Origin: Anaerolineales bacterium
GTDB lineage: Bacteria; Chloroflexota; Anaerolineae; Anaerolineales; Villigracilaceae
Assembly: GCA_013360875.1 (NCBI GenBank)
Contig: JABWAU010000016.1
Span: 1 to 44,319, forward strand
Direction: 5' to 3'
Length of the DNA stretch: 44,319 nt
Both the position numbers and the translations under genes were made by a program. A model generated the notes under the pieces. It worked only from the letters and a program-made list of their open reading frames with translations, was not told the origin of the DNA and searched no databases. Of the stretch, positions 1 through 44,319 are shown one piece after another. Numbering within the stretch: position 1 is the first letter of the stretch; every line of letters starts with the position of its first letter.

Positions 1-1157
1 ACCAATTGCGCCTCACGTCCCTGAAAATCCTCTTTGGATATGGTCACGATCACGAAACCGGCGTCGGGAGCCCACAATGCCTCCCACATGTTCGGGAAGG
101 TCTCAGGGCGCAGGACGACTCTGCCGGTGACGCCGTCCGGCGCGGAGCGAACAATTTGCAGTGGGGCGCGGTCAATAAATCCCTCTGTGTTCGGGACGCT
201 TGCGTAAAAGAAATATAATTGCCCATCGGGCGCAAGGAAGGGATTGTCGGCGACCTCGGCCGGGTTGGAATCGAAATCAGCGGAGAGCAGCGCGGTGACG
301 ACGCCGCTGGCGATGTCCACGCGCCAGAGACCGGCGTTGAACATGCCCATGTGTGGGCTGGCGGCATATAGAACGGAGCCATCGTCGCTGAGGTGGTAAT
401 CGCCGCAACAGATGATCGCGCCTTCGCCTCCGCTCAAGCGGGTCAATGCGTTCGAGGCGGGGTAATAGACGGCGGTGGAGGCGCCTTCGTAATAGCCGAG
501 CGTGACGAGCAGTTTGCTTCCATCGAGGGAGTATCCTTCGGGCCAGTACAGTTCGGATGGAATGAACAGCCCGCCGCCGACGTCGTTCCATTGGTCCTCG
601 ATCACGAGGTTGCTTGCACCGGTCAAGACGGAGTACAGATTCAACCCCTTGTGGCTGTATGCGATCGTTTGTCCGTCCGGCGAAAAAACGGGATTGCTAA
701 TCTTGCTCAGGTATGGATTATTCTCATCCACCGCGCCGCCGTCCCCAAGTATGCGCCTGTCGGAACCGTCCGCCTGGATGAGGAGCATTTGATTGTTCGA
801 AAGGTAAACAACGCTCCCGTCAAGGGAGGAAACGTCATAGTATTCGACCGGGTCAGGCTCGAAGGTGAGTTGTGCGATCGTTTCCCCGTCGTTTTCCATG
901 CGAAAGACCTGCGCGAGGCCGGCATCGTCGCTGCCCAAGTAATACAGACTGCGCGGGAGCAGGATGGAGGGGGATTCAGATTCCGGAGTCGCGCTGCTCG
1001 AAGAGTCCGGGGTCAGCGCTTGCATCGTCGCGGCGACGACGGTTGCCACCTGGTCTGATGGAATCTGTTCCGTGTCGCTGTTCGCAGGCAGGGAGCAAGC
1101 CAGAACGGCAAACACCAGGGTAATGTAACCAATAAGAGAACGAATACCTTTCTTCAT
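1..1157 (-). CDS. TolB-like beta-propeller lipoprotein (3' end outside window)
   Basis: This reading frame starts at ATG 1157 and stays open to the left edge, so about 385 residues are visible and the C-terminus is missing. The first 21 residues form a lipoprotein signal peptide: two lysines, a hydrophobic stretch, then a lipobox ending in Ala-Cys with Cys21 as the likely lipidated residue. A Ser/Thr-rich linker follows. The rest shows repeated motifs of the TolB/WD40-like propeller type, such as 'FSPDGQTIAYS', 'SLDGSVVYLS' and 'LSDDGSVLYAAS'. It is probably an exported, membrane-anchored propeller protein of unknown ligand. It is the last visible gene of the 4240-to-1 run, 94 bases downstream of the cyclic-di-AMP receptor-like gene, and may have its own promoter. 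Function beyond the fold is not evident. Confidence 0.85.
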   Translation of the reverse strand, partial: MKKGIRSLIGYITLVFAVLACSLPANSDTEQIPSDQVATVVAATMQALTPDSSSSATPESESPSILLPRSLYYLGSDDAGLAQVFRMENDGETIAQLTFEPDPVEYYDVSSLDGSVVYLSNNQMLLIQADGSDRRILGDGGAVDENNPYLSKISNPVFSPDGQTIAYSHKGLNLYSVLTGASNLVIEDQWNDVGGGLFIPSELYWPEGYSLDGSKLLVTLGYYEGASTAVYYPASNALTRLSGGEGAIICCGDYHLSDDGSVLYAASPHMGMFNAGLWRVDIASGVVTALLSADFDSNPAEVADNPFLAPDGQLYFFYASVPNTEGFIDRAPLQIVRSAPDGVTGRVVLRPETFPNMWEALWAPDAGFVIVTISKEDFQGREAQL

Positions 1158-1251
1158 GGACGCCTCGAGGGGAGGATGAAGCGCCGAAACATGGAGTCGC
1201 TGAGATTTATATTCCCAGCGTTTCCGCATCCCGGCAATGCAGGAGAAAATG

Positions 1252-1515
1252 TTACACCTGCTCGAACCGTTCCACCGGGACGACAAAAAGCGTGGCGCGC
1301 CTTTCGCCCGAAGGCAGGGGGGTCAATTTTGCGCGGATCAATTCCAGGGCAGACTCGAGGCGTTCGTCCCTCACGCCAAGCAGAAGCGTGACCACGCCGC
1401 TTCGCAGGAATCCGCCGGTGGAGGCGACGCGCGTGACGCGGTATTTGTCCGCGGTCAGCGCCTGGAGGACGTCGTCCGCGTCGTTGTCTTTGACGATGAG
1501 AATGACCATTTTCAT
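1252..1515 (-). CDS. PstA/DarA-like cyclic-di-AMP receptor (PII-fold), copy 2
   Basis: This 87-residue protein matches the cyclic-di-AMP receptor family (PstA/DarA, PF06153 type), which has a PII-like ferredoxin fold and binds c-di-AMP as a trimer. Seen in the sequence: the N-terminal strand 'MKMVILIVKDNDADDVLQAL', then the family signature 'ASTGGFLRSGVVTLLLGV' and the C-terminal strand 'ATLFVVPVERFEQV'. Known PstA proteins are about 109 residues, so this copy is short in the loop before the last strand. ATG 1515 is preceded by GAAGGAG at good spacing. The gene lies 68 bases downstream of a second, longer homologue and ends the set of PII-fold genes behind the antiporter. Ligand binding is inferred from the family. 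Confidence 0.85.
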   Translation of the reverse strand: MKMVILIVKDNDADDVLQALTADKYRVTRVASTGGFLRSGVVTLLLGVRDERLESALELIRAKLTPLPSGERRATLFVVPVERFEQV

Positions 1516-1583
1516 AATAATGCTCCTTCAGACAGATCGCGCTTCGACTTCGCGGCGCTTTCAGCGCCGCTCAGCGCGAAAGG

Positions 1584-1922
1584 TTAGATTTCCTCGAAAT
1601 GTTCGACCGGCAGGGCAAAAATGGTCGCGCCGCCCACGGTCACAGGAACAGGCGTCGGCATGGGAAGAGGCGAGCCCTCCAGCGGCATGGTCAGGTACTC
1701 GATGTGTTGTTTGCACGTTTCCCGCAAAACTCGAATCGCCTCCTCCTCCCTGCCTTCCTGCAGACCGATCAAGAGGGTGGCGTTGCGGCGACCAAGAAAA
1801 CCGCCCGCGCTGAAAAGGTACACCACAGGCTGGTCCAATTTTTCCAATGCGCGGGTCGCCTCATCCCGGTCCTGCTCCTGGACGACGGCAAGCATCAACA
1901 GTTTGATTTTGGAAACATCCAT
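1584..1922 (-). CDS. PstA/DarA-like cyclic-di-AMP receptor (PII-fold), copy 1
   Basis: This 112-residue protein is a second PstA/DarA-like PII-fold protein. The N-terminal strand 'KIKLLMLAVVQEQDRDEA' and the signature 'SAGGFLGRRNATLLIGL' match the family, with Ser-Ala replacing the usual Ser-Thr. The loop before the last strand is long and Pro-rich ('GSPLPMPTPVPVTVGGA'), which in PII-type proteins is where partner contacts usually lie. The frame is open upstream to 2039, but ATG 1922 is chosen because GGAGG sits 5 bases before it and homology begins there. It lies between a P-II-like gene and a shorter homologue. The two copies differ enough to suggest different partners or ligands; that is inference. 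Confidence 0.85.
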   Translation of the reverse strand: MDVSKIKLLMLAVVQEQDRDEATRALEKLDQPVVYLFSAGGFLGRRNATLLIGLQEGREEEAIRVLRETCKQHIEYLTMPLEGSPLPMPTPVPVTVGGATIFALPVEHFEEI

Positions 1923-1992
1923 ACGACCTCCAAAAAGACCGTTTGTAGGATAGTATACAGGATACCGGCGATGAGACAAGCGGTTCGACGAA

Positions 1993-2355
1993 TTATTCGG
2001 CAAATAAGGTCTCGTTCTCGCGCAGACCGTGCACCTCAAGCACAGGAAGCACGATCAGGATGCCGGTATGAGGCGCCTCCAGGGGACCGGTAATCGTTTC
2101 GGTGGCACGAATCAGTTTGGGGATGTCGAAATCGTCGGGGACCACGCTGAAGATTGTGCGATGCGTGCGCTCCTGCGTGCGCAACACCGTGCGGATGGAG
2201 GGGATCAGGGGCAGGTTGTCGTGTCCCGCCAATTGCCGGCCGATGCCGCTGCTATCCAGGATGGTGGCTCCCGTGACGCCCACACGCGCCCAGGCTTCGA
2301 GCGTCGCCATTGCCTTCCCTCCATCCGCCAGAACGAGAATGATCATTTTACTCAT
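1993..2355 (-). CDS. P-II-like signalling protein
   Basis: This 120-residue protein has the length and strand pattern of a GlnB/P-II-like protein: 'MSKMIILVLADGGKAMATLEAWARVGVTGATIL' at the N-terminus and 'GILIVLPVLEVHGL' at the C-terminus, with a 'SSGIGRQL' segment early. The canonical T-loop Tyr-51 uridylylation context is not obvious, so it is probably a PII-like sensor rather than classical GlnB. ATG 2355 overlaps the antiporter's end by 8 bases (2348-2355), so translation is probably coupled, and GGAAGG lies just upstream. Direct coupling suggests that it regulates the antiporter. PII-like proteins are known to control membrane transporters (GlnK-AmtB, SbtB-SbtA), but the ligand here is unknown. 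Confidence 0.75.
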   Translation of the reverse strand: MSKMIILVLADGGKAMATLEAWARVGVTGATILDSSGIGRQLAGHDNLPLIPSIRTVLRTQERTHRTIFSVVPDDFDIPKLIRATETITGPLEAPHTGILIVLPVLEVHGLRENETLFAE

Positions 2356-3595
2356 AGGATCCTTCCTTCCCAAAAGCCCATCTCAACAGGGGTGGAGTAA
2401 TAAGCGTTGTAACCAATACCACCAATACGATCACCGTGAATTTTTGCGCGGTAAGCAAACCCATTCCCTGTCCAACACCCGCAACGATCAAGCCGACCTC
2501 GCCGCGCGAGATCATGCCCACGCCCACGCGCAGCGCCTGGCGGTTGGAAAATCCCCCCAGGCGCGCTCCCAGCCCGCATCCAATGATCTTCGACGCGATG
2601 GCAACTACGATCAGAACCGCCGCGAGGAGTATAACGGACACCCCCAGGTCCCTGACGTTCGCCTGCAAGCCCACGCCCACCAGAAACAGAGGCACAAAAA
2701 AGGCGTAGTTCATGGTTTGCAGATCGCGCGTAATTTCTTCCCGCCAGTGGGTCTGCCCCAATCCGACGCCCGCGATGAAGGCTCCCGTGATCGCGGCGAT
2801 GCCGCCCACGAATTCCGCGCTCCAGGAAAAGAGCAGGGCGGAGACGATCACCAACGCCATCATGCCCTGGCTGATCGGAAGACGATTTGCCCATTCCGCA
2901 ATGCGAGGCAGGATCAGATAGCCGATCAAGCCCGACGCCAAAAGGGTCAGGATCATTCGCAGGATCACCACCCCCAGGTTTTCCCCTCCTCCCCCCACGA
3001 CGCTGACGAAAATGGAAAGCGAGAGAATGACCAGCACGTCGTCAACCACTGCGGCTCCGAGCAAAGCCATGCCTTCGGGAGTGCGCATCCGTTTCAACTC
3101 GATGAGGGTCTGCACAGAGATGCTCACGCTCGTCGCCGCCAGGACAATTCCCAGCAGGATGGATGAATTCTTCGAGTCAACAAAGGGCAACGCGGCGAAC
3201 GCCGTCAAAAGAATGGGCAGTATCATGCCGAACAAACCGGCCAGGAAAGCGGGACGCCCACTCTTGCGGAGGTCGTTCAATTCGGTCTCCAGTCCGGCGG
3301 AGAACATCAGAAATATCACGCCCAGTTGCGCCAATTGCAGGATGGTCCTCTCCGTGGCGCCGGATGGATCGTACAGAAAAGGGAGACGGAACAGGTCCAA
3401 CGCGGTGGGACCCAGCAAAAGACCCGCCATGAGTTCGCCCAGCACGGCAGGTTGACCGATCTTCACAGCCAGCGCGCCCGCAAGTTTGGCGCTGGCAATC
3501 AGAATCGCCAGCGCCAGAAGCAACGGCAACAGGCTGGAAGTTTCGCCCTCCGTTGAGGACAGGAGTCCGATGGAATGGAAAATTCCCATGTTCAT
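2348..3595 (-). CDS. CPA2-type cation/proton antiporter (Kef/NapA-like)
   Basis: This 415-residue membrane protein is rich in hydrophobic helices along its whole length. It belongs to the monovalent cation:proton antiporter-2 family, which exchanges Na+ or K+ for H+ across the cytoplasmic membrane. The early 'LAGALAVKIGQPAVLGELMAGLLLGP' segment and the later 'SRGEVGLIVA' motif are typical. It has no C-terminal RCK/TrkA-N domain, unlike KefB/KefC. It ends at the membrane domain ('FGKEGSYE'), and the next gene encodes a P-II-like protein in an 8-base overlap. The separate small proteins may supply the missing regulatory module. ATG 3595 is preferred to an in-frame TTG at 3598; ATG 3589 is also possible. 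The ion specificity cannot be read from the sequence. Confidence 0.9.
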   Translation of the reverse strand: MNMGIFHSIGLLSSTEGETSSLLPLLLALAILIASAKLAGALAVKIGQPAVLGELMAGLLLGPTALDLFRLPFLYDPSGATERTILQLAQLGVIFLMFSAGLETELNDLRKSGRPAFLAGLFGMILPILLTAFAALPFVDSKNSSILLGIVLAATSVSISVQTLIELKRMRTPEGMALLGAAVVDDVLVILSLSIFVSVVGGGGENLGVVILRMILTLLASGLIGYLILPRIAEWANRLPISQGMMALVIVSALLFSWSAEFVGGIAAITGAFIAGVGLGQTHWREEITRDLQTMNYAFFVPLFLVGVGLQANVRDLGVSVILLAAVLIVVAIASKIIGCGLGARLGGFSNRQALRVGVGMISRGEVGLIVAGVGQGMGLLTAQKFTVIVLVVLVTTLITPPLLRWAFGKEGSYE

Positions 3596-3667
3596 CAATG
3601 ACTCATCCCGGCGCCGCCGAGCCGTCGTCTCTCATGGCTGCACATTCCGTCACGCCTCGCCCTGGAC

Positions 3668-4240
3668 TCACTTTCTCTTTCTCCTGAAGAATTCCTCCCC
3701 CATTCCCGAAGAGCGTACGGGGAAAATGCCCTGTTGCACGGAGCGCAATTCCTCCACTGTGAAGAAGGCTTTGGGCGACACGTCCTGGATGATGCGAATG
3801 ACCTGTTCGAGTTCCCTGCGCATGACCACCGTATAGACCAGGATGACCGCCCCGCTCGCCCCCTGACCGTCCACAAAGGTCACACCATAGCCTTCTTCGC
3901 GCAGTCGTTCGACCAGGGAGTTTCCGTCCTTGGGGAGGATGGCGCGCACGACCAGCGTCCCGATGGCGAGTTTGTCCTCGATCACCATGCCGAAGAAATT
4001 CCCGACGGCGAACCCGGCAGCGTAGGCGAAATACGCCGCGAGGTTCCGCGCGCCGCCCACGATCTGCGAAACGACCGTGATCCAGATCAGCACTTCCACA
4101 AAACCGAGGAGGGGAGCCAACGCTTTCCTGCCGCGCGAGAGGAAGATGATCCGCATGGTGCCAAGAGTCACGTCTGTGACGCGCGCCAGGAAAACGATCA
4201 ATGGCAGGATGACCCAGGTATACCAATCGAATGTTTCCAT
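3668..4240 (-). CDS. UPF0316 family membrane protein (DUF5698 plus DUF2179)
   Basis: This 190-residue protein matches the UPF0316 family. The N-terminal half has about three membrane helices ('WVILPLIVFLARVTDVTLGTM', 'LLGFVEVLIWITVVSQIVGG', 'LAAYFAYAAGFAVGNFFGM'). The soluble C-terminal DUF2179 domain ends in 'ISPKAFFTVEELRSVQQGI'-type sequence ('VSPKAFFTVEELRSVQQGIF' here). DUF2179 is a small ferredoxin/PII-like fold, also found on YitT proteins, some of which contact c-di-AMP; any such role here is inference. The gene is first in the run that continues with the antiporter, 72 bases downstream. A TATAAT box ends exactly 6 bases before its ATG and no Shine-Dalgarno sequence is visible, suggesting a leaderless mRNA. 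Confidence 0.85.
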   Translation of the reverse strand: METFDWYTWVILPLIVFLARVTDVTLGTMRIIFLSRGRKALAPLLGFVEVLIWITVVSQIVGGARNLAAYFAYAAGFAVGNFFGMVIEDKLAIGTLVVRAILPKDGNSLVERLREEGYGVTFVDGQGASGAVILVYTVVMRRELEQVIRIIQDVSPKAFFTVEELRSVQQGIFPVRSSGMGEEFFRRKRK

Positions 4241-4252
4241 GAAGCAATTATA
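4241..4252 (-). promoter_or_regulatory. -10 box of a leaderless promoter for the UPF0316/antiporter operon
   Basis: On the minus strand TATAAT (4252-4247) is followed by TGCTTC and then the ATG at 4240. Transcription would start at or next to the A of the start codon. No clear -35 hexamer was seen. Confidence 0.6.
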
Positions 4253-4289
4253 AACTCAAGCGATGCGGTACCGCAGGATTCATCTTGCG

Positions 4290-4330
4290 CCCAAAATGCG
4301 ACACTGCGAATCGTGTCGCGGCATGCAATC
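4290..4330. repeat. Dispersed palindromic repeat, copy A
   Basis: It holds a perfect hairpin: GCGACAC (4298-4304), 8-base loop, GTGTCGC (4313-4319). About 40 bases around it resemble 35745-35784 (both have CCCAAA, GACACTGCGAA and CGTGTCGCG), so this is a dispersed element, not only a terminator. A separate 10-base palindrome GCGGTACCGC lies at 4265-4274. Both sit between asnB and the UPF0316 gene. Confidence 0.65.
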
Positions 4331-4332
4331 GT

Positions 4333-5826
4333 CTATAAACTCCTGCTGTTCCCCATGGTCGGGAGGATCCACTCGTCGTCGTAGAACTCGCGCAGGATAC
4401 GGTAGTAATACAACGCCTCCTTGTTTTGCAGGTTGTAGTTCCAATCCTTTTTGAGGCGGTCGCGCTCGAGGGTGAATTCCTCATCCGTAATTTTTTCGAC
4501 AGCCTCCTGGGCGATCAACTCGGAGGAACCGGCGCCTTTCGAGAACTTTACCTTGGGGCGATTGACGATCTCCTGCGGCAGTTCATTCGCGAAAGATTGG
4601 CGCAGCAGGGCTTTGGGAACGCGTTCGTGGTGAAGTTTCCAGGCGGCGGGAATGCCCATCGCAAGCGAAACAGATTTCACGTCCAAAAAAGGGACGCGGG
4701 CTTCCAATCCAAAAGCCATGGACATTCTATCGGCGCGCTGCAGGTTGGTGTTGTGAAGCGCGTTCGTGATGTGGAGCATCTCGTCCTGCAACTCGTCGGG
4801 CGTTTCATACCGCGCGAGATAATCGTACCCCGCGTAGACCTCGTCCGCGCCCTCGCCTGTGAGGATGACCTTGACGTGTTCGGAGGCAAGTTTGGCGAGA
4901 AAATAATTCGGGATGGCGCTTCGCACCAACGCGGGATCGAACGACTCGAGATAATAGAGGACGTCCGGCAGCGCCTCGATCATCTCCCGCGTGTCGTAGA
5001 CGTATTCGTGATGAACCGTCTCGAGATAACTGGACATCTGCCGCGCCGCCTCGAGATCGGGACTCCCTTCGACTCCCACCGCGAACGAATGCAGGTTCTC
5101 CGCTTCCTCGCGCGCCAACGCGGTGACAATGCTGCTGTCCAGCCCGCCGCTAAGACTGACTCCCACCGGCACGTCGGCAAGCAGGCGTTTGTACACCGCG
5201 CTCCGCAGCGTAGATTTGATCTCCGGGATCGCGTCGAGTTCGCTCCCGTCGAACGGGCGGATGGTCTCTTCGAGTCGGTAGTATTTGCGCCAGCCGAGCC
5301 GCGAGTGATACCAATGCCCGGCGGGAAACTCCTTGATGCGTTCCACATGCCCGACCAGAGCCTTGATCTCGGAGGCGAAGAGGAATTTTTTGCCGTCGTT
5401 GCCCCTGCCGTAATATAAAGGCTTGATGCCGAGCGGGTCGCGCGCCAGGAAGATCTCGCCTTTATGCTCGATGGCGAACGAGAACATGCCGTCCAAAAGT
5501 TTTACAAATTTGGGTCCTAGCCTGCGGTATAGATGAAGCAGTACTTCGGTGTCCGAATGCGTTTTGACGCGCAGGTCGGGAAGATATTTCCGTTTGAGTT
5601 CGCGATAGTTGTAGATCTCCCCGTTGAAAACAATGACTGTTCCTTGATACTCCATCGGTTGATGTCCGCCTTCCAGGTCCAGGATGGCAAGGCGGGTATG
5701 ACCGAAGGTCCCATTGGGGACTTGCATTACGCCGTGACCATCCGGTCCGCGATGCGAGATGGTCTTGATCATTTTTTCGACAGTTTGACTTGCTGGTTCC
5801 TGAAAAACTCCAGCGATTCCACACAT
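4333..5826 (-). CDS. asnB: Asparagine synthase (glutamine-hydrolysing)
   Basis: This 497-residue enzyme makes asparagine from aspartate, ATP and glutamine. The N-terminal glutamine amidotransferase domain starts with the processed catalytic Cys2 ('MCGIAGVF') and has 'SHRGPDG' (24-30) and 'FNGEIYNY' (68-75). The synthetase domain has the PP-loop 'SGGLDSS' (226-232) for ATP and 'GEGADE' (324-329). It is shorter than E. coli AsnB (554) and belongs to the compact form found in many bacteria and archaea. ATG 5826 is fixed by the Cys2 rule and by AAAGGAG upstream; a CATAAT -10 candidate lies at 5848-5843. It follows the opine-dehydrogenase-like gene by 140 bases on the same strand. Related synthases also amidate other substrates, so a specialised role cannot be excluded. 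Confidence 0.93.
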   Translation of the reverse strand: MCGIAGVFQEPASQTVEKMIKTISHRGPDGHGVMQVPNGTFGHTRLAILDLEGGHQPMEYQGTVIVFNGEIYNYRELKRKYLPDLRVKTHSDTEVLLHLYRRLGPKFVKLLDGMFSFAIEHKGEIFLARDPLGIKPLYYGRGNDGKKFLFASEIKALVGHVERIKEFPAGHWYHSRLGWRKYYRLEETIRPFDGSELDAIPEIKSTLRSAVYKRLLADVPVGVSLSGGLDSSIVTALAREEAENLHSFAVGVEGSPDLEAARQMSSYLETVHHEYVYDTREMIEALPDVLYYLESFDPALVRSAIPNYFLAKLASEHVKVILTGEGADEVYAGYDYLARYETPDELQDEMLHITNALHNTNLQRADRMSMAFGLEARVPFLDVKSVSLAMGIPAAWKLHHERVPKALLRQSFANELPQEIVNRPKVKFSKGAGSSELIAQEAVEKITDEEFTLERDRLKKDWNYNLQNKEALYYYRILREFYDDEWILPTMGNSRSL

Positions 5827-5966
5827 GATTTTTCTCCTTTACATTATGATCTTGATTTGAGTTCGATTGCCAAGCCTCAGCCGCGAAGTTCTCGAATGCT
5901 CACGAAGCGGAATTTTGAATCCGCGTTCATGCGCGCAATTCCCGGCAAAACGGCTTCGAGGACGAG

Positions 5967-7070
5967 TTAGTCCACCTTCCCTTCCCTCACGAAGCGCGTC
6001 AACTCGCTGACGCTCCATTCCGAGAGACCCAGTTTTTCGACCGTGCGTCCGCGCCGCCAGTAATCGGTGCGGTGGATGATGCTGGCGATCTGGATCATGC
6101 TCTCCATGCCGCGCACGGAGACGCCGTAACGTTTGCCCAGCGAGGCGATCGGCACGAGGCTCATCGGCACGTCCTCGAACAGGTAACGGTGGTTCAACGT
6201 GGAAGGTGCCTTGATGCCGTAGTAACCCGGCTGGTTGTGGATGGCTTCGTGCAGGTCCTCCCCGCTCGTGTCGTAGGCGAGTTTCAGCCATTCGAGCGCA
6301 GTGCGGGCGCGGATGCCCAACGCGGATGCCACCGTCACGCGCTCGCGGTCCAGCACTTCCAACATGCGCGCCACCGAAGGCGATACGCCGTCAATGTAGA
6401 ACTGATAATCGCCGTGCGTAGCTTCGATCCAGCCCATGTTGAGCAGGGTCAGCGCGGGGTGGAAGATGGCGCCCATGTTGTTCAATCCCGTATGCAGCAC
6501 GTCCACGCCGTCAATGAACTGGGGATACGCCTCGTTGATGACCTGCAATACTATTTCCGTGTTGTTGGAGGGAAGAGCCGCCAGGGGGACTGCCTCCTTG
6601 ATGCGGAAGATGCGCGCCTGCGCGGGACCGTCGGAGCGCGAGGCGTAGATGAACGTTTCCGCCTCGGCGATGGTCACGTTTGCCGTACAGCCGTTCTCGC
6701 GTATGACCTTCGAGAATTCGAGCGCGCCGCAGGTGCGGCCCGGATGCAGGATCACGATATGACCGTCTCGCAAATGCGGCGCGGAGGCTTTGGCGATGTC
6801 CGCGTGGGCGGAGGAGGGCAGGACGACCATGATCACGTCCGAGCGTTTGACCGCCTCGCCGATATCCGAAGTGACCTTTGCAAGTTTGCCGAATCCGCGC
6901 GGACCGCCCTCTTCGCCGCTGTCCAGTTCGATGCCGCCGCGCTTTTTGATGATCTCGACGTGTTCGGGCGTGCGGTTATACAACGTGACCGGGAAACCCA
7001 TCAGCGCCAGGTGCGCCGCCATTGCCTTGCCGCCGTGTCCCGCCCCGATCACTGTGATGTTTTTTGTCAT
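5967..7070 (-). CDS. NAD/NADP opine/octopine dehydrogenase family protein
   Basis: This 367-residue protein has an N-terminal Rossmann domain with the dinucleotide motif 'VIGAGHGGKAMAAHLA' (7-22) and a C-terminal all-helical domain typical of the NAD/NADP octopine/nopaline dehydrogenase family (PF02317). Members reductively join an amino acid to a 2-oxo acid, or act on related substrates. The His of 'NMGAIFHPALTLLNMG' matches the family's catalytic region. ATG 7070 is chosen because GGAGG sits 5 bases upstream, although the frame stays open to 7187. It lies 122 bases downstream of the cobalamin-binding mutase-like gene and may be co-transcribed with it. The substrate cannot be read from the sequence. 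Confidence 0.85.
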   Translation of the reverse strand: MTKNITVIGAGHGGKAMAAHLALMGFPVTLYNRTPEHVEIIKKRGGIELDSGEEGGPRGFGKLAKVTSDIGEAVKRSDVIMVVLPSSAHADIAKASAPHLRDGHIVILHPGRTCGALEFSKVIRENGCTANVTIAEAETFIYASRSDGPAQARIFRIKEAVPLAALPSNNTEIVLQVINEAYPQFIDGVDVLHTGLNNMGAIFHPALTLLNMGWIEATHGDYQFYIDGVSPSVARMLEVLDRERVTVASALGIRARTALEWLKLAYDTSGEDLHEAIHNQPGYYGIKAPSTLNHRYLFEDVPMSLVPIASLGKRYGVSVRGMESMIQIASIIHRTDYWRRGRTVEKLGLSEWSVSELTRFVREGKVD

Positions 7071-7117
7071 TGAAGCCTCCGATGTTGGGTTAGAAACTCC
7101 TGAAATTGCCTTTTCGA

Positions 7118-7169
7118 GTGGCGCGCCATCCTGAGCGGAGCCCGAAGGGCGCAGACGAAGGGGCGCCAC
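7118..7169. repeat. Short intergenic element with 7-base inverted ends
   Basis: GTGGCGC (7118-7124) and GCGCCAC (7163-7169) flank a core with CCTGAGCGGAGCCCGAAGGG. A related string (CCCGAAGCGAAGCGGAGTG) occurs inside the helicase gene near 34926, so this is probably a copy of a dispersed repeat. Confidence 0.45.
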
Positions 7170-7192
7170 GAGAAATGACACCTTCAAGGATG

Positions 7193-8833
7193 CTATGATT
7201 TCCAGAGTTTTAGGATACGTTTCTGTTCCCTGACAGGTTTACCCTTCGAGTCAACAGTCACACTTGCCCCGTTGACGATGCTCGTGCGAACCTCACCGCG
7301 CCCGAACTTGTTGTTACGCAGTTGCGGCGCGTCCATGAGACCGGAGGTCACAGCCCGGGCCAAGGTCGCGGCGTCCGTAAGCGGGTCGCCAACCCCGGGT
7401 CCCGCGAGACGCGAGATGGCTTCCAGTAAAACGTTCGCTTCCTTCACCAGTTCCTTTCTTCGTTTTATGATCGCCTTGTCCGCGGTCATATCCGGCGCGC
7501 CCAAGGCGTTCTCGATGGCGCGTCGCACGATCTTGCTGGCTTCGATAATATCGTCCGCAGTTGCGGCGTGATGCGCCTCGGTGTGACCGACGATGTGATA
7601 GATGTGCGGCTGGATTGCCATTTGAAGATAGGTGCTCGCCGCAAGATGTCCGCGCGCGGCATCGAGGTCGAGCGGATGTGAGAGCAGACCGATGCGCGTT
7701 TGTTTCCACACTTTGAAATTTTCATTTTGCAGCGGCTCGACCATGTCCATGATCGCCAGCATCTTCGCAAGGTCCATCGCGTCCGAAAGACCCGGCGGAC
7801 TGTTGAACATCATCTGCGCGATGTAATCCTTCACGCCGAAGGCGCGCGCGTTGTACGCCGAAAGATACGCCGACACAACGAACACAACGTCAGACGAATC
7901 GCGCATACCCCAGTGATGCGGCTCGTTCAACTCGACCGGAATGTCATGTTCGCCGTACCACTTCATCACGCTTTGATGCTCGCGGATCGAACCCTCCAAA
8001 TCCCACGGTCCGCGTCCGTCCATCTGGTTGAACCAAAACAACGGGATGGCGCACCAGGCGATGTTGATCGTTTCCTTGTACATCTCAGCCAGCCGGATAA
8101 AATCGTCAGTGCCTGAATACGTCCGCAACAGCGGATAATTTCCGCGGCGGCTTGCCTGAAACAACGCGCGGTAATCGTCCGCCGAACGCACAGGCACGCC
8201 GCCCGCGCCCTTTCGTCTCGGGTCCTGCCGTTCGGGATGAAAAAAGTTTTCCTGCGCGTCCTGGTCAATGCCAAGCGAGATCACATCCAACGCCTGCGCC
8301 TCGGCGATCTTTTCGATGCCTGCGATCGTGTCCTCCATCGTTGGAAGACCGAAGTGATGACGCAATATCGGATACGGGGATTTCCACTTAATTCTTTCTA
8401 TCGTGGATTGGGGAAAATCCGCTTCACTCCGACCCGAATCCTGTTTCCCTTTCAAATAAGCGAGCACCGCCTCTGACGGCTGATTCCCGTCAAAGACCCG
8501 CTCGAAGAAGCCGATCTTCTCGACGCGTTCCGCAACGGGAGGCGTCCCTCCAAACGCAAAGCGGACTCCCTTCTCGTGCAGTTCCGAGGCGGCTTCGGCA
8601 AACTCGCCCAATAAACGCTCGCCCGTTTCAGGAGTCAACCGATAAGAGACTCCCACCAGATCCGCTTTTTCGCGCTTGGCGACGCGGATCACTTCCTCGA
8701 TCGGCACAGCCGGACCGAGGAACACCGTCCGCCAGCCAGCCGCCTCGGCGAGACGCAGAAAGTTCGTCACGCCCGCCACGTGGACACATTCACCTAAAGC
8801 GCCGGCAACCACAGTTTTTCTTTGTTCCGTCAT
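7193..8833 (-). CDS. Cobalamin (B12)-binding protein with mutase-like C-terminal domain
   Basis: This 546-residue protein starts with a B12-binding Rossmann-like domain (about residues 5-130). 'GECVHVAGVTNFLRLAEAAG' places His18 and Gly21 as in the DxHxxG cobalamin motif, but the Asp is replaced by Cys16. 'VGVSYRLTP' and 'FAFGGTPP' match the later SxL and GG motifs. The C-terminal 380 residues look like a TIM-barrel of the glutamate mutase epsilon/methylmalonyl-CoA mutase type ('VELNEPHHWGMRD', 'FNSPPGLSDAMDLAKMLA'). I do not recognise the substrate. Two ATGs compete: 8839 lies directly against GGAG, whereas 8833 has GGAG at 6 bases and is preferred. An opine-dehydrogenase-like gene follows, suggesting a shared amino-acid pathway. 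Confidence 0.75.
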   Translation of the reverse strand: MTEQRKTVVAGALGECVHVAGVTNFLRLAEAAGWRTVFLGPAVPIEEVIRVAKREKADLVGVSYRLTPETGERLLGEFAEAASELHEKGVRFAFGGTPPVAERVEKIGFFERVFDGNQPSEAVLAYLKGKQDSGRSEADFPQSTIERIKWKSPYPILRHHFGLPTMEDTIAGIEKIAEAQALDVISLGIDQDAQENFFHPERQDPRRKGAGGVPVRSADDYRALFQASRRGNYPLLRTYSGTDDFIRLAEMYKETINIAWCAIPLFWFNQMDGRGPWDLEGSIREHQSVMKWYGEHDIPVELNEPHHWGMRDSSDVVFVVSAYLSAYNARAFGVKDYIAQMMFNSPPGLSDAMDLAKMLAIMDMVEPLQNENFKVWKQTRIGLLSHPLDLDAARGHLAASTYLQMAIQPHIYHIVGHTEAHHAATADDIIEASKIVRRAIENALGAPDMTADKAIIKRRKELVKEANVLLEAISRLAGPGVGDPLTDAATLARAVTSGLMDAPQLRNNKFGRGEVRTSIVNGASVTVDSKGKPVREQKRILKLWKS

Positions 8834-8888
8834 AAACATCTCCTTTCTGTTCTCTTCCCCCCTGAAACGAATTCAACCCCGGCGAATT

Positions 8889-8897
8889 TTTATACCA
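8889..8897 (-). promoter_or_regulatory. Extended -10 promoter candidate for the cobalamin-protein operon
   Basis: The minus strand reads TGGTATAAA (TGnTATAAA), about 56 bases before ATG 8833, leaving a leader that contains the AAAGGAG ribosome site. No cobalamin-riboswitch-like B12 box was seen in 8834-8998. Confidence 0.5.
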
Positions 8898-8935
8898 CAA
8901 AAATTGCGGTTTTCTTTGGTTAATTTGCAGCAAAC

Positions 8936-8971
8936 AAAAAGGTGACAGTCACGTCGAAAGTGACTGTCGCC
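8936..8971 (-). terminator. Rho-independent terminator after ruvA
   Basis: A 12-base-pair stem (8941-8952 with 8960-8971, one G-T wobble) and a 7-base loop are followed on the minus strand by TTTTTG (8940-8935). It closes the yebC-ruvC-ruvA transcription unit just after the ruvA stop. Confidence 0.85.
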
Positions 8972-8998
8972 CGAACGATTTTTGTCTGTTTGTTCGAT

Positions 8999-9574
8999 CT
9001 ACTGAAAATACTGCAACGCCAATCGCAAACGTTCCTCCACGTCGTCGGGCGCGTCCTTCGCGATGGACTGGATGGCGGCTTGCGCCTCCACCACCGAGTA
9101 GCCCAGCGCGGTCAACGCGGCAAGCACCTCGCTGTCCTTGTCAGACATGGCAGCGACTCTCGCCAGCGCGTCGGTCGGCTTGAGTTTGTCCTTCAAATGG
9201 AGCGCCATCTTTTGGGCGGTCTTCTTCCCCACGCCGGGGACGCGGCTCAACAAGTCCGCTTCATCGGCAAAGACCGCGCGCTGGACGGCATCCAATGTCA
9301 TGGTTGAGAGAACCGAGAGCGCAACCTTCGGTCCAACCCCGTCCACGCCGAGCAGGAGGTTGAAGAGTTCGCGGTCCGCCTGGGATTCGAATCCATACAA
9401 CGTCAACGCATCCTCGCGCACGACGAGGTGGGTATACAAGAACACCGCTTCGCCAGCCTTGAGTTTTGTCCGCAACGTGGCAGGGACGAAAACGCGCAAT
9501 CCCACCCCGCCCACTTCGAGGATGAGGGCGCTGTCTTCGATTTGGGTGATTTCTCCGCGCAGGGTTGCTATCAT
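8999..9574 (-). CDS. ruvA: Holliday junction branch migration protein RuvA
   Basis: This 191-residue protein binds four-way DNA junctions as a tetramer and recruits RuvB for branch migration. The start 'MIATLRGEITQIEDSALILEVGGVGLRVFVP' is the RuvA OB-fold domain. Two helix-hairpin-helix motifs follow ('LLGVDGVGPKVALSVL' and 'LLSRVPGVGKKTAQKMALHL'), then the flexible C-terminal RuvB-binding domain ('ALTALGYSVVEAQAAIQSI'). The length is normal. Its ATG is only 3 bases past the toxin stop codon, with a poor ribosome site, so translation may be coupled to the toxin gene. ruvB is not in the window. Upstream, ruvC is separated from ruvA by a cupin remnant and a toxin-antitoxin pair. Confidence 0.96.
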   Translation of the reverse strand: MIATLRGEITQIEDSALILEVGGVGLRVFVPATLRTKLKAGEAVFLYTHLVVREDALTLYGFESQADRELFNLLLGVDGVGPKVALSVLSTMTLDAVQRAVFADEADLLSRVPGVGKKTAQKMALHLKDKLKPTDALARVAAMSDKDSEVLAALTALGYSVVEAQAAIQSIAKDAPDDVEERLRLALQYFQ

Positions 9575-9577
9575 GGG

Positions 9578-9844
9578 TTAGGGAAAGTAACGATAGATGT
9601 CTTTTCGGTGAAGAAACCGGATGAAATAAACCTTGTCGTTTTCAACTTTCAAGCCGATTCGATAGTCGCCAAGTCGAATACGGTAATAAACATCTCCTCC
9701 GCGCAGTTTCTTGAGCTGCTCGATTTCAGAAATGACGGCGGACTTTTCGACTTTTCCGATAATTTGCAGAACCTGGTTTTGCAACTGCTTTTCCTTCACC
9801 TTTTTCAAGTCCCTGACGAAACTGCTTTTGAATTCAACCTTCAC
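9578..9844 (-). CDS. RelE/ParE-family toxin
   Basis: This 88-residue basic protein has the RelE/ParE toxin fold: 'KVEFKSSFVRDLKKVKEKQLQNQVLQIIGKVE' forms the first strand and helices, and the C-terminal strands read 'YYRIRLGDYRIGLKVENDKVYFIRFLHRKDIYRYFP'. Arg in 'YRIRLGDYRIG' and the terminal 'HRKDIYRYFP' are typical of RelE-like mRNA interferases, but ParE-like gyrase poisoning cannot be excluded. Its ATG overlaps the last codons of the antitoxin by 4 bases (9841-9844), the usual arrangement with the antitoxin first. It lies inside the ruvC-ruvA unit, so it may also be carried on the ruv transcript. Confidence 0.88.
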   Translation of the reverse strand: MKVEFKSSFVRDLKKVKEKQLQNQVLQIIGKVEKSAVISEIEQLKKLRGGDVYYRIRLGDYRIGLKVENDKVYFIRFLHRKDIYRYFP

Positions 9845-10047
9845 CCCGCACCTCCGAGGGCGCGCAGGACTTCTTCCTTGCTCACGGCTTCGCTATCCTC
9901 TCCTTCGCGAATCGCGTAAACCAGTAAAACATCCTCGAGCGCCTCGGCAAACAATTCATAGAAATCATCGCGACGTTCAGTGAGAAGTTCAAGCATAGCT
10001 TCCTTGAACAAATCTTTGATTCGAGTATCATCGGTTGCAGTGGTCAT
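9841..10047 (-). CDS. Antitoxin of the RelE/ParE-type pair
   Basis: This 68-residue acidic protein precedes the toxin with a 4-base overlap. The sequence 'DTRIKDLFKEAMLELLTERRDDFYELFAEALEDVLLVYAIREGEDSEAVSKEEVLRALGG' is helical, as in small antitoxins found next to RelE-like toxins. No clear DNA-binding domain of the MetJ/Arc or AbrB type is seen. A good ribosome site (GCAGGAG) precedes ATG 10047, and a TATAAT box (minus strand, just upstream near 10062-10067) suggests that the pair has its own promoter. Identity rests mainly on context. Confidence 0.78.
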   Translation of the reverse strand: MTTATDDTRIKDLFKEAMLELLTERRDDFYELFAEALEDVLLVYAIREGEDSEAVSKEEVLRALGGAG

Positions 10048-10065
10048 GGTAAATCTCCTGCCTTA

Positions 10066-10278
10066 TTATATCCCTCTTGCCCAGCCTCCGCCCCGCACAA
10101 CCAAAAACAGTTGTGGAACAGTCGCTTGATGAAAACCGATGACACCGTTCGCTTCGAGATAGGCGCAATTGAGAACGGCTTCGTCCAACGAATGAGCCGC
10201 TCTTGAAATGACGAATCCCGCGCTGCCATAAGCGTCTATGGATTTCCCAACTTCGGGGTCGAAGCGAAACAGTCTCAT
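10066..10278 (-). pseudogene. Truncated cupin-domain gene
   Basis: These 70 residues resemble the first half of a small single-domain cupin: 'MRLFRFDPEVGKSIDAYGSAGFVISRAAH' then 'LEANGVIGFHQATVPQLFLVVRGGGWARGI'. In cupins of this type the chain continues past 'GEGWVRG' for roughly 40-50 more residues to complete the barrel. Here it stops at once, just where the toxin-antitoxin promoter begins. The ATG overlaps the ruvC stop by 4 bases (10275-10278). Likely history: a cupin gene in the ruv operon lost its 3' half when the toxin-antitoxin cassette arrived. It could still yield a short product, but half a beta-barrel is unlikely to fold. Confidence 0.65.
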
Positions 10279-10763
10279 TCTTCCTCGTAACGTCTTGTGT
10301 TCAAATGCGTGATCGCGACCGCGAGCGCGTCGGCGGCATCGTCGGGCTTGGGGATGGAGTCGAGTTGCAGCAGCGCGCGCACCATGTCCTGCACCTGGCG
10401 TTTGTCCGCGCTGCCGTAACCGGCAACGGCGTTCTTGATCTCCTTCGGGGTGTATTCGAAGGTCTCGATCCCCGCCTGCTGCAAGGCGAGCATGACCACG
10501 CCGCGCGCCTGTCCCACCGCGAGGGCGGTGGTCACGTTACGTGAGAAGAATAATTTTTCGACGGCGGCGGTATCGGGTTTGTATTTCTCGAGGAGATCGC
10601 GCGTCCCGTCGTAGAGCATCTCCAGCCGGGCGGAGGCGGTCGCCTCCTTTGGGGTGGAGAAAATGCCAAAGGAAACAGCAACCAGTTCCCCATCACGCGT
10701 GAGGCGCACGAGTCCGTATCCTGTGGCGGCAGTGCCGGGATCAATTCCCAGTGCGAGGGTCAT
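10275..10763 (-). CDS. ruvC: Crossover junction endodeoxyribonuclease RuvC
   Basis: This 162-residue nuclease resolves Holliday junctions by paired cuts. 'ALGIDPGTAATGYGLV' holds the first catalytic Asp, 'TAAVEKLFFSRNVTTALAVGQARGVV' holds the catalytic Glu and the conserved Phe-wedge region, and the terminal 'PKPDDAADALAVAITHLN' supplies the last acidic pair. Length is normal for RuvC. The order yebC, ruvC, ruvA on one strand is the common operon for this set. The ATG has only a weak ribosome site, 13 bases from a 75-base palindromic repeat that lies between yebC and ruvC. Confidence 0.96.
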   Translation of the reverse strand: MTLALGIDPGTAATGYGLVRLTRDGELVAVSFGIFSTPKEATASARLEMLYDGTRDLLEKYKPDTAAVEKLFFSRNVTTALAVGQARGVVMLALQQAGIETFEYTPKEIKNAVAGYGSADKRQVQDMVRALLQLDSIPKPDDAADALAVAITHLNTRRYEEE

Positions 10764-10775
10764 GTTGTTAAATGA

Positions 10776-10850
10776 TTCACCGCGAAGGAACGAAGAACGC
10801 GAAGATTTCTTTATAAGAAGGCTTCGCGACCCTCGCGCCTTTGCGGTGAA
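10776..10850. repeat. 75-base imperfect palindrome between yebC and ruvC
   Basis: The ends TTCACCGC and GCGGTGAA are perfect inverted repeats, and the arms continue as AAGG/CCTT, CGA/TCG and CGCGAAG/CTTCGCG around a TTTCTTTATAAGAAG centre. Palindromes with this edge occur as dispersed elements in several phyla. It could fold in the yebC-ruvC transcript. Confidence 0.75.
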
Positions 10851-10856
10851 AATTCC

Positions 10857-11612
10857 TTACGCCGCTTCGAGCGCGGCGAGCGCCTCGTCCGAAACCTTGA
10901 GGTTCGAGTAGACGTTCTGCACGTCGTCGAGTTCCTCGATGGCTTCGAGCGCCTTCAGCACGCTAACCGTTTCCTCGGGACCGAGTTCCACTTCCTGTTT
11001 GGGGGACATGCGAAGTTCCGCCTCCTCGGGCTGGACGTTCGCCTTGTGCAGTGCGTCGGCGATCAGTTTGAACGATTCGACCGGCGCAAGGATCTCAATC
11101 GTGCCGTTATCTTCGAGCACGTCGTTCGCGCCCGCTTCGATGCCGAGTTCGAAGGCTTTATCGTAGTTCATCGCGCTGGCGGGGAACGAGAAATACGCGA
11201 TGCGGTCGAACTGCCAGGCGACCGAGCCGAGTTCGCCCATGCCGCCGCCGGCCTTAGTGAGCGCGTGGCGAAGATCTGCAACCGTGCGATTGCGATTGTC
11301 GGTGACGGCTTCGATCATCACCGCCACGCCGTGACCGACGTACCCTTCGTACGTGATGGATTCGAACGCCGCACCGTCCTTATCCTCGCCCGTGCCGCGG
11401 CGGATGGCGCGCTCGATGTTTTCCTTTGGCATGTTTTCGGCGCGGGCTTTATCCACCGCGAGGCGCAGGCGGAAGTTGGTTTCAGGGTCGCCCCCGCCTT
11501 CGCGCGCGGCGATCACAATTTCACGCGCGAGACGCGTGAAGAGCGCGCCGCGTTTCGCGTCCGCTGCGCCCTTCTTGCGTTTGATGGTGGACCATTTCGA
11601 ATGACCGGACAT
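10857..11612 (-). CDS. yebC: YebC/TACO1 family protein
   Basis: This 251-residue protein begins 'MSGHSKWSTIKRKKGAADAKRGALFTRLAREI', the hallmark of the YebC/PmpR family. Also seen are 'ENMPKENIERAIRRGTG', 'YEGYVGHGVAVMIEAVTDNRNRT' and 'GSVAWQFDRIAYFSF'. Members have been described as DNA-binding regulators and, more recently, as translation factors that help ribosomes at proline stretches (the TACO1 family), so the exact role is open. Its position directly before ruvC and ruvA is typical. ATG 11612 has AAGGAG at good spacing and follows an extended -10 promoter near 11666-11674. Confidence 0.95.
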   Translation of the reverse strand: MSGHSKWSTIKRKKGAADAKRGALFTRLAREIVIAAREGGGDPETNFRLRLAVDKARAENMPKENIERAIRRGTGEDKDGAAFESITYEGYVGHGVAVMIEAVTDNRNRTVADLRHALTKAGGGMGELGSVAWQFDRIAYFSFPASAMNYDKAFELGIEAGANDVLEDNGTIEILAPVESFKLIADALHKANVQPEEAELRMSPKQEVELGPEETVSVLKALEAIEELDDVQNVYSNLKVSDEALAALEAA

Positions 11613-11665
11613 GGGAAACTCCTTGCTTGTAAACCACGTTCGTGGGAAATTTCTTGTTGAAAAAA

Positions 11666-11674
11666 ATTATACCA
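11666..11674 (-). promoter_or_regulatory. Extended -10 promoter of yebC-ruvC-ruvA
   Basis: The minus strand reads TGGTATAAT (TGnTATAAT), 53 bases before the yebC ATG, leaving a leader with an AAGGAG site. No good -35 was seen, as expected for an extended -10 promoter. Confidence 0.65.
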
Positions 11675-11687
11675 TCCCCCTCCCCAG

Positions 11688-11733
11688 CCCTCCCCCAAAA
11701 TCCGACTTGTGTTCGTCGGATTTTGGGGGAGGG
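11688..11733. repeat. Perfect 19-base-pair palindrome between degV and yebC
   Basis: Arms 11688-11706 and 11715-11733 are exact inverted repeats (CCCTCCCCCAAAATCCGAC and its complement) around an 8-base loop, with weaker C-rich/G-rich extensions outside. It lies between the degV end and the yebC promoter and could act as a terminator for degV read in either direction, although no long T-run follows. It looks like a dispersed palindromic element. Confidence 0.75.
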
Positions 11734-11752
11734 TGCCGAAGGCGGGTGGGGG

Positions 11753-12589
11753 TCAGACGAAAAAACCAACTCCCATCGCATTCGGTCCCGCGTGGACGAC
11801 GATGGCGGGAGGCAACTCATAAACCGGGATGTGGGAGACGTTGACCTTCGACTTCAATTCTTCGACGAGGGACTCCGCTTCCTTCTCCGCCTCAACCTGC
11901 AACACACATAAATGAGCTTCGTCCCCACCTTTGCATTGTTCCGTCACCACCTCCACGAGACGCGCCAGCGCGCGCTTCTTCGTCCTCTGCTGTTCAAAGG
12001 ATTCCACCTGCCCGTCCTTGACTTGCAGGATCGGCTTGATCTCCAACAATTCGGCGAGCAGTCTCTTCGCGCCGCCAATGCGACCGCCTTTTGCAAGGTA
12101 TTCGAGCGTATCCACAAGGAAGTACAGCCGTCCGCGAGGGATCATGTCGTTGAGTCTTGCCACCACCTCATCCGCGGACGCACCCGCCTTCGCCATATCG
12201 TCAGCGACCAGCACCATGGAGCCCAGATTGCACGAAACGGTTTGCGTATCCACCACACGGACATCGAGCCCCGGAAATTCCAGCGCGGCGGTCTGCGCCG
12301 AACGGACGGTTCCGCTTGCCTTGCCCGTCGGCGCGACGACGACCACGCTTTCGCCGCGCCTCTTCGCCTCTTCGAAGATCGGGAAGTACAGGGGCGGTTC
12401 CGGCGCGGCGGTCTTCGGCAGGGTTGGGGACTCCTTCAGTTTTTGCAGGAATGCGGGGGTGTCCAGTTCGGAATCGTCGTGATAGGCTTCGTCTCCAAAG
12501 ATGACAACCTGCGGAACGAACGGAATCCCGCGCTGTTTCAACAGTTCGCGCGGCAAACCACACGTGGTATCAGCGACGATGATGGTCAT
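11753..12589 (-). CDS. DegV family fatty-acid-binding protein
   Basis: This 278-residue protein starts 'MTIIVADTTCGLPRELLKQRGIPFVPQVVIFGDEAYHDD', matching DegV/FakB proteins that hold one fatty acid in a deep pocket. 'TPAFLQKLKESPTLPKTAAPEPPLY' carries the conserved Thr-Ser-Pro-type region, and 'RVVDTQTVSCNLGSMVLVADDMA' and 'AIVVHAGPNAMGVGFF' match the middle and C-terminal domains. FakB works with a FakA kinase, which is not in this window. AGGAG lies 6 bases before ATG 12589, and a TACAAT -10 candidate lies farther upstream. Confidence 0.93.
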   Translation of the reverse strand: MTIIVADTTCGLPRELLKQRGIPFVPQVVIFGDEAYHDDSELDTPAFLQKLKESPTLPKTAAPEPPLYFPIFEEAKRRGESVVVVAPTGKASGTVRSAQTAALEFPGLDVRVVDTQTVSCNLGSMVLVADDMAKAGASADEVVARLNDMIPRGRLYFLVDTLEYLAKGGRIGGAKRLLAELLEIKPILQVKDGQVESFEQQRTKKRALARLVEVVTEQCKGGDEAHLCVLQVEAEKEAESLVEELKSKVNVSHIPVYELPPAIVVHAGPNAMGVGFFV

Positions 12590-12661
12590 GGTAGTCTCCT
12601 ATGACATGATTGTATTCCCCTTCGGCATGGAGGCAAATTGTCAAAAGAACCCAGTTTTATA

Positions 12662-13804
12662 TTACAAAGTGCGGGAGTATGTCCTGTGCATCTTGTAAAA
12701 ATCTATCCCAAAATTTTCCATTTCACGCTGCATGTTCTCGTTCTCGACGCCGATTTGCACCACGTCCGCATGTCTGTAGTGCGGGTTCTCGCTCACCGAC
12801 TTGAACATCTCACTATACAGGATCGCCGTCCCGCCCGAGCCGCGGTATTCGGGGAGCAAGCCCGCGCCGTTGATGTTGATCCAGTCCGTGCGGCGGAGTT
12901 CGAGGAGCAGGGTCAGCCAGCCGAAGGGGAAGAGGCGTCCGCGTGTTTTTTGCAGCGCGGCGGAAATATCGGGGTAGGCAAGCAAAAATCCGACAGCCTT
13001 ATCCTCTTTCATCACCAGTTTGACCAGTTTCGGGTCAGCCAGCCAGATGAGTTGATTCGCCATCGAGTTGATTTCCTCATCCGTGAGCGGGACCGTCCCT
13101 TCGGTGCCGCCCAGGGAATTGTTGTAGAGTTCCTTGAGATGCGGCACGAGGGCGCGCAGTTCAGCGCGTGTATTGCAACGCAGGATGCGGAGTCCGCGGC
13201 GCTGGGCGAGGCGTTCGGCAAGTTGATGGATGCGTTCCGGGAACTGAATGTTTGCTCCGAGATACCCTGAAACCGATTCGCCTTCTTTGACAAATCCCTG
13301 CGCCTCGACCAAATCCACGTAATAGGCGGGGTTGTAGGGCAAGCCGAACGCGGGGCGATGCTCAAATCCTTTGACGAGCAAGCCGAATCCATCCAGGGGG
13401 GTGAACCCCTTCGGACCAATGATGTGGGTTAATCCGCGCGAGCGCGCCCAGTCGAAGCCTGCGTTGAAGAGCGCGGTCGCGGCTTCGAGATTATTCTCGC
13501 ATTCGAAAAGATAGAAGAAGGCGGTCTTCGTTTTGTTGAAAGCATTAAAGCGGCGGTTGTCGAGGACGGCGAGCCTGCCAATCGGACGAGTCCCCTCGTC
13601 CACAGGACTGCTTCGCTTGTAAGCGAGAAAGAACGAGGCGTGGGAATGTTTATAGAACGGGAACCGCTTCGGGTTAAGTCTGAGGCGTTCGTCCGCTTGC
13701 AAGGGCGGCACCCATTGAGGGATGTCCCTGTAAATGGAGAATGGCAGGCGGAGGAAATCATCCACCTGTTTTTTGTCTTGGAGGTCGAGTTGGAGGATGT
13801 GCAT
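12662..13804 (-). CDS. GNAT-superfamily acetyltransferase-like protein
   Basis: This 380-residue protein contains a C-terminal GNAT-like region ('ADPKLVKLVMKEDKAVGFLLAYPDISAAL' followed by 'NINGAGLLPEYRGSGGTAILYSEMF'), the second part resembling the acetyl-CoA pyrophosphate loop. The N-terminal part ('LPFSIYRDIPQWVPPLQADERLRLNPKRFPFYKHSH') is common in a family of large, uncharacterised bacterial N-acetyltransferases. The acceptor is unknown. ATG 13804 is chosen because homology starts near 'MHILQLDLQDKKQVDDFLRLPFSIYRDI'; the frame is open to 13888 inside the MFS gene. No ribosome site is evident, but a perfect 18-base palindrome lies 7 bases upstream, between it and the MFS stop. Confidence 0.75.
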   Translation of the reverse strand: MHILQLDLQDKKQVDDFLRLPFSIYRDIPQWVPPLQADERLRLNPKRFPFYKHSHASFFLAYKRSSPVDEGTRPIGRLAVLDNRRFNAFNKTKTAFFYLFECENNLEAATALFNAGFDWARSRGLTHIIGPKGFTPLDGFGLLVKGFEHRPAFGLPYNPAYYVDLVEAQGFVKEGESVSGYLGANIQFPERIHQLAERLAQRRGLRILRCNTRAELRALVPHLKELYNNSLGGTEGTVPLTDEEINSMANQLIWLADPKLVKLVMKEDKAVGFLLAYPDISAALQKTRGRLFPFGWLTLLLELRRTDWININGAGLLPEYRGSGGTAILYSEMFKSVSENPHYRHADVVQIGVENENMQREMENFGIDFYKMHRTYSRTL

Positions 13805-13811
13805 GTTGTAG

Positions 13812-13829
13812 CGCAAAATTAATTTTGCG
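13812..13829. promoter_or_regulatory. Perfect 18-base palindrome between MFS and acetyltransferase genes
   Basis: CGCAAAATTAATTTTGCG spans the 25-base gap between the MFS stop (13830) and the next ATG (13804). It might be an operator, or a hairpin affecting translation of the downstream gene, which has no visible Shine-Dalgarno sequence. Confidence 0.45.
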
Positions 13830-15113
13830 TTACATTGCCTTTGCGCGTTCGGCCATTTGCCCGCGCAGGTCTTGTGCATCCTTGTCAATCGTGAAGAGCG
13901 CGCCGAGGTAGAAGAAGAAGCACAATCCCCACGCTACGACACAGATGAGCAGGATGGCGGTTTGGAGGTCAACGGCGTCTGCGATGATGCCCGTGAGGAC
14001 GGGAGCGATCCACGCGCCGCCGTTCTCGACGAAGTATTCGGTCGCCTGCGCGGTGGAACGCACTTCCGGCACGGTGACATCGTAGACTGTGGCGATGACG
14101 TTGGCGGAGGAGAGCGGCATGAAGATTGCGGTCAGGCACATGAACACGAAGAATTGCGTGCGGGCTTCGATGGGGGTATTGAGCGCGAGGGCGATGAAGA
14201 TCGCGCCCATCAACACGCCGATGCTGGATATGATGATGCGTCCCTTGCGCGTGCGTTTGAAGAGGAAGTCACCCAGCGCGCCGCCGAGGAAGTATCCGCC
14301 CGCGAGGATGAGGATGACGGGCGCCATCGTGAAGAGGATGCTGTCCGCGTCGTAGCCGCGCTCACGTTCGAGGTAGGCAAAGAAGAAAAAGGTGATGACG
14401 TTCCACGGGAAGACACCCGCAAAGCCCTGCAGGAAGATGAACCACATGGTTCGTTTTTTGAAGATCTGTTTCACCTCGTCCCACGAGAACTTGAAAGTCT
14501 GCATTTCCACCATCTGCTCGAACTCGGGTTCGGCTTTGCCGCGCGGCATGTCTTTTATGCCAAAGTAAATGAACAGGGCAATGACCAGTCCCAGCCCGCC
14601 GGTGATGAAGAACACCGAACGCCAGCCGCCGATCATCGGCGCGACCATGAGAGCCAGGATCATGCCGACCAGGTAGCCAATGGGTTGCGCCAACTGCAAA
14701 AGCCCGTACACCTTGCCGCGCAGGTTGGGACCGAAATAGTCCGCCACCAGCGTGTACAAGCCGGGGTAGGAGGAGTCGTCAATGCCGGTGGAAGCGCGTG
14801 TGACAAGAAAAACGCCGAAGTTGCGGGCAAGCGCATTCAGCCAGGTCGTCGCCCCCCAAATGAACGAAGCCAGCGAAAGCAGTTTGGCGCGCGCAAAGCG
14901 GTCATAGAGATACCCCCAAATCGGATACAAAATCGTGGCAACGATCAACGCTCCCGAATTGACCAGCCCCCATTGGGTGTTGCTGATTCCAAAATCATCT
15001 GTAATCTGCACCTGCAGAGAGCCAATCATCAACTTGTCGGTCTGATGCAGGAGCATAAAGAAAAAGAACACAACAACGACAAACCAGCGGTAACGTGAAT
15101 GTTCTCTGGACAT
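13830..15113 (-). CDS. Major facilitator superfamily transporter
   Basis: This 427-residue protein has the 12-helix pattern of MFS transporters. Seen: an N-terminal helix run ('YRWFVVVVFFFFMLLHQTDKLMIG'), the loop 2-3 motif 'YPIWGYLYDRFARAKLLSLASFIW' (GxxxDRxxR type), a central cytoplasmic loop after helix 6 ('IKDMPRGKAEPEFEQMVEMQTFKFSWDEVKQIFKKRTMWF') and a second half with 'GDFLFKRTRKGRIIISS'. 'TRASTGIDDSSYPGLYTLVADYF' in helix 4 resembles the anion or sugar-phosphate permease group. The substrate is not evident. ATG 15113 has CGAGGCG upstream, 65 bases after sbcD; a TATAAT box overlaps the sbcD stop codon. Confidence 0.9.
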   Translation of the reverse strand: MSREHSRYRWFVVVVFFFFMLLHQTDKLMIGSLQVQITDDFGISNTQWGLVNSGALIVATILYPIWGYLYDRFARAKLLSLASFIWGATTWLNALARNFGVFLVTRASTGIDDSSYPGLYTLVADYFGPNLRGKVYGLLQLAQPIGYLVGMILALMVAPMIGGWRSVFFITGGLGLVIALFIYFGIKDMPRGKAEPEFEQMVEMQTFKFSWDEVKQIFKKRTMWFIFLQGFAGVFPWNVITFFFFAYLERERGYDADSILFTMAPVILILAGGYFLGGALGDFLFKRTRKGRIIISSIGVLMGAIFIALALNTPIEARTQFFVFMCLTAIFMPLSSANVIATVYDVTVPEVRSTAQATEYFVENGGAWIAPVLTGIIADAVDLQTAILLICVVAWGLCFFFYLGALFTIDKDAQDLRGQMAERAKAM

Positions 15114-15178
15114 GGCGCCTCGGCTTATGATTTTAGATTTTGGATTGGCGGTTTTCGCTTGCTGAACAATTGCGCCGA

Positions 15179-16402
15179 TTATACTGCCTCATCCAAATCT
15201 TCCGAAATAATTTCCTGCGCCAGTTTTTTCAGTTCATCGGCGTCTTCCACCTTTGCCGATGCAAAATACTGCTCCAGCAAGTCCAGCGGACTCATGCTGC
15301 TAACCACCTGTCCCTCCGGGATGCGCACCCGCGCCTCGCTTTGCGGACGTTTGACCAGGTGAAACTCGAACGCCTCCTCTGCAAATTTGCGCAACGCCGA
15401 TTCATCAATCAGCGCATCAAATTCACGGGGATATTCGACAATCAGCCGGACAATCGCCCCGGACATTTTCTTCGGCAATGCAGACTTCAACACCTCAGTC
15501 ACGTTCTCGCTGGACCGTAGAACTGCCCGCCCTTCCAAAAACGGACGCGTCCCTTCTATCTTTTTCCACTCGACCTTTGCCGAGCCGCGTTCCACCTCCG
15601 CGATGATGTAGAACTTGTCATCCTTTGCCTCGCCAAAGTCCACGCGTTCGATGGAGCCGGGGTAGATGACGGGCGGATGATGCCCTTCGTTCACATCCTG
15701 CGGCTTGTGGATGTGTCCCATCGCGACGTAATCGAGGCGTTTGTCTTTCACAAGCGACGTCGGCAGCACCAGATCGCTTCCCAGCATGACCATCCGTTCC
15801 GCGCCGAATGTCGCGCCTTCGACAGAAGCATGGGCGGTGAGAACGAGGGGAAGGCTTCTGTCCGCTTCGTTTATCCATTCTTCGACGAGCGCAGAGATGC
15901 GAGATTCGAGATTGGCGAAGACTTCGGCGGTTTCCGCTGCGCTCATGTTGAGGGTTGCCATCAGCGCCGAGCGCGTAATCCACGGCATGGCAATGACCTG
16001 AGCCGGCGCGTCCCACAAATCGGCGGGGGTCAGGAATTGCGGTTTGTCCAGCACCTTGACGAACGGCACCTGCAGGGTATCGAATTCCTGAATGGCGTGC
16101 GCCCGCCCGACGGCAGGCGAAAGGTCGTGGTTTCCCACCAAAAGCAAAGTTGGGATTTTCGCCTGAGAGAGGCGGACAATGCGTTTGCCCCACTCGCGCT
16201 GGAAGGTGGGAGCGGGAGAGCGGTCTTTGTAGGCGTCGCCCGCAAAGATGACCATGTCTACGCGCTCGGCAATCGCCGCATCCACGATGGTATCCAGCGA
16301 TTTGAGGAAGTCGAGGACGCGCAGGGGCAGTCCCGTTTCGGGGTCGTGGCGTCCATAGTTTGCCATGTCAATATGCGCGTCGGCGAAGTGGAGTAGTTTC
16401 AT
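15179..16402 (-). CDS. SbcD-like DNA repair exonuclease (metallophosphoesterase)
   Basis: This 407-residue protein is a calcineurin-like metallophosphoesterase of the SbcD/Mre11 group. It holds the metal-binding motifs 'FADAHID' (6-12), 'FAGDAYKD', 'LLVGNHDLS', 'LTAHASVEG' and 'VAMGHIHKPQ'. SbcD acts with the ATPase SbcC to cut hairpins and blocked DNA ends, but no sbcC lies in this window, so the partner is elsewhere. The first ATG (16402) follows GAGGGGGC and lies 10 bases after the nucleotidyltransferase stop codon, suggesting co-transcription from 17025. Confidence 0.9.
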   Translation of the reverse strand: MKLLHFADAHIDMANYGRHDPETGLPLRVLDFLKSLDTIVDAAIAERVDMVIFAGDAYKDRSPAPTFQREWGKRIVRLSQAKIPTLLLVGNHDLSPAVGRAHAIQEFDTLQVPFVKVLDKPQFLTPADLWDAPAQVIAMPWITRSALMATLNMSAAETAEVFANLESRISALVEEWINEADRSLPLVLTAHASVEGATFGAERMVMLGSDLVLPTSLVKDKRLDYVAMGHIHKPQDVNEGHHPPVIYPGSIERVDFGEAKDDKFYIIAEVERGSAKVEWKKIEGTRPFLEGRAVLRSSENVTEVLKSALPKKMSGAIVRLIVEYPREFDALIDESALRKFAEEAFEFHLVKRPQSEARVRIPEGQVVSSMSPLDLLEQYFASAKVEDADELKKLAQEIISEDLDEAV

Positions 16403-16412
16403 AAAAGCCCCC

Positions 16413-16880
16413 TCAATTTCTGCGCTTTATCTCTGTAAGTTTCTTGAAATCTACAAGGTCTTTTGGTCTTCCGCTTGCTTTTTTGTTTTTCTTGAGGTTT
16501 TCCAGATCAATCAAGTTGACCTCAACGCCATCCAGTTCATCCACGATCCGCGCTCGATAGCATTCATCAAACTCCACTCCAGAAATTGATGTTGTAATTT
16601 CTAGGCGCACAGGAGGCATACCCATGCGAATGATTTTCTTTTCTTGCAGGAATAGATCGGCGTTTAGATCAGGATGGTCGAACCCAAATGCTTTCAAAAC
16701 ATTCACCATCTTTTTTGCATTGTCAGGATGGATGGCAATCCAAATATCCAGACCGCCGGTGGAACGGACATAGCCATGATAGTTGACGGCATACGCTCCG
16801 ATCAACAGGTACCGAACTTCATGTTCTTTCAGCAATTTCAAAAATTCTCTGAAGTCTGGCGGTAATCGGATCGTAGCCAT
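16413..16880 (-). CDS. Nucleotidyltransferase-fold protein with degenerate active site
   Basis: This 155-residue protein matches small nucleotidyltransferase-fold proteins related to AbiEii/DUF6036: 'REFLKLLKEHEVRYLLIGAYAVNYHGYVRSTGGLDIWIAI'. In the family the motif reads T-x-D-x-D; here it is Thr-Gly-Gly-Leu-Asp, so the first metal-binding Asp is Gly (codon GGT). The protein may bind but not catalyse. Its start lies 62 bases inside the preceding 68-residue gene, a real overlap in different frames, with AAGG upstream of ATG. The pairing with a small upstream partner is common in bacteria and resembles a toxin-antitoxin or MNT-type pair, although this is not proven here. Confidence 0.75.
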   Translation of the reverse strand: MATIRLPPDFREFLKLLKEHEVRYLLIGAYAVNYHGYVRSTGGLDIWIAIHPDNAKKMVNVLKAFGFDHPDLNADLFLQEKKIIRMGMPPVRLEITTSISGVEFDECYRARIVDELDGVEVNLIDLENLKKNKKASGRPKDLVDFKKLTEIKRRN

Positions 16881-17025
16881 AAACGATTTGCCTTAATGTT
16901 TCCAGCGCATCCAATCGTTCGTAGGGAGTCCTGGAAAGCCAATATTCCACTTCGTCGCCATCGGCTTCATCCAAGGATACGACTGAAAATGCCGTTCGGT
17001 CTATGCGGGGGAATTGCTCGCTCAT
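16819..17025 (-). CDS. Small partner of the nucleotidyltransferase-like gene
   Basis: This 68-residue protein ('MSEQFPRIDRTAFSVVSLDEADGDEVEYWLSRTPYERLDALETLRQIVYGYDPITARLQRIFEIAERT') is of a small, widespread type usually found directly before a nucleotidyltransferase gene; its function is not known to me. A TATACT box with an extended TG motif ends 6 bases before ATG 17025 and no ribosome site is seen, suggesting leaderless translation. The last 62 bases overlap the next gene in another frame. It may be the regulatory or antitoxin-like half of the pair. Confidence 0.7.
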   Translation of the reverse strand: MSEQFPRIDRTAFSVVSLDEADGDEVEYWLSRTPYERLDALETLRQIVYGYDPITARLQRIFEIAERT

Positions 17026-17040
17026 AAATTAAGTATAGCA
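17026..17040 (-). promoter_or_regulatory. Extended -10 promoter, leaderless
   Basis: The minus strand reads TGCTATACT (TGnTATACT, 17040-17032), then TAATTT, then the ATG at 17025. Confidence 0.65.
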
Positions 17041-17073
17041 CATGCAGCATCGTCCACCCCGCATGGCTCTCCT

Positions 17074-18414
17074 TTACGGTTGGATGCCCAAATCCTGAAG
17101 CGCTTGAATGGCAGGCGCCCAGTTGGGGTGCAGGCGAAGCGCTTCGCGGAAATCGGCAATGGCGCCGGGCGTGTCGCCGATCATGTATTTGGCGCGTCCG
17201 CGCCAGTAGATGCTCTCCTCGATGGTCGGCTTGGAGATGGTCTCGGTCAGAGTGACGTTGGCGAGGTTGATGACATCCAGATAGCGTCCCGTGTAGAAGT
17301 ACGCCCAGTAGGGACCCGTCTGGTACCACATCATGCGGTAGGGACGCTGGATATCGTCCTTGCCGAGGGAGTTATAGAGGACGAACGCCTGGTCGTAGGC
17401 GAGCGCGGCGTCGGAGTATTGCTGCAAGGCAACGTGGCTTGTGCCTTTGGCGTACCAGGCAAAGTATTGGTCAATGCCGCTCGTAGCCGCTATTTTTTCC
17501 TCCGCCATACCGAGCGCGTATGCCGCCGCCCACATCGGGTCGGCGTACGGACCGAGGACCTGCATCAAATCGGCTTCGCGTTCGGGTTTGTAGACCACAA
17601 TAAAGAGATTGTCGAATGAAAGCCAGGCTTCCTCCGCCATGAATTCGTCATACCTGATGCGGAAGTTGGGACCGTCGTTCCAGGTATCCTGAACGATCAA
17701 TTCCCCGCGCGCGTCGTCGTAGCCGGTGACGAATTGATAATGTCCCAGCCAGGCGATCTTGCCGGTGTAATCCTTTTCGTAGTAACCCTTTTCCGCGATT
17801 AAAGGAAAACCCGCCGCGACCAGTTTTTTGGCGATCTCGATATCGCCGCCAAGACGCGAGAGCGCGCGGAATTCGGTCTCGTCATTGACGAAATCCACCA
17901 TTTCGTAAGGCATGACGTTGACGTCGCTCCTGCCCTGCTGGATGAAGTCGAGTTTGGGATCTTGAATCCCCGGCTTGATGGATTTGGCGACCGTGTCGCG
18001 GTTGCCGTTCCAGCCGACGTAGTTCAATGCCATACTCAAATTGGCGGGACCGCAATAGTTCCAGCGGTTCTTCTGGTCTTCGTAGCGGAATCCGGTCAGG
18101 TTGACGGAGGCAGGCAAAGGCGTAGTCGTGATCGTTGGCGTCAGCGTAGGACCTGTTGTGGGAGTGAGAGTTTGCGTGAGCGTGGGCGGAGGCGTTCGAG
18201 TCGAAGATGTCCCGCTGGGCGTTTCGGTGGGAGCCTGTCCCGCGGGTTGGAAGACCGCCTCTTCGGGCGGGTTGATCCAATATTTGACGCTGGATTGCAA
18301 AGCCTCGACCCGCGGCATGAGGCGGGAATACACCGGCGGCAAATAGAAAACGACGATGCCCAGTATCAGGACGATCGGGAAAATCCACTTACGGTTAAAA
18401 TCTTTTCTCTTCAT
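17074..18414 (-). CDS. Membrane-anchored C39-like cysteine peptidase with TPR repeats
   Basis: This 446-residue protein has one N-terminal membrane helix ('KWIFPIVLILGIVVFYLPPVY'), a Thr/Pro-rich stalk ('TPSGTSSTRTPPPTLTQTLTPTTGPTLTPT') and a C39-type papain-like domain. The catalytic set is visible: Cys in 'RWNYCGPANLSMALNYVG', His in 'WLGHYQFVTGYDD' and Asp in 'LIVQDTWND'. The C-terminal part forms TPR-like repeats ('YFAWYAKGTSHVALQQYSDAALAYDQAFVLY', 'IYWRGRAKYMIGDTPGAIADFREALRLHPNW'). It is likely an extracytoplasmic peptidase or peptidase-like binding protein. ATG 18414 is preferred to a TTG nine codons upstream; TATAAT ends 7 bases before it with no ribosome site. Confidence 0.85.
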   Translation of the reverse strand: MKRKDFNRKWIFPIVLILGIVVFYLPPVYSRLMPRVEALQSSVKYWINPPEEAVFQPAGQAPTETPSGTSSTRTPPPTLTQTLTPTTGPTLTPTITTTPLPASVNLTGFRYEDQKNRWNYCGPANLSMALNYVGWNGNRDTVAKSIKPGIQDPKLDFIQQGRSDVNVMPYEMVDFVNDETEFRALSRLGGDIEIAKKLVAAGFPLIAEKGYYEKDYTGKIAWLGHYQFVTGYDDARGELIVQDTWNDGPNFRIRYDEFMAEEAWLSFDNLFIVVYKPEREADLMQVLGPYADPMWAAAYALGMAEEKIAATSGIDQYFAWYAKGTSHVALQQYSDAALAYDQAFVLYNSLGKDDIQRPYRMMWYQTGPYWAYFYTGRYLDVINLANVTLTETISKPTIEESIYWRGRAKYMIGDTPGAIADFREALRLHPNWAPAIQALQDLGIQP

Positions 18415-18427
18415 GCAAAGGATTATA
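18415..18427 (-). promoter_or_regulatory. -10 box of a leaderless promoter for the C39 peptidase
   Basis: TATAAT (18427-18422 on the minus strand) lies 7 bases before ATG 18414. TTGGCG is a possible -35, 15 bases upstream. Confidence 0.55.
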
Positions 18428-18553
18428 CTTGCAGACCCCAATCGCCAAGATTAGATAAAAGTAAGACCCCATGAAGGCGTTGCGCGACCATAAGTTTGGA
18501 GTCGGGAGTAAGCTCCCATACCTGCGTCGAACGGCAGGCAGTTCGATCCCACA

Positions 18554-19759
18554 TTAATTGCGCGGCAAAGCGCGCGGGGAGCGGGGGAGGAAAATGGTGA
18601 AGGACGTGCCAACGCCCATCTTGCTTTTGACCTCGATACGCCCGTTATGTCCCTGGATGATCTGTTTACAGATGGAAAGTCCCAGCCCGGTGCCAGAGGC
18701 TTTGCCCTCGTGTTCGCGCACGCGGTAGAACTTCTGGAACAGGTGGGGAATGGAATCTTCCGGGATGCCCATGCCGGTATCCTGCACGGCGACGGATATC
18801 TCGTTCTCGCTGAAGTTGCCGGTGATGATCACGGAACCGTTCGGGCGGTTGTATTTGATGGCGTTGCTCAACAGGTTGAGCAGGACCTGTTTGATCTTGT
18901 CGCGGTCGGCTTCCATCAACGGCATGTCTCCGGGAACGTCCACGCGGATCTGGATGTCCATTTCCTGCGCCTTGGTCATCATCACGTCCCGCACTTCGTA
19001 GATCAGGTCGGCGGAACTGAAGCGCGTCTTGCGGAATTGAACGCGTCCCGATTCGAGCCGTGCCAGGTCGAGGAACGAGGATGCCAGCGAATTCAACCGC
19101 AGGGTTTCGTTATGGATGTTGTTGACGATCTGGTCGCGCTGTTCGAGCGACATCTCCGGGCGGAGCAGAAGATACGTCGCGGTGCTGAGCGAGGCGAGCG
19201 GCGTGCGGAGTTCGTGGACGAATTCCGCGATCAGATCCGATTGCTGGAACAAACGCGCGTTCTCGATGGCGACCGCCGCCTGTGCCCCCAGCACGGTTAG
19301 CATGGATTCATCCGGGTCGGTGAATCTGCCGCGTTTCTTGTTGATCACCTCCAGCACGCCGACCACCTTGTTCTTGGTGATGAGGGGAATGCCGAGCAGG
19401 GATTTGGTGGCATACCCGACGCTTTGTTCCACGTCGCCGAAGAAGCGCGCATCCTTGTGCGCGTCGTCAATGCGGACGGCTTGCCGGTTGGTGACGATCC
19501 AGCCCGCAATGCTCTTGTCGAGCGGGACAACGAGTCCGCGCATGGTGGGTTCGTCTATGTTGGTGGCAACCTGAAAATAGAGTTGACGCGCCGTGTCGTC
19601 GTATAACAGGATGGATGCGGCTTCGGCGTGGGTGATGTCCGCCGCGGCGCGCACGATATCGTTCAACAGCGTATCGAGGTCCAACGTGGACGCCAGGTCG
19701 CGCGAGATCTCGATCAGACGCAGGTAACTATCGAGGGTCTGGGTTTTGATCTCAGCCAT
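18554..19759 (-). CDS. GAF-domain sensor histidine kinase
   Basis: This 401-residue soluble kinase has a GAF domain (about 24-173; 'ADITHAEAASILLYDDTARQLYFQVATN') and a histidine kinase core. The phospho-acceptor is His182 in 'EFVHELRTPLAS', followed by the ATP-binding N box 'LLNLLSNAIKYNRP', the G1 box 'VAVQDTGMGIPEDS' and 'GTGLGLSICKQIIQGHNG'. There is no membrane segment or receiver domain. Its ATG overlaps the sirtuin gene by 8 bases (19752-19759), in an operon with a response regulator fused to a CpaE-like ATPase, the likely partner. The GAF ligand is unknown. The region 18442-18553 below it holds only small hairpins. Confidence 0.92.
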   Translation of the reverse strand: MAEIKTQTLDSYLRLIEISRDLASTLDLDTLLNDIVRAAADITHAEAASILLYDDTARQLYFQVATNIDEPTMRGLVVPLDKSIAGWIVTNRQAVRIDDAHKDARFFGDVEQSVGYATKSLLGIPLITKNKVVGVLEVINKKRGRFTDPDESMLTVLGAQAAVAIENARLFQQSDLIAEFVHELRTPLASLSTATYLLLRPEMSLEQRDQIVNNIHNETLRLNSLASSFLDLARLESGRVQFRKTRFSSADLIYEVRDVMMTKAQEMDIQIRVDVPGDMPLMEADRDKIKQVLLNLLSNAIKYNRPNGSVIITGNFSENEISVAVQDTGMGIPEDSIPHLFQKFYRVREHEGKASGTGLGLSICKQIIQGHNGRIEVKSKMGVGTSFTIFLPRSPRALPRN

Positions 19760-20528
19760 GGAGCGCTCGCTTCACTATTTCAGGTAATATCGAGGCAACA
19801 TCGTCCATGATGACGACGTCGGCTCGTACAGTTATGTAGGTGGGCGAATTGTTGACAACGATCAGGTGCGCGCCCCGATCCACAGCCTGCATGGGCAAAC
19901 CGGCGACAGGCAGGACCTCCAGCGAGGAACCGGCGACCACCATCAGGTCGCAGCTGCGCGATTCCCTTTGCGCCTCGAACCACGCCGTCTGCGGCAACTG
20001 CTCCCCGAACAGGATCACGTCCGGTTTCAGGATCGCGGCGCACTCCGGGCAGCGAGGGATTGTTCCCTCGTCAATGAAGGACTGGATAAAGCCTCTCGAA
20101 TCGAACTTTTCGAAACAGCGCGTGCAGGATAACGTCTGCAAGGTGCCGTGCAATTCAATGACGCGCTTCGACCCCGCCTTCTGGTGCAAGCCATCTATGT
20201 TCTGCGTGACGACGCTCCGCGCCAGCCCCGCGCGCTCCAGTTCGGCAACCGCAAGGTGCGCGGCGTTGGGTTGGGCATTGAAGATCTGCCCCGCCAATGG
20301 GCGAAACCACTTGAAGAACCTTTCGGGATGCGTGCGGAACGTGTTGAGCGAGGCAACTTCCAGCGGTTCATCGCGGGACCACAAGCCTGTCCCCTCTGAA
20401 CGAAAATCCGGTATGCCCGAAGGAGTGGAGATTCCCGCCCCGGTCAACACAACCACGCGTTTGGCTTGGCGGAACAACTCCGCCGCATCGTCAAGCGCAG
20501 TCCCGGTTGTGCGGGGGGAGGGATTCAT
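19752..20528 (-). CDS. NAD-dependent protein deacylase (sirtuin, SIR2 family)
   Basis: This 258-residue enzyme uses NAD+ to remove acyl groups from lysine. Seen: the Rossmann motif 'VVLTGAGISTPSGIPDFRSEGTGLW', the catalytic 'TQNIDGLHQKAGSKRVIELHG' with His, and four zinc cysteines in 'CTRCFEKF' and 'CPECAAIL'. 'VVAGSSLEVLPVAGLP' and 'LIVVNNSPT' complete the fold. It overlaps the response regulator gene by 4 bases and the kinase gene by 8, so the three are surely one transcription unit. A sirtuin between a kinase and its regulator is unusual and hints at cross-talk between acetylation and phosphorylation; that is inference. Confidence 0.93.
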   Translation of the reverse strand: MNPSPRTTGTALDDAAELFRQAKRVVVLTGAGISTPSGIPDFRSEGTGLWSRDEPLEVASLNTFRTHPERFFKWFRPLAGQIFNAQPNAAHLAVAELERAGLARSVVTQNIDGLHQKAGSKRVIELHGTLQTLSCTRCFEKFDSRGFIQSFIDEGTIPRCPECAAILKPDVILFGEQLPQTAWFEAQRESRSCDLMVVAGSSLEVLPVAGLPMQAVDRGAHLIVVNNSPTYITVRADVVIMDDVASILPEIVKRALHG

Positions 20529-21694
20529 CGAGGCAATGCCTCTCGCTCCATGATAAAGTCAACCAGTTTGCCGAATTGGCGCGCCGTCAGGCTTTCGGGC
20601 TGGCACAGGATCGCCGGCGTTTGTAAGCGCGTGGCTTGCACGAACAATTCCGGCGCGGGGGTCAGCGTGCCAATGACCTCGTATTCGAGTTTGTCCTGCA
20701 CCTGGCTGGAGGGCAATTGCGTATCCGAACGGATGCGGTTGTTCAAGACGACGTTGATATTCCGCTTGTTGATGCCCAACGAGGCGATATCCTCGATCAG
20801 CGCGCGGGTGCGGACGATCGTGTTGGGAACGCCCTCGAGCAGCACCAACACTTCATTGCAACGCGGAAGCACTTTTGTCGCAAAAGGCTGGATGCCCACA
20901 CCCAGATCGAGGACGACGAAACGAGCGAAAGCGGCAAGCTTGGAGACCACCGCCTCGTAATTCGCCACCTGGTTGATCAGGTGCATATCCCGCGGGCGAT
21001 CCGAGGCAAGCAACAGTTTGAGTCCCGAATCGTGATGGGTGAGCGATTCGCGAAGTTTATCGCGCGTCACCTCGCTAACCCTGCCCAAACCGAGCAGATC
21101 CACCAGTCCCTTCGTGGAATTCAATCCCAATTCCAGCGCGAGGGAACCCTGACCGGGCAACATCTCGGCGACGATCACCTCGCTCCGGCTCTTGCTCAAC
21201 AACCCCGCTGCCAGGTTTGCCGCCAGCGTGGTGATGCCCAGCCCGCCGCGCGCGCTCAAAATGCCGATCACGTATCCGCGGCTCCCGTCCCCCCCGCTGG
21301 ATGAGACCTTTTCCTTTCTATCTCCCGCGCGCGCCAGCAGCGTTTTCACGCGCGCCTGCAATTCGGAGGGATGCGTCGGTTTGGTCAGGTAATCGTTCGC
21401 CCCCACCTCGAAACCGATCACCTTGTCGTCGAGTTGCGACTTCGCCGTGAACATCAAAATGGGCGTTTCAGCCGTGGAAGGATTCTGCCTCAGGCGGCGC
21501 GTGACCTCGTAACCGTCCATGTCCGGCATCATCACGTCCAGCAGGATCAGGTCCGGGTCCTCCTCGAACGCCTTGTCCAGCCCCTGCTGCCCGTTGGTCG
21601 CCGCGCTGATCTGATACCCCTGGCGTTGAAGCATCAACCCCACCAGCCGCAGAGTATCCAGGTCGTCGTCAACGATGAGTATCTTGTCAGCCAT
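20525..21694 (-). CDS. Response regulator fused to CpaE/MinD-like ATPase
   Basis: This 389-residue protein begins with a receiver domain (about 4-120): 'ILIVDDDLDT', phospho-acceptor Asp53 in 'LLDVMMPDMDG', and 'MFTAKSQ' with Lys85. After a Ser/Gly linker comes a CpaE-like ParA/MinD domain ('VIGILSARGGLGITTLAANLAAG'). The deviant Walker A motif lacks the usual Lys (it reads GLGITT), as in many CpaE proteins. CpaE helps place type IV/tight-adherence pili, but no pilus gene is near. It is the first gene of the regulator-sirtuin-kinase operon; ATG 21694 is followed by a normal receiver start. Confidence 0.9.
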   Translation of the reverse strand: MADKILIVDDDLDTLRLVGLMLQRQGYQISAATNGQQGLDKAFEEDPDLILLDVMMPDMDGYEVTRRLRQNPSTAETPILMFTAKSQLDDKVIGFEVGANDYLTKPTHPSELQARVKTLLARAGDRKEKVSSSGGDGSRGYVIGILSARGGLGITTLAANLAAGLLSKSRSEVIVAEMLPGQGSLALELGLNSTKGLVDLLGLGRVSEVTRDKLRESLTHHDSGLKLLLASDRPRDMHLINQVANYEAVVSKLAAFARFVVLDLGVGIQPFATKVLPRCNEVLVLLEGVPNTIVRTRALIEDIASLGINKRNINVVLNNRIRSDTQLPSSQVQDKLEYEVIGTLTPAPELFVQATRLQTPAILCQPESLTARQFGKLVDFIMEREALPR

Positions 21695-21775
21695 AAAAAG
21701 CGTTCCTTCCAGACCAACAGTCTAGCATAAAGCAGTCACAAGAGCAAGATGAAGCGCATTACAACTGCACGATTA

Positions 21776-21784
21776 TGCTATAAT
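21776..21784 (+). promoter_or_regulatory. Extended -10 promoter of the tmRNA gene
   Basis: TGCTATAAT (TGnTATAAT) at 21776-21784 lies 54 bases before the mature tmRNA 5' end, which predicts a short 5' precursor leader. The -35 match is poor. Confidence 0.75.
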
Positions 21785-21837
21785 GCCGGCGCATCGTAAC
21801 GCGTTTTTTCATCAAGGATGACAACCTGCGTTACTTC

Positions 21838-22221
21838 GGGGATGACAGGCTTCGACGGAAGAGGCTGGTCCCGGAATGCGAGCCGAGAGGCGCCGAACTC
21901 GTAAACTCAGCGCAAAAAATCAAGTGCCAACCGCACTTCCTATGCCGCTATGCCTCTCGCCGCGTAAGCGATGAGACCATAACGGTCAACATCCACAGAT
22001 GATGTTGCGTCCGCCGGCACCCCTCTCCACCGGGTGACGGATCGGGCGAGACAAAGGTGGAGTGCCGCGCACGACGCCGCTACATGCGCGAAAGACCAGC
22101 GGCTGGTCGCAGGGAGTTCCTGTCGGACGAGACCCCTGCGATGACGAATCTCGACCGACTACGCTCGTAGATTTCCGAGGGTCGAATCTTTCGGACCCGG
22201 GTTCGATTCCCGGCATCTCCA
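21838..22221 (+). ncRNA. ssrA: Transfer-messenger RNA (tmRNA)
   Basis: This RNA rescues stalled ribosomes. The 5' end GGGGATG (21838-21844) pairs with CATCTCC (22214-22220) to form the tRNA-like acceptor stem, with A22221 as the discriminator. CCA is not encoded (the next bases are CTG). The T arm GGGTTCGATTCCC precedes the 3' end. The tag frame runs from resume codon GCC at 21926 to TAA at 21965-21967, giving the 13-residue peptide ANRTSYAAMPLAA, which ends in the Leu-Ala-Ala degradation signal. The 384-base length is normal. Both the 5' extended -10 promoter and the 3' terminator are present. Confidence 0.96.
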
Positions 22222-22228
22222 CTGAATG

Positions 22229-22267
22229 TTTGGTCGGCAGTGCAACTGCCGGCCAAACTCTTTTTTT
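22229..22267 (+). terminator. Rho-independent terminator of the tmRNA gene
   Basis: A 12-base-pair stem (22229-22240 with 22246-22257, one wobble) and a 5-base loop are followed by CTCTTTTTTT. Confidence 0.9.
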
Positions 22268-22272
22268 GCCCC

Positions 22273-22307
22273 TTGACAATTATGTCCGTTACAGACATAA
22301 TATGTCC
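22273..22307 (+). promoter_or_regulatory. PadR promoter with overlapping PadR-type operator
   Basis: TTGACA (22273-22278) and CATAAT (22296-22301) are separated by 17 bases, a near-consensus promoter. Within it lies a perfect inverted repeat TTATGTC-N7-GACATAA (22280-22300), matching the ATGTC/GACAT operators known for PadR repressors. The -10 box ends 6 bases before the preferred ATG, so the mRNA is probably leaderless and self-repressed. Confidence 0.8.
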
Positions 22308-22664
22308 ATGGCTGTCATATCTCCAATCGCTCCTCTCACCCCTGCTGTTTTCCATATCCTCATGGCTCTCTCCAGCGGAGAACGTCACGGCTACGGCATT
22401 ATGAAGCAAGTCGAGGCGGATACGCAGGGGAAGGTCAAAATGGGAAACGGCACACTTTATGGGTCGCTCAAGCGGATGCTGGATGCCGGACTGGTGGAGG
22501 AGAGCGATAAACGGATTGATCCAGCAATGGACGACGAACGCCGTATCTACTACCGCATCACGAGCCTCGGAATGAAGGCGCTCGCGGCTGAACTGGAACG
22601 CTACAAACGCATCGTCACGCTGGCGCAGGAACGAAATCTTTATCCGAAGACATTCTCCACATGA
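22308..22664 (+). CDS. PadR family transcriptional regulator
   Basis: This 118-residue protein has the PadR winged helix-turn-helix: 'LTPAVFHILMALSSGERHGYGIMKQVEADTQGKVKMGNGTLYGSLKRMLDAGLVEES' and 'DDERRIYYRITSLGMKALAAELERYKRIV'. The last part is the dimerisation helix. ATG 22308 is preferred to ATG 22302 because the -10 box ends at 22301 and the spacing then equals that of the other leaderless genes here. The gene ends in a 4-base overlap with the next one (ATGA at 22661). PadR repressors usually control the transporter or membrane protein encoded next to them, and the operator in its promoter suggests self-regulation. Confidence 0.9.
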   Translation: MAVISPIAPLTPAVFHILMALSSGERHGYGIMKQVEADTQGKVKMGNGTLYGSLKRMLDAGLVEESDKRIDPAMDDERRIYYRITSLGMKALAAELERYKRIVTLAQERNLYPKTFST

Positions 22665-23479
22665 AAGGACAGCAGACGATCAGGGCGCTTTATAGAAGGC
22701 TCCTCAAGTTTTACCCGCGCAGATTCAGGGAACAACTTGCAGAGCCGATGGAGCAGACCTTTAACGACCTGTACAACGAGAAGAGGCAGGCGAAACAAGG
22801 TCTGGTCGGTTTCATGATACGAACATTTACCGAAACAGCCGTTGGAATTATCCGGGAGCATATTTTCTTGTTGAAGGGAATGAACCTCATGCTTACAAAT
22901 CTAAAATCATCGGCTCTCATCAGCCTGCTCATCAGCCTCCCGTTTATGGTCATGCAAATCGTCAACAGGCGAAATTACAATGAAGATTTCCCTTTCGCGC
23001 TGTTCTTCATCTTGTGGCTCAACCTGTTCGCCGTCAGTCTCATCCTCCTGCCGATCGTACAAGGCTTGCGGACAGCGAAACAGAATATGACGAATCCCCC
23101 TGCACAGGGAAATACGCTCCTCACAAGCCCCAAGCCAACCGCGATCATCAGCATTGCCCTTTTCCTGATCCCCATAACACTCTTTTTCCTGACTTCCATC
23201 GGGTGGGAACCCCTAAACCGTCTGCTTACCGGCCCCAACCCCGGACAGTTATATGTCCCTGGTCAGATCATCGTCCTCGGTCTCATTTCGATCCCCGTCT
23301 CGGCAGGGATCATTGCCGGGCGTCCCATCGTCAGCACCCTGCGGGCTGGAGGCAGCCTGTTTGCACATCCCATCCATCTGATGATCGTCGTCGTAATTTC
23401 GTTCCTATTCGCAGCAGGCGTTGTCGGCTTGATCATGGACCAATGGCCCTGTTTTATGGGTATTCCAAATTGCGATTAA
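22661..23479 (+). CDS. PadR-coupled integral membrane protein
   Basis: This 272-residue protein begins with a soluble segment, 'LYRRLLKFYPRRFREQLAEPMEQTFNDLYNEKRQ', that resembles the prefix domain of permeases and of membrane proteins encoded after PadR regulators ('YP..FR..y..em'). Then come about six membrane helices in the order 'SALISLLISLPFMVMQI', 'FALFFILWLNLFAVSLILLPI', 'AIISIALFLIPITLFFLTSI', 'IIVLGLISIPVSAGIIAG' and 'LMIVVVISFLFAAGVVGLIM'. There is no ATPase domain, so it is not itself an ABC motor. It overlaps the PadR gene by 4 bases and is probably co-regulated with it. The role is unknown. Confidence 0.8.
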   Translation: MKGQQTIRALYRRLLKFYPRRFREQLAEPMEQTFNDLYNEKRQAKQGLVGFMIRTFTETAVGIIREHIFLLKGMNLMLTNLKSSALISLLISLPFMVMQIVNRRNYNEDFPFALFFILWLNLFAVSLILLPIVQGLRTAKQNMTNPPAQGNTLLTSPKPTAIISIALFLIPITLFFLTSIGWEPLNRLLTGPNPGQLYVPGQIIVLGLISIPVSAGIIAGRPIVSTLRAGGSLFAHPIHLMIVVVISFLFAAGVVGLIMDQWPCFMGIPNCD

Positions 23480-23496
23480 TCTTGAAGGCACCCGTT

Positions 23497-23526
23497 CAAA
23501 TGTCCAGCCTGCGCGTTGGACATTTG
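23497..23526. repeat. Perfect 10-base inverted repeat before the lipoprotein gene
   Basis: CAAATGTCCA (23497-23506) and TGGACATTTG (23517-23526) with a 10-base spacer. It may terminate the PadR transcript (TTTGTGTT follows), or act as an operator: its ATGTCC/GGACAT halves resemble the PadR site at 22280-22300. Confidence 0.55.
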
Positions 23527-23535
23527 TGTTATAAG
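23527..23535 (+). promoter_or_regulatory. Extended -10 promoter of the lipoprotein gene
   Basis: TGTTATAAG (TGnTATAAG) ends 7 bases before ATG 23543 with no ribosome site, again suggesting a leaderless or nearly leaderless mRNA. Confidence 0.55.
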
Positions 23536-23542
23536 AAGCGGC

Positions 23543-24283
23543 ATGAAAAAATTCCTGATCGGATGTCTTCTTCTCACCGCCTGCCAAACAGCGACTCCAC
23601 CTCCCACGCTTGTGACACCGCCAACTGCGACGGCGGCGCTTCCTCCCACACCGATACCTGCCACCCGGACCCCCGAACCGACGGCAACTCTCGAGCCTTC
23701 CCCGACTCCATTCCCGCGATTCTTTACGGACCAATTTGACTCGTCTCTTGCGGGCTGGGTCATCCTCCAGGCGGGGAACGAGGCGGTCCCCAACGTCTCC
23801 ACGGAGAACAACTCTCTTCGCCTCCAAATGGATTCTCCTCACACGTGGCTTTACGCGTTGTACGGCGCGCAGGACTACGCCGACGTGCGATTGGCGACGC
23901 AATTCGTCAACAGCGCGCTCAGCCCGGCGTTCTTCGGCCTGGTCTGCCGCTACAGCGAAACGGATGGATGGTTCGAATACAACGTCTCCACCGCCGGCGC
24001 GTACAACGTCCTGTACGGAAAATGGCTTTCCGTTGGTGTCGCCGATTACCTCCCCATCATTGACGGTTCGTCCAAACAGATCGGTCAAAGCGGCGAAACG
24101 CAACAGATCGGTCTGACCTGTTCCGGCGCGGTTCTTCAACTTTACATCAACGGGGTCCTCGTTCGCAGCGTGGACATCTCGCGTTACGAACTCACCGAAG
24201 GGAAAGTGGGACTCGCCGCGTCTTCATTCGAAAATGTTCCCGTCGTCGCCGTGTTCGATTGGGTGACCATCAGCGAACCTTAG
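23543..24283 (+). CDS. Exported lipoprotein with LamG-like domain
   Basis: This 246-residue protein starts with a lipoprotein signal peptide ('MKKFLIGCLLLTACQT', lipobox Leu-Thr-Ala-Cys, Cys14), then a Thr/Pro-rich stalk of about 45 residues. The globular part ('FFTDQFDSSLAGWVILQ', 'DYADVRLATQFVN', 'GLVCRYSETDGWFEYNVS', 'LQLYINGVLVRSVDIS', 'GKVGLAASSFENVPVVAVFDWVTIS') has the pattern of a concanavalin/LamG-like jelly roll, similar to DUF1080-type sugar-binding proteins. It is probably a cell-surface binding protein; the ligand is unknown. An in-frame TTG at 23516 is less likely because the signal peptide starts at ATG 23543. Confidence 0.82.
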   Translation: MKKFLIGCLLLTACQTATPPPTLVTPPTATAALPPTPIPATRTPEPTATLEPSPTPFPRFFTDQFDSSLAGWVILQAGNEAVPNVSTENNSLRLQMDSPHTWLYALYGAQDYADVRLATQFVNSALSPAFFGLVCRYSETDGWFEYNVSTAGAYNVLYGKWLSVGVADYLPIIDGSSKQIGQSGETQQIGLTCSGAVLQLYINGVLVRSVDISRYELTEGKVGLAASSFENVPVVAVFDWVTISEP

Positions 24284-24473
24284 TTCCTCTCTCCTTTTTT
24301 CAGGGGTGAATTAAGGCGAGTCGGTCAAGTCCAATTCAATTTCTATACACTGTTAACAATTTTCTTGCATTGGCTGGGTAACATGTGAGCAGTTTGTTAC
24401 TACGGAATCGGACAGTTTGCTGTTCGACCACCAAAAGCAATCTTCTGGATTCCAAAGTCTAAAGGAGTTTCAT

Positions 24474-26366
24474 ATGGGAAAAATCATTGGCATTGATCTC
24501 GGCACGACCAACTCCGTTGTCGCCGTAATGGAAGGCGGACAGCCGACCGTCATCCCGACGGCGGAAGGAGGCAGGCTCTGCCCCTCGGTTGTAGCCTTCA
24601 ATAAGAACGGAGAACGACTCGTCGGTCAGACGGCGAAGCGGCAGGCGGTTGTCAACTCGGAGAATACGATCTATTCCATCAAACGTTTCATCGGCCGTCA
24701 CTTTGAAGAGACTGAAGTCGAACGCAAGATGGTTTCTTTTGAGGTCGTGAAGGGACCCGCCAACGACGTGCGCGTCAAAATTCCCGTGACGAACCGTGAA
24801 TACTCCCCGCAGGAGATCAGCGCAATGGTGCTGGGCAAGTTGAAGGCGGATGCGGAGGCGTATCTGGGTCAGCCGGTCACGCAGGCGGTCATCACCGTCC
24901 CGGCGTATTTCAACGACAGTCAGAGACAAGCCACCAAGGACGCGGGCAAGATCGCAGGTCTGGAGGTGATGCGCATCATCAACGAGCCGACGGCGTCCGC
25001 GCTGGCGTACGGTCTCGATAAGAAGAAGGACGAAACGATTCTCGTCTTCGACCTGGGCGGCGGCACGTTCGATGTGTCCATCCTGGAGGTCGGCGAAGGT
25101 GTGATCGAAGTCAAAGCCACGAACGGCGACACCCACCTCGGCGGCGATGACTGGGATCAGCGCATCGTCAACTGGGCGGCAGACGAATTCAAGAAGGATC
25201 AGGGCATTGACCTGCGTCAGGATCGTCAGGCGCTGCAGCGTCTGCGCGAGGCGGCGGAGAAAGCCAAGATCGAACTTTCCTCTGTCATGGAAACGGAGAT
25301 CAACCTGCCTTACATCACCGCCGATGCCAGCGGACCGAAACATCTGCAATTGAAACTCACCCGCGCCAAATTCGAGCAAATGACCGAAGACCTGCTCGAA
25401 CGCTGCCGCAAGCCGTTCGAGAACGCGCTGAGAGATGCGGGCATGGACGCAAGCAAACTCGACGAGGTGGTTCTCGTGGGCGGCGCAACGCGCATGCCGA
25501 TGGTGCAAGATCTGGTGCGCAAGTTGACGAACGGCAAGGAGCCGAACAAAGGCGTGAACCCCGATGAGGTTGTCGCGGTCGGCGCAGCCATTCAGGGCGG
25601 CGTGCTGGGCGGCGAAGTCAAGGATATTTTGCTGCTGGATGTCACCCCGCTTTCGCTCGGCGTCGAAACGCTCGGCGGCGTGATGACCAAGATGATCGAA
25701 CGCAACACCACCATCCCCGTCCGCAAAACGGAAATCTACTCCACCGCCGCAGATAACCAAACCGCCGTGGACATCCACGTCCTGCAAGGTGAGCGCCCGC
25801 TTGCTGCGGACAATATGTCGCTCGGACGCTTCCGGCTGGACGGCATCCCGCCCGCGCCGCGCGGCATTCCGCAAATCGAAGTGACATTCGACATTGACGC
25901 CAACGGCATCCTGAACGTCACCGCAAAAGACAAAGCCACCGGCAAGGAGCAGAAAGTCACCATTACGGCTTCCACGAACCTGAGCAAGAGCGACATCGAA
26001 CGCATGGTCAATGAGGCGCGGCAGCACGAAGCGGAAGACCGCAAGCGCCGCGAGTTGATTGACGCAAAGAACACCGCCGACAGCCTCGTGTATCAGACCG
26101 AAAAAGCGCTGCGCGACCTGGGCGACAAGGTCCCCTCCGCCGAACGCGGTGAGATCGAAACCAAGATCAACGATCTCAAGTCCGCCGCGCAGACGGACGA
26201 CCTCAACCGCATCAAACAGGCATCCGAGAAAGTCGAGCAAGCCTTCCATGCACTGAGCCAGCAACTCTACGCGCAAGGACAGCCCCAGCCCGAAGCGCCG
26301 GGCCGACCGTCAACGTCTCCGCCCTCCAGCGACGGCGACGTCATTGACGGCGAAGTAAAGGAGTAA
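24474..26366 (+). CDS. dnaK: Molecular chaperone DnaK (Hsp70)
   Basis: This 630-residue ATP-dependent chaperone binds unfolded polypeptides. The ATPase domain shows '[19 protein letters not shown]', '[27 protein letters not shown]', '[15 protein letters not shown]' and '[14 protein letters not shown]'. The substrate-binding domain shows '[27 protein letters not shown]'. The C-terminal helical lid ends in a Pro/Ser-rich tail with 'DVIDGEVKE'. AAAGGAG precedes ATG 24474 at good spacing; the frame is open 57 bases farther upstream. grpE and dnaJ are not adjacent, so this is a stand-alone copy. No CIRCE element was found in 24284-24473. Confidence 0.98.
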
Positions 26367-26371
26367 CAATA

Positions 26372-26410
26372 AAAAACAGGCGACCTCTCAACGGGTCGCC
26401 TGTTTTTGTT
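26372..26410. terminator. Bidirectional terminator between dnaK and the GGDEF gene
   Basis: The stem 26372-26385 pairs with 26394-26407 (core ACAGGCGACC/GGTCGCCTGT) around an 8-base loop. It has T-rich flanks on both strands and serves the two converging genes. Confidence 0.9.
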
Positions 26411-26421
26411 GTTCGACTTTA

Positions 26422-27060
26422 TTACTCCGCCACCGCCCAGCGATCCCGTCCCTGATCCTTCGCCTGGTACATTGCCTCATCCGCGCGGTGAAGAAATTCT
26501 TCCCAATTTTCCTGCCCGATCCTGAACTGCGCGACCCCGATGCTGATGGTCACGGACAGGATGTTTTCGTTTACGTCAATTTGGAGATTCCGAACCTGCT
26601 GGCACAGGCGCGAGGCTTGTTCCGCCGCGGCTTGCATCTGGCTGTTCGGCAGGACGATCAAAAACTCCTCGCCGCCGTACCGCCCGATCGTGTCGGGATG
26701 GCGGATGTGAGTCCGCAGGCGCGCGGCGACGTTGCGCAGCACCTCGTCACCGGCCGTGTGACCGTAGGTGTCATTCACCTTCTTGAAATGATCAATGTCA
26801 AGAATCGATATCGAGAGCGGAGCGCCATAACGGTTCGAGCGGATGACCTCCTCCTGCAGGCTGGAAATGATCTTGCGGCGGTTCGGCAGGAAGGTCAGCA
26901 CGTCCGTGTTCGCCAGTTCGTGCGCCTGTGCCAGGATCGCCCGCACCTCGATCTCCCTGATCTCCAGGGCGCGTTTCGTCTTTTGATACTCGACTTCCAA
27001 TTTCTTGAAGTCTTCCAGAAGTTTTCGGCACCTTTCATCCAGACCGTTATTAGCGTGCAC
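26422..27060 (-). CDS. Diguanylate cyclase (GGDEF domain)
   Basis: This 212-residue protein makes the second messenger cyclic di-GMP from GTP. A short helical, coiled-coil-like N-terminus ('RCRKLLEDFKKLEVEYQKTKRALEIREIEVRAILAQAH') precedes the GGDEF domain: 'DVLTFLPNRRKIISSL', 'ISILDIDHFKKVNDTYGHTAGDEVL', the active-site 'RYGGEEFLIVL' and 'VTISIGVAQF'. No RxxD inhibitory site precedes GGEEF. GTG 27060 is chosen because GGGAGG sits 5 bases before it; it overlaps the mutL end by 11 bases, so translation may be coupled. There is no membrane or sensor domain in the protein. Confidence 0.92.
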   Translation of the reverse strand: MHANNGLDERCRKLLEDFKKLEVEYQKTKRALEIREIEVRAILAQAHELANTDVLTFLPNRRKIISSLQEEVIRSNRYGAPLSISILDIDHFKKVNDTYGHTAGDEVLRNVAARLRTHIRHPDTIGRYGGEEFLIVLPNSQMQAAAEQASRLCQQVRNLQIDVNENILSVTISIGVAQFRIGQENWEEFLHRADEAMYQAKDQGRDRWAVAE

Positions 27061-28852
27061 CTCGCCTCCCAAATTGACGTTCGAGCATGTCCACCGATAA
27101 ATGGATCATTGTCGGTCTCCCGTGCGGGCATGTCCGCGGCGAATCGCAGGCTTCAAGGTCGGTGAGCAGGGCGCGCTGTTCTTCGTTGGATAAAACCTGT
27201 CCGCCCTTGACCGCCATCCGCTTGCAGACGCGCGCCGCGAGTCTTGCTTCGATCTCATTCTGCAACGGCATCTCGTCCTCTTCGAAATCCTCGACCAGCG
27301 CGCGCAACGCGGCGGCAGGGTCGCTTCCCACGAACAGAGTCGGCATTGCGCGCACTCGAAAGGTGTTTGGACCGAACTCCTCCACGTCAAAACCAAAACG
27401 GTTCAACACCGGCAATTGTTCCATCAGTAATTTCGCCGCTTCCGGCGGAACGGTCAACACTTCGGGGCTCAACAACGCCTGCGACGGAACCTTCTTCATC
27501 GCGTGCTGTGTCATCAACTTCTCGAACAACACCCGTTCGTGCGCGGCATGTTGATCTATCAAATAAAGTCCGTCCGGACCTTCCGCCGCCAAATACGTCG
27601 CTCCGATCTGACCGACCAGCCTCATTAGCGGGATACGATTTTCGACACCTGCGCTTGCGCCAGGCGCAAATGTTTCCGATTGACGATTTACGATTGACTG
27701 CCCGCTGTCCACTGACAACCGATCACTGCTTACTGATAACTGATCGCTGCTTTCTGGCATCTCGTCATGCCCGATCTTCCAATCCAACCCAACGGAAGGT
27801 TGCCTAGGTTCCGATGGCGCGGTCCGCGTCGTCCCCCATAAACTCGGCGCAACGTTTGGAACGGGAGAATACGCCAGCAATGCCTTGCGGATGGATCGCT
27901 GCACAAAACTAAAGACCTTATCCTGATCCCTGAAACGGACTTCGGCTTTCGCGGGATGGACGTTTACATCCACCTCCTTTGGATCCATTTCCAGAAACAA
28001 AGCGGTCAGCGGGAAACGTCCCACCATCAGCATCGTATGATATGCCTGCAACAAGGCGGTGTTGAGCGCGATCTCGTGCACCCAGCGCCCGTTGATGAAG
28101 AACGTGATCTCCCTGCGATTGGAACGGGTCAACGAAATGGGACTGATGAAACCGGTCAAACGATAACCGTCCTCCTCTGCCGCCACTTCGAGCATCTGCT
28201 TCGCCACATCCACGCCGTATAGCGCGGCAAGGATGGCGCGCCGGTCGCCGTCGCCTGCGGTGTGCAGGGAGAGGCTCTTTCCATCGGTCAACTTGAAGCG
28301 TTTCTCGGGGTACGCCAGCGCATAACGCGTGACCAGCGAATCAATGACACGTCGCTCGGTTACGTCGGTCTTCAAAAATTTCAAACGCGCGGGGACGTTA
28401 TAGAACAGATCCTCCACGCGCACGGTCGTCCCAATCGTAGTACCGACTTTAGTCGGCCTTTCTGACCTACCCCCCTCCACCTTCAACCGCGCACCCTCCT
28501 TCTCGTTTTCCACGCGCGAAGTGATCGTCATCCGCGACACCGATCCGATCGAAGCCAGCGCCTCTCCGCGGAACCCAAGCGTGGAAATGGAAAAAAGATC
28601 GTCGGAGCGGACCAGTTTCGAGGTCGCGTGACGCGAGACGGCGAGTTCAAGTTCGGAGGAGGCAATGCCGCTTCCATCGTCCGCGACTTCGATCAACTTC
28701 CTCCCGGCCTCCTCGATTGCGATCGTCACGGTCTTCGCGCCCGCATCCAGCGAATTTTCCAGCAATTCCTTCACCACCGACGCGGGACGCTCGATCACCT
28801 CGCCTGCGGCGATCTGCGACGCGACCTCGGGGGAGAGCAAACGGATAGGCAT
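27050..28852 (-). CDS. mutL: DNA mismatch repair protein MutL
   Basis: This 600-residue protein links mismatch recognition to repair. The N-terminal GHKL ATPase shows 'VVKELLENSLDAGA' (27-39), 'DDGSGI' (58-63) and 'TLGFRGEALASI' (91-102). The C-terminal domain has DQHAAHERVLFE, the DQHA(x)2E(x)4E metal site of MutL endonucleases, fitting bacteria without MutH. The linker carries a repeat-derived stretch, 'SSDQLSVSSDRLSVDSGQ' (near 364-392). ATG 28852 is chosen because the MutL start is 'MPIRLLSPEVASQIAAGEVIERP'; TATAAT ends exactly 6 bases upstream, suggesting leaderless translation. mutS is not in the window. Confidence 0.97.
   Translation of the reverse strand: MPIRLLSPEVASQIAAGEVIERPASVVKELLENSLDAGAKTVTIAIEEAGRKLIEVADDGSGIASSELELAVSRHATSKLVRSDDLFSISTLGFRGEALASIGSVSRMTITSRVENEKEGARLKVEGGRSERPTKVGTTIGTTVRVEDLFYNVPARLKFLKTDVTERRVIDSLVTRYALAYPEKRFKLTDGKSLSLHTAGDGDRRAILAALYGVDVAKQMLEVAAEEDGYRLTGFISPISLTRSNRREITFFINGRWVHEIALNTALLQAYHTMLMVGRFPLTALFLEMDPKEVDVNVHPAKAEVRFRDQDKVFSFVQRSIRKALLAYSPVPNVAPSLWGTTRTAPSEPRQPSVGLDWKIGHDEMPESSDQLSVSSDRLSVDSGQSIVNRQSETFAPGASAGVENRIPLMRLVGQIGATYLAAEGPDGLYLIDQHAAHERVLFEKLMTQHAMKKVPSQALLSPEVLTVPPEAAKLLMEQLPVLNRFGFDVEEFGPNTFRVRAMPTLFVGSDPAAALRALVEDFEEDEMPLQNEIEARLAARVCKRMAVKGGQVLSNEEQRALLTDLEACDSPRTCPHGRPTMIHLSVDMLERQFGRRGAR
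27680..27766 (-). repeat. Repeat-derived in-frame insert in the mutL linker
   Basis: On the minus strand short units near GATCAGTTATCAGT, then GTCAATCGTAAATCGTCA, are read in frame in mutL as a Ser/Asp/Val/Gln-rich stretch between the ATPase and C-terminal domains. The same CAGTTATCAGT core occurs in the helicase gene near 33463-33505. Confidence 0.7.
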
Positions 28853-28857
28853 GTAGA

Positions 28858-28867
28858 GATTATAATC
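28858..28867. promoter_or_regulatory. Shared palindromic -10 for divergent mutL and HAD genes
   Basis: GATTATAATC is its own reverse complement, so it gives a TATAAT box on each strand. On plus, TATAAT (28861-28866) lies 6 bases before ATG 28873; on minus, TATAAT (28864-28859) lies 6 bases before ATG 28852. Both mRNAs would be leaderless, and polymerase could serve only one direction at a time. Confidence 0.75.
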
Positions 28868-28872
28868 GCCCA

Positions 28873-29505
28873 ATGCGATTTACAACCATCTTCTTCGACC
28901 TCGACGACACACTCTATCCTTCCTCGACCGGGCTGTGGAACGCGCTCAAGGAACGCATGAACCTCTACATGCGCGACCGCATGGGCATTCCCGAAGAGGA
29001 CATCCCCGTATTACGCGAACAGTATTTCAAAATGTACGGCACGACCCTGCGCGGTTTGCAGGCACGCCACAACGTGGACGCGCAGGATTTCCTCGCCTTC
29101 GTGCATGACGTTCCGCTCAAGGATTACCTGACACCGGACCCGATCCAACGCCGGGTCATCGCCTCACTGCCGACCCGAAACCTGATCTTTACCAACGCAG
29201 ACGTTCACCACGCCCGACGCGTCCTCGCCGCGCTCGAATTGGACGACCTCTTCGAAATCATCGTTGACGTGAACGAGATGTCGCCCTACTGCAAGCCCAT
29301 GCCCGAATCCTTCGCCATCGCCCAGGAACTTGCCAACGAACCCGACCCGCGTAAGTGCGTGATGATAGACGACCTGCCGCGCACCACCCGCGCCGCGCTG
29401 GAGGCGGGCATGGCGAGCATCCTATACGGAACCGACGAACCCACGGCAGACGCCAGCGGCGCGTTCAAGAATTGGAATGATCTGCCGATACTGCTGGGCG
29501 ATTAA
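28873..29505 (+). CDS. HAD-family pyrimidine 5'-nucleotidase-like hydrolase
   Basis: This 210-residue enzyme is a HAD phosphatase: 'FFDLDDTLYPSSTGLWNAL' with the nucleophile and acid-base Asp pair, 'LIFTNADVHHARRVLAALEL' with the Thr motif, Lys in 'YCKPMPESFAIAQ', and 'CVMIDDLPRTTRAALEAGM' with the last acidic pair. The 'DLDDTLYP' start and helical cap resemble the SDT1/pyrimidine 5'-nucleotidase group, which removes phosphate from UMP or CMP; substrate is inferred. It is divergent from mutL, with the two start codons 20 bases apart. Confidence 0.88.
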   Translation: MRFTTIFFDLDDTLYPSSTGLWNALKERMNLYMRDRMGIPEEDIPVLREQYFKMYGTTLRGLQARHNVDAQDFLAFVHDVPLKDYLTPDPIQRRVIASLPTRNLIFTNADVHHARRVLAALELDDLFEIIVDVNEMSPYCKPMPESFAIAQELANEPDPRKCVMIDDLPRTTRAALEAGMASILYGTDEPTADASGAFKNWNDLPILLGD

Positions 29506-29554
29506 CGCGGCGCAGAATGCTTTCCTCCGCCGCGAATGAAGGACGAACGATCTT

Positions 29555-29782
29555 ATGGAATCAGACCGCGCGTTTCTCGCCATCCTTGCGATACTTCTCC
29601 TCGTCGTGATCTCGAACGCGGTCGTCTTTGCCGTGGTACGCGGCATGACGAGAGGCGGCGAAGCCCGCTGGATGGAGGCGCTCCGAAAGTCCCTCAGCAA
29701 ACCGCTCGAGGGTTCCGCAAACAAGTCCATGGATGAGTTGCGTAAGCGGGTGGAGGAACTCGAGGAAAAGAAGAATGAGTGA
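29555..29782 (+). CDS. Small membrane protein with coiled-coil tail
   Basis: This 75-residue protein has one N-terminal membrane helix ('FLAILAILLLVVISNAVVFAVV') and a charged tail rich in Leu, Glu and Lys ('MDELRKRVEELEEKKNE') that should form a coiled coil. I do not recognise a family. It follows the HAD gene by 49 bases on the same strand and precedes the S41 protease. Confidence 0.65.
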   Translation: MESDRAFLAILAILLLVVISNAVVFAVVRGMTRGGEARWMEALRKSLSKPLEGSANKSMDELRKRVEELEEKKNE

Positions 29783-29861
29783 CAGAGACGACGGCTCTAA
29801 CACTCTTCATACGAGAAAATTCATCGTCTTCTAATCACGTCATAGTATTGTGTACTGACGT

Positions 29862-29877
29862 TCACATTGGAATGTGA
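29862..29877. promoter_or_regulatory. Palindrome upstream of the S41 protease gene
   Basis: TCACATT-GG-AATGTGA is a perfect 7-base inverted repeat with a 2-base spacer, 23 bases before GTG 29900. It looks like an operator for a dimeric repressor, but none is identified. Confidence 0.5.
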
Positions 29878-29899
29878 CCGTCAATTATCGGAGGTATTT

Positions 29900-31171
29900 G
29901 TGGAGAAAACAACAAAATACGTTCTTGGCATCTTCGCGGCGCTCATCCTGTTGACAGGTTCGTTCGCGGGCGGCTTCGTAACCAGGCACGCGCTCGCGCA
30001 GACCGGCATCTTTCCGGGCTTCGGCGACGGTCCCATCCCCAATGTGGTCCTTCCCCCCACCGCCGTCCCGCCCGCGCCGGCGCAAACCGCCACGACTCCA
30101 GGCGAATTGCAAACGCTCTTCGTCCCCTTCTGGGAGGCGTGGGACATCGTCCACGAACAATACGTGAACCAGCCCGTGGACGACACCCTCCTCATGCAGG
30201 GCGCCATTCGCGGCATGATGGAGGCGGTCGGCGACGATTACACCTATTACATGGACCCCCAGGTCTATGAGAACGAATCGTCCTCCCTTTCGGGCGAATA
30301 CGAAGGCATAGGCGCCTTCGTGGATACGCGAGGAGATTATCTGACCATTGTCAGTCCCATCGAGGGATCGCCTGCCGAGGCGGCGGGGCTGCGTCCCGGC
30401 GATATGATCATCGCCATTGACGGCGAGGACATGACCGGCTACACCCCTGAGGAAGCCCGCCAGCGGGTGTTGGGCGAGGCGGGGACAAAGGTCGTTTTGA
30501 CAGTGGCACGCGCCGGTGAGGCTGAACCGCTGGAGTTCACCATCGTGCGCGCAAAGATCACTGTCCCCAGCGTCACCGGCGAAATGCTCGATGGCGGCAT
30601 CGCATACATTGACATCAACACCTTCGGCGATAACACCACGGACGAACTGCGCGCGAAACTGGACGAACTCCTGGCACAAAACCCGAAGGGCATCGTCATT
30701 GACCTGCGTTACAACCCTGGAGGCTATTTGATCACCTCCGTGGAGGTCGCGTCCGAGTTTCTCGAGGAGGGTGTGGTGTTGATCGAACAATACGGCGACG
30801 GTTCGCGTGACACGTATAGGGCGCTCGGCAATGGAAAGGCAACCGACCTGCCTCTCGTCATTCTTATCAATGATGGCTCGGCGTCCGCTTCTGAAATCGT
30901 GGCAGGCGCCTTGCAGGATCACGGACGCGCCGAACTGGTCGGCACGCAATCCTACGGAAAAGGTTCCGTGCAGACCCTGGCTCCGCTCTCGAACGATCAG
31001 GGCGCGGCGCGCGTGACCATCGCCAAATGGCTGACGCCTGACGGGCGCGCCATCGAAAGTGTCGGTCTCACTCCCGATTACCTCGTGGAATTGACCGAGG
31101 AGGACGCCGCCAATAACCGCGACCCGCAACTGGACAAAGCCGTGGAAATTTTGCTGGGATTGACCCAGTAA
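29900..31171 (+). CDS. S41 family carboxy-terminal processing peptidase (CtpA-like)
   Basis: This 423-residue protein has an N-terminal membrane anchor or signal ('YVLGIFAALILLTGSFAGGFV'), an N-terminal helical segment ('WEAWDIVHEQYVNQPVDDTLLMQGAIRGMMEAVGDDYTYYM'), a PDZ domain ('GIGAFVDTRGDYLTIVSPIEGSPAEAAGLRPGDMIIAIDGEDM') and the tail-specific protease core. The catalytic Ser lies in 'LINDGSASASEIVAGALQDHG' and the Lys in 'VGTQSYGKGSVQ'. It cleaves proteins near their C-termini outside the cytoplasm. GTG 29900 is chosen because GGAGG is 6 bases upstream; the frame is open farther, from a TTG at 29867. Confidence 0.93.
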   Translation: MEKTTKYVLGIFAALILLTGSFAGGFVTRHALAQTGIFPGFGDGPIPNVVLPPTAVPPAPAQTATTPGELQTLFVPFWEAWDIVHEQYVNQPVDDTLLMQGAIRGMMEAVGDDYTYYMDPQVYENESSSLSGEYEGIGAFVDTRGDYLTIVSPIEGSPAEAAGLRPGDMIIAIDGEDMTGYTPEEARQRVLGEAGTKVVLTVARAGEAEPLEFTIVRAKITVPSVTGEMLDGGIAYIDINTFGDNTTDELRAKLDELLAQNPKGIVIDLRYNPGGYLITSVEVASEFLEEGVVLIEQYGDGSRDTYRALGNGKATDLPLVILINDGSASASEIVAGALQDHGRAELVGTQSYGKGSVQTLAPLSNDQGAARVTIAKWLTPDGRAIESVGLTPDYLVELTEEDAANNRDPQLDKAVEILLGLTQ

Positions 31172-31172
31172 C

Positions 31173-31256
31173 CGTAACGCGAAGTTGATTTCGTCACACC
31201 CGCAACACGAAATTCATCTCGCCACATTCGTAACGCGAATTTCATTTCGCCACCGA
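31173..31256. repeat. Three tandem 28-base repeats
   Basis: Units at 31173-31200, 31201-31228 and 31229-31256 share the pattern CGYAACRCGAARTT..TCGYCAC. Each has a self-complementary core of the CGAA-TTCG type and can form a small hairpin. A related unit (CGTAGCGCGACTTTCAAGTC) is at 35721. The array fills the gap between the S41 protease and the zinc peptidase. Confidence 0.8.
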
Positions 31257-31267
31257 AAGGAGACACA

Positions 31268-31978
31268 ATGTTTTTCTTCGACCCGGTCTATCTCATCTTC
31301 ATGATCCCCGCGTTCATCCTGATGGGGCTTACCTCTTGGTACGTGCGGCATGCATACAACAAATGGAGCCGCGTGCGCGCCTCGAGCGGATTGACCGGTT
31401 ATCAGGCAGCGCAGCGCCTGCTCTCGACCGGCAGCCTGTATGGCGTGGAGGTGAAGGGAACGCGCGGCGAACTCACCGATCACTACGACCCGCGCGGCAA
31501 GACCCTTTATCTCTCCAACGGTGTGGCGAACAGCCCCTCGGTGGCTTCGGTGGCGATCGCCGCGCACGAACTCGGTCACGCCATGCAGGATTCGGAGGAG
31601 TACCTGCCGCTCCGCTTCCGCGCCGCGCTCGTCCCGGCGGTCAACATCGGCTCGAATTTGGGATGGATTCTCATCATGGTCGGTTTGCTCCTCCGCTCCA
31701 CCGATATAGGGATCGGGCTTGCGTGGCTTGGAGTGCTGTTCTTCGCGGGCGGCGCGCTCTTCGCGCTCGCCACCCTGCCGGTGGAATTCAACGCTTCGGC
31801 GCGCGCCAAACGGCTGCTCGCGCAAACCGGCATCATCCACACCGAAGAGGAGATGCGCGGCGTCAACCAGGTATTGAACGCCGCCGCGCTGACCTACGTC
31901 GCCGCGCTGGTCACCGCAGTCCTCCAACTGCTCTATTACATCCTCCTCGTCGGCGGATTGGGCAGGCGCAGGGATTAA
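31268..31978 (+). CDS. Zinc-dependent membrane metallopeptidase (YugP-like)
   Basis: This 236-residue protein has several membrane helices and a zinc-peptidase site: 'SVAIAAHELGHAMQDSEEYLPL' contains HELGH. 'GKTLYLSNGVANSPSVASVAIAAHELGHA' is typical of the YugP/DUF2268-type membrane zinc peptidases found in many bacteria, whose substrates are mostly unknown. Flanking helices ('FFFDPVYLIFMIPAFILMGLTSWY' first; 'LTYVAALVTAVLQLLYYILLVGG' last) place the active site near the membrane. AAAGGAG precedes ATG 31268. It follows the S41 protease, so the two extracytoplasmic or membrane proteases may be expressed together, although a repeat array lies between. Confidence 0.9.
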   Translation: MFFFDPVYLIFMIPAFILMGLTSWYVRHAYNKWSRVRASSGLTGYQAAQRLLSTGSLYGVEVKGTRGELTDHYDPRGKTLYLSNGVANSPSVASVAIAAHELGHAMQDSEEYLPLRFRAALVPAVNIGSNLGWILIMVGLLLRSTDIGIGLAWLGVLFFAGGALFALATLPVEFNASARAKRLLAQTGIIHTEEEMRGVNQVLNAAALTYVAALVTAVLQLLYYILLVGGLGRRRD

Positions 31979-31988
31979 CCTCGAACCG

Positions 31989-32026
31989 AAAGACTTCGGA
32001 AGTCCCGGAGATTTCCGAAGTCTTTT
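31989..32026 (+). terminator. Rho-independent terminator after the zinc peptidase gene
   Basis: A 13-base-pair perfect stem (31989-32001 with 32013-32025; core AAGACTTCGG) and an 11-base loop are followed by a run of T. Confidence 0.9.
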
Positions 32027-32033
32027 TTTCGCC

Positions 32034-32069
32034 ACACCCGCGAGAGATGCGCGGGTGTTTGTGTATAAT
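32034..32069 (+). promoter_or_regulatory. Promoter with upstream hairpin for the flippase-like gene
   Basis: A 9-base perfect stem ACACCCGCG/CGCGGGTGT (32034-32042 and 32050-32058) covers the -35 region. TATAAT at 32064-32069 lies 8 bases before ATG 32078 with no ribosome site. The hairpin could be an operator or a double-stranded DNA binding site. Confidence 0.5.
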
Positions 32070-32077
32070 CCCCTCAA

Positions 32078-33076
32078 ATGCGGAAATTCCTGTTCATCCT
32101 CGTCCTTTTCCTCGGCGCCGCGTTCGTCTATCTCAGTTTCGGGGAAATCGAGATCATCCTGGAAACCCTCCAAAAAGGAAACCTCTGGTTCGTCCTGCTT
32201 GGCGTCCTCTTTCAAGGCGCGTGGTTTCTCGTGGCAGGCTCGACCTATCTTTCGCTGTATCGCGTGCTCGGCATGGATGGAACGGTCTTCAAACTTTCGC
32301 TCATGGCGGTTGCCGCCAATTTCGTCAACATCGTGGCGCCCAGCGCCGGCATGAGCGGCATGGCTGTTTTCATCAGTGACGCCAACCGCAACGGACAATC
32401 GCCCGGCAAAGTGACCATCGTCAACATGCTCTACCTGCTATTCGATTACATTGCCTTCCTGTTCGTCCTCATGCTCGGGCTGATTGTGCTCTTCCGCCGC
32501 AACGACCTCGACCCCACCGAAATCGCCGCTTCGGCGGTCATTTTTATCATTGCCTTCGTGCTGGCGTTCCTGCTCTACCTCGGCTCGCGCTCGGCTGCCG
32601 CGCTTGGCAGCGCCCTGGCATGGATGGCGCGCCTCGTCAACCGCCTCCTCCGCCTATTCATCCACCGCGAATACCTGAGCGAAACCCGCGCACACGAATT
32701 TGCCCACGAAATGGCAACCGACCTCAAATCCCTCCCGCAGCGCCCGCGCAGCCTGCTGCAACCTCTGGCGCTTGCCTTCGCCAACAAAGCCCTGATGATG
32801 GGAATTCTCATCGCCGCCTTCCTCTCCTTTCAAGTTCCCTTCAGCGCCGGAACCATCATCGGCGGCTTTGCCATCTCCTATCTGTTCCTCATCGTCTCCC
32901 CCACTCCCTCCGGCATCGGCATCGTCGAGGGCATCATGCCGCTTGCGCTTTCCTCCCTGCGCGTTCCCTGGAGTCAGGCGGTCATCATCACCCTCGCCTA
33001 TCGCGGCATCACCTTTTGGTTTCCGCTCGGCGTGGGGACGCTCGCCCTGCGCTTCATCAACCGCGATAGACAATGA
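32078..33076 (+). CDS. Lysylphosphatidylglycerol synthase-like transmembrane protein (flippase-like)
   Basis: This 332-residue integral membrane protein has about eight helices and matches the transmembrane domain of MprF (flippase-like, UPF0104 type), without the C-terminal lysyl-transferase domain. Typical regions include 'LMAVAANFVNIVAPSAGMSGMAVFISDANRNG', the long loop after 'LFIHREYLSETRAHEFAHEMATDLKSLPQ' and 'FLIVSPTPSGIGIVEGIMPLALSSLRVPWSQAVIITLAYRGITFWFPL'. Such proteins move or modify lipids or lipid-linked sugars; the substrate here is unknown. It sits between the zinc peptidase and the helicase genes and may have its own promoter. Confidence 0.85.
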   Translation: MRKFLFILVLFLGAAFVYLSFGEIEIILETLQKGNLWFVLLGVLFQGAWFLVAGSTYLSLYRVLGMDGTVFKLSLMAVAANFVNIVAPSAGMSGMAVFISDANRNGQSPGKVTIVNMLYLLFDYIAFLFVLMLGLIVLFRRNDLDPTEIAASAVIFIIAFVLAFLLYLGSRSAAALGSALAWMARLVNRLLRLFIHREYLSETRAHEFAHEMATDLKSLPQRPRSLLQPLALAFANKALMMGILIAAFLSFQVPFSAGTIIGGFAISYLFLIVSPTPSGIGIVEGIMPLALSSLRVPWSQAVIITLAYRGITFWFPLGVGTLALRFINRDRQ

Positions 33077-33121
33077 CCCGCCCCGGTTTATCTCCTTCCC
33101 TGCATCTCCTGGTTGCCTGAA

Positions 33122-35713
33122 ATGCCTCTCGCCTCTCTTCTGGACCTCTGGAAACGCGACCCCGCCACCGCTCCCAACATCACCGCCTGGCAGACCCTTC
33201 CCCCCCGCCCCGCACAAACGCATCCCCTTCCAGACGACCTGCCTGCCCCCCTTTCCCAAGCCTTGATCGCCGCCGGGATCCATTCCCTCTACTCCCACCA
33301 ACTCGAAGCGTGGACCCACGTCCGCGCCGGCGAAAACCTCATCCTCTCCACCGGCACCGCCTCGGGCAAGACCCTCGCCTACAACCTGCCAGTCATTTCC
33401 GAACTCATTACAGATCCAAATTCACGCGCGCTCTATCTTTTTCCAACAAAGGCGCTGGCGCAGGATCAGTTATCGGTCATCAGTGATCAGTTATCAGTCA
33501 TTGAGAACACAACCAACAACACGCAACACGCAACATTCACCGCCTCCATCTACGACGGCGATACCCCATCTTCCGCCCGCCCCTCCATCCGCAGGAACGC
33601 CCGCATCGTGTTGACCAACCCCGACATGCTCCACACGGGCATCCTGCCGCATCATACCAACTGGCTGGAATTCTTTAGCAATCTCAAATTCGTCGTCATT
33701 GACGAAGCGCACATCTATCGCGGCGTCTTCGGCTCGCACGTGGCAAACGTCATCCGCAGGCTCAAACGCGTGGCAAACTTTTATGGAAGTGCGCCAAAAT
33801 TCATTTTGGCTTCCGCCACCATCGGCAACCCAAAGGAACTCGCGGAGCGACTCGTCGAAGAACCCGTCCACCTGATTGATAACGACGGCTCGGCGCGCGG
33901 ACCGCGTTACTTCCTCATCTACAATCCGCCGCTTGTCGATTCATCCCTCGGCTTGCGAAAATCATCCCTGCTCGAAGGCGTCAGGCTCGCGCAGGATTTG
34001 TTGAATCAGAATGTGCAAACCGTTGTCTTTGCGCGCTCGCGAAGAAGCGTCGAAATCATCCTCACCTACCTTCAACAATCAGAAACTGCAACCTCTGTAC
34101 GCAATACGCAACACGCAACACGTATCAGGGGCTATCGCTCCGGCTACCTCCCCTCCCAACGCCGTGAAATCGAAAAGGGATTGCGCGAAGGCACCATCAA
34201 AACCGTCGTTGCCACCAACGCCCTCGAACTGGGCATAGATATCGGCGGGCTGGGCGCGGCAATCCTCGTCGGCTACCCGGGAACCGTCGCTTCAGCGAGA
34301 CAGCAGGCGGGTCGCGCGGGACGCGGACTTGAATCCGCCGTCAGCATATTGGTCGCCTCCGCCAATCCCATTGACCAGTTCCTCGCGCATCATCCCGAAT
34401 ACTTCTTCGAGCGTTCGCCCGAGCGGGCGCTCATCAATCCCGATCATCTTTTGATCCTTCTCGAACATCTGCGCTGCGCCATGTTCGAATTGCCGTTCCA
34501 AAAAAACGAAGGCTTCGGCTCATTATCAGGCGAAACCATTGATGAATTCCTCCACTTTCTGCTTTCCGCTGGCGAAGCCCATCTCTCGAACGAAAAATAC
34601 TATTGGATGGCAGACCAGTATCCCGCCGCGAACATTTCGCTGCGTTCCGCCTCGCCGCAAAGCGTTGTGTTACAGGCAATGACCGAGGACGGTAGACCGT
34701 GGACCGTGGGAATTGTGGACGGCGAAAGCGCCGCCTGGCTGACGCATCCCGGCGCGATCTACCTGCACGAAGCCCAGCAATATTTTGTGGAAGAGTTGAA
34801 TCTCGAGGATCACATCGCGCGCCTCAAACCCATCGTCAGCGATTACTACACCGAACCATTACGCCAAACCAGTGTCGAGTTGATCTCCGTCAGCGACTCG
34901 CAAGACACGCACTACGCAACATATCATCCCGAAGCGAAGCGGAGTGGACACAATACCAAAGCCTGGGGCGAACTGCAAGTCACCACGCAGGTCACCGCCT
35001 TCCTCAAACGCCGCTGGTACACGCACGAACCCCTCGGACAGGAACCGTTGGATATGCCCCCCTCCGAACTTCAGACCACCGGCTACTGGCTGACTCTCGC
35101 CGAAGAAACAGTGACGCATCTGCGCGCAGCCGGAGCCTGGTCCAACGATCCGAACGATTACGGACCTGACTGGAACAAGACCCGCGACCGCGTCCGCACG
35201 CGCGATGGATACAAATGCCAGGTGTGCGGAACGCCCGAGTCCACGCGCCAACACGATGTGCATCACAAGATTCCGTTTCGCGCATTCACTTCACGAGAAG
35301 AAGCAAACCGCCTCGAAAACCTGACCACGCTCTGTCCCTCCTGCCACAAAAAAGTGGAGGAGAACGTCCGCATGAGAAGCGGGCTTGCCGGGTTGGCTTA
35401 TGCCCTGGGCAACCTCGCGCCGCTATTCCTCATGTGCGATCCGTCCGATCTGGGGACGCACATCGAGCCGGTCGATAACCAGACCTTCGGCGGACCGACC
35501 GTCGTTCTGTACGATTCCGTCCCTGCGGGAATCGGCTTCAGCGAAAAACTTTTCGAGATGCACGATGAGTTGATCGCGCGCGCGTATGAACTGGTCAGTG
35601 AATGCGCGTGTGAAGACGGCTGTCCCTCGTGCGTGGGACCGGGCGGCGAGAACGGCTATGGAGGCAGGCAGGAGGCGTTGGAGATTTTGAAAATTCTCGG
35701 CGGGATTGCCTGA
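33122..35713 (+). CDS. DEAD/DEAH-box helicase (YprA/MrfA-like) with DUF1998 and an inserted HNH domain
   Basis: This 863-residue helicase has the superfamily 2 motifs 'LSTGTASGKTLAYNLP' (Walker A, near 74), 'VVIDEAHIYRG' (DEAH, near 193), 'ILASATIGNP', 'VVATNALELGIDIGGLGAAI' and 'QQAGRAGRGLESA'. The C-terminal DUF1998 region ends with 'GPTVVLYDSVPAGIGFSEKLFE' and the zinc cysteines of 'CACEDGCPSCVGPGG'. This resembles YprA/MrfA, a helicase linked to repair of interstrand crosslinks. An HNH nuclease-like segment (about residues 680-750) is inserted just before 'SGLAGLAYALGNLAPLFLMCDPSDLG': 'RDGYKCQVCG', 'DVHHKIPFRAF', 'LENLTTLCPSCHKKVEE'. Three repeat-derived stretches lie in frame in the chain. 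ATG 33122 has no clear ribosome site. Confidence 0.9.
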   Translation: MPLASLLDLWKRDPATAPNITAWQTLPPRPAQTHPLPDDLPAPLSQALIAAGIHSLYSHQLEAWTHVRAGENLILSTGTASGKTLAYNLPVISELITDPNSRALYLFPTKALAQDQLSVISDQLSVIENTTNNTQHATFTASIYDGDTPSSARPSIRRNARIVLTNPDMLHTGILPHHTNWLEFFSNLKFVVIDEAHIYRGVFGSHVANVIRRLKRVANFYGSAPKFILASATIGNPKELAERLVEEPVHLIDNDGSARGPRYFLIYNPPLVDSSLGLRKSSLLEGVRLAQDLLNQNVQTVVFARSRRSVEIILTYLQQSETATSVRNTQHATRIRGYRSGYLPSQRREIEKGLREGTIKTVVATNALELGIDIGGLGAAILVGYPGTVASARQQAGRAGRGLESAVSILVASANPIDQFLAHHPEYFFERSPERALINPDHLLILLEHLRCAMFELPFQKNEGFGSLSGETIDEFLHFLLSAGEAHLSNEKYYWMADQYPAANISLRSASPQSVVLQAMTEDGRPWTVGIVDGESAAWLTHPGAIYLHEAQQYFVEELNLEDHIARLKPIVSDYYTEPLRQTSVELISVSDSQDTHYATYHPEAKRSGHNTKAWGELQVTTQVTAFLKRRWYTHEPLGQEPLDMPPSELQTTGYWLTLAEETVTHLRAAGAWSNDPNDYGPDWNKTRDRVRTRDGYKCQVCGTPESTRQHDVHHKIPFRAFTSREEANRLENLTTLCPSCHKKVEENVRMRSGLAGLAYALGNLAPLFLMCDPSDLGTHIEPVDNQTFGGPTVVLYDSVPAGIGFSEKLFEMHDELIARAYELVSECACEDGCPSCVGPGGENGYGGRQEALEILKILGGIA
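33463..33540 (+). repeat. In-frame repeat insert 1 in the helicase gene
   Basis: Repeated GATCAGTTATCAGT-like units are followed by ACACGCAACACGCAACA. They are read in frame as 'DQLSVISDQLSV', then 'NTTNNTQHATFTAS'. The CAGTTATCAGT core is shared with the mutL linker. Confidence 0.75.
34078..34128 (+). repeat. In-frame repeat insert 2 in the helicase gene
   Basis: The stretch TACGCAATACGCAACACGCA, read in frame as 'VRNTQHATRI', shares ACGCAACACGCAACA with insert 1. It lies between helicase motifs in the second RecA-like lobe. Confidence 0.7.
34894..34962 (+). repeat. In-frame repeat insert 3 in the helicase gene
   Basis: CACGCACTACGCAACATA is followed by CCCGAAGCGAAGCGGAGTGG. They are read in frame as 'DTHYATYHPEAKRSGHNTK'. 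The second part resembles the intergenic element at 7118-7169. Confidence 0.6.
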
Positions 35714-35720
35714 AAAAATG

Positions 35721-35784
35721 CGTAGCGCGACTTTCAAGTCGCAACCCAAAGGTGACACTGCGAAGCGTGTCGCGCTGCAGAATC
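35721..35784. repeat. Two dispersed palindromic repeats after the helicase gene
   Basis: GCGACTT-TC-AAGTCGC (35727-35742) belongs to the family of the tandem array at 31173. GACAC (35754-35758) and GTGTC (35767-35771) form a hairpin whose flanks resemble the repeat at 4290-4330. Either may end the helicase transcript. Confidence 0.7.
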
Positions 35785-35876
35785 TTCGCGGCGGGGATGG
35801 TTTTTGCAAAGTAATACCGTAGCCGACATACGCCAAACGAGGTTCGATCGCGACCGGAACATTCCCGAATGAGGGG

Positions 35877-35885
35877 TGTTATAAA
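35877..35885 (+). promoter_or_regulatory. Extended -10 promoter of the membrane-bound regulator gene
   Basis: TGTTATAAA (TGnTATAAA) lies 57 bases before ATG 35942. A small hairpin GGAGC/GCTCC (35890-35903) begins near the expected start of the RNA. Confidence 0.55.
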
Positions 35886-35941
35886 TCCAGGAGCGCCTGC
35901 TCCCTGCGCCGGTTTTCAGGGACGAAACGAAAGGCGGAAGT

Positions 35942-37669
35942 ATGTTATTCCAAGCCACGGTGGTCGTGACGTTGTTCGCCATGGCGGTCACACTCTGGAT
36001 GGGGTTTTATTTATTTGCCAGAGGGTTTCCCAGCAGGATGACCTTGCGCGTGGTCATCGTGATGCTGGCGCTTTCGGGTTTCTTCTTCGGCGCATACAAC
36101 AATATCTTCGTCCAACAGCCCGGTTCCGCGGGGATACGCGCGGCGCTGCTGGTAATCGTTCTTGCGGGCTGGTACAGCGTGACCTTCCACATCATGTCCG
36201 AACGCGATCAGAAGCGTTATCGAGCCGTCGAATGGGGTGTGTACGCGCTCGGCGCGGCGACGATCCCCCTGCTCCTGCAACCCGGCTCGTTCATAGACGA
36301 AGAGGGCAACGCGCTATTCGTGGCGCACATGAACCCCCAAGGCTGGGCGTATCGCGTGTACGGGGCGTATCAGTTCATTGTCTCGTTTGGGATCATGCTC
36401 AACCTGCTAGTCGGCGACCGCGTGGGCTTGACGCCGCGCGGCAAATATTTCCTGGTCACTTCCCTCTTCCCGGTGGTTTCCGTCGTCTATGGCGTGATCT
36501 CGCTGGGAAGCCCCAATCCCGCGCCGCGCATCATCCAGGATCTGCTGGCTTTCTGCGGGGTGTTCGTGCTGGGACTCTCGGTGGCGCGTCATCAAACCCT
36601 GACCGAACGCCGCACAACGCTTCAGGACTTCCCCCTGACCACCTTGTCCATACTGGGGCTTGCCGCCATCGCCGCCTACTTTGCATGGAGGGGAGGCATG
36701 CCCCTGCAAAATCTTTCGGCGGTCATCGGTTTTGCCATTCTGGCGGTCGGGCTTTACGATCTGTCGCGCGAGTTTTTGGAACGCCAGCGCACCCGCAGCG
36801 AGAGCCGCATCCGAAAGCAGTTTCGTCAACTCGAAAGTGAAAGCGCCGGGGATGACGAACTCAAGTCCCGTTTGCAGGAGGGATTGGACCTGTTGTGCCG
36901 GACGCTCGACGCGCCGGGCGGGTTTGTGGCGGTGCGTCGGGGAGAGGAATTCATGGTTATGGCGGGCAGGTCCTCGGTCTCAGTGGGAAGCGTGTTGCCC
37001 GCATCCGTGGTGGCGTGCGAGGACGTATCCCGTCCACAGGCAGAGCAGTTGTCATCGGTCGCCTGGCTCGCTCCTTCGTTCGAAGGGCAAACACAGGTGG
37101 CGGTCGTGGGAATCGAAAAATCGGAGTCGCGGCTGGAGTATTCGACCGGCAACCTCGAGCTGCTGGCGGAGGCGGCGGATCAGATCGGCACAATCGTGTC
37201 CTTAGGCAACCTGCAACCGAAGCGCAGGGAGGTTGAACCGGCGGGTGCAAACGAGTTGAAATCGGCGACCAACGAGATGCTGGATTCGATTTCGTCCCAT
37301 CCCGATGAGGGATTCGTCAGGATGGTGGAGGAGGCGTTGCGACATCTGCCCGATACGATCACGCTGGGGCAATCGCCTCTCGCGGATAGAATGGGGATTC
37401 GAGCCGGGACGCACGTCGAGCGCGGGAAACAACTCCAGCAACTGCTCATGGATTCGATAGAACTGTTGAAGCCCGCAGAGAAACGCCCGCCCGAACCGCT
37501 GCCGCGCGTCTGGTACAACCACGCCGTCCTGCACGACGCGTACGTGGAAGGCGTGCAGAACCGCGAGATTATGGCGCGGCTGTACATTTCCGAGGGGACG
37601 TTCAATCGCACGCGGCGCAACGCCATCCGCGGGCTGGCAAGGTTGATGATGGAAAAAGGCGGCCGGTAG
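35942..37669 (+). CDS. Membrane-anchored one-component transcription regulator (seven-helix sensor, GAF-like, winged helix)
   Basis: This 575-residue protein begins with about seven membrane helices ('TVVVTLFAMAVTLWMGFYLF', 'VVIVMLALSGFFFGAYNNIF', 'AALLVIVLAGWYSVTFHIM', 'YGAYQFIVSFGIMLNLLVG', 'FLVTSLFPVVSVVYGVISLG', 'LLAFCGVFVLGLSVARH', 'TTLSILGLAAIAAYFAWRGG'), as in 7TM-type histidine kinase inputs. A coiled-coil connector ('RTRSESRIRKQFRQLESES') and a GAF-like region follow ('LDLLCRTLDAPGGFVAVRRGEEFMVMAGR'). There is no kinase core. The C-terminus is helix-turn-helix-like: 'NREIMARLYISEGTFNRTRRNAIRGLARLMMEKGG'. A stimulus sensed in the membrane would thus reach DNA without phosphorelay; this is inference. 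It lies upstream of phased TGGCAGT repeats. Confidence 0.75.
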   Translation: MLFQATVVVTLFAMAVTLWMGFYLFARGFPSRMTLRVVIVMLALSGFFFGAYNNIFVQQPGSAGIRAALLVIVLAGWYSVTFHIMSERDQKRYRAVEWGVYALGAATIPLLLQPGSFIDEEGNALFVAHMNPQGWAYRVYGAYQFIVSFGIMLNLLVGDRVGLTPRGKYFLVTSLFPVVSVVYGVISLGSPNPAPRIIQDLLAFCGVFVLGLSVARHQTLTERRTTLQDFPLTTLSILGLAAIAAYFAWRGGMPLQNLSAVIGFAILAVGLYDLSREFLERQRTRSESRIRKQFRQLESESAGDDELKSRLQEGLDLLCRTLDAPGGFVAVRRGEEFMVMAGRSSVSVGSVLPASVVACEDVSRPQAEQLSSVAWLAPSFEGQTQVAVVGIEKSESRLEYSTGNLELLAEAADQIGTIVSLGNLQPKRREVEPAGANELKSATNEMLDSISSHPDEGFVRMVEEALRHLPDTITLGQSPLADRMGIRAGTHVERGKQLQQLLMDSIELLKPAEKRPPEPLPRVWYNHAVLHDAYVEGVQNREIMARLYISEGTFNRTRRNAIRGLARLMMEKGGR

Positions 37670-37688
37670 TCTTCGATATAACCCCGCT

Positions 37689-37724
37689 GACCCTAAAGGT
37701 TTCATAAACCTTTAGGGTCTTTTT
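37689..37724 (+). terminator. Strong rho-independent terminator after the regulator gene
   Basis: A 14-base-pair perfect stem (37689-37702 with 37706-37719; GACCCTAAAGGTTT arm) and a 3-base loop are followed by TTTTTG. Confidence 0.93.
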
Positions 37725-37727
37725 GTT

Positions 37728-37786
37728 TGGCGGTTAATGGCAGTTTTCCGGCGTCTTATGGCAGTTCGTTCTCTGGTTTTGGCAGT
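37728..37786. promoter_or_regulatory. Helically phased direct repeats (TGGCRGT) upstream of the PLD gene
   Basis: TGGCGGT at 37728, then TGGCAGT at 37738, 37759 and 37780: spacings of 10, 21 and 21 bases place all on one face of the helix. The same TGGCGGT-N3-TGGCAGT pair occurs at 43741-43757. This looks like an operator for a cooperative activator. The winged-helix protein encoded just upstream is the obvious candidate, but that is inference. Confidence 0.6.
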
Positions 37787-37826
37787 CGCAAAATGCGAAA
37801 GTGGGAATGACCCAAAGGAGAACGAC

Positions 37827-38897
37827 ATGAACAAACACACGCTCTTCACGAACGTCCGGGATTACTACGCAGACCTGGTCGTCAAACTCGGCGAGGCCCA
37901 CGACGAGATCTCGATGGTCTACCTTTCGTTCGACAGCGGCGAATGGGCAACCAGGATCGGCGACGCGCTTTGTTCAAGGGCGCTGTCGGGCGTAAAAGTG
38001 CGACTGATGGTGGACGAATTCGGTCAGTTGCTCGATGAACCCCGTCACGCCATCCGGAATATCGGCTTGTTCCGCCGCCTGCGTTCGCATGGCACGCAGG
38101 TGAACGTGTTCCGCCCCGCTTCCCCTTTGCACGTCAACAACCGTATGCACTGCAAGTTCGCCGCCATTGACGGCCGCACGGTATTTCTCGGCGGGTCGAA
38201 CGTCGGCGATTACTATACAACGTGGACGGACACGAACATGCGCGTGGATGGGGACTTCGGCGGGACGTTCCACAACGTTTACGACTTCCTGCTCGCCCAC
38301 TCCCAGGGCGAGGACGCAGCCGCCCGTTCATTCGAAACGAGGGAACTGCCCGCTGGAACCGATAAACTTTTCCTTACCCTCCCCAGCCAGCGACAGGACA
38401 TCCGCGATGCATTGATGCAATTGATCCTGAAAGCCGAAAAAGCCGTCTACATCCGCACCTGGTACTTCCTGCCCGACGAGGAAATGTTGAAAGCCCTCTG
38501 CGAACAGGCGCGCCAGGGCGTGCAGGTCAATATTCTGTTCTCACACGAGACGCGCGTCCGCCCCGTGGATTTCGCGAACTACATCCACGCGCACAAACTG
38601 GCCTGCGCGGGCGGAAACGTGTATCGGTACAAAGGGAAGTACATGCACAGCAAAGCCGCCTGGAACGATCACGGCGACGTGATCCTCGGTTCCGCAAATC
38701 TTGACCCTCACTCGATGCGCCTCAATTTCGAATCCTGCCTGCAAACCAACGACCCGGTGCTGGCATGGGAACTGCGCCGCGCGTTCTATTCCGACCTGGC
38801 GCACAGCCCACGGCAAACGCCCGAAGCGTTTTTCCGTCGTTCCGCGACCGACAGGGCGATCACCTACGCCTGTAATCTCGCGTCGCCCTGGTTATGA
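37827..38897 (+). CDS. Phospholipase D-like (cardiolipin synthase-type) protein
   Basis: This 356-residue protein has two PLD repeats, each with an HxK motif: 'NRMHCKFAAIDGRTVFLGGSNVGDYYT' (first) and 'KYMHSKAAWNDHGDVILGSANLDPHSM' (second). This double HKD form is that of cardiolipin synthases and phosphatidyl-transferases. No membrane segment precedes it, unlike typical ClsA. AAAGGAG lies 6 bases before ATG 37827; the frame is open from 37737 through the phased repeats. A TVP38-like membrane protein follows 13 bases downstream, so the two probably work together on lipids. Confidence 0.88.
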   Translation: MNKHTLFTNVRDYYADLVVKLGEAHDEISMVYLSFDSGEWATRIGDALCSRALSGVKVRLMVDEFGQLLDEPRHAIRNIGLFRRLRSHGTQVNVFRPASPLHVNNRMHCKFAAIDGRTVFLGGSNVGDYYTTWTDTNMRVDGDFGGTFHNVYDFLLAHSQGEDAAARSFETRELPAGTDKLFLTLPSQRQDIRDALMQLILKAEKAVYIRTWYFLPDEEMLKALCEQARQGVQVNILFSHETRVRPVDFANYIHAHKLACAGGNVYRYKGKYMHSKAAWNDHGDVILGSANLDPHSMRLNFESCLQTNDPVLAWELRRAFYSDLAHSPRQTPEAFFRRSATDRAITYACNLASPWL

Positions 38898-38910
38898 ATC
38901 GGAGGCGCAA

Positions 38911-39567
38911 ATGAAAACCCGGAACATCCTCTTCACGGCAACTTTCCTCACGATCCTCTTTCTCTATCGTCAGCCCATCTCCGATCTTTTACGCATCATC
39001 GGGGACCAAGAAGCCGTTTCGGCGTACCTGCAAGGATTTGGCGCGTGGGGTCCACTGGTGCTTTTCATTTTGATGGTGGCACAGGTGTTCGTGGCGGTCA
39101 TCCCGGGCCACGCCCTGATGGTGACAGCAGGATATGCCTACGGCGTGACCGGTCTGTTGGTCATTATTGCCAGCACTGTCCTCGGTAGCCAGGTCGCGTT
39201 CTTCATCGCGCGGCGTTACGGAAGAAACCTCATCTACAAACTCGCCTCCCCCCGGGTCATCCAGCGCTGGGACGGCATGGCGCGGGATCAGGGCGTCTTG
39301 TTCTACTTCTTCGCCTTCGTCCTCCCCATCTTTCCCAGCGACCTGATGTGTTACGTCGCGGGGCTTGGCGTCATTTCAGCCCGACGCTTCCTCCTGGCGA
39401 ACGCACTGGGACGATCTGTTGTTGCGATCAGCATCACGTTGATCGGCATGTATGGATTGAATCCGCCCCTCTGGTTCTGGCTCGCCGCAATGGGCGGCAT
39501 GGCGGCGTTATTCGCCGGTTGGTTCACGTTCAAGAGACGAAAAGGCTCAAATATCTACGCTGAATGA
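38911..39567 (+). CDS. TVP38/TMEM64 family (VTT/DedA-like) membrane protein
   Basis: This 218-residue membrane protein has about six helices and the VTT (DedA-like) domain: 'FGAWGPLVLFILMVAQVFVAVIPGHALMVTAGYAYG', 'GSQVAFFIARRYGRNLIYKL' and 'FYFFAFVLPIFPSDLMCYVAGLGVISARRFLLANALGRS'. Members include lipid scramblases and undecaprenyl- or phospholipid-related transporters. GGAGG lies 5 bases before ATG 38911, 13 bases after the PLD stop codon. In some bacteria PLD and VTT domains occur in a single protein, which supports a common lipid function. Its end overlaps the VOC gene by 13 bases, tail to tail. Confidence 0.88.
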   Translation: MKTRNILFTATFLTILFLYRQPISDLLRIIGDQEAVSAYLQGFGAWGPLVLFILMVAQVFVAVIPGHALMVTAGYAYGVTGLLVIIASTVLGSQVAFFIARRYGRNLIYKLASPRVIQRWDGMARDQGVLFYFFAFVLPIFPSDLMCYVAGLGVISARRFLLANALGRSVVAISITLIGMYGLNPPLWFWLAAMGGMAALFAGWFTFKRRKGSNIYAE

Positions 39568-40238
39568 CGCTCGACTGAAATTTCATACGGCACGCCGCGC
39601 ACCTTCCAACCTCTGCCGTTCGTCTCACCTTTTACCGTGACCGGCAGTAACTTCGCCGGCACGCCCGTATCTGGATACCAGATGCGATTCTCCATGGGTA
39701 GGATGAACAGACCGTCGTTATCGCCAACCGGCGTAAAGTTCGCGTTCGGCTCCCCCTTGAACACGGAAAGCCTCAGCCGCGAGCAAAGTTCGTTCGCAAG
39801 TGTGATCACGTCCTGCGAGGGCAGACCGATCTCGCTCACGTTCAGGATCTGTCTGCTGTTGAACCTGCCTTTGACGGCGTTCTTCAGGTCGTGCCGCGCG
39901 ATGAATTCGAGAATGTTCCCTGCCGGGTCCCTGAAATAAACTGCGTCGGCGTTCCAGCCCTCGTGATGAAAATGATCGTTCCCGTGTTCGTCCTTCAGGA
40001 AGGGCGCGCGCGGCGCAAGCCATTCCCTGGCGGCGATGATCTGGTTTTCGGGAATGTTGAAGGCGAAATGATACGCCCCGTCGAAACCGTCCGTTTTGAA
40101 GAAAACCAGATCCGTCTTGCCTGCCTTCACCTCCAGCCTCGTGCTGGAAGCGTTGACGGGCAATTCGAGCGCGTTCGAGTAAAAATCCGCCAGCGCCCGC
40201 AACTCTGTCGAAAGAAGTTCAAGATATGTTATATTCAT
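39555..40238 (-). CDS. VOC (glyoxalase/dioxygenase) family protein
   Basis: This 227-residue protein contains vicinal oxygen chelate repeats: 'YLELLSTELRALADFYSNALELPV', 'YHFAFNIPENQIIAAREWL', 'DAVYFRDPAGNILEFIARHDL', and a divergent second half starting 'EIGLPSQDVITLANELCSRLRL'. Metal ligands are suggested by His in 'AYHFAFNI' and Glu in 'NILEFIAR'. It may be a dioxygenase or a small-molecule-binding protein of the CatE/glyoxalase type; substrate unknown. ATG 40238 is chosen over an in-frame TTG two codons upstream; no clear ribosome site precedes it. It is transcribed after the LOG gene, 59 bases apart. Confidence 0.82.
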   Translation of the reverse strand: MNITYLELLSTELRALADFYSNALELPVNASSTRLEVKAGKTDLVFFKTDGFDGAYHFAFNIPENQIIAAREWLAPRAPFLKDEHGNDHFHHEGWNADAVYFRDPAGNILEFIARHDLKNAVKGRFNSRQILNVSEIGLPSQDVITLANELCSRLRLSVFKGEPNANFTPVGDNDGLFILPMENRIWYPDTGVPAKLLPVTVKGETNGRGWKVRGVPYEISVERHSA

Positions 40239-40297
40239 TTGCAATCGCTTTTCTCATCTTCAACCTTTTTAATTCATCTTCACCTATCAGCCTTTCC

Positions 40298-40879
40298 CTA
40301 CTCCTCGCGCAACCACTTCTTCACCGCCTGACGCGGATGTTCGTACTCCAACATTCTGTCAATCAATGTGTTCGGGTCGGCGTCGCAGAACAAGGCCTCG
40401 CGGTGTTCCTTGAAGATGAAGCCCTCCGCCACGGCATGATCGAGCGCAGCAAGCAACGGGACGTAATAATCTTTCACATTCAGCAAGCCGACAGGCTTTT
40501 CGTGCGCGCCGGTTTGCGCCCAAGTGACGGTCTCGAACAGTTCGTCGAGGGTGCCAAAGCCGCCGGGCAGGGCGATGTATCCGTCCGCCAGTTCGTGCAT
40601 CCTTGCCTTGCGGGCGTGCATGTTTGGGGTAACGTCCATGCGGGTGAGACCGTCATGTGCAAGGGATGGGGTGTTCATGGAGGAGATGATGACGCCGATC
40701 GCTTCGCCGCCCGCCTCGACAGCCCCGTTCGCCACCGCGCCCATGAGGCCCGTCTTCCCACCGCCGTAGACGAGGCGAATACCTCTTTCAGCGAGGACTC
40801 TGCCCATCGTCCGCGCGGCAGTGATGTAGTCCGCGTGAACCGAATCCGACGATCCGCAAAAAACACAAATTGATTTCAT
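40298..40879 (-). CDS. LOG family protein (cytokinin-riboside phosphoribohydrolase-like)
   Basis: This 193-residue protein has the LOG/TIGR00730 Rossmann fold: 'ICVFCGSSDSVHADYITAARTMG', 'LVYGGGKTGLMGAVANGAVEAGG', 'RKARMHELADGYIALPGGFGTLDELFE' (motif PGGFGTxxE) and 'KPVGLLNVKDYYVPLL'. Members hydrolyse nucleoside 5'-monophosphates (or related nucleotides) to base and ribose phosphate. ATG 40879 is chosen because GGAAGG lies just upstream and homology starts at 'MKSICVFCGSSD'; the frame is open to 40984. TGGTACAAT at 40915-40907 is a candidate extended -10. It is divergent from clpC. Confidence 0.92.
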   Translation of the reverse strand: MKSICVFCGSSDSVHADYITAARTMGRVLAERGIRLVYGGGKTGLMGAVANGAVEAGGEAIGVIISSMNTPSLAHDGLTRMDVTPNMHARKARMHELADGYIALPGGFGTLDELFETVTWAQTGAHEKPVGLLNVKDYYVPLLAALDHAVAEGFIFKEHREALFCDADPNTLIDRMLEYEHPRQAVKKWLREE

Positions 40880-40967
40880 GATCTGCCTTCCGTGGCTTTT
40901 CGGACTATTGTACCAATCCTGTAAACAAACTCTAATCATTTTCCTATACGGACTCCCCTCTCTTTTT

Positions 40968-40976
40968 TGGTAGAAT
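40968..40976 (+). promoter_or_regulatory. Extended -10 promoter of clpC
   Basis: TGGTAGAAT (TGnTAGAAT), 25 bases before ATG 41002. Its leader contains CAGGAG. Confidence 0.6.
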
Positions 40977-41001
40977 ACTTGCACTTATCAGGAGAATATC
41001 A

Positions 41002-43500
41002 ATGGCAGGCATGGAACGTTTCACACAACGCGCAAGGCGTGTTCTCAGCATCGCGCACCAGGAGGCTGAACGCGCCCGCAATGACAATATCGGAACCGAG
41101 CACCTTCTGCTTGGATTGATGGAAGAGGAAGGCGGGGTTGCGGGACGCGTCCTGCGCGAACTTGGCATGACGCTGGACCGCGTGCGCGAAGTGATACGAC
41201 GCGTCACGGGCCCATCGAGCAGTTTCGACCCCAACCGCGTCGAACTTTCAGTCGAAACGCAACAGGTGCTGGAACATGCAGTGGAGGAAGCGCGGCGCCT
41301 CGGGCATCATTACATCGGCACTGAACACATCCTTCTGGGGCTCGTGCGCGTGGAAGGCACGGCGACGGAGGTGCTTCGCAGGCTCGGCGTGACAGCCGAA
41401 CAGATCCGCAGGCAGACCCGCCGCGTGTTGAACGAATCCGCTTCCCCCTCCGCGGCGACGCCTGCCGGCGTGGGACCCGCGCGGGGCGCGGCGCCGGGAC
41501 AGAAAACCCCGCTGGTTGACCAACTCGCCTCCGACCTGACCGCCAAAGCCGAGGAAAAGAAACTCGACCCGGTCATCGGGCGGCAGATGGAGATCGAGCG
41601 CGTCATCCAGATCCTGGCGCGCCGCACGAAGAACAACCCGGCTTTGATCGGCGAACCGGGCGTGGGCAAAACCGCCATCGTGGAGGGACTCGCGCAGCGC
41701 ATCGTGGAGGGCGACGTTCCCGCGCCTTTGATGAACAAACGGCTGCTGCAACTCGACGTGGGTTCATTGGTCGCAGGCACGATGTATCGCGGTCAGTTCG
41801 AGGAAAGACTTAAGCGGGTCATTGACGAATTGAAACAATCCGGGGCGATCCTATTCATTGACGAGGTTCACATGCTGGTCGGCGCGGGCGCCGCCGGTTC
41901 CTCGGTGGACGCGGCGAACATCCTCAAGCCCGCTTTATCGCGCGGCGAATTGCAGGTCATCGGCGCGACCACGATGGACGAATATCGCAAATACATCGAG
42001 TCGGACGCCGCGCTCGAAAGGCGTTTCCAGCCCATCCAGGTGGAGGAACCCACCGAGGAGGAGACCATTGAAATCCTCAAGGGAATCCGCCCGGCGTACG
42101 AGGAGCATCATCATCTCGTGATCTCGGACGAGGCGCTCGAAGCCGCCGCGCATTTGTCTTCGAGGTACGTGACCGAACGCTTCCTCCCCGACAAGGCGAT
42201 TGACCTGATTGACGAATCCTCCTCCCGCGTGCGCATGTACAAGAGTCCCGCCGCAAAACAGGCAAAGGATCTGTTCGGGCAGTTGCGGCAGGCGCGCCAG
42301 AACCGTACGCTCGCGCAGGAGGAAGGCAACAGCGAGGACGTGCGCGAATGGGAGGAACGCGAGGTCGAATTGAGCGAACAGATCGAACGCATCCGCACCG
42401 GCTGGGACCGCGCCAGCAGTCCCGTCGTCTCGGCGGAGGACATCGCCGAGGTCGTCTCCATGTGGACCGGCGTTCCGCTCATGCAACTCGCCGAGGAAGA
42501 GTCCCAGCGCTTGCTGAAGATGGAGGAAGAACTCCGCAAGGGAATCATCGGGCAGGAGGATGCCATCGTGGCGATCAGCCGCGCAGTGCGCCGCGCACGC
42601 GCCGGGTTGAAGGATCCGAAGCGTCCCATCGGTTCGTTCATGTTCCTCGGTCCGACCGGCGTCGGCAAGACCGAGCTCACGAAGACGCTTGCCAAATTCA
42701 TGTTCGGCAGTGAGGAAGCCGCGATCCAGTTGGACATGTCCGAGTTCATGGAACGTCACACTGCTTCGAGATTGGTCGGCGCGCCTCCCGGTTACATCGG
42801 TTACGAGGAAGCCGGTCAACTCACCGAGGCGCTGCGCCGCAGACCCTATTCGATCGTTGTATTCGACGAGGTGGAGAAGGCGCATCCCGAAGTCCATAAC
42901 ATGCTATTGCAGATCATGGAGGAGGGACACCTCTCCGACGCGAAGGGACGCAAGGTGGATTTCCGCAATGCGATCATCGTGATGACCTCCAACATCGGCG
43001 CGGACGTGATCAAGAAGCAGACCGCGCTCGGGTTTGCCCTCAAACGCGACGAGGTCACGGAGGAGCGCATCTCCTACGAGGAGATGCGCAAGAAGTTGAA
43101 CGATTCGCTCAAACGCGCCTTCCGTCCCGAGTTCATCAATCGCCTGGATGCGACCGTGATCTTCCGCGCCCTCAGCAAGGACGACATCAAGAAGATCGTC
43201 TCCCTCGAACTGGCAAAGGTCGCCGACCGCCTCAAGGAACACGACCTGAACCTGACTTCCACGCCCGAAGCCCTCGCAACGCTGGCAGATTTGGGCTACG
43301 ACACGGAGTTCGGAGCGCGTCCGTTGCGCCGCGTGATCCAGCAGAAGGTGGAGGATCCGCTTTCGGATAAATTGCTGAGCGGCGATTTCCGTCACGGCGA
43401 TTCGATCCTGGTCACGCTCGACCCGGACGGGGAGATCATCCTCGAACGCGCAAGCCAGCCGGAAACCGCACCCGAAAAGGAAGAAGCGCCGGTGGTGTAA
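41002..43500 (+). CDS. clpC: ATP-dependent Clp protease ATP-binding subunit ClpC
   Basis: This 832-residue AAA+ unfoldase feeds substrates to ClpP. The order is: two Clp N repeats ('[35 protein letters not shown]' and '[30 protein letters not shown]'), AAA-1 with Walker A '[13 protein letters not shown]' and Walker B '[13 protein letters not shown]', a middle UVR-like helical segment ('[27 protein letters not shown]'), AAA-2 with '[21 protein letters not shown]' and '[14 protein letters not shown]', and the C-terminal D2-small domain. CAGGAG precedes the ATG. No mcsA/mcsB or ctsR is next to it, unlike Bacillus. The Glu/Pro-rich tail follows the last domain. Confidence 0.97.
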
Positions 43501-43516
43501 AAGAGAGTAGAGATTG

Positions 43517-43551
43517 AAGAGCAGAGACGGCTTGTCGTCTCTGCTCTTTTT
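43517..43551 (+). terminator. Rho-independent terminator of clpC
   Basis: A 13-base-pair perfect stem (43517-43529 with 43536-43548; AAGAGCAGAGACG arm) and a 6-base loop are followed by TTTTTG. Confidence 0.95.
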
Positions 43552-43568
43552 GTTTTGAAGTTTGCCTA

Positions 43569-43596
43569 TTGCATTCGGACGAATAGTGTCTATAAT
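43569..43596 (+). promoter_or_regulatory. Promoter for a possible small RNA
   Basis: TTGCAT (43569-43574) and TATAAT (43591-43596) are separated by 16 bases. No sensible reading frame starts behind it before the T-rich hairpin at 43721-43751. Confidence 0.6.
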
Positions 43597-43602
43597 AAAT
43601 GT

Positions 43603-43751
43603 AACCGGGGGTATATTCCAGGGTTCACTGCGCTGAACTTCGAAACGGTTTGGGTTATTTCGATCAAACCAAGCCACGATAGAAAATTGATCAGTTTCCT
43701 GCCCACCCTTTCATCGCGCTCCGCCAACCCTCCTCAAGATTGGCGGTTTTT
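43603..43751 (+). ncRNA. Candidate small non-coding RNA (about 150 bases)
   Basis: Between the promoter at 43569-43596 and a terminator-like hairpin (CCGCCAA/TTGGCGG, 43721-43727 and 43740-43746, then TTTTT) lies a stretch with two clear stems: GTTCA/TGAAC (43623-43627 and 43634-43638) and GGTTTG/CAAACC (43647-43652 and 43665-43670). It does not resemble 6S, SRP or RNase P RNA. The 3' hairpin partly overlaps the TGGCGGT-TGGCAGT pair, so its role as terminator is uncertain. Confidence 0.4.
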
Positions 43752-43791
43752 GGCAGTCTATTATCAGTAGTTCACGAAAAGGCTTGAACAT

Positions 43792-43824
43792 GGTTTACTT
43801 GGCTCTTACCAAGGAGACCAAACC
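43792..43824 (+). promoter_or_regulatory. Hairpin hiding the transposase ribosome site
   Basis: Nested arms GGTTT/AAACC (43792-43796, 43820-43824) and CTTGG/CCAAG (43798-43802, 43809-43813) overlap the AAGGAG ribosome site at 43811-43816. Such hairpins limit transposase synthesis from read-through transcripts in known insertion sequences; here that is inference. Confidence 0.5.
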
Positions 43825-43827
43825 ACC

Positions 43828-44319
43828 ATGTCCAAGATTGCCATTAAAAATAATCGAATCTTGCGATCTCAACAAGTGCTGAATGCGTTCATTGCAATCG
43901 TGCGTCCCTATTTGCCGCTGGAGTTGCAAAACACGCGCATTACAGCAGAAGACATCCTTGCCGTATTGGGTTATGCCAGCGTTCATCGCATCAGCATGGA
44001 TGCGGCGTCGCATGAGTTGAAAGAAGCGCCATCCGCAAACCGTTTACGCGAAGTATTGGCGCAAGCCTTGCCTGATCGCGCAACATTGCAACGCGCGCTC
44101 AATACAATTCTACGCGCTCAAACGCCGCGTTTCGTCAAGAAAGGGAAACGCTCCTACTACATCGCCATCCATTTGACCTTGATCCCGTATCATGGTGAAT
44201 GTTATGAAGATGAAAAAGAGATTGTGCGCTCTCAGCCGAAATCGGGCACAACGCATTTTCATGGGTATGCCAGCGTTTCGATGGTGCATGACAACCAACG
44301 CTTTGTGGTCGCGTTGCGT
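43828..44319 (+). CDS. ISH3/IS4-like transposase (3' end outside window)
   Basis: This frame starts at ATG 43828 (AAGGAG 11 bases upstream) and runs off the right edge, with 164 residues visible. 'RILRSQQVLNAFIAIVRPYLPLELQNTRITAEDILAVLGYASVHRISMDAASHELKEAPSANRLREVLAQ' and 'IAIHLTLIPYHGECYEDEKEIVRSQPKSGTTHFHGYASVSMV' match ISH3-type DDE transposases as I recall them. At the position where relatives usually have the first catalytic Asp ('IDLTLIPY'), this protein has His (codon CAT, one base from GAT), so it may be inactive or a different residue may serve. The left terminal inverted repeat was not identified. Confidence 0.7.
   Translation, partial: MSKIAIKNNRILRSQQVLNAFIAIVRPYLPLELQNTRITAEDILAVLGYASVHRISMDAASHELKEAPSANRLREVLAQALPDRATLQRALNTILRAQTPRFVKKGKRSYYIAIHLTLIPYHGECYEDEKEIVRSQPKSGTTHFHGYASVSMVHDNQRFVVALR

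What the first reader, a model, noticed from the sequence alone, without database searches (positions are those of the whole stretch)
1252..4240. Operon joining a cation/proton antiporter to three PII-fold sensors and a DUF2179 protein
The order is UPF0316 (with PII-like DUF2179), antiporter, P-II-like, PstA-like, PstA-like. The antiporter lacks a C-terminal RCK domain, and its stop codon overlaps the P-II-like ATG by 8 bases. Cyclic-di-AMP is known to control potassium and proton traffic in Gram-positive bacteria, but usually through RCK domains, riboswitches or kinases. Here separate small trimeric sensors may do that job, two of them tandem divergent copies with different loops. This could be an undescribed way to gate a CPA2 antiporter.
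Basis: partly seen in the sequence, partly recalled or inferred. Interest (0 to 1): 0.72.

Follow-up and report, generated by a model that had tools for sequence, protein, structure and literature searches.

The report
Paired c-di-AMP-type sensors beside ion antiporters
Two small proteins related to a known c-di-AMP receptor are encoded next to cation/proton antiporters in this bacterium and its relatives, and in some relatives one of them is built into an antiporter, which suggests what this kind of receptor may control.

Summary
The operon is real: UPF0316, a Na_H_Exchanger antiporter without RCK, a PII-fold protein, PstA-like A, PstA-like B, propeller lipoprotein. In the same family the A-B pair sits behind interchangeable cation transporters or putative compatible-solute genes. 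In 14 of 80 distinct pairs, some chosen for long frames, A is fused to the C-terminus of a CPA1 Na+/H+ antiporter with free B behind it. PstA's partners were still called unknown in December 2025 (passages), so this is a direct lead. The two half-sites also diverge in a complementary way: residues that matter for c-di-AMP binding in S. aureus PstA (T28; GF35-36+N41) are complete for B side 1 + A side 2 in 76 of 80 pairs, the reverse in 7, A alone 36, B alone 22; high-scoring PstAs of other Chloroflexota keep all in 33 of 33. Best explanation: A and B form a mixed PII-type trimer that senses c-di-AMP and gates the neighbouring transporter. Association and residue pattern are shown; mixed trimer, ligand and gating are inferred. 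Against: 7 pairs in sister families lack a recognised transporter directly upstream.

The parts
3668..4240 (-). UPF0316 membrane protein with C-terminal DUF2179
   Evidence: Pfam DUF5698 and DUF2179; NF003191 above cut-off
2348..3598 (-). cation/proton antiporter, CPA2-like, without RCK domain
   Evidence: PF00999 197.8 bits; TIGR00932 165.8 bits, under its cut-off 238.3
1993..2355 (-). PII-fold protein
   Evidence: P-II 20 bits, under cut-off 25; AF2 model pLDDT 77.6; Foldseek best 2j9d_J E 4e-6; VIA best 2v5h_J Z 12.1, rmsd 4.0 over 93 residues
1584..1922 (-). PstA-like protein A: keeps GGF and N41, has V at position 28
   Evidence: CdAMP_rec 72.2 bits; residues
1252..1515 (-). PstA-like protein B, short: keeps R26 and T28, has V at position 41
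   Evidence: CdAMP_rec 78.5 bits, profile positions 1-63; residues
3..1157 (-). propeller lipoprotein (runs off the window's end), a frequent follower of the pair
   Evidence: PD40; relatives; directly behind 26 of 49 B genes

Best explanation
A and B are a co-evolved pair of PstA/DarA-type proteins that assemble into one mixed PII-type trimer. In S. aureus PstA each c-di-AMP lies between two subunits: one gives side 1 (R26, T28, G47, Q108), the other side 2 (F36, L37, N41, F99). Here B keeps side 1 and A keeps side 2, so a complete pocket forms only where B's side 1 meets A's side 2, once per trimer. The trimer docks on, or is tethered to, a membrane cation/proton transporter and changes its activity when c-di-AMP binds, setting Na+/K+ and pH during osmotic stress. 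In the window the target is the RCK-less CPA2-like antiporter, and the further PII-fold protein is an additional sensor or adaptor. Shown: gene association, natural fusions, residue pattern, diadenylate cyclase in the genome. Inferred: mixed trimer, ligand, docking and direction of the effect.
For: Conserved neighbourhood: the gene directly upstream of A in 53 A domains of 49 family-f1 loci is CPA2(-PII) 14, fused CPA1 11, ArsB/CitMHS 6, unfused CPA1 1. Fusions: Na_H_Exchanger and CdAMP_rec in one ORF in L039, L051 and L011, 14 of 80 pairs, two label changes on the A tree. Half-sites: complete for B side 1 + A side 2 in 76 of 80, the reverse 7, A alone 36, B alone 22; T28 kept in B in 80 of 80; control 33 of 33 complete. 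Mutants T28A, GGFL-AAAA and N41A weaken or abolish binding in S. aureus PstA (passages of PMC4316997). Cyclase in this genome and in 60 of 61 of the family.
Against: 39 of 80 A copies keep T28 and 36 of 80 are complete by themselves; in 11 of 14 fused systems B is complete by itself, so homotrimers could work there. 16 of 53 A genes directly follow putative solute enzymes rather than transporters. In the sister families f2 and f3, 7 of 7 pairs have none of my reference transporters directly upstream; 2 of the 7 follow an MGH1-like gene. In G094 the fused A has no B directly behind it (L050). Four of 80 pairs lack the complete B1+A2 site. The rows are related by descent. No complex could be predicted; the single-chain model of a fusion was poor.
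Confidence: 0.45

Rival explanations
1. Shared osmotic regulon only: A and B are general c-di-AMP sensors acting on other, soluble targets; they lie beside transporters and solute genes because all of these are expressed together under salt stress.
For: Upstream genes vary widely and include a GpgS-type synthase and MGH1-like hydrolases; sister families have the pair without a recognised transporter directly upstream.
Against: Natural CPA1::A fusions, with two label changes on the tree.
Confidence: 0.2
2. B alone is the c-di-AMP sensor (homotrimer) and A is a degenerate, ligand-free adaptor that carries the transporter contact; no mixed trimer forms.
For: T28 is kept in B in 80 of 80 pairs, and 22 of 80 B copies, 11 of 14 behind fusions, are complete by themselves.
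Against: 58 of 80 B copies have lost N41, whose mutation weakens binding in S. aureus PstA, while A keeps GF and N41 in 76 of 80: loss and retention are opposite in the two partners.
Confidence: 0.2
3. The pair senses another nucleotide (AMP, ADP, ATP or similar) rather than c-di-AMP, much as other PII-like proteins do.
For: N41 is V in most of the 54 B copies (30 of 54) and GG94-95 has become K/R followed mostly by R; the neighbouring PII-fold protein resembles nucleotide-binding PII proteins.
Against: T28 and the GGF loop are kept on the matching sides; a diadenylate cyclase is present in 60 of 61 genomes.
Confidence: 0.15

Closest known systems
[quoted passage not shown] PDB 4d3g, 4d3h, 4rle, 4rww, 4wk1)
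   Same: Same family by sequence; GGF loop and, between A and B, the same ligand residues.
   Different: Known ones are one protein forming homotrimers with three equal sites and no known partner (passages); here two genes with opposite half-sites, tied to transporters and sometimes fused to one.
CpaA and other RCK-gated c-di-AMP targets
   Same: c-di-AMP acting on a cation/proton antiporter (CpaA named in a passage of PMC4316997).
   Different: No RCK domain here; the sensor is a PstA-type protein or domain.
SbtB-SbtA and GlnK-AmtB, PII-type trimers on transporters
   Same: Small PII-fold trimers encoded beside and acting on a membrane transporter (SbtB and c-di-AMP: passages of PMC10117731; GlnK-AmtB structure listed).
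   Different: Homotrimers on trimeric partners, not PstA-type; antiporters of this family are dimers (recalled).
NhaS2/NhaS5 of Synechocystis, putative c-di-AMP receptors
   Same: Na+/H+ antiport linked to c-di-AMP (passage of PMC10117731).
   Different: That passage names no PstA domain or partner.

Membership tests
PstA/DarA c-di-AMP receptor (window A and B) | Pfam CdAMP_rec above its cut-off of 27 bits | tested here: met
   A 72.2, B 78.5 bits
PstA/DarA c-di-AMP receptor (window A and B) | NCBIfam DarA equivalog cut-off of 140 bits (NF058593) | tested here: not met
   A 78.5, B 75.5 bits: relatives, not DarA equivalogs
PstA/DarA c-di-AMP receptor (window A and B) | T28, GGF loop and N41 all in one protein | tested here: not met
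   A has V28, B has V41; complete only when the two are combined
PstA/DarA c-di-AMP receptor (window A and B) | binds c-di-AMP as a homotrimer | not testable with these tools
   needs purified protein
CPA2 antiporter (window 2348-3598) | Na_H_Exchanger domain (PF00999) | tested here: met
   197.8 bits, cut-off 26.2
CPA2 antiporter (window 2348-3598) | TIGR00932 CPA2 subfamily cut-off 238.3 bits | tested here: inconclusive
   165.8 bits, best NCBIfam row but under the cut-off
PII protein (window 1993-2355) | Pfam P-II cut-off of 25 bits | tested here: not met
   20 bits
PII protein (window 1993-2355) | PII fold | tested here: met
   best matches are PII/GlnK structures
CPA1 Na+/H+ antiporter of the fusions (L057) | TIGR00831 cut-off 279.6 bits | tested here: met
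   332 bits
Glucosyl-3-phosphoglycerate synthase (neighbour in relatives, L068) | NF010496 cut-off 262 bits | tested here: met
   384.4 bits; PDB relatives MpgS/GpgS, best E 4.9e-72

The most novel reading that the evidence does not exclude
A second-messenger receptor split by gene duplication into two half-receptors: A carries one half of the c-di-AMP pocket and the transporter contact (it is even welded to CPA1 antiporters), B carries the other half and lacks the long effector loop. c-di-AMP binds once, at the B/A interface, and its binding locks B onto an antiporter dimer that supplies two A domains, so the messenger acts as glue that builds the regulatory trimer on the transporter. In the window's operon the third PII-fold protein might even be the third subunit. 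If so, the missing target class of PstA/DarA would be cation/proton antiporters.
Probability: 0.3. Interest if true: 0.88.

Novelty: new variant of a known kind. Interest (0 to 1): 0.74.

Why it matters
PstA/DarA structures date from 2014-2015, yet a December 2025 paper still states that its binding partners are unknown (passages of PMC12802241; similar statements in passages of PMC4316997, and PMC7900238). Natural CPA1::PstA fusions and a conserved transporter-PstA-PstA arrangement make a specific answer testable. Complementary half-sites would be a clear case of a homomeric messenger receptor turned into a mixed one, and would tie c-di-AMP to Na+/H+ antiport, and perhaps to glucosylglycerate-type solutes, in Chloroflexota; a search for papers holding both Anaerolineae and c-di-AMP found 0.

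Tried and rejected
Riboswitch control: cmscan at gathering score of 8 sources (window, L005, L050, L051, L062, L066, L128, L132) listed no c-di-AMP riboswitch, only a tmRNA in the window and fluoride riboswitches in L005, L128 and L132. Other fusions: long open frames over PstA in five genomes of other classes (G332, G269, G324, G172, G177) look like read-through of GC-rich sequence in front of an ordinary PstA start (judged by eye), so frame length alone was not used as evidence. Q108 as a half-site marker was dropped: Q is kept in 0 of 33 PstAs of other Chloroflexota (R 28, K 4, P 1). The AF2 model of a fusion is too weak to use (mean pLDDT 62.4). A PDB search with the MGH1-like hydrolase found nothing at E 0.001 and NCBIfam nothing at 1e-5, so its role in solute metabolism is a guess from its Pfam name. 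Odd rows kept among the 80 pairs: L028 second pair (both members B-like), and L033, L104, L105, L107 (long branches). L059 counts as fused although its antiporter part is broken over two frames.

Literature: searches listed no title or abstract on PstA fused to an antiporter or on a two-gene mixed PstA trimer; the library lacks most subscription journals. I read passages only of PMC4316997, PMC7900238, PMC10710835, PMC12802241, PMC12435418 and PMC10117731; all other papers were seen as search listings.
Full report
What is there. On the - strand the window holds, in order, UPF0316 (3668-4240), a Na_H_Exchanger-family antiporter without RCK domain (2348-3598), a PII-fold protein (1993-2355), a 112-aa PstA-like protein, here A (1584-1922), an 87-aa PstA-like protein, here B (1252-1515), and a TolB-like propeller lipoprotein that runs off the end. 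The PII protein is below the Pfam P-II cut-off, but its predicted structure matches PII/GlnK structures best.

Spread. PF06153 hits 142 of 150 genomes searched in the same family (f1), and 88 of the 88 good ones; by my reading of that listing three of the 142 have one match and the others two to six. Adjacency was checked only in loci that I read. In the phylum 183 of 301 genomes have a match, and outside the order the listed scores are far higher, with one to five matches per genome. In the sister families f2 and f3, 7 of 7 genomes looked at have two adjacent matches. The window's own genome has a second A-B-lipoprotein set (L005) behind a CitMHS/ArsB permease, a CBS protein, and genes that I name DUF190, CrcB and NhaA by eye; a fluoride riboswitch before the crcB gene fits that name.

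Neighbours. I mapped 59 loci with large flanks and classified the gene directly upstream of A for 49 loci of family f1, 53 A domains in all: CPA2(-PII) 14, MGH1-like hydrolase 13, fused CPA1::A 11, ArsB/CitMHS 6, USP-GpgS 3, unfused CPA1 1, B of a preceding pair 1, other or none 4. L050-L060 were chosen mainly because they showed long frames or many matches, so fusions are over-represented. In the other 39 A domains of the same call I count CPA2 13, MGH1 11, ArsB 6, USP-GpgS 3, fused 1, unfused CPA1 1, other or none 4; in three of these four (L069, L135, L137) an MGH1 gene lies beyond intervening genes, and L111 has neither. These loci are not a random draw either: many belong to one genus (g9), and they come from the higher-scoring places listed. 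In one genus (g3) G002, G068 and G074 have CPA1::A, NhaA and CBS-ArsB respectively in the same place, and a fourth genome, G027, has none of them (L051, L161, L162, L111). A result against the reading: in the 7 pairs of f2 and f3 (L100-L106) none of my reference transporters lies directly upstream; two follow an MGH1-like gene. The lipoprotein follows B directly in 26 of 49 cases.

Solute genes. Upstream blocks in relatives hold a USP domain fused to a glucosyl-3-phosphoglycerate synthase (NF010496 384 bits, cut-off 262), a glycosyltransferase like mannosylglucosylglycerate synthase (224 bits, under its cut-off 640), a sucrose-phosphorylase-like GH13 enzyme (210.5 bits, under its cut-off 334.4) and Na+/Ca2+ exchangers. 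This reads as an osmoadaptation cassette, which fits the known role of c-di-AMP in K+ and osmolyte control (general knowledge). The window's genome has the GpgS-type gene elsewhere (C47, 59% identity).

Fusions. In 14 of the 80 distinct pairs A is the C-terminal part of a long protein; in one of them (L059) the antiporter part is broken over two frames, and several are cut by the end of the short locus. Both Pfam domains were confirmed in one ORF for L039, L051 and L011, and L057 is above the CPA1 Na+/H+ antiporter cut-off and also matches the DarA profile. The alignment of 11 fusions shows the membrane domain, a linker of roughly 110 residues and the PstA domain. In G094 (L011/L050) the fused A is followed by CBS and ArsB, not by a B of its own. 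On the tree of A domains the fused label needs two changes, as starred branches force: 13 group together and L051 lies among free A proteins. The L051 type is known from one genome only.

Half-sites. Passages of PMC4316997 place the ligand of S. aureus PstA between two subunits: R26, T28, G47, Q108 of one and F36, L37, N41, F99 of the other; T28A and GGFL-to-AAAA gave no measurable Kd, N41A 9.6 uM. In a first set (42 A, 54 B, 14 fused A) A keeps GGF and N41 in 42 of 42, T28 in 21 and R26 in 2; B keeps T28 in 54 of 54, R26 in 52, F36 in 51, N41 in 16; fused A keeps GGF in 14 of 14, N41 in 13, T28 in 3, R26 in none. In B, GG94-95 has become K or R (46 of 54) followed by R (46 of 54). Over 80 distinct pairs (107 before identical ones were removed), T28 plus GF35-36 plus N41 are complete for B side 1 with A side 2 in 76, for the reverse in 7, within A in 36 and within B in 22. 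Asking for Q108 as well gives 70, 6, 26 and 18, but Q108 is not kept in the control set. The control, 33 distinct PstAs from 36 loci of other Chloroflexota (mostly top-scoring hits, so biased to typical ones), has T28, GF and N41 in 33 of 33. The rows are related: on quick trees T28 loss in A needs 8 changes (3 forced by starred branches) and N41 loss in B needs 8 (2 forced), with few resolved forks.

How it most likely works. The simplest account of one-sided loss in both partners is that the interface that matters is B side 1 with A side 2, i.e. a mixed trimer with one complete pocket: in A2B as in AB2 only one of the three interfaces is of that kind. The fusions say that A is the transporter-bound member. 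Antiporters of this family are dimers (recalled), so two A domains plus one free B could complete a trimer; this is inference. The genome has one diadenylate cyclase; 60 of 61 genomes of the family have it, the miss being a 65% complete genome. In the window A and B are each incomplete, so the prediction is sharpest there.

What speaks against it. 39 of 80 A copies keep T28, and in 11 of 14 fused systems B is complete by itself, so homotrimers may work there. 16 of 53 A genes directly follow putative solute enzymes, and the sister families lack recognised transporters there. No complex could be predicted, and the model of a fusion was poor. My confidence of 0.45 counts these points.

Known and new. 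PstA/DarA, CpaA, SbtB-SbtA and GlnK-AmtB are nearest in mechanism. New, as far as the searches reach, are the transporter fusion, the two-gene receptor with opposite half-sites and the link to an osmolyte cassette. A December 2025 paper still calls the partners of PstA unknown (passages of PMC12802241). I rate it a new variant of a known kind.

Noticed in passing
window 21838-22224 +: A tmRNA gene, full-length Rfam match, 167.5 bits; ordinary.
   Followed up: no
L005 5981-6040 -, L128 7672-7731 -, L132 6784-6843 -: Fluoride riboswitches head a crcB-DUF190-CBS-ArsB-(CPA2-PII)-A-B-lipoprotein stretch in three genomes, so fluoride might also switch on these genes.
   Followed up: no
L068 2616-4424 +, L062 7232-9049 -: A universal stress protein domain is fused to a glucosyl-3-phosphoglycerate synthase; the USP domain of KdpD binds c-di-AMP (abstract of PMC4686210 in search listings), so this enzyme could sense it as well.
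   Followed up: partly
window 3-1157 -, L005 1302-2534 -: The propeller lipoprotein behind A-B is kept with the pair across different transporters; its role is unknown.
   Followed up: partly
L100-L104 and L106, downstream of B: In family f2 a small membrane-protein gene follows B; the one tested (L103) is DUF4013, the others look alike in length only.
   Followed up: no
window 4333-5826 -; also L014, L050, L062, L122, L130, L162: An asparagine synthase gene stands before UPF0316 in the window and in these loci.
   Followed up: no
L069 (and L016, L020), between the MGH1-like gene and A: Two genes that look by eye like a cytosine methyltransferase and a Vsr endonuclease are inserted there.
   Followed up: no
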